NCBI GenBank assembly: GCA_021791055.1
Contig: JAJYXI010000045.1
Span: 1-39,499 of the forward strand
DNA from: Nitrospirota bacterium
Lineage (GTDB): Bacteria; Nitrospirota; Thermodesulfovibrionia; Thermodesulfovibrionales; Dissulfurispiraceae
Direction: 5' to 3'
DNA length: 39,499 nt
A model generated the notes under the pieces. The model was not told the DNA's origin. It did no database searches and saw nothing but the letters and a program-made list of their open reading frames with translations. Positions 1 to 39,499 of this stretch are shown one piece after another. Position 1 is the first letter of the stretch; each line of letters starts with the position of its first letter. The position numbers and the translations under genes were made by a program.

Positions 1-90
1 TACAATCGGCAGAGGAAACAGGCAAAGCTGGGGTATTTAGCGCCAGTTGCTTATGAGAAAAAGTTTTATCAAACGAGGATTGCAGCATGA
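1..90 (+). CDS. IS3-family transposase (OrfB), C-terminal fragment at window edge
   Basis: An open frame enters from the left edge and stops with TGA at 88-90. The 29 visible residues begin YNRQR, then have LGYLAPVAYE and end in a basic tail. This is the typical C-terminus of the rve-type DDE transposase of IS3-family elements (N-R-x-R-x-H/K-x-x-L-G-Y-x-x-P). The catalytic DDE residues lie outside the window, so activity cannot be judged. The stop is followed within 25 bp by the presumed terminal inverted repeat. Confidence 0.8.
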   Translation, partial: YNRQRKQAKLGYLAPVAYEKKFYQTRIAA

Positions 91-114
91 GTGAATTGGT
101 ATCCACTATTGACA
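1..114 (+). mobile_element. Right end of an IS3-family insertion sequence
   Basis: The transposase stop is followed by a terminal sequence that, read inward on the minus strand, starts TGTCAATAGTGGATACC. It has the TG...CA ends usual for IS3-family elements, which places the element border near 114. Bases 115 onward continue the reading frame of the adjacent ABC-operon gene, supporting the border. The other end and the target-site duplication lie outside the window. Confidence 0.65.
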
Positions 115-309
115 TCCGACCTCAAAAAACAAATCGAGTGTGATTTTTAGCTCTGAAAGGATTTCATGAGCCGCGTATCCTGGATGTTCTTTAATTGCCT
201 CTGTTACAGCAACTGGAAAACGATAAGATAGCTTTTTCAAATGCTCTTTATCCCATGGCAGCGGGCCAAGTGTATATTGGGTGATTTTGTTTGAAAACTG
301 GTGAGACAT
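106..309 (-). pseudogene. Last gene of the ABC operon, truncated by the IS3-family element
   Basis: This 67-codon frame starts 3 nt after the permease stop, behind an AGGAGA ribosome-binding site, so it was a co-transcribed gene. The N-terminal part (MSHQFSNKITQYTLGPLPW) reads like a real globular protein. The last two residues (Cys-Gln) and the TAG stop are encoded by the inverted repeat of the inserted IS, so the original 3' part is lost from this location. I do not recognise the family. An N-terminal fragment of an accessory enzyme of the exporter operon is possible, but nothing in the sequence proves it. Confidence 0.6.
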
Positions 310-312
310 AAA

Positions 313-1080
313 TTACTTTCTCCTCTCAAACACCGTTGCTGCGATGATGACGAAGACAACGGATGAAAGGACGATTGCCGAAATATCGAGGCTTAATGGA
401 AAATCGTGCGTGAGCATTTTCTTTTCAGGGAATACCATGTACTTCAATGCATCTATTCCGTAAGTCAATGGATTTATTTTTGTAAAAAAACTTAGCAAGT
501 GCGGCAGGAGTTTTACAGGATACATTGCCCCTGACAAGAAGAACATAGGCATTACTATGAAATTCATAATAACGCTGAAGCTTTCGAAACTTTCGTAAAA
601 TGTTGCTATGAGAATGCCGAGGGATGAAAGGCAGAATGAAAGAATAATGGAAATGCCGAGTATTAAAAGTATCTGGATTATGCCGAGCTTCAGTCCGATA
701 ACAGGGAAAAGCAAAAGTATAATCAGTGCCTGAAGCGTTGATACAACGGTGCCGCTCAATGCCTTGCCTACCACTATGGAAAACCTCGATACAGGCGCTG
801 CAAGCATCTCTTTCATAAATCCGAATTCCTTGTCCCATATTATGGATATGGACGAGAATATGGAGCTGAACAGGATGGTCATTCCTATGATGCCCGGAAA
901 GATAAACTGCATGTAAGGCATTCCCATGTCAGGCGACACCATTCTCGACATTCCACCTCCGACGAGAAAAAGCCAGAGGAGCGGCCTTGCGAGAGTGGAT
1001 ATTAGTCTTCCCCGCTCACGCACAAATTTTATAAACTCCCTCGCGACAATTACATATATGGCGTTCAAATCAGATCTCAT
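313..1080 (-). CDS. ABC-2 type transporter permease (DrrB-like)
   Basis: A 255-residue inner-membrane protein with about six hydrophobic segments, beginning after a short cytoplasmic N-terminus (MRSDLNAIYVIVAREF). The ABC-2 signature region is present, with a conserved loop (IIWDKEFGFMKEMLAAPVSR) followed by long helices and a last segment near the C-terminus. This layout is that of DrrB/NodJ-type export permeases, which pair with a DrrA-like ATPase. It overlaps the upstream ATPase gene by an ATGA, so translation is coupled. The substrate cannot be read from sequence; drugs, lipids or polysaccharides are typical for the family. Confidence 0.9.
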   Translation of the reverse strand: MRSDLNAIYVIVAREFIKFVRERGRLISTLARPLLWLFLVGGGMSRMVSPDMGMPYMQFIFPGIIGMTILFSSIFSSISIIWDKEFGFMKEMLAAPVSRFSIVVGKALSGTVVSTLQALIILLLFPVIGLKLGIIQILLILGISIILSFCLSSLGILIATFYESFESFSVIMNFIVMPMFFLSGAMYPVKLLPHLLSFFTKINPLTYGIDALKYMVFPEKKMLTHDFPLSLDISAIVLSSVVFVIIAATVFERRK

Positions 1081-2063
1081 CCTCTATCAAACTTTCTCCT
1101 ATAAGACCTTATGGACTCCTTCAGTTCATCGCCGCCGGATACTGCTTCCGGTCTTATTGCCTTGCCTGTGAGTTTTAAAAATACATCGTTCAATGTCGGC
1201 CTCTGCAGCCTTACAGACAGCACCATGTCTGCAAGGGTATTTATCAGCTTCGGGATGCATGCATCTCCCTTTGATACGGATATGAATATCTCTCCGTTTT
1301 TCTCTTCTGCATCAAGATTCAGGTTTTTCCTGATTTCGTCTATAGCAATTGAATTATCTTTTGTCTTTAAATATATGACGTCTCCTCCCACCATCTTCTT
1401 CAGATCATCGGGAGAGCCCTGGGCGATTAACTTTCCCTTGTCGATTATCGCTATCTTATTACAAATTTCTGCCTCTTCCATGTAATGTGTTGTCATGAAT
1501 ATTGTAACATCATGTTTTTTAGGAAGCTCAGAGATGAATTCCCATAGATTCGTCCTGCTCTGCGGGTCTAATCCGAGGGTCGGCTCATCGAGAAACAATA
1601 CCTTTGGCTGGTGGATAATGGACCTTGCCACCTCAAGCCTTCTCTTCATCCCTCCTGAAAACCTTTTTACAGGCTCGTCCTTTCTCTCATAAAGACCGAC
1701 GAAGTTCAGCGCATCATCTATCCTTCCCTTTCTCTCATTCTTAGGAACATTGTATAGATAGGAATGGAAAAGCAGGTTTTCGTAAGCAGTGAGTTCCTTG
1801 TCGAGAGTGTTGTCCTGAAAAACAATTCCTATCTCTTTTCTAACCTCTGATGATTCTTTCATACAGTCATACCCATCGATAGAAGCCTTTCCGGATGTGG
1901 GAGACAGCAGTGTGCAGAGTATGTTGATGGTGGTTGTCTTTCCGGCGCCGTTGGGGCCGAGGAAGCCGAATATCGTCCCCTTTTCCACCTCAAAGGATAT
2001 ACCATTAACGGCAGTAATATTGCCGAATTTTTTTGTCAGGTTTTCTACTGCGATTATGGACAT
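1077..2063 (-). CDS. ABC transporter ATP-binding protein (DrrA-like)
   Basis: ATPase partner of the ABC-2 permease downstream. With the ATG at 2063 it has 328 residues. Walker A GPNGAGKTT is near residue 36, the signature FSGGM at 135-139, Walker B VLFLDE at about 155-160, and the H-loop histidine near 193. A C-terminal extension of about 110 residues is typical of DrrA/CcmA-type exporters. I chose the ATG at 2063 because it overlaps the upstream stop as TAATG with a GGAG 11 nt before it. A GTG 12 nt earlier would also be in frame. It overlaps the permease gene by 4 nt. Confidence 0.92.
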   Translation of the reverse strand: MSIIAVENLTKKFGNITAVNGISFEVEKGTIFGFLGPNGAGKTTTINILCTLLSPTSGKASIDGYDCMKESSEVRKEIGIVFQDNTLDKELTAYENLLFHSYLYNVPKNERKGRIDDALNFVGLYERKDEPVKRFSGGMKRRLEVARSIIHQPKVLFLDEPTLGLDPQSRTNLWEFISELPKKHDVTIFMTTHYMEEAEICNKIAIIDKGKLIAQGSPDDLKKMVGGDVIYLKTKDNSIAIDEIRKNLNLDAEEKNGEIFISVSKGDACIPKLINTLADMVLSVRLQRPTLNDVFLKLTGKAIRPEAVSGGDELKESIRSYRRKFDRG

Positions 2064-3688
2064 TACTGATACCACTCCATCTTATTCTTCGGCACGTGCC
2101 AGTGGATGAAGTCATACCATATGCCGAGAGGGGCCTTCTCAACGCCTTTGAATCTCTTGTGAAGCACGGGAAGGGCGTCAGGTACATAAAGGAAAGTGTA
2201 TGGCTGTTCTTCTGCAAGTATTTCGTGAATCCTGTGATAAATCTTTTTCCTTTTTTCTATATCAAATGTCTGCCTGCCCTGTATGAGCAGTCTGTCAACT
2301 TCTTCGTTTTTGTAAGAGATGAAATTAAACTCTCCTTCTTTGGTTTTCGATGAATGCCATATGTCGTAAATATCAGGGTCTCTTGACAATGCCCATCCCA
2401 TTATTACTGCCTCAAACCTTTTTTTGTCTATGAATTCATGGAGCATCGCCTGCCACTCCAGAACCTTTATGTTCATCTCAATCCCAACTTTTTTAAGCTG
2501 CTCTTTGATTATCTGTGCGATCTTGAGCCTTGCCTCATTGCCCTGATTCGCAAGCACTGTAAAAGAAAATTTCTTGCCATCTTTTTCGAGCAAACCCTCA
2601 GCATTCTTTCTCCATCCTGCATCGGATAATAATTTTATCGCTTTATCAAGATTGTACTCGTAATCTTTTACATCCGGATTAAATGCCCATGACTCAGGAG
2701 GGAATGGGCCTGTGCATGGCGTTCCATAACTTAGAAGGACTCCTGCTATGAGTTCCTTTTTGTTGATAGCATAAGCAATTGCCTGTCGTACCCGTTTGTC
2801 CGAAAACAGGGGATTGAGCAGGTTATATCCGAGGTATGTATAGCCGAATGAAGGGTATCTGAACTTCTGGAAATAACTTTTAAAGAAGTCTGTCTGCGCC
2901 TGCAATTTGTACTGCGGCGGTGTAAGCCCCATGAAATCAATGCCGCCGAATTTTAGTTCCAGAAACATGGTTGCTGTATCGGGTATTATCCTCGCTATGA
3001 ACTTATCGATATTCGGCCTTCCTTCGAAATAATCGTCAAATGCCTCAAGGACTATCTTCTGACCTGTAATCCACTCTTTAAGTTTATAGGGGCCTGTGCC
3101 TATAGGATTGCGATTGACCTCAGGAGATGTTAAATCCTTCCCCTCAAGTACATGCCTTGGAATAATGCCCATTCCCCACGATTCCAATGCAGGGGCATAA
3201 GGTTCTTTGTATGTGACTCTTACTGTATATTTGTCGAGAGCCTCTACTTTTTCCACGGGTCCGTAGATACTGCTGTAAGGAGTTGGTATCTTTGGACTGG
3301 TTACGGTTTTATATGTGAAAACTACATCGTCTGATGTGAATTCCACGCCATCGTGCCACTTTACGCCTTTTCTCAAATGGAATGTTATTTTAAGTCCGTC
3401 AGGGCTTATGTCCCAAGATTCTGCAAGGTCTCCGATTATCTTTATGTCTTTATCGTATTTTGTAAGGCCATTGAATATGTGTCCGCTTATCTCTCCTGAC
3501 GCACTGTCAGAGGCAAGAAGGGGTAGGAGTCTTTTGGCATCGGATAAAAAGCCGATGGTAATGGTATTGGGATGCTTTATCTCAGGCTCTCTTGAGCAGC
3601 CAATAATCAGTAAAAGAGTAAATGAGTAAAAGAGTAAATGGGTTAATGGGCGAATGGGTGAATGTATGAATGAAAATTTTTTACTCAT
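2063..3688 (-). CDS. Peptide/nickel-type ABC substrate-binding lipoprotein (SBP family 5)
   Basis: A 541-residue periplasmic binding protein of the DppA/OppA family. The mature part begins at a lipobox cysteine (LIIGC, Cys31) and carries family-5 signatures such as SWDISPDGLKITFHLRKGVK and IGTGPYKL. It would bind oligopeptides or metal chelates. No family-5 permease (DppB/C) follows; the next genes are an ABC-2 exporter, so it is an orphan binding protein or delivers to a transporter elsewhere. Residues 8-30 of the signal peptide are encoded by an octamer repeat array (3608-3719). The start ATG at 3688 also lies in this repeat and lacks a clear ribosome-binding site, so the exact start is uncertain. 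Confidence 0.88.
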   Translation of the reverse strand: MSKKFSFIHSPIRPLTHLLFYSFTLLLIIGCSREPEIKHPNTITIGFLSDAKRLLPLLASDSASGEISGHIFNGLTKYDKDIKIIGDLAESWDISPDGLKITFHLRKGVKWHDGVEFTSDDVVFTYKTVTSPKIPTPYSSIYGPVEKVEALDKYTVRVTYKEPYAPALESWGMGIIPRHVLEGKDLTSPEVNRNPIGTGPYKLKEWITGQKIVLEAFDDYFEGRPNIDKFIARIIPDTATMFLELKFGGIDFMGLTPPQYKLQAQTDFFKSYFQKFRYPSFGYTYLGYNLLNPLFSDKRVRQAIAYAINKKELIAGVLLSYGTPCTGPFPPESWAFNPDVKDYEYNLDKAIKLLSDAGWRKNAEGLLEKDGKKFSFTVLANQGNEARLKIAQIIKEQLKKVGIEMNIKVLEWQAMLHEFIDKKRFEAVIMGWALSRDPDIYDIWHSSKTKEGEFNFISYKNEEVDRLLIQGRQTFDIEKRKKIYHRIHEILAEEQPYTFLYVPDALPVLHKRFKGVEKAPLGIWYDFIHWHVPKNKMEWYQ

Positions 3689-3719
3689 ACACTCATATAC
3701 TCATCCACTCATTAACTAT
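3608..3719. repeat. Octamer-repeat hairpin R1 between secG and the binding-protein gene
   Basis: About 14 consecutive 8-bp units. Units such as GAGTAAAT, GGGTTAAT, GGGTGAAT and GTATGAAT occupy the left arm, and complementary-type units such as ACACTCAT, ATACTCAT and CCACTCAT the right arm. The arms are separated by an AAAATTTTTT centre, so the whole can fold as an imperfect hairpin. On the minus strand it holds the secG stop (TAG) and then encodes the start and signal peptide of the binding protein. Three more members occur at 10057, 13352 and 16589. Confidence 0.85.
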
Positions 3720-4039
3720 CTTTTAATAGGCTGTTGCGGTATTGGCTGTTGTGGTATCTGCTGCGGTATTGCCTTTTGGTCTGCCGGCGCTGTCTGTTTT
3801 ATGACAGATGTTGTTTTTGTTGTTACCATTGTAAGTGTAAGGGATGTGAGCATGAAGACAACAGCAGCGACTGTTGTGAGTTTGTTTAAAAAGGTTGCAG
3901 CACCCCTGCTTCCGAAAAGGGTCTGGCTTGAGCCTCCGAATGCTGCTCCCATCTCAGCGCCCTTTCCGCTCTGCAATAAAACTACGGCAATCAAAAAGAG
4001 CGATGCCAGTATATGTATGATTATTACAAGAGTTGCCAT
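3716..4039 (-). CDS. secG: Preprotein translocase subunit SecG
   Basis: A 107-residue auxiliary subunit of the SecYEG translocon, stimulating protein export across the inner membrane. Two hydrophobic segments (about residues 3-22 and 52-72) flank the conserved loop VLLQSGKGAEMGAAFGGSSQ and LFGSRGA, the SecG hallmark. The C-terminus is a low-complexity PQQ-rich tail. The AGGAGG ribosome-binding site lies inside the last two codons (Arg-Arg) of tpiA, 6 nt before the ATG. tpiA-secG adjacency is common in bacteria. The stop codon falls in the first octamer of repeat R1. Confidence 0.96.
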   Translation of the reverse strand: MATLVIIIHILASLFLIAVVLLQSGKGAEMGAAFGGSSQTLFGSRGAATFLNKLTTVAAVVFMLTSLTLTMVTTKTTSVIKQTAPADQKAIPQQIPQQPIPQQPIKR

Positions 4040-4041
4040 TA

Positions 4042-4797
4042 TTACCTCCTAAATTTTAGTATTCTTGAGAAACTATCAGCCTTTAGGCTTGCGCCGCCAA
4101 CGAGTGCACCGTCCACATCTGCACATGCCATCAGAGAGTCTATGTTGTCAGATGTTACGCTTCCGCCATAGAGTATTCTGATTTCATTTGCCTTGCTGCC
4201 ATAAAGTGAAGCGAGTCTTTCACGGATATACTTGTGGGCTTCCTGTGCCTGCTCTGTCGTAGCTGTTTTTCCTGTGCCTATTGCCCAGATGGGTTCATAG
4301 GCTACTACGATACTGTCAACGATATTGGCAGCCGATATATCTTTCAGTCCTTCTTCTATTTCCCTCTTTAAGACATCAAAGGTCTTTCCTGCCTCCCTTT
4401 CTTCGAGGGATTCGCCGATACAGAAGATTACACCGAGATTATGTTTTCTTGCTGCCTTTATCTTTCTGTTTATTATTTCGTCTGTCTCTTTGAAATACTG
4501 GCGCCTTTCAGAATGTCCGATTATCACATGCTTGCAGCCTATGTCGGTGAGCATAACAGGCGATACCTCGCCTGTATATGCACCCTTATCTTCGTAAAAT
4601 ACATCCTGTGCAGAAAGCTGAATATTGGTATTTTTAATTATTGATGAGACTGTATAAAGCGATGTGAAAGGCGGGGCAATGACAATATCCACATCCTTCA
4701 CATCCTGAACAAGAGATATGAATTCGTTCAGAAATGATTGAGTCTCCCCGACTGTCTTATTCATCTTCCAGTTTGCTGCTATAAACGGCTTTCTCAT
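4042..4797 (-). CDS. tpiA: Triose-phosphate isomerase
   Basis: A cytoplasmic TIM-barrel enzyme interconverting dihydroxyacetone phosphate and glyceraldehyde 3-phosphate in glycolysis and gluconeogenesis. Using ATG 4797 gives 251 residues, the usual length. Catalytic residues are visible: Asn9 and Lys11 (AANWKMNK), His95 (IGHSERR) and Glu168 (AYEPIWAIGTGK), plus the phosphate-binding GGSV near the C-terminus. An in-frame ATG 14 codons upstream is rejected because the protein should begin MRKPFIAANWK and the promoter lies in that stretch. It is first in the operon with secG. Confidence 0.97.
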   Translation of the reverse strand: MRKPFIAANWKMNKTVGETQSFLNEFISLVQDVKDVDIVIAPPFTSLYTVSSIIKNTNIQLSAQDVFYEDKGAYTGEVSPVMLTDIGCKHVIIGHSERRQYFKETDEIINRKIKAARKHNLGVIFCIGESLEEREAGKTFDVLKREIEEGLKDISAANIVDSIVVAYEPIWAIGTGKTATTEQAQEAHKYIRERLASLYGSKANEIRILYGGSVTSDNIDSLMACADVDGALVGGASLKADSFSRILKFRR

Positions 4798-4805
4798 AAG
4801 AATAT

Positions 4806-4835
4806 AATTTAGTTGATAAAGTCCTCTTATGTCAA
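4806..4835 (-). promoter_or_regulatory. Predicted sigma-70-type promoter of tpiA, leaderless arrangement
   Basis: Read on the minus strand: TTGACA (4835-4830), 18-nt spacer, TAAATT (4811-4806), then 8 nt to the tpiA ATG. Transcription should start at or within a base or two of the start codon. No Shine-Dalgarno sequence precedes the ATG, which fits a leaderless mRNA. Confidence 0.6.
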
Positions 4836-4909
4836 GCATAAAGGGGCAGAAAAATTTCTATGGTGTTAGGATGTAGAGTTTTTATTCTCGTATCTGTATA
4901 TTAATATTC

Positions 4910-5593
4910 ATGAATACAGAACAGCTATCTTTACCACTATCTCATGATGAAAATTCCTTGCGAAATCATCTTGAAAAAGCAACAGGCAAAACTATTTCTT
5001 TAAAGATGACAGACAACTCTACGAGCATGATTTCTGTAAAAATGCATGGAAAGAATGTGTCGGTGAGACTTCACAGGATTTTTCTCAACGCAGGTGTTGA
5101 TGTCATAAGAGAGATAGCTGAATTCATAAAGAATAAGAGATGCAGGACCCCTTTCATCAGGGATTTTATAAAGCAGAACAGTGAATGTCTGAGAAGAAGA
5201 CAGCCTGCAAAGTTGAGTATTAATACCAAAGGCAAATATTACGACCTGAGTGGTATATACGAGTCGATAAATAACAAATATTTTAATGGGAAAGTTTCAG
5301 CCGCTATTACATGGGGGGCAAAAAGCCCGAGATGCGCAGTGAGGAAGAGGACACTTGGAAGTTACAGCAGCCATACAAACACTATAAGGATTAATCCGAT
5401 CCTTGATAAAAAATCAGTTCCCCGTTATTTTATAGAGTTTATCGTTTATCACGAGATGCTTCATGCTGACATGGGCACCGAGACTAAAAACGGCAGGCGT
5501 TCTGTGCATTCAAAGGAATTCAAGATGCGTGAAAGATTTTTTAAAGATTACGAAAGGGCCGTAGCGTGGGAAAAGGGAGAGATGAGAGATTAA
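4910..5593 (+). CDS. SprT-like zinc metallopeptidase-type protein
   Basis: A 227-residue protein with an HExxH zinc site at about 181-185 (YHEMLHADMG) and a likely third ligand His200 in SVHSKEF. This matches the SprT-like/WLM group. Before it are the family features IYESINNKYFNGK, an ITWG strand, GSYSSHTNTIRIN and a VPRYFIEFIVYHEMLH helix. The first 100 residues are a separate segment without recognisable motifs. Its substrate is unknown; SprT-like proteins act in DNA-protein crosslink repair in some organisms, while bacterial members are mostly uncharacterised. A TATATT box ends 7 nt before the ATG, but no good -35 is seen. It converges on the mgtC-like gene with a 4-nt overlap. Confidence 0.82.
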   Translation: MNTEQLSLPLSHDENSLRNHLEKATGKTISLKMTDNSTSMISVKMHGKNVSVRLHRIFLNAGVDVIREIAEFIKNKRCRTPFIRDFIKQNSECLRRRQPAKLSINTKGKYYDLSGIYESINNKYFNGKVSAAITWGAKSPRCAVRKRTLGSYSSHTNTIRINPILDKKSVPRYFIEFIVYHEMLHADMGTETKNGRRSVHSKEFKMRERFFKDYERAVAWEKGEMRD

Positions 5594-6228
5594 GAAATAT
5601 GAATCTCCAAAAGATCAGGGATATTTTTTAATACTCTTAAAAACTCCGTTAATTGCGCGTAATCCTTATATCTGAGAGATACCTCCTGTTCGATGATATT
5701 CTGTTCCTTCATAAACTTAAATTTAGTATCTAAAACTTTGATGTTATAGCCGTTGATAAATTCCTCTATTTTTAGTTCCTCTGCACCCTTTATTTTAATT
5801 ATCAGGATGGAATAACGGTTTTTCGGCAGTATATCCTCGATGTTTTTAAGGAGTGCAAGGTTTACAAGTACGAGAAAAGTTGTGAAGCCGGCTATCATGT
5901 ATTCCCCGAACCCCACTGCCATGCCAATTGCGCTGACTATCCAGAGGGTTGCAGCAGTAGTCAGTCCCCTTATAGAAACGCCGTGCCTCAATATTGCACC
6001 TGCGCCTAAAAAGCCGATACCCACCACGATCTGGGCTGCAATCCTTGCCGGGTCGGTATATGCACCGTGTGCTTTATAAACATGAACAGAAGCAATAGTA
6101 AACAGGCACGAGCCGAGGCAGACGAGAAGCTGTGTTCTAAAGCCTGCATACTGTCCGCCGATCTGTCTTTCGATTCCGATAAGCCCGCCGAGTACGGCTG
6201 CAATGAAGAGTCTTAAAAAGTTTTCCAA
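5590..6228 (-). CDS. MgtC/SapB family membrane protein
   Basis: An inner-membrane protein of about 212 residues. The N-terminal half has four or five TM segments with the family motifs GGLIGIERQ, GFRTQLLVCLGSCLF, GIGFLGAGAI and GLTTAATLWIV. The last 75 residues form a soluble ACT-like domain. The family includes MgtC, linked to Mg2+ limitation and ATP synthase control in pathogens, and environmental homologues of unknown role. I start it at TTG 6228 because GGAGG (6239-6235) lies 6 nt upstream; a TTG at 6246 would add six residues but lacks a ribosome-binding site. It diverges from lysS. Confidence 0.88.
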   Translation of the reverse strand: MENFLRLFIAAVLGGLIGIERQIGGQYAGFRTQLLVCLGSCLFTIASVHVYKAHGAYTDPARIAAQIVVGIGFLGAGAILRHGVSIRGLTTAATLWIVSAIGMAVGFGEYMIAGFTTFLVLVNLALLKNIEDILPKNRYSILIIKIKGAEELKIEEFINGYNIKVLDTKFKFMKEQNIIEQEVSLRYKDYAQLTEFLRVLKNIPDLLEIHIS

Positions 6229-6282
6229 ATGTTGCCTCCAAAACAAAGTTAGGTTAATTATACTATATTTCCGCAGAACATG

Positions 6283-6312
6283 TTGACTTAGCTGAATTTA
6301 GGCAAGTATAAT
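6283..6312 (+). promoter_or_regulatory. Predicted lysS promoter, leaderless arrangement
   Basis: TTGACT (6283-6288), 18-nt spacer, perfect TATAAT (6307-6312), then 8 nt to the lysS ATG with no Shine-Dalgarno. The expected transcription start coincides with the start codon. Confidence 0.72.
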
Positions 6313-6320
6313 CATTAGTT

Positions 6321-7808
6321 ATGGAAGAAATTACCAAACCCATAGGCGAACTTATAGAACAGCGTTTTAAAAAGCTTGATGAACTGCGCAGCCTCGAAAT
6401 CGATCCTTACAACGGAAGGTTTGACCCTGATTCCACTGCTGCCGAACTGAGGGCAACATACGGTTCCGTTCCCAAGGAAAACTTGGAATCAGACCCGGTC
6501 AATACCTCTGTTGCCGGCAGGATTATTGCCATGAGGGACTTCGGCAAGGCGTCCTTCGCCCACATTCAGGATGCAACAGACAAGATTCAGATATACCTCA
6601 AAAAAGATATTCTCGGCGATAAATATTCTTTCATTAAAAAGCTTGATATTGGCGATATAATCGGTGTTACCGGCAGATTGTTCAGGACAAAGACGGATGA
6701 GCTCACTATCGAGGTCAATGACTTCGTCTTTCTGAGCAAATCCCTGAGGCCATTGCCTGAGAAGTGGCATGGTCTTAGAGATATCGAGCTCAGATACAGA
6801 CAGAGATATGTAGACCTTATTGTCAACCCTGAAGTAAAGGATGTATTTGCAAAGAGAAGCGCTATTATCAAGGCAATGAGGGATTTCTTCGAGTCACACG
6901 GCTTTATCGAGGTCGAAACACCCATGATGCATCAGATTCCCGGAGGCGCGGCTGCAAAGCCTTTCAGGACGCATCACATAGCCCTCGGAATTGATTTGTA
7001 CCTTAGAATCGCTCCTGAGCTTTATCTCAAAAGGTTGCTTGTTGGCGGGTATGAAAGGGTTTTTGAGCTGAACAAGAACTTTAGAAATGAGGGCATATCT
7101 ACCAAGCACAATCCTGAATTCACAATGCTCGAATTCTATATGGCATACAAGGATTATAACTTCCTGATGTCCTTTACAGAAGAGATTTTCTCTTATATTG
7201 CAAACAGAGTGCTCGGCACATTGAAGGTGCCTTATGGAGATACAGTAATAGACCTTACACCGCCGTGGCCCAGGATTCCGATGCTCGATGCCCTGAAGCA
7301 GAAGGGCGTGCCTGATGAGGTGATAACAGACCCTGAAAAAGCAAAAGAATGGGCAAGGTCTAAAAAACTCGACATTCCGAACGGATCGTCACATGCCAAG
7401 GTTCTGGATGAGATATTCAAGGAGTTTGTTGAGCCTGAATTAATGCAGCCTACATTTATAATCGATTACCCTGTGGAGCTTTCTCCGCTTGCGAAGAGGA
7501 AAAGGGATAATCCTGAGCTTGTTGAGAGGTTTGAGCTCTTCATAGCATCAAGGGAAATAGCCAATGCCTTTTCCGAGCTGAATGACCCCATAGACCAAAA
7601 AGAAAGATTCTTGAAACAGGTCGAGGCAAAGAAAAAGGGAGACGAAGAGGCGCACTGGATGGATGAGGACTTTGTCAGGGCATTGGAGTATGGCATGCCG
7701 CCTGCTGCCGGAGAGGGAATAGGCATAGACAGGATGGTTATGCTTCTTACAAACGCCCAGTCCATAAGGGATGTAATACTTTTCCCGCAACTAAAACCAG
7801 AACAATAA
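6321..7808 (+). CDS. lysS: Lysyl-tRNA synthetase, class II
   Basis: A 495-residue cytoplasmic enzyme charging tRNA-Lys. An N-terminal OB-fold anticodon-binding domain (about 60-170, VAGRIIAMRDFGKASFAHIQ) precedes the class II core. Motif 1 lies near EVETPMM, motif 2 is FRNEGISTKHNPEFTMLE and motif 3 is GIGIDRMVMLLT near the C-terminus. Length and order are those of bacterial LysS, with no truncation. The lolC start codon follows the stop immediately, so lysS and lolC are probably co-transcribed. Confidence 0.97.
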   Translation: MEEITKPIGELIEQRFKKLDELRSLEIDPYNGRFDPDSTAAELRATYGSVPKENLESDPVNTSVAGRIIAMRDFGKASFAHIQDATDKIQIYLKKDILGDKYSFIKKLDIGDIIGVTGRLFRTKTDELTIEVNDFVFLSKSLRPLPEKWHGLRDIELRYRQRYVDLIVNPEVKDVFAKRSAIIKAMRDFFESHGFIEVETPMMHQIPGGAAAKPFRTHHIALGIDLYLRIAPELYLKRLLVGGYERVFELNKNFRNEGISTKHNPEFTMLEFYMAYKDYNFLMSFTEEIFSYIANRVLGTLKVPYGDTVIDLTPPWPRIPMLDALKQKGVPDEVITDPEKAKEWARSKKLDIPNGSSHAKVLDEIFKEFVEPELMQPTFIIDYPVELSPLAKRKRDNPELVERFELFIASREIANAFSELNDPIDQKERFLKQVEAKKKGDEEAHWMDEDFVRALEYGMPPAAGEGIGIDRMVMLLTNAQSIRDVILFPQLKPEQ

Positions 7809-9062
7809 ATGAATCTACCCTATCAATTATTTATTGCCTTAAGATACCTGAAGTCGAAAAAAAGGCATAAAGGCATTTCTTTTAATACAGTCATATCCAT
7901 CATCGGTGTCGCCGTTGGCGTAATGGCACTCCTCGTTGTACTCTCTGTCATGAGCGGTTTCCATGAAGATCTGCAAAAAAAGATACTGGGCGCTAATGCA
8001 CATGCAGTTGTTCTCAGCTACAAAGGCGGAATCGAAGATTACAAACCAGTGATGGAGAAGCTCAAAAATGAGCCGCATGTTGTTTCTACGTCGCCTTTTG
8101 TTCTCGGTCAGGTGATGGTTTCGTCAGGCAGAAGGGCGCACGGTGTCTTTCTGAGGGGCATAGAGCCCTCTTTGGAATTAAAGACAACTGATATCTTAAA
8201 ACATATAAAAGAAGGGAGCATTGAGGAAATACTTGAAGGGTCAAGGGTCAAGGGTCAAGGGTCAAGGGATGTTCCATGGATAATCCTCGGAAAAGAACTT
8301 TCAGCCATGCTGGGCGTTATAGCAGGGGATACTGTAAACCTGATTTCTCCTGTTGGTGAGATAGGACCACTTGGAATGCTGCCAAAGGTAAAGCAGTTCA
8401 AAGTCGCTGCCATATTTGAGATGGGCATGTTTGAGTATGACACAAACCTTGTGCTTACAGACATAAAATCTGCTCAGGAATTCTTCGGGTACGGCAGTGC
8501 TGTTTCCGGAATCGAACTGCGCCTTGACGATATTTATAAGGCATCGTCAGTCAGAGATTCTGTAAATAAAAAAATGGGCTTTCCCTATTATGCGAGGGAC
8601 TGGATGCAGATGAACAGGAATCTGTTTTCTGCGCTGAAGCTCGAAAAGTTTGCGATGTTTATAATATTGATACTGATAGTGCTGGTCGCTTCCTTCAATA
8701 TTGTCAGCACACTTATGATGAATGTGATGGAAAAGCAGAAGGAGATAGCCATATTGAAAGCAATGGGAGCAAAAAATCAGGGGATAATGATGGTCTTCAT
8801 GATTCAGGGATTACTGATAGGGATAATCGGCACTGTGATTGGCGTGACAGGCGGCTATATCCTCGGAAAGATAATCAATAACTACGAGATTATAAAGCTC
8901 CCTGCCGATGTGTATTATTTGAGCAAACTTCCTGTCAAGATGAAGCTTGTAGACTTTGTTACTGTATCGTTTTCCGCAATTGCCATAAGCTTTCTTTCAA
9001 CATTATATCCTTCGTACCATGCAGCAAAGCTGAATCCTGTTGAGCCATTGAGGTATGAATAA
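7809..9062 (+). CDS. lolC: Lipoprotein-releasing ABC transporter permease LolC/LolE
   Basis: A 417-residue inner-membrane subunit of the LolCDE system, which extracts outer-membrane lipoproteins for LolA. It has one TM near residues 25-48 (SIIGVAVGVMALLVVLSVMSG), a large periplasmic MacB-like domain, and three C-terminal TMs in an FtsX domain (EIAILKAMGAKNQGIM; ending LNPVEPLRYE). It starts directly after the lysS stop. lolD follows after one small gene, and only one permease gene is present, suggesting a homodimer. Residues about 143-154 come from a tandem AAGGGTC heptamer array inserted in the periplasmic domain. Confidence 0.93.
   Translation: MNLPYQLFIALRYLKSKKRHKGISFNTVISIIGVAVGVMALLVVLSVMSGFHEDLQKKILGANAHAVVLSYKGGIEDYKPVMEKLKNEPHVVSTSPFVLGQVMVSSGRRAHGVFLRGIEPSLELKTTDILKHIKEGSIEEILEGSRVKGQGSRDVPWIILGKELSAMLGVIAGDTVNLISPVGEIGPLGMLPKVKQFKVAAIFEMGMFEYDTNLVLTDIKSAQEFFGYGSAVSGIELRLDDIYKASSVRDSVNKKMGFPYYARDWMQMNRNLFSALKLEKFAMFIILILIVLVASFNIVSTLMMNVMEKQKEIAILKAMGAKNQGIMMVFMIQGLLIGIIGTVIGVTGGYILGKIINNYEIIKLPADVYYLSKLPVKMKLVDFVTVSFSAIAISFLSTLYPSYHAAKLNPVEPLRYE
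8236..8269. repeat. Heptamer array in lolC
   Basis: Four perfect copies of AAGGGTC plus a partial fifth. Seven is not a multiple of three, so the translated repeat has a seven-residue period (GSRVKGQ then GSR). It lies in the periplasmic domain and keeps the frame open. Confidence 0.9.
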
Positions 9063-9084
9063 AAGGCAATGGGCGAGAGGCAAC

Positions 9085-9342
9085 ATGTGTAAGATTATTA
9101 AAAAAATTATTTGTATAGTAATAATCGCTTTGGCATTGTTTATCGGAATCACTATCTGGGGCAAGGGCGGCGATAAGTTCAGATGGATTGGAGAAAAAAC
9201 AGGCGGAATAATAAAGAAAGGCGCGGCTAAACTTGGAGAAAAGGCAGACAAGCTAAAAGGAAAAACAGAGACCACAAAAGAGAAGGTAAAAGAGTGGACA
9301 GACAAAAAAGAGGAGAATGTCGAGGATAAAAAGGAGAAATGA
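9085..9342 (+). CDS. Small K/E-rich membrane-anchored protein between lolC and lolD
   Basis: An 85-residue protein with a single N-terminal hydrophobic helix (about 7-26, IICIVIIALALFIGITIW). A highly charged Lys/Glu tail (KLGEKADKLKGKTE and following) is probably helical or coiled-coil. I chose ATG 9085 because GAGAGG precedes it by 4 nt; an ATG 30 nt upstream overlaps lolC. Its stop overlaps the lolD ATG as ATGA, so the three genes are translationally coupled. No known family is recognised. Position suggests a Lol-linked accessory role, but this is inference from context. Confidence 0.7.
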   Translation: MCKIIKKIICIVIIALALFIGITIWGKGGDKFRWIGEKTGGIIKKGAAKLGEKADKLKGKTETTKEKVKEWTDKKEENVEDKKEK

Positions 9343-10058
9343 GAGAGCTTATAAGGATAGAAGGACTCGAAAAATCATTCTATATGCCTGCCGGAGAACT
9401 GAAGGTTTTAAAAGGTATAGATGCGGTCTTCAATGAGGGAGAGGTTGTGAGTATTGTTGGTGCCTCGGGTGCTGGAAAGAGCACTTTTTTGCATGTCCTC
9501 GGAACGCTCGACAAACCGACATCCGGGAAGGTTACTTACAAAGTCAGCAGTCAGAAAGCAGAAGAAGGTATAAACCCATTCTCTTTCAGCAATGGAGAAC
9601 TTGCGGTTTTCAGAAATAAGGTAATAGGATTTATTTTCCAGTTTCATTACCTCCTTCCTGAGTTCAGCGCCATAGAGAATGTTATGATGCCGGGACTAAT
9701 ATCCAGAAGTCAGAAGTCAGAAGTCAGAAGTCAGAAAGAATTGTATGAAAAGGCAGAGAAACTTCTTGAGGATCTCGGTTTATATGCAAGGAAGGATCAT
9801 AAACCGGGAGAACTTTCAGGAGGGGAGCAGCAGAGGGTTGCTGTTGCAAGGGCATTATTGCTTGAGCCAAAGGTTGTCCTTGCGGATGAGCCGACAGGGA
9901 ACCTCGACACCAAGACAGGAGAAGAACTTTTCAAGTTACTGATGGATATAAATCAAAAGAGTGGCGTAACCTTTATTATTGTAACTCACAATGAATCTCT
10001 CTCAAAGAGATGCCACAGGACACTGGAGATGGTTGACGGGAGACTTCATGGAAAATGA
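9339..10058 (+). CDS. lolD: Lipoprotein-releasing ABC transporter ATPase LolD
   Basis: A 239-residue ATPase energising LolC at the inner membrane. Walker A is GASGAGKST (41-49), the signature LSGGEQ (159-164), Walker [10 protein letters not shown] (about 179-187), followed by the H-loop ITHN-type VTHNE. The Lol/MacB family match is clear ([11 protein letters not shown]). Two insertions are unusual: a heptamer-derived stretch near 67-76, and another at about 122-133 reading [13 protein letters not shown]. Both lie in surface loops of the usual fold. The start overlaps the preceding stop (ATGA) with AAGGAG upstream. The TGA stop is the first element of repeat R2. Confidence 0.94.
9704..9738. 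repeat. Heptamer array in lolD
   Basis: Four perfect copies of CAGAAGT and a fifth variant (CAGAAAG). The array is translated with a seven-residue period (SQKSEVR). The same unit read in the same frame recurs in pheT at 15873. A degenerate AAAGTCA/GCAGTCA stretch lies upstream in the same gene near 9540. Confidence 0.9.
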
Positions 10059-10136
10059 GTATATGAGAGGATGGGTAGATGAGTTAAAAACACTCCTTTT
10101 AACTCATTAACTCATTTACCCATTTACTCGTATACC
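10057..10136. repeat. Octamer-repeat hairpin R2 downstream of lolD
   Basis: Ten 8-bp units: GAGTATAT, GAGAGGAT, GGGTAGAT and GAGTTAAA on the left, then TTTTAACT, CATTAACT, CATTTACC and CATTTACT on the right. The arms can pair as an imperfect hairpin and overlap the lolD stop by 2 nt. It fills most of the lolD-thrS gap and may act as a terminator or mRNA-end structure; it has no terminal U-tract. Confidence 0.85.
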
Positions 10137-10171
10137 AATAATCGGTTATCATATAAACCAAAAAATTTAGT

Positions 10172-12097
10172 GTGGAGGACATTATTAAGCTGATACTGCC
10201 GGACGGCTTGAAAAAAGAGATAGAGCCGTCAGAGTTGAAAAAACATATAGATTCTTCAAATGCCATTGCGGCAAAAGTAAACGGCGAGTTGAAGGATATC
10301 GCATCTTTAGACGGCCTGAGTCATCAATCAGAGATAGAACTCATCACATTTTCATCTAAAGAAGGAAAAGAAATCTACAGGCACAGCACATCCCATGTAA
10401 TGGCGCATGCCGTAAAGGATTTATTCCCTGATGCAAAGTTAGCCATAGGCCCTGCAACGGATGAAGGTTTCTATTACGACATTGACAGGGACACTCCTTT
10501 TACTCCAGAGGACATGGAGAAGATAGAAAAGAGGATGAAGGAGATTATCAAGAAGAACAGCCCCTTTGTCCGAAAAGATATTTCAAAAACAGAGGCAATA
10601 GAACTCTTTAAGAAAATGGGCGAAAACTATAAAGCTGAACTTCTTCAGGAGATTCCTGACGATTCTGTATCAATATACGAAGAGGGCGGATTTATTGATC
10701 TCTGCAGAGGCCCTCATCTTCCAAAGACAGGAAAGGTCAAGGCATTCAAGCTTTTAAGTATTGCCGGTGCTTACTGGCGAGGCGATGAAAAGAACAAGAT
10801 GCTCCAGAGGATTTATGGCACTGCCTTTGACAATAAAGAAGATCTGAACGCTTATCTGAATTTCCTTGAAGAAGTCAAAAAGAGAGACCACAGAAAGCTC
10901 GGCAGGGAGCTCGACCTTTTTAGCCTGAGCGATGATATAGGTCCCGGACTCATTTTGTGGCATCCCAACGGCGCAATCATCAGAAAGACCATCGAGGATT
11001 TCTGGAGGGATGAACATCTAAAGGCAGATTATAAAATACTCTATACACCCCATATAGCAAAGCTGAATTTATGGCAAAGGAGCGGACACTGGGATTTTTA
11101 CAGGGATAACATGTATTCTCCCATGGAGATAGATGAGGTCTCTTACGAGTTGAAACCGATGAACTGCCCTTTCCATATAGATGTTTATAAAAGCGCTTTG
11201 AGAAGTTATAGGGAATTGCCCATAAGGTATGCAGAGCTCGGCACTGTTTACAGATATGAAAGGTCAGGAGTTTTGCACGGGCTTCTAAGGGTAAGAGGAT
11301 TTACTCAGGATGACGCCCATATATTTTGCAGAGAGGATCAGATAGAGCATGAGATATTGAATATCCTCGATTTTACGCTCTTTATACTCAGGACATTCGG
11401 ATTTGATTCCTACGATATTTATCTGTCAACGCGTCCTGAAAAATATGTTGGAGCACTCGAAAACTGGGAGAAGGCAACCAATGCCTTGAAGCAAGCCCTT
11501 GAAAGAAAGGGACTGGGATACCAGATAGACCCGGGAGAAGGCGTTTTCTATGGCCCTAAGATTGATATAAAGATAAAGGACTCATTAAACAGGTCATGGC
11601 AGTGCAGCACTATTCAGGTGGATTTCAATCTTCCGGAAAGATTTAATGTTACATACAGGGGAAGCGACGGCAAAGAGCATAGACCCATAATGATTCACAG
11701 GGCATTGATGGGATCGCTCGAAAGATTTTTTGGTATTCTTATCGAGCATTATGCAGGGGTATTTCCGTTATGGCTCTCTCCTGTTCAGGTCTCCGTATTG
11801 ACCATTGCAGAAAGGCATGATGATTATGCAAAGGAAATATATAAAATACTGAGGGAATCTGGAATAAGAGTTGAGATTGTTCTTGAAAACGAAAAGATAG
11901 GGTACAAGATAAGAGAGGCTACCGTGAGAAAAATACCATATCTTGTTATAATAGGGGACAAAGAAGTTTCTGAAGGAAAGATAACGGTCAGAAAGAGAAA
12001 CGGCGAAAACATCGGGCCGTTTACAATAGACGAGTTTATAGGGATAATAACTGAAGAAATCAGGCTAAAGGCCCTAAGCCTTTTGCCCTTAGCCTAA
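10172..12097 (+). CDS. thrS: Threonyl-tRNA synthetase
   Basis: A 641-residue cytoplasmic enzyme charging tRNA-Thr. Order is TGS domain (1-60), SAD/editing domain with HSTSHVMAHAV, class II core with the zinc-site MNCPFH, motif 2 RYERSGVLHGLLRVRGFTQ and motif 3 with HRALMGSLERFFG, then the anticodon-binding domain. GTG 10172 is the only canonical start. However, a GGAGG at 10174-10178 overlaps it and sits 5 nt before ATT 10184, which would give MKLILPDG, the normal TGS beginning. The true start may therefore be ATT. The final residues and stop are encoded by a heptamer array. infC follows after 16 nt. Confidence 0.95.
   Translation: MEDIIKLILPDGLKKEIEPSELKKHIDSSNAIAAKVNGELKDIASLDGLSHQSEIELITFSSKEGKEIYRHSTSHVMAHAVKDLFPDAKLAIGPATDEGFYYDIDRDTPFTPEDMEKIEKRMKEIIKKNSPFVRKDISKTEAIELFKKMGENYKAELLQEIPDDSVSIYEEGGFIDLCRGPHLPKTGKVKAFKLLSIAGAYWRGDEKNKMLQRIYGTAFDNKEDLNAYLNFLEEVKKRDHRKLGRELDLFSLSDDIGPGLILWHPNGAIIRKTIEDFWRDEHLKADYKILYTPHIAKLNLWQRSGHWDFYRDNMYSPMEIDEVSYELKPMNCPFHIDVYKSALRSYRELPIRYAELGTVYRYERSGVLHGLLRVRGFTQDDAHIFCREDQIEHEILNILDFTLFILRTFGFDSYDIYLSTRPEKYVGALENWEKATNALKQALERKGLGYQIDPGEGVFYGPKIDIKIKDSLNRSWQCSTIQVDFNLPERFNVTYRGSDGKEHRPIMIHRALMGSLERFFGILIEHYAGVFPLWLSPVQVSVLTIAERHDDYAKEIYKILRESGIRVEIVLENEKIGYKIREATVRKIPYLVIIGDKEVSEGKITVRKRNGENIGPFTIDEFIGIITEEIRLKALSLLPLA
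12062..12097. repeat. Heptamer array forming the 3' end of thrS
   Basis: Five degenerate heptamers (AGGCTAA, AGGCCCT, AAGCCTT, TTGCCCT, TAGCCTA). The outer units are mutually complementary, so the array can fold as a hairpin. It encodes the last residues of ThrS and its TAA stop. A related array (GCCTTTA/GCCTTGA) lies in pheT at 15923. Confidence 0.75.
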
Positions 12098-12113
12098 AAA
12101 TGGAGGTGATAGC

Positions 12114-12614
12114 ATAAGTAAGGACATCAGAGTTAACGAAGGTATCAGGTCAAGGGAAGTAAGGCTTATTGATGACGAAGGTAAGCAGCTTGGAGTTGTT
12201 CCTGTTCAAGAGGCAATCCGGATAGCAAGAGAGAGGGGCTATGACCTTGTCGAGGTTGCTCCTAATGCTACGCCGCCTGTCTGCAGGGTGATGGATTATG
12301 GCAAATACAAATACCAGATGAGCAAGAAGCATACGGCAAGAAAGACCGTAGATGTAAAGGAAGTAAAGATAAGACCCCAGATAACAGACCACGACCTGCA
12401 GCTCAAGATAAAGAATATCAGGAGATTCCTTGACGATGGCGACAAGGCAAAGGTTACAATGTTTTTCAGGGGGCGTGAGATTGTAAGGCCAGAAATAGGA
12501 ATGAAGTTATTTGACAAGATACTGGAAGTACTTACTGGAAAATTCCAAGTAGAGCAGCCGCCCAAACTGGAAGGTAAAAACATTACCATGGTGATAGCGC
12601 CAAGCAGTAAATAG
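12114..12614 (+). CDS. infC: Translation initiation factor IF-3, AUA start codon
   Basis: A 166-residue IF-3, binding the 30S subunit and policing start-codon choice. The frame is intact from ATA 12114, preceded by GGAGG with 7-nt spacing. It reads [19 protein letters not shown], the expected N-terminus, and continues through [13 protein letters not shown] to the C-terminal domain with KDIEIRP-type [13 protein letters not shown]. No ATG, GTG or TTG exists in frame before codon 59, which would remove the N-domain. A non-AUG start is the classic device by which IF-3 represses its own mRNA (AUU in E. coli). It is followed by rpmI after 19 nt, in the conserved infC-rpmI-rplT order. Confidence 0.96.
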
Positions 12615-12633
12615 GATAGAGAGGAGGATAGAA

Positions 12634-12834
12634 ATGCCAAAGCTTAAGACCCACAGGGGCGCTGCCAAGAGGTTTAAGGTAACAGGCAGCGGAAAGATAA
12701 AGAGATACAGGGCAAACAAGAGCCATCTTCTGACAGGCAAACCTGCCAAGAGGATGAGGAGTCTCAGGAAGAGCGATCTGGTGCCTGAGGTGCAGCAGGA
12801 GAATATCAAAAAGTTATTGCCTTACATGTTTTAA
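12634..12834 (+). CDS. rpmI: 50S ribosomal protein L35
   Basis: A 66-residue basic ribosomal protein with the L35 signature [20 protein letters not shown], then [17 protein letters not shown]. Length is normal. It has a strong GAGGAGG ribosome-binding site and lies between infC and rplT. The 176-nt gap to rplT is longer than usual and appears structured. Confidence 0.97.
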
Positions 12835-12850
12835 TTTAAATTGCATTTAA

Positions 12851-12945
12851 GGCAGGTCTGGACTCAAATGAGTTTAATAGGCAGAATCGGACTTGACGCC
12901 TGCGTCTCTAATTTATTAAACTTTATGTTCTTTATATATAAAGAA
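12851..12945 (+). promoter_or_regulatory. Structured mRNA segment between rpmI and rplT, candidate L20 autoregulatory element
   Basis: Several pairings are visible. A small ACTC-AAAT-GAGT hairpin lies at about 12862-12873. A 9-bp long-range stem pairs AGTTTAATA (12871-12879) with TATTAAACT (12914-12922). GCAGG (12852-12856) can pair with CCTGC (12899-12903) inside that stem's loop, which would make a pseudoknot. A perfect 18-nt palindrome TTCTTTATATATAAAGAA (12928-12945) is followed by GGAGA. In E. coli, L20 represses rpmI-rplT through a long-range pseudoknot mimicking its 23S site. Here the position differs, so the assignment is inference. Confidence 0.45.
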
Positions 12946-13010
12946 GGAGATAGTTTTCCAGAGATTTCATGATGGAAAAATTTTCGGGTAAACAAAAGGA
13001 GGAATAGAAA

Positions 13011-13358
13011 ATGCCCAGGGCAAAAGGTGGTTTTAAGACAAGAAGATACCATAAAAAGGTTATGGATATGGCAAAGGGCCAGTATGGTGGAAGGCACCGT
13101 GTTTACAAGGTCGCTGCCCAGGTTGTTGATAAGGGTCTTCTTGCAGCATATAAAGACAGAAGGCTTAAAAAGCGTGAATTCAGGGCATTATGGATTGCAA
13201 GGATTAATGCGGCTGTCAGGTCGCTTGGTATATCTTACGGTCAGTTTATGAATGGACTGAAAAAGGCAAATATCAATCTAAATAGAAAGGCCCTTGCCGA
13301 TCTGGCATATAATGACCCAAAAGGCTTCAGCGAGCTGGTAAATCAAGTAAAGGGTTAA
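13011..13358 (+). CDS. rplT: 50S ribosomal protein L20
   Basis: A 115-residue early-assembly 23S-rRNA-binding protein, the last of the infC operon's ribosomal genes. Family features are [17 protein letters not shown], the [12 protein letters not shown] loop, [18 protein letters not shown] and [16 protein letters not shown]. Length is normal and the ribosome-binding site is AGGAGG. Its TAA stop is supplied by the first octamer of repeat R3. L20 is the autoregulator of this operon in several bacteria. Confidence 0.98.
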
Positions 13359-13423
13359 TGGGTGAATGAGTTAATGGGTTAATGGGTGAAAACTCATATA
13401 CTCATTTACTCATATACGCATAC
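13352..13423. repeat. Octamer-repeat hairpin R3 between rplT and pheS
   Basis: Nine 8-bp units: GGGTTAAT, GGGTGAAT, GAGTTAAT, GGGTTAAT and GGGTGAAA, then ACTCATAT, ACTCATTT, ACTCATAT and ACGCATAC. The two halves are approximate reverse complements. The rplT stop lies in the first unit. It ends 15 nt before the pheS ATG, leaving no clear Shine-Dalgarno for pheS. Confidence 0.87.
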
Positions 13424-13438
13424 ACATTCTAAAGTCCT

Positions 13439-14446
13439 ATGATCGAAGACCTGAAAAAAACATTTCTTGATGAATTAGAGTCTGTAAAAAGCCTTGCTGA
13501 TTTATCCAACCTTAAAGTTAAATATCTTGGCAGGAAGGGAATTATAACCGCTGAGCTTAAATCGCTCTCATCAATCCCTCCGGATGAGAGGCCGCTGCAC
13601 GGCAAAAAGATAAATGACATAAAGCAGTTTATAGAAGAAAAGCTTGATTCGAGGGAATCGCAGCTTAAAAAAGAGGAGCTTGGGAGACAACTGCTTTCAG
13701 ACTCACTCGATATTACATTGAGCGGCAAGTTCACAACCTTCGGCAGGGAGCATCCTATAAATAAAATCCTTTCGGAAATAACGGATATTTTTGTGAGGAT
13801 GGGATTCAGTGTTGAGGAAGGTCCCGAAGTGGAGTTGGACTATTACAATTTCGAGGCATTGAATATTCCAAAAGACCATCCTGCGAGGGACATGCAGGAT
13901 ACATTCTACATAAGCGATGACATAGTATTGAGAACCCACACCTCGCCGGTTCAGGTAAGGGTTATGGAAAAAAGAAAACCCCCTGTGAGGTTTATCGCCC
14001 CTGGGAAGGTTTACAGGTGCGATGCTGATATAACCCATACCCCCATGTTTCACCAGATAGAAGGACTCATGGTTGATAAGGGCATAACATTCAGCAACCT
14101 CAAGGGTGTGCTTGAGGCATTCCTCCATCGGATGTTCGGCGCTGATACGCCTGTGCGCTTCAGACCGAGCTTTTTCCCTTTTACGGAGCCCTCTGCAGAG
14201 GTGGACATCGGATGCATATTGTGCAATGGTGCCGGCTGCAGGGTTTGCAAGGGATCGGGATGGCTCGAAATCTTAGGTGCTGGAATGGTAAATCCGAGGG
14301 TATTTGAGAATGTGGGATACGACCCTGAAGAGTATTCCGGATTTGCATTCGGCATGGGAATAGAGCGGATTGCGATGCTCAAATATTCGATAGACGACAT
14401 AAGACTATTTTTTGAAAACGATATAAGATTCTTGAGGCAATTTTAG
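13439..14446 (+). CDS. pheS: Phenylalanyl-tRNA synthetase alpha subunit
   Basis: A 335-residue catalytic subunit of the heterotetrameric synthetase. An N-terminal coiled coil (about 1-90) is followed by the class II core with [23 protein letters not shown] and the C-terminal motif 3 [14 protein letters not shown] four-cysteine insertion ([12 protein letters not shown], near 260) precedes [11 protein letters not shown], as seen in many bacterial PheS. Length is typical. The pheT start follows the stop with no gap, giving 1:1 coupled synthesis. Confidence 0.97.
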
Positions 14447-16594
14447 ATGCGTGTCCCTTTTGAATGGTTAAAAGAATTCATTGATATCAAAGATAATGCC
14501 GATGAGGTGGCTCACAGGCTTACCATGATAGGCCTTGAGGTTGAGGCTGTGGAACATGTGGATGGCGATGTTGTTTTCGAAGTAAATGTTACTCCTAACA
14601 GGCCTGACTGTTTAAATATTATCGGCATTGCAAGAGAGCTTGCAGCAATGTACAGAACACCTCTCAAATTTCCTGAGCACGATATTCTGGCAGAGACAGG
14701 AGAGCTCGATTTTAATGTTGACATCCTTGATACAGAACTCTGCCACAGGTATGCAGGAAGGATTATAAGAAATATTAAAATATGCCCGTCGCCTGACTGG
14801 CTGAAGAATAGACTCGAAAAATGCAATATAAGGTCGATTAATAATATTGTTGATGTCACGAACTATGTGCTTCTGGAATTGGGACATCCCCTTCATGCAT
14901 TTGACCTAAGCACGATTAAGGGACATCTCATTCGCGTGGGAACTCCGAATACAGTCAAGGGGCAGGGTGCGACAGCAAAGATAAAAACCCTCGATGGTGT
15001 TGAGCGCGAGGTATCAGAAGAATCTCTGCTTATATGGGATGCTGAAAGACCAATAGCAATAGCCGGTGTTATGGGCGGACTTGAGACAGAGGTTGCCGAT
15101 TCTACTGTGGATATATTTATCGAGAGCGCATATTTCGAGCCTGTATCGGTAAGGAGGACATCAAAGGCCCTTGGTTTGAAGACAGAGTCTTCATACAGGT
15201 TTGAGCGGGGGACTGATATAAAGATGCTCAAAAAGGCGCTCGACAGGACGGCTTATCTGATGAAGGAAGTGGCAGGCGGCATTGTCTGCGGAAAGATAGA
15301 TATATATACCAGGAGGTATATGCCTGAAGAGATTAGCGTAAGATATGAGAAGGTCAATGAAATACTTGGGCTTAGGCTGACCAGAGAGGAAATTAGCAGA
15401 TGTCTTGACGGATTGGGTTTTGAGATGGAAGAATCTGCCGACAGCCTGAAGATAAAGCCTCCGGCTTACAGAAGAGATATAAAAAGGGAATCGGATCTCA
15501 TAGAGGAGGTTGCAAGGATTTACGGCTATGACAGGATTCCTGCAGAGCTGCCAAAGGCGACAATAGGGATAGATGTCCAGAACTCAAGGCTTAAGACCCA
15601 AGGCATAAAAAACAATATAAAGCAGGCACTGTTAAGGTCAGGCTTTACAGAGGTGATAAACTACAGTTTCATGGGTTTGCATGATATTGATGCGCTCGGA
15701 ATCGAAGCCGGCGATGAAAGAAGGAATCTGATACAGATAAAGAATCCTTTAAAGGCAGAAGAGTCTTTTATGAGGACAACCCTTATACCGTCAATGATAA
15801 AGAACCTGCTTCACAATTTATCGCACGGCAATAGGGAATTGAAGCTTTTTGAGATAGCCAGGGTATTTATTAGTCAGAAGCCAGAAGTCAGAAGTCGGAA
15901 GTCAGAAGAGAAAACACAGACTGCCTTTAGCCTTGAGCCTTCAGCCATTAGCCTTCCCGCCGAGAGGGAACATCTTGCTGCAATATATTACAAAGAAAAG
16001 ACAAAGACTCTTTACAGAGATGACGCTCATGATTTTTACATTGTCAAGGGACTTGTCGAGGCTATTCTCAATGACCTGAAGATTTATGACTACTCATTTG
16101 TGAGGTCACCAGAGACATTCCTGCATCCCGGCCAATCTGCAGACATATTTATAATGGATACTAAAATAGGATATATGGGTGCTTTATCCCCTGCCATTGC
16201 GAATTCCCTTGATATAAAGGCGCATAAGCCTTCTGTTATTGTGCTTGAGATTGATATTGACAGCATAATTCCGCATGGGATGCAACAGGTGAAATACAGG
16301 CCACTGCCCAAGTACCCTTACATTGAAAGGGATACCGCAATAATAGTTGACTCGGCCATTGAGGCCTCCATGCTTATGAAATTGCTTAAATCCTATCCTT
16401 CAGACCTGATAGAGGATATCTCTATCTTTGATGTTTATCAGGGAAAGAATATACCTGAAGGCAGGAAGAGCATTGCATTCAATGTTCGGTACAGGGCATC
16501 TGACAGGACACTAAAGGATGACGAAATAGACGTCCTGCACAATAGCCTTGTAAATTATATCCTTGATAAGACAAAGGGACAATTACGACAGTGA
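14447..16594 (+). CDS. pheT: Phenylalanyl-tRNA synthetase beta subunit, lacking the tRNA-binding (B2) domain
   Basis: A 715-residue editing/structural subunit. The N-terminus passes directly from the B1 segment (MIGLEVEAVEHVDGD) to VVFEVNVTPNRPDCLNIIGI. In E. coli PheT about 115 residues, the EMAP-II-like OB-fold, lie between these. The rest is normal: B3/B4 editing core, B5 domain with EEVARIYGYDRIP, core-like domain, and the C-terminal anticodon-binding FDX-ACB domain (YPYIERDTAIIV to the end). Heptamer arrays add low-complexity segments at about 380-388, 475-487 and 492-503. It directly follows pheS. The stop TGA lies in repeat R4. Confidence 0.96.
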   Translation: MRVPFEWLKEFIDIKDNADEVAHRLTMIGLEVEAVEHVDGDVVFEVNVTPNRPDCLNIIGIARELAAMYRTPLKFPEHDILAETGELDFNVDILDTELCHRYAGRIIRNIKICPSPDWLKNRLEKCNIRSINNIVDVTNYVLLELGHPLHAFDLSTIKGHLIRVGTPNTVKGQGATAKIKTLDGVEREVSEESLLIWDAERPIAIAGVMGGLETEVADSTVDIFIESAYFEPVSVRRTSKALGLKTESSYRFERGTDIKMLKKALDRTAYLMKEVAGGIVCGKIDIYTRRYMPEEISVRYEKVNEILGLRLTREEISRCLDGLGFEMEESADSLKIKPPAYRRDIKRESDLIEEVARIYGYDRIPAELPKATIGIDVQNSRLKTQGIKNNIKQALLRSGFTEVINYSFMGLHDIDALGIEAGDERRNLIQIKNPLKAEESFMRTTLIPSMIKNLLHNLSHGNRELKLFEIARVFISQKPEVRSRKSEEKTQTAFSLEPSAISLPAEREHLAAIYYKEKTKTLYRDDAHDFYIVKGLVEAILNDLKIYDYSFVRSPETFLHPGQSADIFIMDTKIGYMGALSPAIANSLDIKAHKPSVIVLEIDIDSIIPHGMQQVKYRPLPKYPYIERDTAIIVDSAIEASMLMKLLKSYPSDLIEDISIFDVYQGKNIPEGRKSIAFNVRYRASDRTLKDDEIDVLHNSLVNYILDKTKGQLRQ
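15582..15609. repeat. Degenerate heptamer array in pheT (first)
   Basis: Four degenerate heptamers (ACTCAAG, GCTTAAG, ACCCAAG, GCATAAA), encoding NSRLKTQGIKNN. The period is seven but the units have diverged, so this is the least certain array of the set. Confidence 0.55.
15873..15957. repeat. Two adjacent heptamer arrays in pheT (second and third)
   Basis: 15873-15907 holds five copies of GTCAGAA with variants, translated SQKPEVRSRKSEE. After 15 nt, 15923-15957 holds five GCCTTTA-type units (GCCTTGA, GCCTTCA, GCCATTA), translated AFSLEPSAISLP. Both fall between the conserved LFEIARVF strand and the next core-domain strand, so they lengthen a loop without breaking the protein. Confidence 0.85.
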
Positions 16595-16668
16595 ATGAGT
16601 ATATGGGTATATGAGGTTTTAACCCATTAACCCATCCACCGATTCACCCATTCACTCATCCACTAACC
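16589..16668. repeat. Octamer-repeat hairpin R4 between pheT and the HMA gene
   Basis: Ten 8-bp units: CAGTGAAT, GAGTATAT, GGGTATAT and GAGGTTTT, then AACCCATT, AACCCATC, CACCGATT, CACCCATT, CACTCATC and CACTAACC. The halves pair imperfectly. The left end supplies the pheT TGA; the right end, read on the minus strand, supplies the last codons and TGA of the HMA gene. It sits between convergent genes and could serve both as a 3'-end hairpin. Confidence 0.86.
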
Positions 16669-16859
16669 TTATATCCTGCCTTTTCCACTGCTGCTATGAT
16701 GTCTTCTTTTTTTGCCTTTGATTCGTCGAACTGAACAGTGGCGCTGCCTACAGCCACATCAGATTTTGGAACTCCTGCAACTGCGTCAATGGCCTTTTTT
16801 ACCCTCATCACGCAGTGCTGGCAGCTCATGCCTTCAATCTTGATCGTTGTTTCTGCCAT
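16656..16859 (-). CDS. HMA-domain heavy-metal-binding protein (CopZ/MerP-like)
   Basis: A 67-residue ferredoxin-fold metallochaperone with the metal-binding loop GMSCQHC (Cys13 and Cys16), then VKKAIDAVAGV and EDIIAAVEKAGYKV. It probably carries Cu(I) or a similar soft metal in the cytoplasm. No P-type ATPase lies beside it. It follows the histidine kinase by 17 nt with an AAGGATGAG ribosome-binding region, so it may be read from the same transcript. Its last codons come from repeat R4. Confidence 0.92.
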   Translation of the reverse strand: MAETTIKIEGMSCQHCVMRVKKAIDAVAGVPKSDVAVGSATVQFDESKAKKEDIIAAVEKAGYKVSG

Positions 16860-16876
16860 TATAATCTCATCCTTCG

Positions 16877-19564
16877 CTATTCCGACAGCGCCTTCTTTAT
16901 GGCCTGGGCAATCGAATGGCGTGTGAACGGCTTTTGTACAAACCCTGCAGCGCCGCTCTGGAGCAGCTTGTCTATTCCTGCAAAACCTTCATTGCTGTAC
17001 CCTGAGCAGAGTATAACCTTTACATCGGGCTTTATTGTCCGCAGCGCCTGAAACACCTCGCTGCCCCCCATCTTGGGCATTATCATGTCCACAATCACGA
17101 GAGATATCCTGTCTTTCATGGCTCTGAAGAGGTTTATGCCGTCGCTGCCGCTTCCTGCAAGCAGGACTGTATATCCAAGAGGTTCCAACATGTCCCTGCA
17201 TAATTCCCTTATATCAGCCTCATCGTCTATTACGAGAATAGTCCCCGAACCCATTATATCTTCGGCTTCGCCTGATTCTTCCATATCCGCGGCTTTTGTA
17301 ATCGGCAGGTATATATTGAACCTTGTCCCCTTGTTAGGTTCGCTGTATAGGTTTACATAGCCTCCGTGATTGTTTATTACAGAATGGACTATGTAGAGTC
17401 CGAGCCCGGTGCCTTTGCCTGTTTCCTTTGTGGTGAAGAACGGATCGAATATTTTTCTCTGCGTCTCTGTGTCCATGCCGATGCCTGTATCAGAAACGGA
17501 TAATTTTATAAACCCTCCTTTGTCAAAGGGTATGCCGTTGGCAGCGCCATTTTCTGTGCCTACAACAGATGTCTCTATGATTAATCTTCCTCCATCGGGC
17601 ATTGCGTCACGGGCGTTCACGGCAAGGTTCATGATCACCTGTTGCATCTGGGAGGGGTCTGCCATTATTTTGGGGATGTCTTCTTTGAGATTTACTATAA
17701 TCTCTATGTTCTTTGGTATGCTCCTCTGGAGAAGTTCCATGGAATTGTGGATTATTTCGTTTATATTGACAGGCTTTGCCTCCATCTTCTCTTTTCTGGT
17801 TACCATAAGGATCTTCTTTGCCAGATCCGCACCTTTCTGTGCTGCATTATTAATTATGGTCGCAGGTCTGTAAAACGGCTCTCCCTCTTTTGCCATGTTT
17901 AACATGATCTCCGAATACCCGAGTATGGCTGTCAGGAGGTTGTTGAAGTCATGGGCGATGCCGCCTGCGAGGGTTCCGATGGCCTCCATTTTCTGTGCCC
18001 GCAAAAGCTGCTCGTAGAGCTTTTTCTCATGCGTGACATCCCTCTGGATGGATGCATAGTGGGTCGCGCCGTCAGTATGTATAGGAAAAATGACAGATGA
18101 TGCGTAGTATACCTCGCCATTTTTTTTCCTGTTGATGAACTCTCCCTTCCAGACATCGCCTGCCTTTATGGTATCCCATAAATTTTCATAGAAATCACTA
18201 TCATGGTAGCCGCTTTTGAGGATAGCGGTCTTTTTGCCGATGGCCTCTGCCCTGCAATATCCTGTAACTGCCTCAAATGCCGGATTGACATATGTGATAT
18301 ACCCGTCCGAGTCCGTGACTATAATTACATCAAAGGCGGAATCAATTACCTGCTGAAATCTCCGTAGCTGCATTAAACCTTCAGCCTTGTTCAGCGCTAT
18401 TGCAGTATCGGCAGAGATGGCCCTAATGATGCTCTCGTCATCCTCTGTGAAGCCTCCTGCTTTGTTGCCGAAATAAAGGGCTCCGACGGGCTTCCCTTCA
18501 TCAGAGAATATGGGGTATAGGAGCAGATTCCTTATTACAGGATGGCCTTCGGGAAATGAACCGCTGAATGCTGGATGTTCTGATACATTGTCGATACGAA
18601 GAGGCATAATAGACAGCCTCATGAACTCCAAAAGACCCTTGCCTTCGGGCATGGAGTCTTTTGTCTTTATGGTTGCACGGCGTGTAATAAGCTTTTTGAA
18701 TTTTCCCTTGTCGTCATAAATGGCAATGGCAGCAAGCTCTGCATCTATTAACTGGCTGGCCTTGTCGATGATTAGGTTGAGCACCTCGTCTATTGAGAAG
18801 TATTCGTGAATGGACACTGCTATATTATGCAGTGTCTGGCATTGTGTTGTTTTTTTATTAAGCCTTTCAAATGCATCGTTTATTGTTGAGCTTACGGTAT
18901 CCAGTTCAGATATGCCTGTCTCCCTTATTCCTTGGCCGCTGCGTATATCAGAAATAATCTGCTCAATCGGCTGGCGGAGGTTTTTCTTTAAGATGATGAA
19001 GACCACTGCAATCACTGCTGCCATGCAAACTGTCATTAAGGGCAGTAAAAGGACTATCCCGCTCTTATACACCAATGGGGTTTCTGGTTTTGTTACAGCG
19101 ACAATCTTCCAGTCCCATGTGGGAAAATCTATTACATAACCGTGTCTGTGTTTGATGCCCTTTTCAATGTGAAAAATTTCTTTCCTTGAAATAAAAGGAA
19201 GCAGCGCTTTTGTCGAAGTACTGTCAAAGGATGAGAAAAGGACCTCTCCCCTTGATGTTGTTATAAATCCATCAAGTTTGTTAGCTGACAAATAAGAGCC
19301 TATTTCATCAATGACCGTTTTTTTCTTTGCATCTACAACAATTTTTTTATCAAGAAGTTGCGATAATGTAAGTTCAGTAATTGCTGTATCAAGTATTTTC
19401 TTGATTTCATCAGAATGTTTCGATATAACGAATGAATGGTAGTCCTCCGACACATCCATGGCGACCTTCTGTACGATAAAGAGCAGGGAAAGCATTATGG
19501 CGATGATGAAGATGAATATTGGGACTATAATCTTAAATTTTATGCTATTTTTGTTGATTTTCAT
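16877..19564 (-). CDS. Membrane hybrid sensor histidine kinase (GAF-PAS-HisKA-HATPase-REC)
   Basis: An 895-residue sensor. TM1 is about 10-32, a periplasmic region about 33-165, TM2 about 168-192, a HAMP-like linker about 195-240, GAF about 250-395, and PAS about 402-515 ([14 protein letters not shown]). HisKA has the phospho-acceptor His538 in [12 protein letters not shown]. HATPase motifs are [10 protein letters not shown] (N), DTGIGM (G1) and GTGLGLYIV (G2). The C-terminal receiver carries IDDE and [12 protein letters not shown]. No output DNA-binding domain is present, so it signals to a separate regulator or a phosphorelay. It overlaps the PhnD-like gene by 20 nt, suggesting that the binding protein is its ligand sensor. 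Confidence 0.93.
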
Positions 19565-20408
19565 GGATTATATTCTTATATGTCCTTTGCAGTTTTAAGA
19601 CATCCTGAATATAATTTGGAGGCGGTAATATAAAACCATGTCTCAATTCTGGATCCCAATACTTCACTGTATTTTTATCTGCCTCATTAAATATTGGCTT
19701 TAACTTCAGGAGTGCATTTATAAATTCTCTCTCTATCCTTGGGGCTATGGTAGAAGTTGCACAGAAAGTATAGTTAGGAATAGGGTCTGATATCTTTAAT
19801 ACTTTAAGATTTAATTCTTTAAACTTCTCAAACACCGGTTCCTTAACCGCACCCGCTGCTACCTCCTTTTTTAAAACTGAACTGATGATCTTTTCTTGGC
19901 TCTTCAAAAACACAGGACTAATTGCGTCTATGGTAACTCCTTCATCTTCAAGCATTCTTCTTGGAACAATATGAGCGCCTGCAGCCGTTGTCTCGCCAAA
20001 GGCAAATTTTTTCCCCTTCAATTCTTTCAGTGAATTGATACCATCACGGGTAACAATTACCGACCTTCAATAGGGTTTTCCCTTATTGTTGAGTACTACT
20101 AATAATGGCTTTACCTGACACTTTTCATATGCAAGGGCAAAAGGTATAGGGCCAAGGTAGGCTATGGATACCTCGTTATTGCATATTCCACTAATTATTG
20201 AATCATAGTTGTGGTAGAGCTTTAGCTCCCATGACATACCCGTTGTCCTGTTAAGATAGTCTATGAAGGGCTGATAAAGTCGCCATATCTTTTCAGGTGC
20301 ATAATACGGGAGGATTCCTATATACTGTTTTTCAGTTGAATATGCATTTGGAATAGCAGAAAATATCAGGATAACAAAGATAGTGGCTATAAAAATCTTC
20401 TTTACCAT
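19545..20408 (-). pseudogene. PhnD-like phosphate/phosphonate-type binding protein with in-frame TGA
   Basis: One continuous reading frame, interrupted by TGA at 20069-20067, encodes a PhnD-family periplasmic binding protein. It has signal peptide MVKKIFIATIFVILIFSAIP with cleavage near NAYS-T, then IGILPYYAPEKIW, SIAYLGPIPFALAYE and, after the TGA, RSVIVTRDGINSLKELKGKK and FGETTAAGAHIVPRRML. Both halves are in the same frame and well conserved, so the defect is a single codon where the family usually has an aromatic residue (inference). It is either a fresh nonsense mutation, a sequencing error or a read-through site. It overlaps the downstream kinase gene. I start it at ATG 20408; a TTG 6 nt earlier is possible. 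Confidence 0.8.
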
Positions 20409-20504
20409 AAACAAATTTTACATGATGTCTGAAGGAAATATCAATGAAATGGCGTTCCTAAAATTTTTATGGACATTTATCATCGTTTATGATTTATTTT
20501 TACT

Positions 20505-21689
20505 ATGATTAATATTGACCTTTCATCAATTCGGAATGCCCTGCAATCCATATCCCCTTATATTCACAAAACCCCTCTGATCTATTCCAACTCCTTCAGC
20601 AGGATGTTCGATGCAGAGGTTTATATAAAGGCCGAAAACCTCCAGAAGACAGGCTCCTTCAAGACAAGGGGGGCGTTTAATAAGCTGATGAAACTCAAGA
20701 CCGATAAGGTCATTGCCGCATCCATGGGCAACCATGCCCAGGGCGTGGCCTTTGCTGCCGGATGTCTCGGCATAAAGGCAAAGATTGTGATGCCATTGAA
20801 CGCATCCATAGTGAAGCAGGAAGCGACAAAGGGATATGGTGCAGAGGTTGTACTGCATGGTGAAACCTTTGGTGACGCTTTGAATTATGCAATTTCGCAG
20901 AAGGACTATACATTCATCCATGCCTTTGATGATGAGGATATAATTGCGGGTCAGGGCACTATAGGTCTTGAGATTGCAAATGAGCTGCAGGATATAGATG
21001 TTGTCCTTGTGCCTGTCGGAGGTGGAGGGCTTATTTCAGGCATATCCATCGCAATTAAGAACCTCTCGCCAAAGACAGAAGTTATAGGAGTTCAGACCGT
21101 ATCTGCCACATCCGCTCACGATTCATACCGTCTAAAAGAAATTGTGGAAAGAATCCCTCATCCTACGCTTGCAGACGGAATAGCAGTTGGAAGGGTGGGA
21201 GATAAAGCATTCGGGGTCATGCAGAGATATGTAGACGATATTCTCAAGGTCAGCGAAGAATCCATAGCAATGTCAGTGCTTTTATTCCTTGAAAGGAAGA
21301 AGCTTGTTGTTGAAGGGGCAGGTGCTGTTCCGCTTGCTGCTCTGATAGAGCAAAAAGAGAGGTTCAAGGGCAAAAAAATAGTGCTTGTTGTAAGCGGAGG
21401 CAATATCGATTTCACGCTTATCGACAGGATAATCCATAAAGGCCTTGTTTCCAGCGGCAGGATAGGCGTGTTTAAGGTAATTGTGGATGATGTGCCCGGA
21501 GGTCTGCATAAAATTACAGGTATTATTGCGGCACTGAGGGGCAATATACTCAATGTAGTTCATGACAGGCTTTCGCAGGATGTGCCCATCGGAAAGACGC
21601 TGGTGATATTTACTGTAGAGACAAAGGGGCACAGTCATTTAGACGAGATAATATCTGCTATAAGAGAATCGGGTTTTTCTGTTCAATAG
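20505..21689 (+). CDS. ilvA: Threonine ammonia-lyase with C-terminal ACT domain
   Basis: A 394-residue PLP enzyme deaminating threonine to 2-oxobutanoate, the entry step of isoleucine synthesis or threonine catabolism. PLP-lysine is Lys53 in KTGSFKTRGA, and the phosphate-binding loop is VGGGGLISG. A single C-terminal ACT domain (about 325-394, VDDVPGGLHKITGIIAA) makes it the short form of about 400 residues and not the 510-residue IlvA with paired ACT domains. Upstream there is no strong ribosome-binding site; TATGAT ends 11 nt before the ATG. It diverges from the PhnD-like gene. Confidence 0.93.
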   Translation: MINIDLSSIRNALQSISPYIHKTPLIYSNSFSRMFDAEVYIKAENLQKTGSFKTRGAFNKLMKLKTDKVIAASMGNHAQGVAFAAGCLGIKAKIVMPLNASIVKQEATKGYGAEVVLHGETFGDALNYAISQKDYTFIHAFDDEDIIAGQGTIGLEIANELQDIDVVLVPVGGGGLISGISIAIKNLSPKTEVIGVQTVSATSAHDSYRLKEIVERIPHPTLADGIAVGRVGDKAFGVMQRYVDDILKVSEESIAMSVLLFLERKKLVVEGAGAVPLAALIEQKERFKGKKIVLVVSGGNIDFTLIDRIIHKGLVSSGRIGVFKVIVDDVPGGLHKITGIIAALRGNILNVVHDRLSQDVPIGKTLVIFTVETKGHSHLDEIISAIRESGFSVQ

Positions 21690-21742
21690 CCTGTCCTCCT
21701 TTTTTATATATGCATTCCCACTATCTCTCCCTATAACCTAAT

Positions 21743-21942
21743 TTGGGCGATTCTAATTTTAGAAATATATGTCAGGTGCGGCGAAAAGACTTTAAACTCC
21801 GCACTTGTAAAGACATTTATCTTGTATCCGTCATCTACGACATAGGATATTTGTTGGGTGATGCACTTATAATCTTTTATATACACTTGAAATAACACTT
21901 TTTAAAGTCTTTGAGTCGTGCCTGACATATAAAATCGCTCAA
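21743..21942. repeat. 200-bp element with long imperfect terminal inverted repeats (MITE-like)
   Basis: The ends match as inverted repeats. The outer TTGGGCGATT pairs with TTGAGCGATT; inside, ATATGTCAGG plus an AAGACTTTAAA block are shared by both arms (left about 21743-21796, right about 21901-21942). The left arm carries about 12 extra bases. The roughly 105-bp centre has no convincing gene. The element fills most of the ilvA-gntR gap. It could be a miniature transposon or a large RNA hairpin. Confidence 0.6.
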
Positions 21943-21962
21943 CTTAAGTAGAAAAATTTCCC

Positions 21963-21991
21963 TTGACAACATCATGTCATTATAATATCAT
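21963..21991 (+). promoter_or_regulatory. Predicted gntR promoter with overlapping inverted repeat
   Basis: TTGACA (21963-21968), 17-nt spacer, TATCAT (21986-21991), then 6 nt to the ATG: a leaderless layout. A near-palindrome ATGTCATTATAATATCAT (21974-21991) covers the spacer and -10. A wider CATCATGT/ACATGATG inverted pair brackets it and reaches the start codon. This is a natural place for autoregulation by the GntR protein. Confidence 0.6.
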
Positions 21992-21997
21992 ATCAAC

Positions 21998-22759
21998 ATG
22001 ATGCAAAATGAAATACCACTATTGCATAACAAAACAATAGATAGGCTTAATCAGGAGAAATTATATATTCAGCTCACAAGGATATTCCTTGAGGAGATAA
22101 ATTCAGGAAGATGGAAGCTTGAGCAGCAAATCCCGACAGAAGAAGATCTGTGCAAAAAGTACAATGTCAGCAAGATAACAGTCAGGCAGGCGATAAACAA
22201 CCTTGTCTCTGATGGGTATCTCATAAAAATTCAGGGTAAAGGTACATTTGTTGCCAGCGCTTTGCCTGTGGTGGGGCTTGCCATGAAGACGAGGCTTACG
22301 GAGGAGATGTTCGGAAAGGAGGTGAGCGTAGAAAGGGAGATATTATTCAGGGTCATAAGAGAACCTCAGCCAGAAGCAAAGGAATATTTAAAGACAGAAG
22401 ACGAAATATACTACATCCTGAGTAGAAGAGTGGTGAGCGGAGAGCCGGTGTATATCGAGGAGTCGTATATTCCTTACCGGATGCTCCCCGAAATAGAAAA
22501 ACTGGATATTGCCAGAAACTCCCTTTATTCCATCCTTCAGGAGAAGGGGGCAAAGAAGATATTCAAGGTCATCCAGACCATAGAGATTGCACAGGTGAAA
22601 GAATATCTTGCAAAGAACCTCAATATGAAGGAGGGCGCCCCTGTGCTTGTGGTTCACAGGCTTTTTCTCAGTTCGGACGGCACTCCGGTTGCCTATACGA
22701 GGCTTATGGGCAGGGGTGACGGGTATAAATTTCAGACAGAGTTTGAGAGGATAAGATAA
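21998..22759 (+). CDS. GntR-family transcriptional regulator (HutC subfamily)
   Basis: A 253-residue repressor-type protein. The N-terminal winged helix (about 20-88) has IPTEEDLCKKYNVSKITVRQ and ends GKGTFVAS. A C-terminal UTRA effector domain follows (about 105-245), with RRVVSGEPVYIEESYIPY and VHRLFLSSDGTPVAYTR. HutC-type regulators bind small metabolites. The downstream genes 27 nt away (TauE/SafE permease, membrane protein, UspA) are probably its regulon. The effector cannot be named from the sequence. Confidence 0.93.
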   Translation: MMQNEIPLLHNKTIDRLNQEKLYIQLTRIFLEEINSGRWKLEQQIPTEEDLCKKYNVSKITVRQAINNLVSDGYLIKIQGKGTFVASALPVVGLAMKTRLTEEMFGKEVSVEREILFRVIREPQPEAKEYLKTEDEIYYILSRRVVSGEPVYIEESYIPYRMLPEIEKLDIARNSLYSILQEKGAKKIFKVIQTIEIAQVKEYLAKNLNMKEGAPVLVVHRLFLSSDGTPVAYTRLMGRGDGYKFQTEFERIR

Positions 22760-22786
22760 AAAACATAAAGGAGGAAGGAGAGGGTT

Positions 22787-23785
22787 ATGAAACTTCAAAT
22801 TTCAAATTTCAAATTTCAAAATGCAAAATTGAGGAGCTCCTTAATCTTGATTTTTGTATTTTGCATTATGTATTTAGTTGTTGGTTCTGCTTTGGCATCA
22901 ACCGGGCCCTCGTCAGCAGCACCTGTCTCTGAATCAGCAACTCCATGGTGGGTGTGGCCTTTGGTTTTGTTTGCAGTGACATTTATACTCGGCATTGTAG
23001 CTGTTTTAGGTGGTGTTGGAGGAGGAGTCCTTTTTGTCCCCATCATAGGTGGATTCTTTCCATTTAACCTTGATTTTGTCAGAGGAGCAGGCCTTCTGGT
23101 CGCCCTTGCAGGGGCGCTGGCTGCCGGACCAGGTCTTCTCAAAAAGGGCATGGCGGATTTGAGGTTGGCATTGCCTGTTGCCCTTATTGCCTCTGCGAGC
23201 GCAATAGTGGGTGCAATGATGGGACTTGCGCTCCCCCAAAATGTTGTTAATACTGCCCTTGGAGCGACAATCCTCGGTATTGTCGCAATAATGCTCATGG
23301 CAAAGAAATCGGAGTACCCGGAGGTCAAGCAGGCTGACGCACTTTCAACTGCCCTCAGGATAAACGGTATTTATCACGAGGCATCAACAGGACAGGAGAT
23401 TAACTGGAAAATACATAGAACCCCGCAGGGCCTTGCATTATTTATAATCATAGGAATAATGGCAGGCATGTTCGGCCTCGGCGCGGGATGGGCAAATGTG
23501 CCTGTATTGAATATCCTGATGGGCGCGCCGCTGAAGGTATCTGTTGCAACAAGCAAATTCCTGCTCTCAATAACGGATACATCCGCTGCATGGATTTATG
23601 TTAACAATGGTGCGGTTTTGCCCATGATGGTCGTTCCATCAATTATCGGTATCATGCTCGGCTCTATAGTCGGGGTCAGGATACTTGCAAAGGCAAAGCC
23701 TGCAGCAATCAGGTATATAGTTATAGGCCTATTGCTCTTCTCAGGGACAAGGGCACTGCTTAAAGGCCTTGGAATCTGGAATTAA
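22787..23785 (+). CDS. TauE/SafE-family sulfite/organosulfonate permease
   Basis: A 332-residue inner-membrane protein. An N-terminal signal-like segment (cleavage near SALA-S) is followed by about eight TMs. Family glycine-rich motifs are GGVGGGVLFVPIIGGFFP and, in the second half, GMFGLGAGWANVPVLN. TauE/SafE proteins move sulfite, sulfoacetate or related anions. The start follows a strong AAAGGAGGAAGGAGAGG. The first 15 codons are a heptamer repeat array. It is the first structural gene after gntR, followed by a small membrane protein and UspA. Confidence 0.88.
   Translation: MKLQISNFKFQNAKLRSSLILIFVFCIMYLVVGSALASTGPSSAAPVSESATPWWVWPLVLFAVTFILGIVAVLGGVGGGVLFVPIIGGFFPFNLDFVRGAGLLVALAGALAAGPGLLKKGMADLRLALPVALIASASAIVGAMMGLALPQNVVNTALGATILGIVAIMLMAKKSEYPEVKQADALSTALRINGIYHEASTGQEINWKIHRTPQGLALFIIIGIMAGMFGLGAGWANVPVLNILMGAPLKVSVATSKFLLSITDTSAAWIYVNNGAVLPMMVVPSIIGIMLGSIVGVRILAKAKPAAIRYIVIGLLLFSGTRALLKGLGIWN
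22791..22866. repeat. Palindromic heptamer array encoding the N-terminus of the TauE/SafE protein
   Basis: Units AACTTCA, three AATTTCA, AAATGCA and AAATTGA run from 22791 to 22832. AATGCAAAAT (about 22820) is mirrored by ATTTTGCATT (22857-22866), so the array is one arm of a hairpin. It begins at the second codon of the gene and is translated LQISNFKFQNAK. Confidence 0.8.
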
Positions 23786-23797
23786 AGGAGGAATCTT

Positions 23798-24214
23798 ATG
23801 GAGAAAAAATTAAAGGCAACAGAAGAGCAGCTTACTTACTCAAAAATACTTGATTTGGGCATGAAGGTGGGACTTCTTGCACTTGTAATCACATTTATTA
23901 TTTATCTCACAGGCATTTTTACACCCCACATCCCTGTGAACGACCTTCCAAAGTACTGGGGAATGTCTGTTCACAAATACCTTGAGGCTACACATATTCC
24001 TCGTGGATGGGGATGGCTCGGCATGGTCGGTAAAGGAGATTTCCTGAACTTTATAAGCATAGCATTTCTTGCAGGCGTGACCACGGTCTGTTATATCGCA
24101 ATTATTCCGATATTATTCAGAAAGAAGGATACAGTGTATGGGATGATTGCAATAGTTGAGGTTTTGGTTCTGGTGCTTGCTGCATCGGGGATACTGAAAT
24201 CAGGAGGGCACTGA
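23798..24214 (+). CDS. Small membrane protein associated with TauE/SafE permease (DUF1634-like)
   Basis: A 138-residue protein with three predicted TMs (about 20-42, 85-105 and 112-133) and a cytoplasmic, charged N-terminus. The central segment HKYLEATHIPRGWGW lies between TM1 and TM2. Small membrane proteins of the DUF1634 type often sit next to TauE/SafE genes. Assignment to that family is tentative and rests mainly on context. It has an AAAGGAGG ribosome-binding site 12 nt after the permease stop; uspA follows after 1 nt. Confidence 0.65.
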   Translation: MEKKLKATEEQLTYSKILDLGMKVGLLALVITFIIYLTGIFTPHIPVNDLPKYWGMSVHKYLEATHIPRGWGWLGMVGKGDFLNFISIAFLAGVTTVCYIAIIPILFRKKDTVYGMIAIVEVLVLVLAASGILKSGGH

Positions 24215-24215
24215 T

Positions 24216-25058
24216 ATGGAAACCAAAATGGATTACATGGGACCTTTAAAAAACATTCTTCTTGCTACGGATGGGTCAGAATACAGTGAAGGAGCAGCAA
24301 AAGAGGCAATATACCTTGCGAAATCATGTATTGCAAAGCTATCCGTGATTTATGTATTGAAGGTCAATCCGGAGTTAGAGACAGAAGGACAGAAAGTCGT
24401 GGAAAAGATGGAGAGTGAAGCAAGGGCGCATATGGATGCAATAAGAAAGAGGGCTGCACAGGACAATGTTGAATGCGAGGTTGTTGTAAGGAGGACAGAC
24501 CAGCCGTATAAGGCTATAGTTGAAGAGGCTGAAAAAAGAGGAATAGACGCGATCATTATGGGAAGGCGCGGGAAAACAGGTCTCAAAAAGGTTCTAATGG
24601 GGAGCGTGACTGCTAAAGTTATAGGCTATGCGCCGTGTAAGGTTCTTGTGGTGCCAAAGGATGCCGCGATACGGTGTGAGAATCTCATGCTTGCCACCGA
24701 TGGGTCAAAGTACAGTAAAGCTGCAGAGTTTGAGGCAATTAATATGAGCAAGAGATGTTCTCAAACAAAGAAGCTCATAGTGCTTTCAGTTGCGCGTGCA
24801 AACGAAAGACTTGAGCAGGCAAAGGCGAATGTTGAGAAAGTTAGGCAGGATGCAGAACAGGAGGGTATAAAGGTAGAAACGCTTACCCCGGTCGGCAGAC
24901 CCTTTGAAGTAACTGTAAAGACGGCAAAAGAAAGAGATGTGGATATAATTATAATAGGGGAGTACGGAAGGACAGGGATAGAAGAACTCCTTATGGGCAG
25001 CGTGGCGGAGAGAGTAATTGCCCTTTCCCCATGTGCGGTGCTGGTGGTTAAGGTATAG
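24216..25058 (+). CDS. Tandem universal stress protein (UspA family)
   Basis: A 280-residue cytoplasmic protein made of two UspA domains (about 10-148 and 150-280). Each starts with a nucleotide-binding aspartate strand (ILLATDGSEYS; LMLATDGSKYS). Each ends with the ATP-binding loop G-x2-G-x9-G-S/T: GRRGKTGLKKVLMGS and GEYGRTGIEELLMGS. Both domains keep the motif, so the protein should bind ATP. It ends the gntR-linked gene set and has GGAGG 8 nt before the ATG. A clear terminator follows. Confidence 0.93.
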   Translation: METKMDYMGPLKNILLATDGSEYSEGAAKEAIYLAKSCIAKLSVIYVLKVNPELETEGQKVVEKMESEARAHMDAIRKRAAQDNVECEVVVRRTDQPYKAIVEEAEKRGIDAIIMGRRGKTGLKKVLMGSVTAKVIGYAPCKVLVVPKDAAIRCENLMLATDGSKYSKAAEFEAINMSKRCSQTKKLIVLSVARANERLEQAKANVEKVRQDAEQEGIKVETLTPVGRPFEVTVKTAKERDVDIIIIGEYGRTGIEELLMGSVAERVIALSPCAVLVVKV

Positions 25059-25078
25059 GACAAAGACATAAGACCGGT

Positions 25079-25108
25079 AAAAAAGGCAGCTCATGTGCTG
25101 CCTTTTTT
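25079..25108 (+). terminator. Rho-independent terminator after uspA
   Basis: A perfect 12-bp stem: AAAAAAGGCAGC, loop TCATGT, GCTGCCTTTTTT. The A-tract/T-tract symmetry would allow it to act on both strands. It closes the gntR-uspA unit. Confidence 0.92.
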
Positions 25109-25312
25109 ATTGAAATTTTGTAAGTATTTTGTAAGTATAAGGAACCTTATTTGACAAAAAGCTGGTTGCAGAGTTATTTTCTTAGATAATTTTAAAAAAA
25201 GAACATAATTAGACAAATGAACCTTATCGTTAAACATATGGCTGAGATACTGAATGTTTATAAAAAATAATTTGCTGTATAATCCAGAAGCAGCGATATT
25301 CAAGGTGTCCTT
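25109..25312 (+). promoter_or_regulatory. AT-rich upstream region of the Ehr operon with a -10 box
   Basis: 204 bp without a gene. A perfect TATAAT at 25278-25283 lies 29 nt before the GTG start of the first Ehr gene. The -35 region (about 25255) is poor, which would fit an activator or alternative factor. AAGGTG upstream of the GTG is a weak ribosome-binding site. Nothing else is recognised. Confidence 0.45.
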
Positions 25313-27358
25313 GTGGTTGTAACGCCTATTGACATGGCTTCAGCGTCTATCATCCTGCTGCTGGTTATGGTGGTGGGCGTTGCTTTGCTCAGAAACAGGC
25401 AAAACCTTTTGATACAGACATCTTTTTCCCTATCGGCTGCGGCTTCATTGCTGTCGGCTGTAGCAGGCGCGTGGACGGTTGGAAGCGGCCGGACAGAAAA
25501 AATGATCCTCATGATCGGTCTGCCTGACCTGCCCTTTCATCTGAGACTCGATCCTTTAGCGGGCTTTTTTCTTTCTGTTGTCGGACTGCTTGCATTTTTT
25601 GTCTCGGTTTACTCGATAGGCTATGTTAAAGGATTTCTGGGACGCAGATCCGTAACCCGCCTCATTGTATTTTACTGTCTTTTCATTGCAGGAATGTTTA
25701 TGGTAATACTTGCGGACGATGCGCTTTTCTTCCTCATTTCATGGGAGGCTATGGCTGCGGCATCTTATTTCTTAGTGATGTTTGAAGACGAGAATGCCGA
25801 GAACAGGCGAGCCGCCTTTCTTTACATGGTGGTAGCCCATGTGGGAGCGGTAGCCATTCTGCTGTCTTTCGGAGTTATGGCAGGGCTTGCCGCGGGTTTT
25901 GACAATTTCAGCGGCTTTACCTTTGACGCAATGCGTCAGGCAAGGTTTCCGGTTGAATGGGCCACTGTCGCCTTTTTGCTCGCATTCTTCGGCTTTGCCG
26001 CAAAGGCCGGCGTGGTTCCTCTGCATGTCTGGCTTCCGGAGGCCCATCCTGTTGCTCCCTCAAATGTCTCTGCGCTTATGAGCGGCGTGATGCTCAAGAC
26101 AGCCATCTATGGAATTATACGGGTTACCTTTGACATCATAAAGATATTCCCATGGTGGTGGGGGTCTATTGTTCTCACGCTTGGTCTCGTCTCTGCTGTT
26201 ATGGGCGTCCTCTATGCAATGATGGAGGGAGACATAAAGCGTCTCCTTGCATATTCTTCTGTCGAAAATATAGGCATTATCATGGTCGGCATCGGACTCG
26301 CCATGATCTTCTCCTCATTCAAAATGCCGGTGCTTGCAGCGCTCTCTCTTACCGCAAGCCTCTATCATGTCATGAATCACGCAATGTTTAAGGGCATTCT
26401 CTTTATGGGCGCCGGCGCTGTGCTTCATGCCACGCACGAGAGGAACATGGAAGAAATGGGAGGGCTTATCCACCGCATGCCGTGGACGGCAGTCCTCTTT
26501 CTTGTGGGTTGCATATCCATCTCGGCGCTGCCGCCGTTTAACGGCTTTGTGTCCGAGTGGCTCACTTTTCAGGCGTTTCTGCTTTCACCGTCTCTGCCCA
26601 TCCCCCTTATGAAGCTGCTTATGCCGCTGGGCGCAGCGCTGCTTGCTCTTACCGGTGCGCTGGCTGCCGCAACCTTTGTAAAGGCATTCGGCGTCACCTT
26701 TCTGGGACATTGGAGGGGAAGCCGCCGCACCCATATCCGAGAGGTGGACTGGACAATGCGGTCGGGCATGACTCTGGCAGCCCTTGCCTGTCTTTTCCTC
26801 GGCATTATGCCCGCTTTCTTTATCGACTGGATGGACATACTTGCCGAACAACTGGTTGGAGCAAAGCTCTCTGTATCAGCTACGGCTGGCGGCTGGATGT
26901 GGCTGACCCCTGTAGCGCCAGAGCGTGCATCCTATTCGGGCATCATTGTCTTTTTCGGTGTCCTCATAGTATACGGCATTGTCTATTTCATACTGCATGT
27001 CAATCCAGGTAAAATACATCGCGGGCCGATATGGGACTGCGGCTTTGGAAAGCTCACGAACAGGATGCAGTACAACGCCGCATCCTTTTCAATGCCTATC
27101 CGGAGGATATTCGGTTTTCTCTTTAAAATAAAGGAAGAGGTAAGTCTTGCTCCACAATCGGCGCATCCTGCATTTCCGAAAAAATTGCATTATCACCTCA
27201 AGGTCAGGGACCGTTTCTGGAACTGGATTTATAAGCCTGTTGCCGAGGCGAGCTTCTGGTTTTCACGCAAAGTCGGGATGCTCCAGCAGGGCAGGATACA
27301 GACGTATCTCATATATTCGTTTGTGACAATTATCGTGCTTTTGCTGTTTGTGAAATGA
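25313..27358 (+). CDS. HyfB-like antiporter-type subunit of the Ehr complex
   Basis: A 681-residue, about 16-TM protein of the NuoL/Mrp antiporter superfamily, closest in layout to HyfB/HycC. Proton-path features include ISWEAMAAASYFLV (TM5 glutamate), KAGVVPLHVWLPEAHPVAPS with its lysine, and GDIKRLLAYSSVENIG. The C-terminal 100 residues form a hydrophilic stretch and a last TM, as in HyfB. It is the first gene of the operon, with a GTG start. It overlaps the next gene by 4 nt. Its proposed role is ion pumping coupled to the peripheral arm. Confidence 0.9.
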   Translation: MVVTPIDMASASIILLLVMVVGVALLRNRQNLLIQTSFSLSAAASLLSAVAGAWTVGSGRTEKMILMIGLPDLPFHLRLDPLAGFFLSVVGLLAFFVSVYSIGYVKGFLGRRSVTRLIVFYCLFIAGMFMVILADDALFFLISWEAMAAASYFLVMFEDENAENRRAAFLYMVVAHVGAVAILLSFGVMAGLAAGFDNFSGFTFDAMRQARFPVEWATVAFLLAFFGFAAKAGVVPLHVWLPEAHPVAPSNVSALMSGVMLKTAIYGIIRVTFDIIKIFPWWWGSIVLTLGLVSAVMGVLYAMMEGDIKRLLAYSSVENIGIIMVGIGLAMIFSSFKMPVLAALSLTASLYHVMNHAMFKGILFMGAGAVLHATHERNMEEMGGLIHRMPWTAVLFLVGCISISALPPFNGFVSEWLTFQAFLLSPSLPIPLMKLLMPLGAALLALTGALAAATFVKAFGVTFLGHWRGSRRTHIREVDWTMRSGMTLAALACLFLGIMPAFFIDWMDILAEQLVGAKLSVSATAGGWMWLTPVAPERASYSGIIVFFGVLIVYGIVYFILHVNPGKIHRGPIWDCGFGKLTNRMQYNAASFSMPIRRIFGFLFKIKEEVSLAPQSAHPAFPKKLHYHLKVRDRFWNWIYKPVAEASFWFSRKVGMLQQGRIQTYLIYSFVTIIVLLLFVK

Positions 27359-28299
27359 ATATGAGCGGAATTATCATAGAGACCTTGCAGGTCGTTCTCC
27401 TCATCGGGCTTGCCCCTGCCTTTACAGGCTGGGTCAGGATGCTGAAGTGCTGGTCGCAGGGACGCACATCCGCAAGCCTGTTTCAGCCTTACCGCGATCT
27501 CGCGAAACTATTTTCCAAAGACGTGGTGTTGGCTGAAAACGCTTCATGGATATTCCGCTTTACGCCTTATCTTATCTTCGGCACCGTTGTCCTTGCAGGC
27601 GGCATTATACCGATGCTTTCCACAGATCTGCCGCTGTCGCCGACCGCAGATGTTATTGTGCTGGTGGCACTGTTTGCAATAGCCCGTTTCTTTACGGCAT
27701 TGGCAGGCATGGATATCGGCACCGCCTTTGGGGGCATGGGATCGAGCCGTGAGATGATGATTGCGTCGCTGGCAGAGCCTGCAATGCTCATGGCGATATT
27801 CACCGTATCTCTGACGAACAAATCAACGTCCCTCGCCAGAATCGTAGAGGTGATATTCAGCGGACAATCGGTACTGAAGCCGTCGCTTGCTTTTGCATTC
27901 CTCGCCTTCGTGCTTATTGTCCTTACAGAGACCGGCAGGGTGCCGGTGGATAACCCGGCGACGCATCTTGAGCTTACGATGATACATGAAGCCATGATAC
28001 TGGAGTATTCCGGCAGGCACCTCGCGCTTATTGAGTGGGCTGCAATGATGAAGCTCTTTGTTTTTATGGCATTGGGAGCGGCGCTGTTTGCGCCATGGGG
28101 TATTGCGTCTGCCAATACGCCCCAGACGATACCTATGGCATTTGTATACCTGCTGCTTAAAATAGGGGCTTCAGGCGTTGTGCTTGTTTTAATAGAAACA
28201 GGACTGGCCAAGATGAGGCTTTTCAGGTTGACAGAGTTTTTGGGCTCGGCTTTTTTGATGGCAACCCTCGGGATGTTATCTTTTTTTATTCTGGAGTGA
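27355..28299 (+). CDS. HyfC-like (NuoH-type) membrane anchor subunit of the Ehr complex
   Basis: A 314-residue, eight-TM protein homologous to HycD/HyfC and complex I NuoH. It connects the soluble arm to the pump subunits. Signatures are FQPYRDLAKLFSKD near residue 43 and ETGRVPVDNPATHLELTMIH, with acidic residues in the quinone-tunnel-like helix, then HEAMILEYSGRHLALIEWA. Length is normal. It overlaps the HyfB-like gene by ATGA and is followed by the HyfE-like gene after 4 nt. Confidence 0.92.
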   Translation: MNMSGIIIETLQVVLLIGLAPAFTGWVRMLKCWSQGRTSASLFQPYRDLAKLFSKDVVLAENASWIFRFTPYLIFGTVVLAGGIIPMLSTDLPLSPTADVIVLVALFAIARFFTALAGMDIGTAFGGMGSSREMMIASLAEPAMLMAIFTVSLTNKSTSLARIVEVIFSGQSVLKPSLAFAFLAFVLIVLTETGRVPVDNPATHLELTMIHEAMILEYSGRHLALIEWAAMMKLFVFMALGAALFAPWGIASANTPQTIPMAFVYLLLKIGASGVVLVLIETGLAKMRLFRLTEFLGSAFLMATLGMLSFFILE

Positions 28300-28303
28300 C
28301 GGC

Positions 28304-28969
28304 ATGGATCTGCAGACCGCGGCACAGATAAACAGTTTCCTTGCAGCATTTGTGCTTCTTACAGCATTCGGAATGCTGGTGCAGAAGAGAATATACAGCC
28401 TTATTCATCTCTTCACATGGCAGGGACTTTTTCTTTCTGTAAACACCGCTATAGTAGGATATGTGGCGGGCAGACACCACCTCTACATTTCCTCGATCCT
28501 GACCCTTTCGCTTAAGGTGATACTTTTGCCATATATCCTTCATGCCCTTATCGTACGTCTGAAAATTCGTAAGGAGGTCGAGACGGTAGTGAATATACCC
28601 ATGACCATGCTCATCGGCATAGCCCTCGTTATATTTTCCTATTATCTTACCGCTCCGGTCAGGGAGATTTCGACTCTCATAACCCGCTCAACCCTTGCAG
28701 TTGCCCTTGCCACGGTTATGATCGGGCTGCTGATGATGATAACGAGGAAACATGCTGTCACGCAGATCATAGGGTTTCTCGCAATGGAAAACGGTCTCTT
28801 TTTTGCCGCTACCAGCGCAACATACGGCATGCCCCTCGTTGTTGAACTGGGCGTTGCCCTCGATATACTGATAGCGGCGTTTATTTTCGGGATATTCTTC
28901 TTTCATATACACACCACTTTTGACAGCCTCGATGTGGAGCACATGGCGCGGCTGAAAGAGGAGGATTGA
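28304..28969 (+). CDS. HyfE-like (NuoK-related) membrane subunit of the Ehr complex
   Basis: A 221-residue protein with about seven TMs matching HyfE. The C-terminal half has the NuoK-type three-helix unit (IGFLAMENGLFFAATSATYG, including the membrane glutamate). It completes the ion-conducting module between the HyfC- and HyfF-like proteins. The stop is followed by the HyfF-like GTG after 4 nt. No unusual feature was seen. Confidence 0.9.
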   Translation: MDLQTAAQINSFLAAFVLLTAFGMLVQKRIYSLIHLFTWQGLFLSVNTAIVGYVAGRHHLYISSILTLSLKVILLPYILHALIVRLKIRKEVETVVNIPMTMLIGIALVIFSYYLTAPVREISTLITRSTLAVALATVMIGLLMMITRKHAVTQIIGFLAMENGLFFAATSATYGMPLVVELGVALDILIAAFIFGIFFFHIHTTFDSLDVEHMARLKEED

Positions 28970-28973
28970 GATA

Positions 28974-30434
28974 GTGCAAAGCAGTATGATGCTGCTTGTT
29001 TTGCTGGGAGTTCCATTATTTGCCGCAGCGGTTCTCGCCTTTGTCGGAGACAGGAGACTTGCGCCTGAGGTGAATATTGCAGGCTCAGCTGCTACCTTTG
29101 CGGCAGGGCTCGGTCTTGCGCTTGAGGTCTATGAACAGGGGCCGATGCTGGCCGGAGGAAAGTTTTTCTTTGTTGATGCATTCAATATCTATCTTGCTGT
29201 TTTAACATCCTTTGTATCTATGACTACAGCCATATTCAGCAGGCGTTACATGCGCAGGGAAAGGGAACACGGAAGGGTCGGACACATAGGAATGCGTTTC
29301 TATCACGCCATGTTTCAGCTCTTTATATTCGCCATGCTCCTTTGCCTGTTGACCAATAATATAGGCGTGCTATGGATAGCGATGGAACTTGCTACACTGT
29401 CAACAGTGCTCCTTGTATCGCTCTACCGCACACCCACTGCAATAGAGGCTGCATGGAAGTATTTCATCCTCTGCGGCGTGGGCATAGCGCAGGCGCTTTT
29501 TGGAACGGTACTGCTTTATTTCGCAGCAGAAAAGGTGCTGGGAGAAGGTGGAGAATCGCTGCTCTGGACGAATCTGAGCCAGATGAGCGACAAGCTTGAA
29601 CCAACTGTCCTTTCCCTTGCATTTGTCTTTTTGATGGTGGGTTACGGCACAAAGGTGGGGCTTGTACCGCTTCACAACTGGCTTCCCGACGCACACAGCG
29701 AAGGCCCTACGCCTATTTCTGCCGTGCTTTCCGGACTTTTGCTCAATATTGCCCTCTATGCCCTTGTAAGGTGCAAAGTGCTGGTGGACGGTTCTACCCA
29801 TACCCACTACGCAGGGAATATTATGATGGGCTTCGGGATAGTTTCGATTCTGGTCGCCTCGTTTTCTCTTTTGAGGCAGAAAGATATTAAACGGATGTTT
29901 TCTTATTCGTCCATAGAACATATGGGGATAGCCACCTTTGCCTTCGGCCTTGGCGGGCCAATAGCAACCTTTGGCGCACTCCTGCATATGCTTATGCACA
30001 GCCTTGCAAAATCGTCCATATTTTTTACAGTGGGACATGCCTCACAGATGCACCGGACGCAGGAGATGGATAAAATCAGGGGTCTTTTCAAGGGCAATCC
30101 TCTTGTCGGATGGGGTCTCATGTTCGGGGCAATGGCTATTGTAGGAATGCCGCCGTTCGGCATCTTTACGAGCGAGTTTCTCATACTTACAGCGACCATG
30201 AAGGACGCCCCGCTCATGACACCCTTCCTCCTTCTTGGGCTCGGGGTTGCTTTCGCAGCCATATTCAGGAGGGTGCAGCAGATGGTGGCAGGGGAAGTCC
30301 CCGAGTATCAGAAACCCATGAAGGTCGCTCATGTGCCGGTGATGCTTCATATGGCTCTGGTGCTTGCCATCGGAATATATCTGCCTGATTTTCTAAGCAG
30401 GTGGTTTCATACTGCAGTGGAGTTGTTGAAATAG
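28974..30434 (+). CDS. HyfF-like (NuoM/N-type) antiporter subunit of the Ehr complex
   Basis: A 486-residue, about 14-TM proton-conducting subunit with VGYGTKVGLVPLHNWLPDAH and RQKDIKRMFSYSSIEHMG, both carrying the channel lysines, and a TM5 WIAMELATLSTVLLV glutamate. GTG 28974 is preceded by GAGGAGG at 9 nt. This is the second antiporter-like subunit of the operon, as in hydrogenase 4 (HyfB plus HyfF), so the complex could pump at two sites. The large-subunit gene follows after 2 nt. Confidence 0.9.
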   Translation: MQSSMMLLVLLGVPLFAAAVLAFVGDRRLAPEVNIAGSAATFAAGLGLALEVYEQGPMLAGGKFFFVDAFNIYLAVLTSFVSMTTAIFSRRYMRREREHGRVGHIGMRFYHAMFQLFIFAMLLCLLTNNIGVLWIAMELATLSTVLLVSLYRTPTAIEAAWKYFILCGVGIAQALFGTVLLYFAAEKVLGEGGESLLWTNLSQMSDKLEPTVLSLAFVFLMVGYGTKVGLVPLHNWLPDAHSEGPTPISAVLSGLLLNIALYALVRCKVLVDGSTHTHYAGNIMMGFGIVSILVASFSLLRQKDIKRMFSYSSIEHMGIATFAFGLGGPIATFGALLHMLMHSLAKSSIFFTVGHASQMHRTQEMDKIRGLFKGNPLVGWGLMFGAMAIVGMPPFGIFTSEFLILTATMKDAPLMTPFLLLGLGVAFAAIFRRVQQMVAGEVPEYQKPMKVAHVPVMLHMALVLAIGIYLPDFLSRWFHTAVELLK

Positions 30435-30436
30435 AC

Positions 30437-32002
30437 ATGCTGAAAGAGGCTATAGATAATGTTTTAGGCACAGCGGCAGCATATACTGAACGGCAGTTCC
30501 CGCAATCGGTGGTATCATGCACTGTTCCGAGAGAACGGTTTGTGGATGCGGCAAAGGCTATGAAAAGGGCATACGCCCTTCTTGCCGCAGAGTGGGCTAC
30601 GGATGAGACGCCATTTGGAGGCGGGTTTGCCGTATATGCCTGCTATCGCTGGGGGAGCGAGTACCTGATTGTGAGAACAGAGGTTCCGGTCGATGATCCG
30701 ACATTCCCGAGCCTGACGAAGAAATATGTGCCTGCCTATCGTTTTGAACGCCAGATTCACAGCCTCATGGGTCTTGTTCCTGCAGGACATCCTGATTTGA
30801 GGCCGTGGATAAAGTTCGAGGACTGGCCTGAAGACTCATGGCCTCTCAGAAAGACCTTTAACGCATCAACTCCCCTTCCGAGAGTCAATGGGGAATATCA
30901 ATGGGTAAGGGCTGAAGGCGAAGGAGTTTATGAGATACCGGTTGGGCCTGTTCACGCCGGAATCATAGAGCCGGGGCATTTCCGTTTTCAGGCTGTAGGC
31001 GAGATGATCGTAAATCTTGAAGAACGCCTCGGTTATGTGCATAAGGGCATCGAGAAGCGTTTCGAGTCTTTTTCGTGGCAGGAAGGCGTAAAGCTGGCAG
31101 GACGCGTGTCCGGCGACACTACTGTAGCGCACAGCATAGCATATTCAATGGCAGTCGAGGCCATAGCACAATGCAATATTCCTGAACGGGCGCACTGGCT
31201 AAGGACGCTCTTTCTCGAAAGGGAGCGCATAGCAAACCATCTTGGAGATATCGGGGCAATCTGCAATGATGCCGCTTTTGCCTTTATGTTGTATCAGGCG
31301 ATGAGGCTCAAGGAGATGCTTCTTCGCACCAACCTTGAACTCTTTGGACACAGATTTATCATGGACAGGGTGATGCCGGGCGGGGTAACCGCTGATATAG
31401 ACGAAAATGGAAAAAAGGAGATTCTGAAAGAACTCGATCTCCTGTCCAAAGATTTTGAAAGGCTTGTTAATATCTATGATGAAAATTCTTCCCTTGAAGA
31501 CAGGGTAAGGGATACAGGCATTCTTATTCCGGAAAGGGCCCGTGAGCTCTGCACAGTCGGCATTGTGGCACGGGCAAGCGGACTGAACCTCGATTGCAGG
31601 CTACAGAATCCATTTCCGCCGTATGACCGTTTTGAAGTCAATGTGCCTGTCCTGATTTCCGGCGATGTACATGCACGGGCATGGGTGAGGGTGGAAGAGA
31701 TAAGGGAATCCATCCGTATCATACGATTTATCCTCGAAAATATACCTGACGGTTCGCTCTCTGTAAACATAGCGCAGCCATCTCCAGACACCTCCGGATT
31801 TGCGGCAGTTGAAGGATGGCGCGGAGAGATCATATACTGGGTTCAGGCAGGACCAAGGGGAGAAATAAACCGCTGCATGGTCAGGGACCCCTCCAGTGTA
31901 AACTGGCTTGGGCTTGAACAGGCAATACCGGGGAATATAGTGCCTGACTTTCCCCTCTGCAATAAAAGTTTCAATCAATCATATTCGGGGCATGACCTAT
32001 GA
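30437..32002 (+). CDS. ehrL: Ehr large subunit: NuoCD-like fusion lacking the Ni-Fe cysteine motifs
   Basis: A 521-residue fusion of a NuoC-like domain (about 60-135) and a NuoD/HycE-like domain (about 160-521). In [NiFe] group 4 large subunits the L1 motif is R-x-C-G-x-C near the first H. Here the same place reads RVSGDTTVAHSIAYSMAVE (223-241), with no cysteine. The C-terminal L2 CxxC is replaced by NKSFNQSYSGHDL; only one cysteine (about 508) lies nearby. It therefore cannot hold the Ni-Fe centre and matches the Ehr group described from Geobacter. I start at ATG 30437 because the longer frame overlaps the upstream gene. It overlaps the small-subunit gene by 4 nt. Confidence 0.9.
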   Translation: MLKEAIDNVLGTAAAYTERQFPQSVVSCTVPRERFVDAAKAMKRAYALLAAEWATDETPFGGGFAVYACYRWGSEYLIVRTEVPVDDPTFPSLTKKYVPAYRFERQIHSLMGLVPAGHPDLRPWIKFEDWPEDSWPLRKTFNASTPLPRVNGEYQWVRAEGEGVYEIPVGPVHAGIIEPGHFRFQAVGEMIVNLEERLGYVHKGIEKRFESFSWQEGVKLAGRVSGDTTVAHSIAYSMAVEAIAQCNIPERAHWLRTLFLERERIANHLGDIGAICNDAAFAFMLYQAMRLKEMLLRTNLELFGHRFIMDRVMPGGVTADIDENGKKEILKELDLLSKDFERLVNIYDENSSLEDRVRDTGILIPERARELCTVGIVARASGLNLDCRLQNPFPPYDRFEVNVPVLISGDVHARAWVRVEEIRESIRIIRFILENIPDGSLSVNIAQPSPDTSGFAAVEGWRGEIIYWVQAGPRGEINRCMVRDPSSVNWLGLEQAIPGNIVPDFPLCNKSFNQSYSGHDL

Positions 32003-32511
32003 TAAGGATACTGCGTCAGATATTCAGGACAGGTATTGTAACTGAGCCCCTGCCTCCGGCTGAGGAAGAGATCAGGGTAATCGGAGGAAAACTTGAGGAG
32101 GCAATAAAGCGTCGCTTCCGTGGCAGCCTTACAATCAGGGAGGTGGACGCCGGTTCTTGCAATGGGTGTGAGCTTGAAATACATGCCATTAACAATCCCA
32201 TATACAACTGTGAGCGCTTCGGCATTCACTTCACGGCATCGCCCAGATTTGCAGACATGCTGCTTGTCACAGGCCCTGTTTCAAGAAACATGGAGATAGC
32301 ATTACGAAGGACATATAATGCAACTCCTCCGCCAAAACTTGTAGTGGCTGTTGGAGACTGCGGATGCAACGGAGGAATATTCGGAGAAAGCTATGCATCT
32401 CTTGGTGGAATAGATAAGGTGATACCTGTGGATGTCTATATCCCGGGCTGTCCGACCACACCTGCGGCACTGCTTAAAGGGATACTAAAGGCTGTTGACG
32501 GGAATCTTTAA
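31999..32511 (+). CDS. ehrS: Ehr small subunit (NuoB/HyfI-like, 4Fe-4S)
   Basis: A 170-residue electron-transfer subunit with all N2-type cluster ligands: Cys54 and Cys57 (GSCNGCELE), Cys121 (GDCGCNGG) and Cys151 (PGCPTTP). The N-terminal IFRTGIVTEPLPP is typical of HycG/HyfI. It should pass electrons next to the large subunit at the membrane interface. No ferredoxin-type (HyfA/HyfH) or NAD/F420 subunit accompanies the operon, so the electron partner is unknown. It is the last gene of the operon; the integron array begins 20 nt later. Confidence 0.92.
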   Translation: MIRILRQIFRTGIVTEPLPPAEEEIRVIGGKLEEAIKRRFRGSLTIREVDAGSCNGCELEIHAINNPIYNCERFGIHFTASPRFADMLLVTGPVSRNMEIALRRTYNATPPPKLVVAVGDCGCNGGIFGESYASLGGIDKVIPVDVYIPGCPTTPAALLKGILKAVDGNL

Positions 32512-32530
32512 AGCCGCATTATTGATAGCT

Positions 32531-32586
32531 GCATAACGCAAAAACTGTGGTGGCTATTCGCCATTCTCACAAGTGACTTGTTATGT
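32531..32586 (-). repeat. attC-like site after the toxin-antitoxin cassette
   Basis: An imperfect palindrome bounded by GCATAAC (32531-32537) and GTTATGT (32580-32586). Its central stem is TGGC-TATTC-GCCA with mismatched and extra bases on one side. Its right half, AGTGACTTGTTATG, nearly equals that of the site at 36008 (AGTGATTTGTTATG). It overlaps the toxin stop codon region, the usual place for attC at a cassette 3' end. Confidence 0.68.
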
Positions 32587-32886
32587 AAGAATTTTTAAGT
32601 ATCTCTCAATCTCCATTGCACCATGAAAAACACCCAAAATATCAATTAATTCTTTACTTCTTATGAGATAAGCAATACGATAGTGCCCAAATAGTAGTAT
32701 TCTTATATCCCCTTCTGGCTCCGACCTGTACTTATATCCAATTTCAGGAAAATCTTTCAGAATCTGTGCCTTTTTATAAATCTCGGTCGTAACCCGTTGT
32801 GCTGCATTCTTGTTGTCTTGGGCAATATAGTCATAAATATCTCTAAGCCACTTTTCTGCCTCTGAGGTCCATCTTATTTTTGCCAT
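32581..32886 (-). CDS. ParE/RelE-family toxin
   Basis: A 101-residue type II toxin with the RelE/ParE fold. The first strand is IRWTSEAEKWLRDIYDYIA, then ILKDFPEIGYKYR, DIRILLFGHYRIAYLI and the C-terminal DILGVFHGAMEIE. It would cleave ribosome-bound mRNA (RelE-like) or poison gyrase (ParE-like); sequence alone does not decide. It overlaps the antitoxin gene by 13 nt. It ends inside the attC-like site. Toxin-antitoxin cassettes are common stabilisers of chromosomal integrons. Confidence 0.88.
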   Translation of the reverse strand: MAKIRWTSEAEKWLRDIYDYIAQDNKNAAQRVTTEIYKKAQILKDFPEIGYKYRSEPEGDIRILLFGHYRIAYLIRSKELIDILGVFHGAMEIERYLKILT

Positions 32887-33059
32887 GAACGAATGCGCTG
32901 CTCCATGTTCTCATTGTTGATAATTCTACTCTTTCGTGAATCTTCTAATCCCCGCTCAATCATTCGCTCAAATGCAAGTTCGCGCATTATTTCTTCATAT
33001 GACGCGTCTTCAGGTTGTTCTTGAATAATTTTTGTCATCACCTCTTTTGCAATAACCAT
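32874..33059 (-). CDS. Antitoxin of the ParE/RelE pair
   Basis: A 61-residue acidic, helical protein with the sequence pattern DASYEEIMRELAFERMIERG and the C-terminal W-Q-K. This resembles small antitoxins that precede RelE/ParE toxins (pattern D-A-x-x-E-x-I-M-x-E-L plus x-K/R-I-x-x-G). It should neutralise the toxin and bind its own promoter. The AAAGGAGG ribosome-binding site lies 7 nt before the ATG. An AT-rich stretch upstream with TATAAA/TATACA boxes could carry a private promoter. Confidence 0.8.
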   Translation of the reverse strand: MVIAKEVMTKIIQEQPEDASYEEIMRELAFERMIERGLEDSRKSRIINNENMEQRIRSWQK

Positions 33060-33269
33060 AGCTTGCCTCCTTTATATTTTGTATATATTTTAACAAATTA
33101 ATAAGACTTTCTTCTTAAAAATTGCTGCCTGCTAAAGAAAGGGGGATATATACGAGATGAACGGTATCGTAAAAAAAGAAACGACTTTTCTTATCGTTTC
33201 CGTTTAAGGACGCTTTTGCCCTTGACAACCGGAGGCCTTATAAGTGTTATACATTCTTATTTATCTTTT
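33060..33269. other. 210-bp gene-free spacer with one hairpin
   Basis: No gene is seen. A hairpin at 33160-33204 pairs AACGG with CCGTT and, inside, AAACGA (33179-33184) with TCGTTT (33194-33199), with unpaired bases on one side. It could be a degenerate attC site of the cassette to its right or the antitoxin's leader. A TTGACA at about 33219 on the plus strand has no gene to serve. Confidence 0.4.
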
Positions 33270-33755
33270 TTACTTTTGAGGATAACAATGATTCCATGCT
33301 TTCCCTAAGCCTTTCAAATCAATTAACAAACTATATTCTTTTCCGCTTAAATCGATTAATTTTGCAATGGCATAATCTGCTTCAAGCATAGCTTCAATCA
33401 TGCCGTGGCCAATATTAAAAATGGCCATAAAAGGGTCGGTCTCTCTGCGGAACCCTTTAACACTCATGCTCTTAATCATAAGCAATTGAGCACCCAAATC
33501 TTTTTTTAAGATAACACCGGAGGGCTTTAAAGATGACGAGACTTCATAAAGTCCGACTTCTGCAACGGGTAAGTTATTTTCTTTCCAAATAGATACTCCC
33601 CCGAAATGATTTTCTATATTAGATACTGCCATCGTTTTAACCTGACATCGAATATTTGTTATCTCAGAATAATTAACAAAGACAGACCAATCATTATATT
33701 TTGCAATTTCTTTTTGTGAATTAATATCTTGAGCATAAGAATGAACTGGCAGCAG
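33270..33755 (-). pseudogene. Secreted protein with signal peptide cut off by the RAYT element
   Basis: The longest ATG frame has 120 residues, but the reading frame stays open for 41 more codons upstream, beginning LLPVHSYAQDINSQKEIAK. That stretch looks like the end of a signal peptide (SYA-Q cleavage) and the start of the mature protein. The frame is lost 10 bp from the RAYT repeat at 33765, so the start codon and most of the signal peptide were removed. A later start would give a cytoplasmic protein. DWSVFV, SGVILKKDLGAQ and DLKGLGKAW vaguely recall IalB-type secreted proteins; I would not assign a function. Confidence 0.6.
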
Positions 33756-33788
33756 TTAGCATAATTAGGGACACATCCCCTATTTTAT

Positions 33789-34460
33789 TTAACTCTTTCG
33801 CCCTTTTGGTCTGCCCGGTCTCTGTAGTATAAACCTTTTGTTCAGCTTCTTTTCCATCCTCTTTATAAACTCCTCTCTACCAAAGGGTCTTCCAGTTCTC
33901 GTTGCATACTTTAAGCGGTGTATCTCATCTTCTGTAATGCTCTCTCTGATAAATGCTATATAGTCTTTCCTCTGATTGTCGTTAAAAAGTTCTTCGCCCA
34001 ATATATCGTCTCTTTTCCCTTCGATATGAGCCTTTGCGCTTGAATAGGGGTATTCCTCTTCTTTTTTCACTATCTTTGCACGCTTTGGATTTTGCTCAAT
34101 ATATCTTGCCACAGCCCATAAATAATGTTCTCTGTCAACTATGCAGGAATGGTATCTGCTTTCCCACAATCTTCCTGTTTTTTCATATTTCCTGTTGATA
34201 TGCTGGGTGTAACAAAGAGTTAGACCTTGCATCATTTTATAAAGAGATTCCTCGCGCTTAGGTCTTGCAAGTAAATGTACATGGTTATTCATAAGGCAAT
34301 ATGCAAGGATCGGGCATTCCCATTTGTCTGAGTATTTTTTGAGCAACTCCAGATATTTTTGTCTGTCTTCTTTTTCGAAAAAGACTTTCTCTTTATTATT
34401 CCCCCTTTGGATTACATGATGAGGGAATCCTACTGCTACGGCCCTTGCTATTCTTGGCAT
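33789..34460 (-). CDS. REP-associated tyrosine transposase (Y1/HUH, IS200-like)
   Basis: A 223-residue single-strand-specific HUH nuclease. The N-terminus MPRIARAVAVGFPHHVIQRG is typical of RAYTs. The HUH pair is His60-Val-His62 in MNNHVHLL, and the catalytic tyrosine is probably Tyr120 in ARYIEQNPKRAKI. The basic C-terminus ends in RPGRPKGRKS. Such enzymes cut and join REP hairpins. All catalytic residues are present, so it may be active. Its promoter is leaderless (34467-34495). Confidence 0.93.
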   Translation of the reverse strand: MPRIARAVAVGFPHHVIQRGNNKEKVFFEKEDRQKYLELLKKYSDKWECPILAYCLMNNHVHLLARPKREESLYKMMQGLTLCYTQHINRKYEKTGRLWESRYHSCIVDREHYLWAVARYIEQNPKRAKIVKKEEEYPYSSAKAHIEGKRDDILGEELFNDNQRKDYIAFIRESITEDEIHRLKYATRTGRPFGREEFIKRMEKKLNKRFILQRPGRPKGRKS

Positions 34461-34466
34461 GTAGTA

Positions 34467-34495
34467 ATTCTACAGAACAGCTATTGTAATGTCAA
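34467..34495 (-). promoter_or_regulatory. Predicted promoter of the RAYT gene, leaderless arrangement
   Basis: Minus strand: TTGACA (34495-34490), 17-nt spacer, TAGAAT (34472-34467), then 6 nt to the ATG. It lies just inside the terminal repeat, so the element carries its own promoter. Confidence 0.65.
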
Positions 34496-34563
34496 GAAAT
34501 AGGGGATGTGTCCCTAATAAATTATATATTTATCCTATGTCAAGGGCAGACCACAGAAGATTT

Positions 34564-35820
34564 TCATTTCATTATTTCATCTAAGAGCCGTCGATTCAAG
34601 CCTGGTGCACCAAATTCATAAAGACCAGCGTAAAACATCCTTATTCCAGTTGATGGGTGATAATTCCTTGTCGGTTTAACTAACTCTTTTGGTATATTAT
34701 CACAGGACATAAATGCCCATTTTTCAAATTCGCGATCAATTTTTAACGGGTCGTTGAGTTTTGCATCTAACTGTTTACTATCATAATTTAATACTACAAC
34801 AGTGGCTAAAGCAAAGTTATTAATATCGCCTTCAAAGTTCACCGCCATGACTCTCACATTTTCTGGTGAAAAATCCTCATTAGAAATTCCTAATTCTTCC
34901 CATAATGCCCGTTTCACCCAATTTAAAATACAGTCCTTGTCACCCTCCAAATCTTTGGGATCTAATTGTTCCCCAATAGAAAGAGCCCATACATTATGGT
35001 GATCGCCACCTTTCTTAGGACTTGTTTCAGCCAAAAAAAGTTTGTCATCCTGTGTCCTAATTATTAAATGCAGACATAGACTATTCGGAAAATTGATTTG
35101 TCCCTTATTTATTACTTGATTGATATCTTGAAACCATTGTTGAGAATGCTCTGATATCCACTTATGGTAAAATTGAAATTGACTCCATTTCGTCTTTTGG
35201 ACTTCAAGTCTGAGAATTTTCATATCGGAAAAAGCAACAGGATTCTTAATTAACATCAATCGTGTTTTATCTTCTGTGTATATTTGAGGGAATTCTGTAT
35301 CTAAGTAATGTTGATAAGCACTATTAATATTTCTCTGGAACATGTATTCAATGGGTAAATACTCAATCTTTACTTCTTTGGTCGACCACCCTTCTTGCAA
35401 ATCAGGACACGACTGAAGTGTAAGTCCAAGCCCCCAACCAATGCGACCTGCTGAAAAAGGCTGCAGCAATTTATCAATTCGACTTTGATATAGGGCAGCT
35501 AATCGTTTTTCGTATGTTCTATGACGTGCATATCGTTCTGTTAAAAAGAGTCCGGCAGGCAATAGTGTCACAATAAATAGTGCCATCCACGAAAGAATGT
35601 TGATTGATCTATAATTTATATCAAACATCCTATTCAGTAACTGCAAGATACCCGTTACCGTTTCATCTGACCAAATATTGATAAAACCACCCGCTAAAAA
35701 TGCGCCACCGTAACCTACCCATTTAGAATAGCGTTTGCAGAATGCATGAATTTCGCTCAGTATCAAGTCATTACGGCTGATATTTTTATTGAATTCAAAA
35801 TTTAAATTATTCTCTGTCAT
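34564..35820 (-). CDS. Two-TM protein with C-terminal Nudix-like domain (integron cassette gene)
   Basis: A 418-residue protein. TM helices are at about 34-50 and 74-96, a cytoplasmic linker runs to about 240, then a Nudix-like domain (SLCLHLIIRTQDDKLFLAE, WALSIGEQLD). The Nudix box is G-x5-E-x7-R-E-U-x-E-E-x-G-U; here the helix reads VKRALWEELGI, so the first glutamate of REUxEE is alanine and the loop is lengthened. Hydrolase activity is doubtful; nucleotide binding remains possible. It starts about 50 nt inside its cassette. Membrane-anchored nucleotide-processing domains occur among anti-phage effectors, but no partner sensor is seen. Confidence 0.65.
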   Translation of the reverse strand: MTENNLNFEFNKNISRNDLILSEIHAFCKRYSKWVGYGGAFLAGGFINIWSDETVTGILQLLNRMFDINYRSINILSWMALFIVTLLPAGLFLTERYARHRTYEKRLAALYQSRIDKLLQPFSAGRIGWGLGLTLQSCPDLQEGWSTKEVKIEYLPIEYMFQRNINSAYQHYLDTEFPQIYTEDKTRLMLIKNPVAFSDMKILRLEVQKTKWSQFQFYHKWISEHSQQWFQDINQVINKGQINFPNSLCLHLIIRTQDDKLFLAETSPKKGGDHHNVWALSIGEQLDPKDLEGDKDCILNWVKRALWEELGISNEDFSPENVRVMAVNFEGDINNFALATVVVLNYDSKQLDAKLNDPLKIDREFEKWAFMSCDNIPKELVKPTRNYHPSTGIRMFYAGLYEFGAPGLNRRLLDEIMK

Positions 35821-35872
35821 ATATATTTTTATTATCTTTGCAATTGCAACTCACTCTTTGTAGTGTTGCCAA

Positions 35873-36013
35873 CGGATGCAGCTGAACTGCTGCCCGCAGG
35901 GCAGTCTGTTCGAGCGGATTGTTCCAGAGCGCGAGTCAGCGCGCGAGGGAACGATTTTAATCCGCGAGGCAGTTCAGCTGCATCCGTTCCCGAGACGCGC
36001 AGCGTCTCGGGAA
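35873..36013 (-). repeat. Palindromic 141-bp unit, copy 1 (candidate ORF-less cassette)
   Basis: Identical to 37068-37208; identity extends over 144 bp including the shared AA and C at the ends (35871-36014). The outer stem pairs CGGATGCAGCTGAACTGC with GCAGTTCAGCTGCATCCG. Inside are CTGCCC-GCA-GGGCAG, a GCGGATT/AATCCGC stem and a GTTCC/GGAAC stem. A separate hairpin CCCGAGACGC-GCA-GCGTCTCGGG forms the right end. Boundaries are AA|C on the plus strand, that is G|TT on the cassette strand, the integron crossover point. Confidence 0.75.
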
Positions 36014-36065
36014 CGATGAAGGTCAGCGGTGGCTGTAAGCCATCCGCTGGAGTGATTTGTTATGC
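36008..36065 (-). repeat. attC-like site of the nuclease cassette
   Basis: Bounded by CGGGAAC (36008-36014) and GTTATGC (36059-36065). The central stem is CAGCGG-TGGC-TGTAA-GCCA-T-CCGCTG, with a single unpaired T on one arm, comparable to the extrahelical bases that direct strand choice in attC sites. GCATAAC on the cassette strand complements G plus TTATGC, the start of the same cassette at 37067. It lies 80 bp downstream of the nuclease stop. Confidence 0.7.
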
Positions 36066-36146
36066 ACCGCTTTTCCCATATTATATTTTTTCAATTATTG
36101 CGGCTTAACAACGAAAGTCAAAGAGCAGACATGTTGTCCTGTTATT

Positions 36147-37043
36147 TTATTTTTTCCCTCGTCTATATCCTGCCTTTGTTGCCTCCTCTTCCGTATCAAA
36201 GTAAACTCGGTTTTCTTCCTTGATCCGACCACAGCCAGCGTCCCCGGGAAGACGATATATCTTCGACCGCCTATTACCGATGATCTCTTTACAAATATCC
36301 TTTCCAGCCCAAAGACCCACACCTGCTACCCTCGCCCCTTGTTCGTAAAGGCGGAATTCTTTATAACGATGGAATGGGGAAGGGGCAATAACACGAGCAT
36401 ATCCTTGCTTGATAAGTTCCGCATTGATAAGTGTACCATTCATAAGAAATACATAGGCAAGTAGACGACCATAGTCATCATACTGGGTAGAAGGCTCAAA
36501 TTCAAGATGTACCTTTTTCCCTTCTAATTGTCTCTTGGTAAACTCTGAAGCCTCAGGACCAAAAAACTCAACAGGTTTTTCTGGATGCACCGTCTCAGGA
36601 GTATCAATGCCAATAAGGCGCACGGTTTGATATCGCCAACCTCGTCCTACACCAATGGTATCACCGTCAGTAATGTGGGTTACAAGTACCCATTCTCCCC
36701 TTGGGTCTCCTCCAGTGAAAGTCCAAATCGTAAATAATGAAGTGGGGATCAATAGAATAAGGACAACGGCAATTACACGGCTTCTCAGGGTGAGAGGTTC
36801 TTTCTTCATGGTTGGTCGTAGTGATTGCACCCTATCTAATCGGAATGAACGGATATCACGGGTAAAGTAACAGTATGCCTTGAAGTAGGTATGTTTCTCG
36901 CCGCTAAATATCTCACGAGGATAAATGGCGTTATGTCTGATGACCTGGCCATCTGGGTGCAAATACTTAAAAGATAGTACTCCCCTTTGCTCGATGACTT
37001 TTCTAATCTTTAGTAAATATTCTTGCTCCCTTTCTTCCTGCAT
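36147..37043 (-). CDS. WYL-TM-staphylococcal-nuclease fusion with Ada-like tail
   Basis: A 298-residue protein. A WYL-like domain (about 20-77; VLSFKYLHPDGQVIRHNAIY, FKAYCYFTRDIRSFRLDRV) is followed by one TM (about 90-108) and an SNase domain (about 117-247). All nuclease catalytic positions are kept: Asp128 (DGDTI), Arg142, Asp147-Thr148 and Glu150 (VRLIGIDTPET), Arg193 (YGRLLAY). The C-terminus resembles the small Ada-type zinc module often following SNase domains (NRRSKIYRLPG, VYFDTEEEATKAGY), but with cysteines mostly lost. The N-in topology would place the nuclease outside the inner membrane. It is the only gene in its cassette and lies closest to Pc. Confidence 0.85.
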   Translation of the reverse strand: MQEEREQEYLLKIRKVIEQRGVLSFKYLHPDGQVIRHNAIYPREIFSGEKHTYFKAYCYFTRDIRSFRLDRVQSLRPTMKKEPLTLRSRVIAVVLILLIPTSLFTIWTFTGGDPRGEWVLVTHITDGDTIGVGRGWRYQTVRLIGIDTPETVHPEKPVEFFGPEASEFTKRQLEGKKVHLEFEPSTQYDDYGRLLAYVFLMNGTLINAELIKQGYARVIAPSPFHRYKEFRLYEQGARVAGVGLWAGKDICKEIIGNRRSKIYRLPGDAGCGRIKEENRVYFDTEEEATKAGYRRGKK

Positions 37044-37067
37044 CTTTTCTTCATTTTACAAGCATAA

Positions 37068-37208
37068 CGGATGCAGCTGAACTGCTGCCCGCAGGGCAGT
37101 CTGTTCGAGCGGATTGTTCCAGAGCGCGAGTCAGCGCGCGAGGGAACGATTTTAATCCGCGAGGCAGTTCAGCTGCATCCGTTCCCGAGACGCGCAGCGT
37201 CTCGGGAA
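37068..37208 (-). repeat. Palindromic 141-bp unit, copy 2 (candidate ORF-less cassette, first in array)
   Basis: Base-for-base identical to copy 1 (35873-36013), in the same orientation. It lies between the integrase-proximal spacer and the nuclease cassette, again with AA|C borders. The two copies flank the nuclease cassette as direct repeats, so homologous recombination could delete it. The structure in its transcript would sit in the leader of the nuclease mRNA. Confidence 0.75.
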
Positions 37209-37242
37209 CATTCTCTTTTAAGTTTATTCAATATTATGATAA

Positions 37243-37271
37243 ATTATAGAAATCAAGAGCGGGATAGTCAA
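37243..37271 (-). promoter_or_regulatory. Candidate integron cassette promoter Pc
   Basis: Minus strand: TTGACT (37271-37266), exactly 17 nt, TATAAT (37248-37243). It lies between the integrase start and the first cassette and points into the array, the textbook position of Pc. Transcription would begin near 37236 and read through both palindromic units and the nuclease and Nudix genes. Confidence 0.75.
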
Positions 37272-37307
37272 GGTAAAATCATAAAATCGTGGGAAAGTGG
37301 AGGTTAA

Positions 37308-37367
37308 ATGCAATATAATAATGTCATATCTCTTATTATGTTGCTGAAATGTAGTATTGTATATTAG
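37308..37367 (+). CDS. Possible 19-residue leader ORF before the integrase
   Basis: ATG 37308 follows GGAGG by 4 nt and reads MQYNNVISLIMLLKCSIVY before TAG. The integrase ATG comes 2 nt after the stop, and the integrase itself has no ribosome-binding site, so translation of the leader could feed the integrase. Short size makes chance possible. Confidence 0.35.
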   Translation: MQYNNVISLIMLLKCSIVY

Positions 37368-37369
37368 TT

Positions 37370-37665
37370 ATGTTAGAGTCATTTAAAAACTTTTTGTCAT
37401 CAAAAAACAAGATAAACGACAAATATCTTCCGTTTTATTTAAGATGGTAACGGAAGGTTTGCGTTTCCTTGATATTCCATTAACTCAATCTATTACAAAT
37501 GACCAAAAATCTCAATTTCTTAAATACTTATCCAAAACCCATGAAGACTGGCAGGTAAAGCAGGCTGATGCCGCACTCAGGTTATATGATTATTATCTTT
37601 CGGAGTTGCAGAGGTCTGCAGAAGAGGGCTCTTTAGAAAATAAAGGAAAAGTGGGGCGTTGTTGA
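37370..37665 (+). pseudogene. intI: Integron-type tyrosine integrase, N-terminal remnant with frameshift
   Basis: From ATG 37370 the frame reads MLESFKNFLSSKNKINDKYL, FYLRW, then TAA. Adding one base at the GG (TGG-GTA) restores VTEGLRFLDIPL, DQKSQFLKYLSKTHEDWQ and VKQADAALRLYDYYLSEL. This is the extended N-terminal SAM-like domain found in integron integrases of environmental bacteria (Y-x-x-W-V, H-E-D-W-Q-V-K-Q-A-D-x-A-L-R-L-Y-D-Y). The frame then ends at KGKVGRC; the whole catalytic domain (R-H-R-Y residues) is absent. The gene is dead through both a one-base deletion and a 3' truncation. Confidence 0.75.
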
Positions 37666-37673
37666 CGGAATTT

Positions 37674-37898
37674 TTAAAGTCTCATTATTTTATCTTTTAT
37701 CGGGCTGAATGGTTTTGGCTCGTGATTGATAAACTCGTTGTACTCCGAAAGAAATTCTATATAAGCATCAACATCGACTTTGCCGTCTTTTAAAAATGGA
37801 TTGTGTCTTTGTGAAGCTACGGTTTGCATATCCTTTCTCAGGGAATCCGATTTTGAAAGTTCAAAAAGTTCTTTTGCCGCTTTATCCGAAATGCTCAT
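37674..37898 (-). CDS. Hypothetical 74-residue protein downstream of apeA
   Basis: A small, helical, charged protein (MSISDKAAKELFELSKSDSL at the start; DAYIEFLSEYNEFINHEPKP near the end). The start codon forms ATGA with the end of a short open frame (KIYEKLERISEQ) that looks like the tail of an upstream gene. It therefore was the second gene of a coupled pair. No family recognised; an antitoxin-like or DUF protein partnering a nucleotidyltransferase is a guess. It lies between the integrase remnant and apeA. Confidence 0.6.
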   Translation of the reverse strand: MSISDKAAKELFELSKSDSLRKDMQTVASQRHNPFLKDGKVDVDAYIEFLSEYNEFINHEPKPFSPIKDKIMRL

Positions 37899-38019
37899 TG
37901 CTCCGAAATCCTTTCCAGTTTTTCGTAAATTTTATCCCAACGCCCCACAGCCCGCCAATAAAGGCATAGCGGATATTTTCTTTTTCAGAAAAAGAAACAA
38001 ACTTCTTTAGCATTTTCAT
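37882..38019 (-). pseudogene. Remnant ORF coupled to apeA (possible nucleotidyltransferase N-terminus)
   Basis: The ATG at 38019 overlaps the apeA stop as ATGA. The 45-codon frame reads MKMLKKFVSFSEKENIRYAF and IGGLWG, resembling the first strand of MNT/AbiEii-type nucleotidyltransferases (x-Y-A-x-I-G-G-L-A). It then runs into unrelated sequence. In the +1 frame the same DNA reads GRWDKIYEKLERISEQ and stops at the next gene's ATGA. A deletion fusing the head and tail of one gene would explain this. The family suggestion is weak. Confidence 0.45.
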
Positions 38020-39338
38020 ATTTCAAACTCTGTAAATTTGTCCTGATATTCTTTGCTGATTGCTTCTTCAATCCCTATTCGATTTAAGATATACGCTATA
38101 ATTACAAGCTGTAAGCATTGACAGATAATAATCATATCTCTTAATGACAATTTGCGTAATAACTTCTTTGGCTTTCCAATATGCGCTATCTCATTTCTTA
38201 GGTCGCCTATATTTTGTCCTATCGTATTCGAATTTTCTTTTGCAAATATCTTCGCTAACACTGACTTTAGTTTTTCAGACCCATAGGTATTTATAGGCCA
38301 TTCGTATTTTTCATGATTTTTTACGCCATCGATATAACTAATTGATTCTAATTGGGTTGCATATAAAACAATGTCGCTATGTATTAAATGTTCGCTTCTG
38401 AAGCCTGTCTCGGTTTGGAGACTGGAAACTATGGCAGAAAAATCGTTAGATATCGTTGACCATTCTTTTATTGTTTTAGATAATTCTATCTTTGAATGTG
38501 TTATAGGCATGTGAAAGTGACTAAGTTCTTTAGTAGCAATCTCAAGAGTTCGCTTATCTATAAATAAGGAGGGATACACTTCAAGATTATTTCTATTTTC
38601 TTTTTCGCCTGTATGTATTTCTATGTCCTCAGGGGAAACAGGATTATAAATCAAAATAGAAAATAGATTTGTAATGTCTAAAATATATTTATGTAAAGTT
38701 TTAATGTCAGTCTCTAAATCAAGGGTGAGATTTATATAATAGTCGATGTCTTTCTTCAACATAAAGAACGAATTCGGATGCCGTTTCTCTATTTCCTTAA
38801 AACATTTTTGCAGGTCTTCCATAGCCATTTCATTCTCGCTATATATATGGGATGAAATATCGCTGCTTACTGAAATAAAATTAGCTGTATTGCCGACTGT
38901 TAACTTTCCATAAGATAGGATCGTTTCAATGAGTGGTTTGCCTGTAAATTTTATTGAATCTTTGAATCCTTTTGGTGAAAAGAATTCATGCAAATTAGTA
39001 AATGAAAAGACAACCTCTTTAAATAAACTGTTCTCTTGAAGAAAATCACCTATTACCAAAAATTCAAAACCATTTCTGCCAGATCGTGTAGTAAAACCTT
39101 TTTGATATCGCATCCTTGATAGGGTAGGATCAAAACGGCCTATTAATGTACACTTTCTTCCGTTTTCAAGCACACCAAATACAATATCGCTACCATCGGG
39201 AACATCATAGCCAACAATCGTGTATTCAAGTATAATGCCGTTCTCGGGCGAATATATAATTTTACCGGAAAATCTTTTTTCATAAGTTGATGAAAAAAAT
39301 TCTCCTAGCCATTCCTTTGTTTTAAGTATCTCAGACAT
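38016..39338 (-). CDS. apeA: ApeA-type HEPN anti-phage defence protein
   Basis: A 440-residue protein with the ApeA N-terminal domain layout (EWLGEFFSSTYEKRFSGKII, YSPENGIILEYTI, GVLENGRKCTLIGRFD, VFSFTNLHEFFSPKG) and a C-terminal HEPN domain (about 210-430). The HEPN ribonuclease motif R-x4-H is RNEIAH, Arg381 to His386. ApeA alone has been reported to protect E. coli against phages by an abortive mechanism, with HEPN RNase action on host RNA presumed. Length is normal and no defect was seen. The ATG lacks a clear ribosome-binding site. It overlaps a short downstream ORF by 4 nt. Confidence 0.82.
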   Translation of the reverse strand: MSEILKTKEWLGEFFSSTYEKRFSGKIIYSPENGIILEYTIVGYDVPDGSDIVFGVLENGRKCTLIGRFDPTLSRMRYQKGFTTRSGRNGFEFLVIGDFLQENSLFKEVVFSFTNLHEFFSPKGFKDSIKFTGKPLIETILSYGKLTVGNTANFISVSSDISSHIYSENEMAMEDLQKCFKEIEKRHPNSFFMLKKDIDYYINLTLDLETDIKTLHKYILDITNLFSILIYNPVSPEDIEIHTGEKENRNNLEVYPSLFIDKRTLEIATKELSHFHMPITHSKIELSKTIKEWSTISNDFSAIVSSLQTETGFRSEHLIHSDIVLYATQLESISYIDGVKNHEKYEWPINTYGSEKLKSVLAKIFAKENSNTIGQNIGDLRNEIAHIGKPKKLLRKLSLRDMIIICQCLQLVIIAYILNRIGIEEAISKEYQDKFTEFEI

Positions 39339-39499
39339 ATTAATCCAACTTTTTTACCTCTGTTTCAATTCGCTAACGAGTCTGTAGAAAAAGTCAGTTT
39401 TTAAATTATCCTGTCCTTTATTGAAGTTTTAGTCCTGAATTTCGAGTTTGCTTTTCCGAAGACCCATTATTTACGTGACCAGGTCTCTATCTATGTCCA
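39339..39499. other. Gene-free right edge
   Basis: No supported gene. A short minus-strand frame (DNLKTDFFYRLVSELKQR, stop near 39354) may be the tail of a gene upstream of apeA, but stop codons lie just before it. GAGTCTGTAGAAAAAGTCAG (39379-39398) looks like a possible mobile-element end; I could not confirm it. Confidence 0.3.

Follow-up and report, generated by a model that had tools for sequence, protein, structure and literature searches.

The minus-strand open reading frame at issue in a 39,499-nucleotide stretch of Nitrospirota DNA (contig JAJYXI010000045.1 of assembly GCA_021791055.1, hereafter the window) encodes a 298-aa protein in which a WYL domain is joined through a predicted transmembrane (TM) anchor to an SNase-type nuclease domain and a C-terminal sunset domain. 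We consider it reasonably probable that this protein is a single-pass (type II) membrane nuclease, comparable to Nuc2 of S. aureus, that is carried on an integron cassette and equipped with an accessory cytosolic WYL domain. The single pieces are known; what is new is the WYL-TM-SNase combination and the swapping of the N-terminal module on a cassette-borne anchored nuclease. No earlier description of a WYL domain and a nuclease joined across a membrane seems to exist: literature searches on WYL and SNase found no fusion, and those on integron cassettes and thermonucleases, judged by titles and abstracts, found none about such genes. The features discussed here are collected in Table 1.

Table 1. 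Features of the WYL-TM-SNase-sunset gene and its integron surroundings, in window coordinates.
Feature	Position	Strand	Basis
WYL-TM-SNase-sunset gene, 298 aa	36147..37043	minus	ORF and profile searches
WYL (Sm-fold) domain, residues 8-76	36816..37022	minus	Pfam, conservation, structure prediction
Predicted transmembrane signal-anchor helix, residues 90-108, after K80, K81, R87 and R89	36720..36776	minus	Hydropathy and flanking charges
Internal Met79; the WYL-less homologue L004 has its start codon at this position	36807..36809	minus	Alignment
SNase domain, residues 123-246; catalytic D128, R142, D147, E150, R193	36306..36677	minus	Pfam, PDB matches, residue mapping
Sunset domain (NF051437), residues 256-296	36156..36278	minus	NCBIfam profile
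attC of the cassette; R'' GCATAAC ... GTT (R' GTTATGC when circular), 9-nt unpaired spacers, one extrahelical base	36012..36065	minus	Sequence and fold
Cassette start GTT/ATGC, 18 nt before the ATG	37062..37068	minus	Sequence
Gene-less 144-bp attC-like unit, between attI side and cassette	37066..37209	minus	Exact repeat
Second exact copy of the 144-bp unit, after the cassette attC	35871..36014	minus	Exact repeat
attI side and 5' end of truncated integron integrase gene	37210..37569	plus	Identical to contig C56

Domain composition and predicted topology

An earlier, sequence-only reading had described the open reading frame as a WYL domain fused through a TM helix to a catalytically intact SNase, and this description was borne out by Pfam profiles, hydropathy and residue mapping. 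The WYL profile (PF13280) matched with an E-value of 1.5e-8 (34.9 bits, cut-off 21.8) and the SNase profile (PF00565) matched residues 140-246 with an E-value of 1.4e-26 (93.5 bits, cut-off 21), while the SNase domain also matched PDB sequences at E 4e-23. Residues were mapped from the S. aureus nuclease sequence, consistently with the PDB alignments: D19, D21, R35, D40, T41, E43 and R87 correspond to D126, D128, R142, D147, T148, E150 and R193 respectively, and the five catalytic residues are all retained. The C-terminal tail had been read as a degenerate Ada-like domain, an assignment we rejected because the Ada metal-binding profile (PF02805) scored 15.5 bits, below its cut-off of 23, whereas the sunset profile scored 34 bits against an NCBIfam cut-off of 27.

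A full-length AlphaFold2 model built from five homologues was poor (mean pLDDT 53.6) and no conclusion was drawn from it. Two degenerate DNA patterns were used to gather HTH-free WYL domains in viral contigs, these were aligned to residues 1-110, and a WYL-focused AlphaFold2 model of these residues was computed from an alignment of 28 WYL sequences. A mixed WYL and SNase alignment was dropped as it placed WYL rows on the SNase domain, and a profile of distant WYL domains intended for locus scanning proved too diverse. Two HTH-free membrane WYL proteins in viral contigs, one with a TM2-like N-terminus (L131) and one N-terminally anchored (L125), were named by eye.

The WYL-focused model consisted of an N-terminal helix and five strands, with pLDDT values of 93-97 over residues 1-70 and 91 over residues 71-80, and the top 29 matches of a Foldseek search against the PDB were all WYL proteins. 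Comparison with the solved WYL domains of PafBC, DriD, BrxR and CapW gave VIA-align Z-scores of 10-12.6 (mycobacterial PafC 12.6, PafBC 12.4, ssDNA-bound CapW 11.3 and ssDNA-bound DriD 11.2), against about 8-9 for Hfq and other generic Sm folds. At the level of this predicted structure, an Sm-like WYL fold over residues 8-76, as opposed to a chance match, is confirmed, and the WYL fold proposed earlier for residues 15-80 was recovered. The anchor helix was modelled at residues 86-106 with a pLDDT of only 56-63; it lay outside the WYL domain and did not form part of a globular domain.

The WYL domain has kept Y53, C58, R62, R65, F67, R68, D70 and R71, of which C58 is the conserved cysteine of the family and R65, R68, D70 and R71 belong to the RxFRLDR loop. 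An upstream position that is usually arginine is N38 in the 298-aa protein, and this appears to be the position of PafB R181. The transcription factors PafBC, DriD, BrxR and CapW share this Sm-like fold and the RxFR(L)DR loop, and ssDNA is the WYL ligand of PafBC and DriD. In PafB, mutation of the two conserved loop arginines R211 and R214 abolishes ssDNA binding (PMC11804915); the spacing of R65 and R68 fits the RxFR of these residues, a comparison made by spacing with M. smegmatis PafB itself left unaligned. By analogy, the WYL domain, predicted to be cytosolic, may bind ssDNA or a related ligand. Unlike the four transcription factors, the 298-aa protein has neither an HTH nor a partner WCX domain, and its WYL domain is tethered to a predicted membrane nuclease. 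In the Pif1-WYL helicases (TePif1 and DdPif1; PDB 8bnv) a single WYL domain is likewise fused to a nucleic-acid enzyme without an HTH, although these are cytosolic helicases with WYL at the C-terminus; such a helicase is also encoded in the Nitrospirota source genome (L115). In TePif1 the WYL domain is described as an accessory ssDNA-binding module, as cited in PMC9964779. WYL domains joined to nuclease domains are likewise represented by the fusions to exoRNase, Mrr-like REase, HNH and Cas3 reported by Makarova et al. (PMC4012209), the main-text fusion list of which contains neither SNase nor a membrane anchor.

The only strongly hydrophobic stretch of the protein spans approximately residues 88-108, with a Kyte-Doolittle 19-mer mean of 2.37 at residues 90-108 compared to 1.25 for the next-best 19-mer elsewhere. 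Since the flank N-terminal to the anchor is positively charged (K80, K81, R87 and R89), the positive-inside rule would place the WYL domain in the cytosol and the nuclease outside, an N-in/C-out topology in which the nuclease is probably held outside the inner membrane. The earlier proposals of a sensor and a nuclease on opposite sides of the membrane, and of an envelope-located nuclease, are upheld as predictions by these charges together with the single hydrophobic anchor and the intact SNase. The arrangement predicted here resembles that of S. aureus Nuc2, with a single N-terminal anchor, an external SNase and a predicted type II topology. Nuc2 has a predicted N-terminal membrane anchor and was experimentally proven to be a surface-attached Ca2+-dependent nuclease (PMC3994088). 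Nuc2 differs in that it lacks the WYL domain, the sunset tail and the integron cassette, and in that it has been proven biochemically.

Relatives of the anchored nuclease core

The closest relatives with a full core, L004, L005 and L006, had identities of 78, 74 and 68% across the aligned region and are TM-SNase-sunset proteins without WYL. All three begin near the position of the internal Met79 with the same anchor, and L004 starts at that position. More distant is L007 (identical to L062), in which a NERD domain (E 2.6e-14) precedes the anchor and the core is 58% identical; L063 was assigned as a second NERD version from its similarity to L007. These two proteins share the TM-SNase-sunset core with the 298-aa protein and differ in that NERD replaces WYL. 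Because close homologues lack WYL and distant ones carry NERD, TM-SNase-sunset is, on the sequence comparisons, a conserved core with an exchangeable N-terminal module (none, NERD or WYL).

A second WYL-TM-SNase gene was found on contig C177 of genome G404, one such gene among 57 genomes from the phylum of L005, which means that the predicted fusion occurs in more than one assembly. This gene begins with MEQKIRFFEISQMLSKKGEAVSFEYLRPDAQATRHNAV followed by an in-frame stop, after which a different frame encodes the remainder of the WYL domain, the anchor, an intact SNase and the sunset domain. Its amino acid identity to the 298-aa protein was 38% in the first half of WYL, 50% in the second half, 52% in the anchor region, 84% in the SNase and 85% in the sunset domain. 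As aligned, the nuclease is much better conserved than WYL, the reading frame of which has been lost in this copy. Genome G404 also carries a WYL-less copy on contig C22.

Among 395 genomes of the window's phylum there was no full-length match other than the window gene itself, and no membrane-anchored counterpart of the WYL-TM half. WYL-TM-SNase was also absent from the 72,556 plasmid records and 50,697 phage records searched and, by close similarity, from IMG/VR; as measures of frequency these searches are incomplete, genome contigs having been scanned once, by peptide patterns.

Integron cassette setting

By its boundaries, the WYL-TM-SNase gene qualifies as an integron gene cassette next to an integron platform. 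When circularised, the cassette has a 58-nt attC site with a 7-bp R''/R' stem and a fold z-score of -5.9. An integron integrase gene begins to the right of the WYL-TM-SNase gene, and about 360 bases past the repeat are identical to the truncated integrase on contig C56. The genome holds two integron platforms, in the window (37210-37569) and on C56, with identical attI sides and truncated integrase genes. Its full-length integron integrase (IntI) is encoded on contig C64 (19392-20342; 412 bits), and this intact enzyme could act on both.

The 144-bp unit is present in four exact copies, the two in the window and two on C56 (17341-17484 and 18840-18983), all adjoining integron cassettes. It contains a 17-20 bp inverted repeat that forms a long hairpin with a fold z-score of about -10. 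Because it starts and ends at GTT and its ends are complementary (CGGGAAC / GTTCCCG), the unit resembles a cassette without a gene that consists almost entirely of an attC-like hairpin. The repeat was rejected as the attC of the WYL cassette, which has its own short attC. The gene had been called the first of an integron array; it is the first gene-bearing cassette, but not strictly the first unit, since a 144-bp copy intervenes on the attI side.

The related genes showed comparable surroundings. L004, L005 and the G404 copy on C22 each follow a GTTAGGC at 86-101 nt, L006 follows the one-base variant GATAGGC, and the G404 copy on C177 begins some 20 nt past GTTAGC, a hairpin of z -3.0 lying upstream. 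L005 and the C22 copy are nearly identical from GTTAGGC onwards and different before it, as expected of cassette movement. Support for attC-like hairpins was uneven (z -3.8 upstream of L004 but a weak -1.4 upstream of L005), and no attC-like end was seen upstream of L007. Downstream of the L119 gene, a possible attC was rejected because it did not fold. WYL-less TM-SNase-sunset genes behind attC-like ends comprise L004, L005, L006 and L122, with a shared leader, TTAGGCAAAAT, and its variants; these common ends and leader suggest that anchored nucleases form a broader family of mobile cassettes. Proteins that are exported or lie in membranes are overrepresented among the products of gene cassettes (PMC10963911).

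Several neighbouring genes, all on the minus strand, were also annotated. About 1 kb from the WYL-TM-SNase gene, beyond the integrase remnant, is the gene for an ApeA-like HEPN protein (38016-39338; ApeA_NTD1 E 1.5e-22, HEPN_Apea E 9e-10) that contains an RNEIAH motif and is a candidate defence RNase. The next cassette gene (34564-35820) encodes two likely TM helices, judged by eye, and after them a region with a weak Nudix-like match (E 0.013) that falls short of the cut-off. At the expected place of this second cassette's attC, a REP-associated (RayT-like) transposase gene (33789-34460) has inserted, flanked on both sides by inverted TAGGGACACATCCCCTA ends, and a near copy of it adjoins the intact integrase on C64. 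Lastly, a toxin-antitoxin-like pair (32581-33059), a RelE/ParE-like protein of 101 aa and a 61-aa partner, was named by eye.

Proposed function and alternatives

In the mechanism we favour, the SNase-sunset half would lie outside the cytoplasmic membrane, either in the periplasm or on the outer face of the inner membrane, and would degrade DNA or RNA in a Ca2+-dependent manner, as Nuc2 does at the surface of S. aureus. The N-terminal WYL domain would reside in the cytosol, where its RxFR loop may bind short ssDNA or a related ligand and so tether the enzyme or tune it to ssDNA, such as DNA entering the cell; we infer this coupling of WYL binding on the inside to the nuclease on the outside. 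The nuclease core would represent the conserved function, and we treat WYL as an accessory module able to decay because the core is found without it and one WYL copy is broken.

The same observations could be taken further, to a scavenging or extracellular-DNA nuclease in which WYL is functionless, either as a decaying remnant of a fusion or as a part often skipped through a start at Met79. The WYL-less close homologues that start near this residue, the in-frame stop and frameshift in the G404 copy and the faster divergence of the WYL region all point this way. We nevertheless regard this explanation as unlikely, given that the window WYL is open, retains the loop residues of its family and has a confidently predicted fold, that its ATG lies 18 nt past the cassette boundary, and that there is no obvious ribosome-binding site upstream of Met79.

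The nuclease might serve to defend the cell against incoming DNA. In the dedicated form of this role, as a barrier or anti-phage device, the cytosolic WYL domain would sense ssDNA or nucleotide signals at DNA entry and switch on the external nuclease. The occurrence of WYL domains among the defence regulators covered in PMC4012209 and PMC9122601, the cassette location, the nearby ApeA-like gene and the retained RxFR arginines are consistent with such a role, which we consider quite doubtful since the same nuclease cassette exists without WYL, the sole other WYL copy found is broken, and PADLOC (2023 version) matched the SNase and WYL parts only separately. For these reasons the specific action on incoming DNA put forward in the sequence-only reading went unsupported; the check it suggested, for homologues in defence islands, found them behind integron attC-like sites and not in recognised islands. 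It is an equally speculative idea, to which we give little credence at present, that a cytosolic ssDNA-binding WYL domain monitors arriving DNA and controls the SNase at the outer face, so that one mobile gene, from a cassette family with exchangeable N-terminal sensors, would regulate DNA uptake or the entry of phage DNA. The inverted topology, with WYL outside and the nuclease inside as a membrane-tethered cytosolic effector, would agree with the intracellular nucleic acid targets of the WYL-nuclease fusions reported in PMC4012209 but is highly improbable given the strong positive-inside bias of the N-terminal flank, the ordinary signal anchor of the WYL-less relatives and the attack on its own cell expected of an active cytosolic SNase.

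For most genes on integron cassettes no function is known, and the cassette family to which our preferred Nuc2-like membrane nuclease belongs contains a readable enzyme, an intact SNase. The family is predicted to act at the cell envelope, is found behind attC-like sites in several genomes and varies in its N-terminal module from member to member. The WYL member would have a nucleic-acid-binding domain on one side of the membrane and a nuclease on the other, an arrangement through which the function of WYL and the entry of DNA would become a small problem, testable with a single gene.
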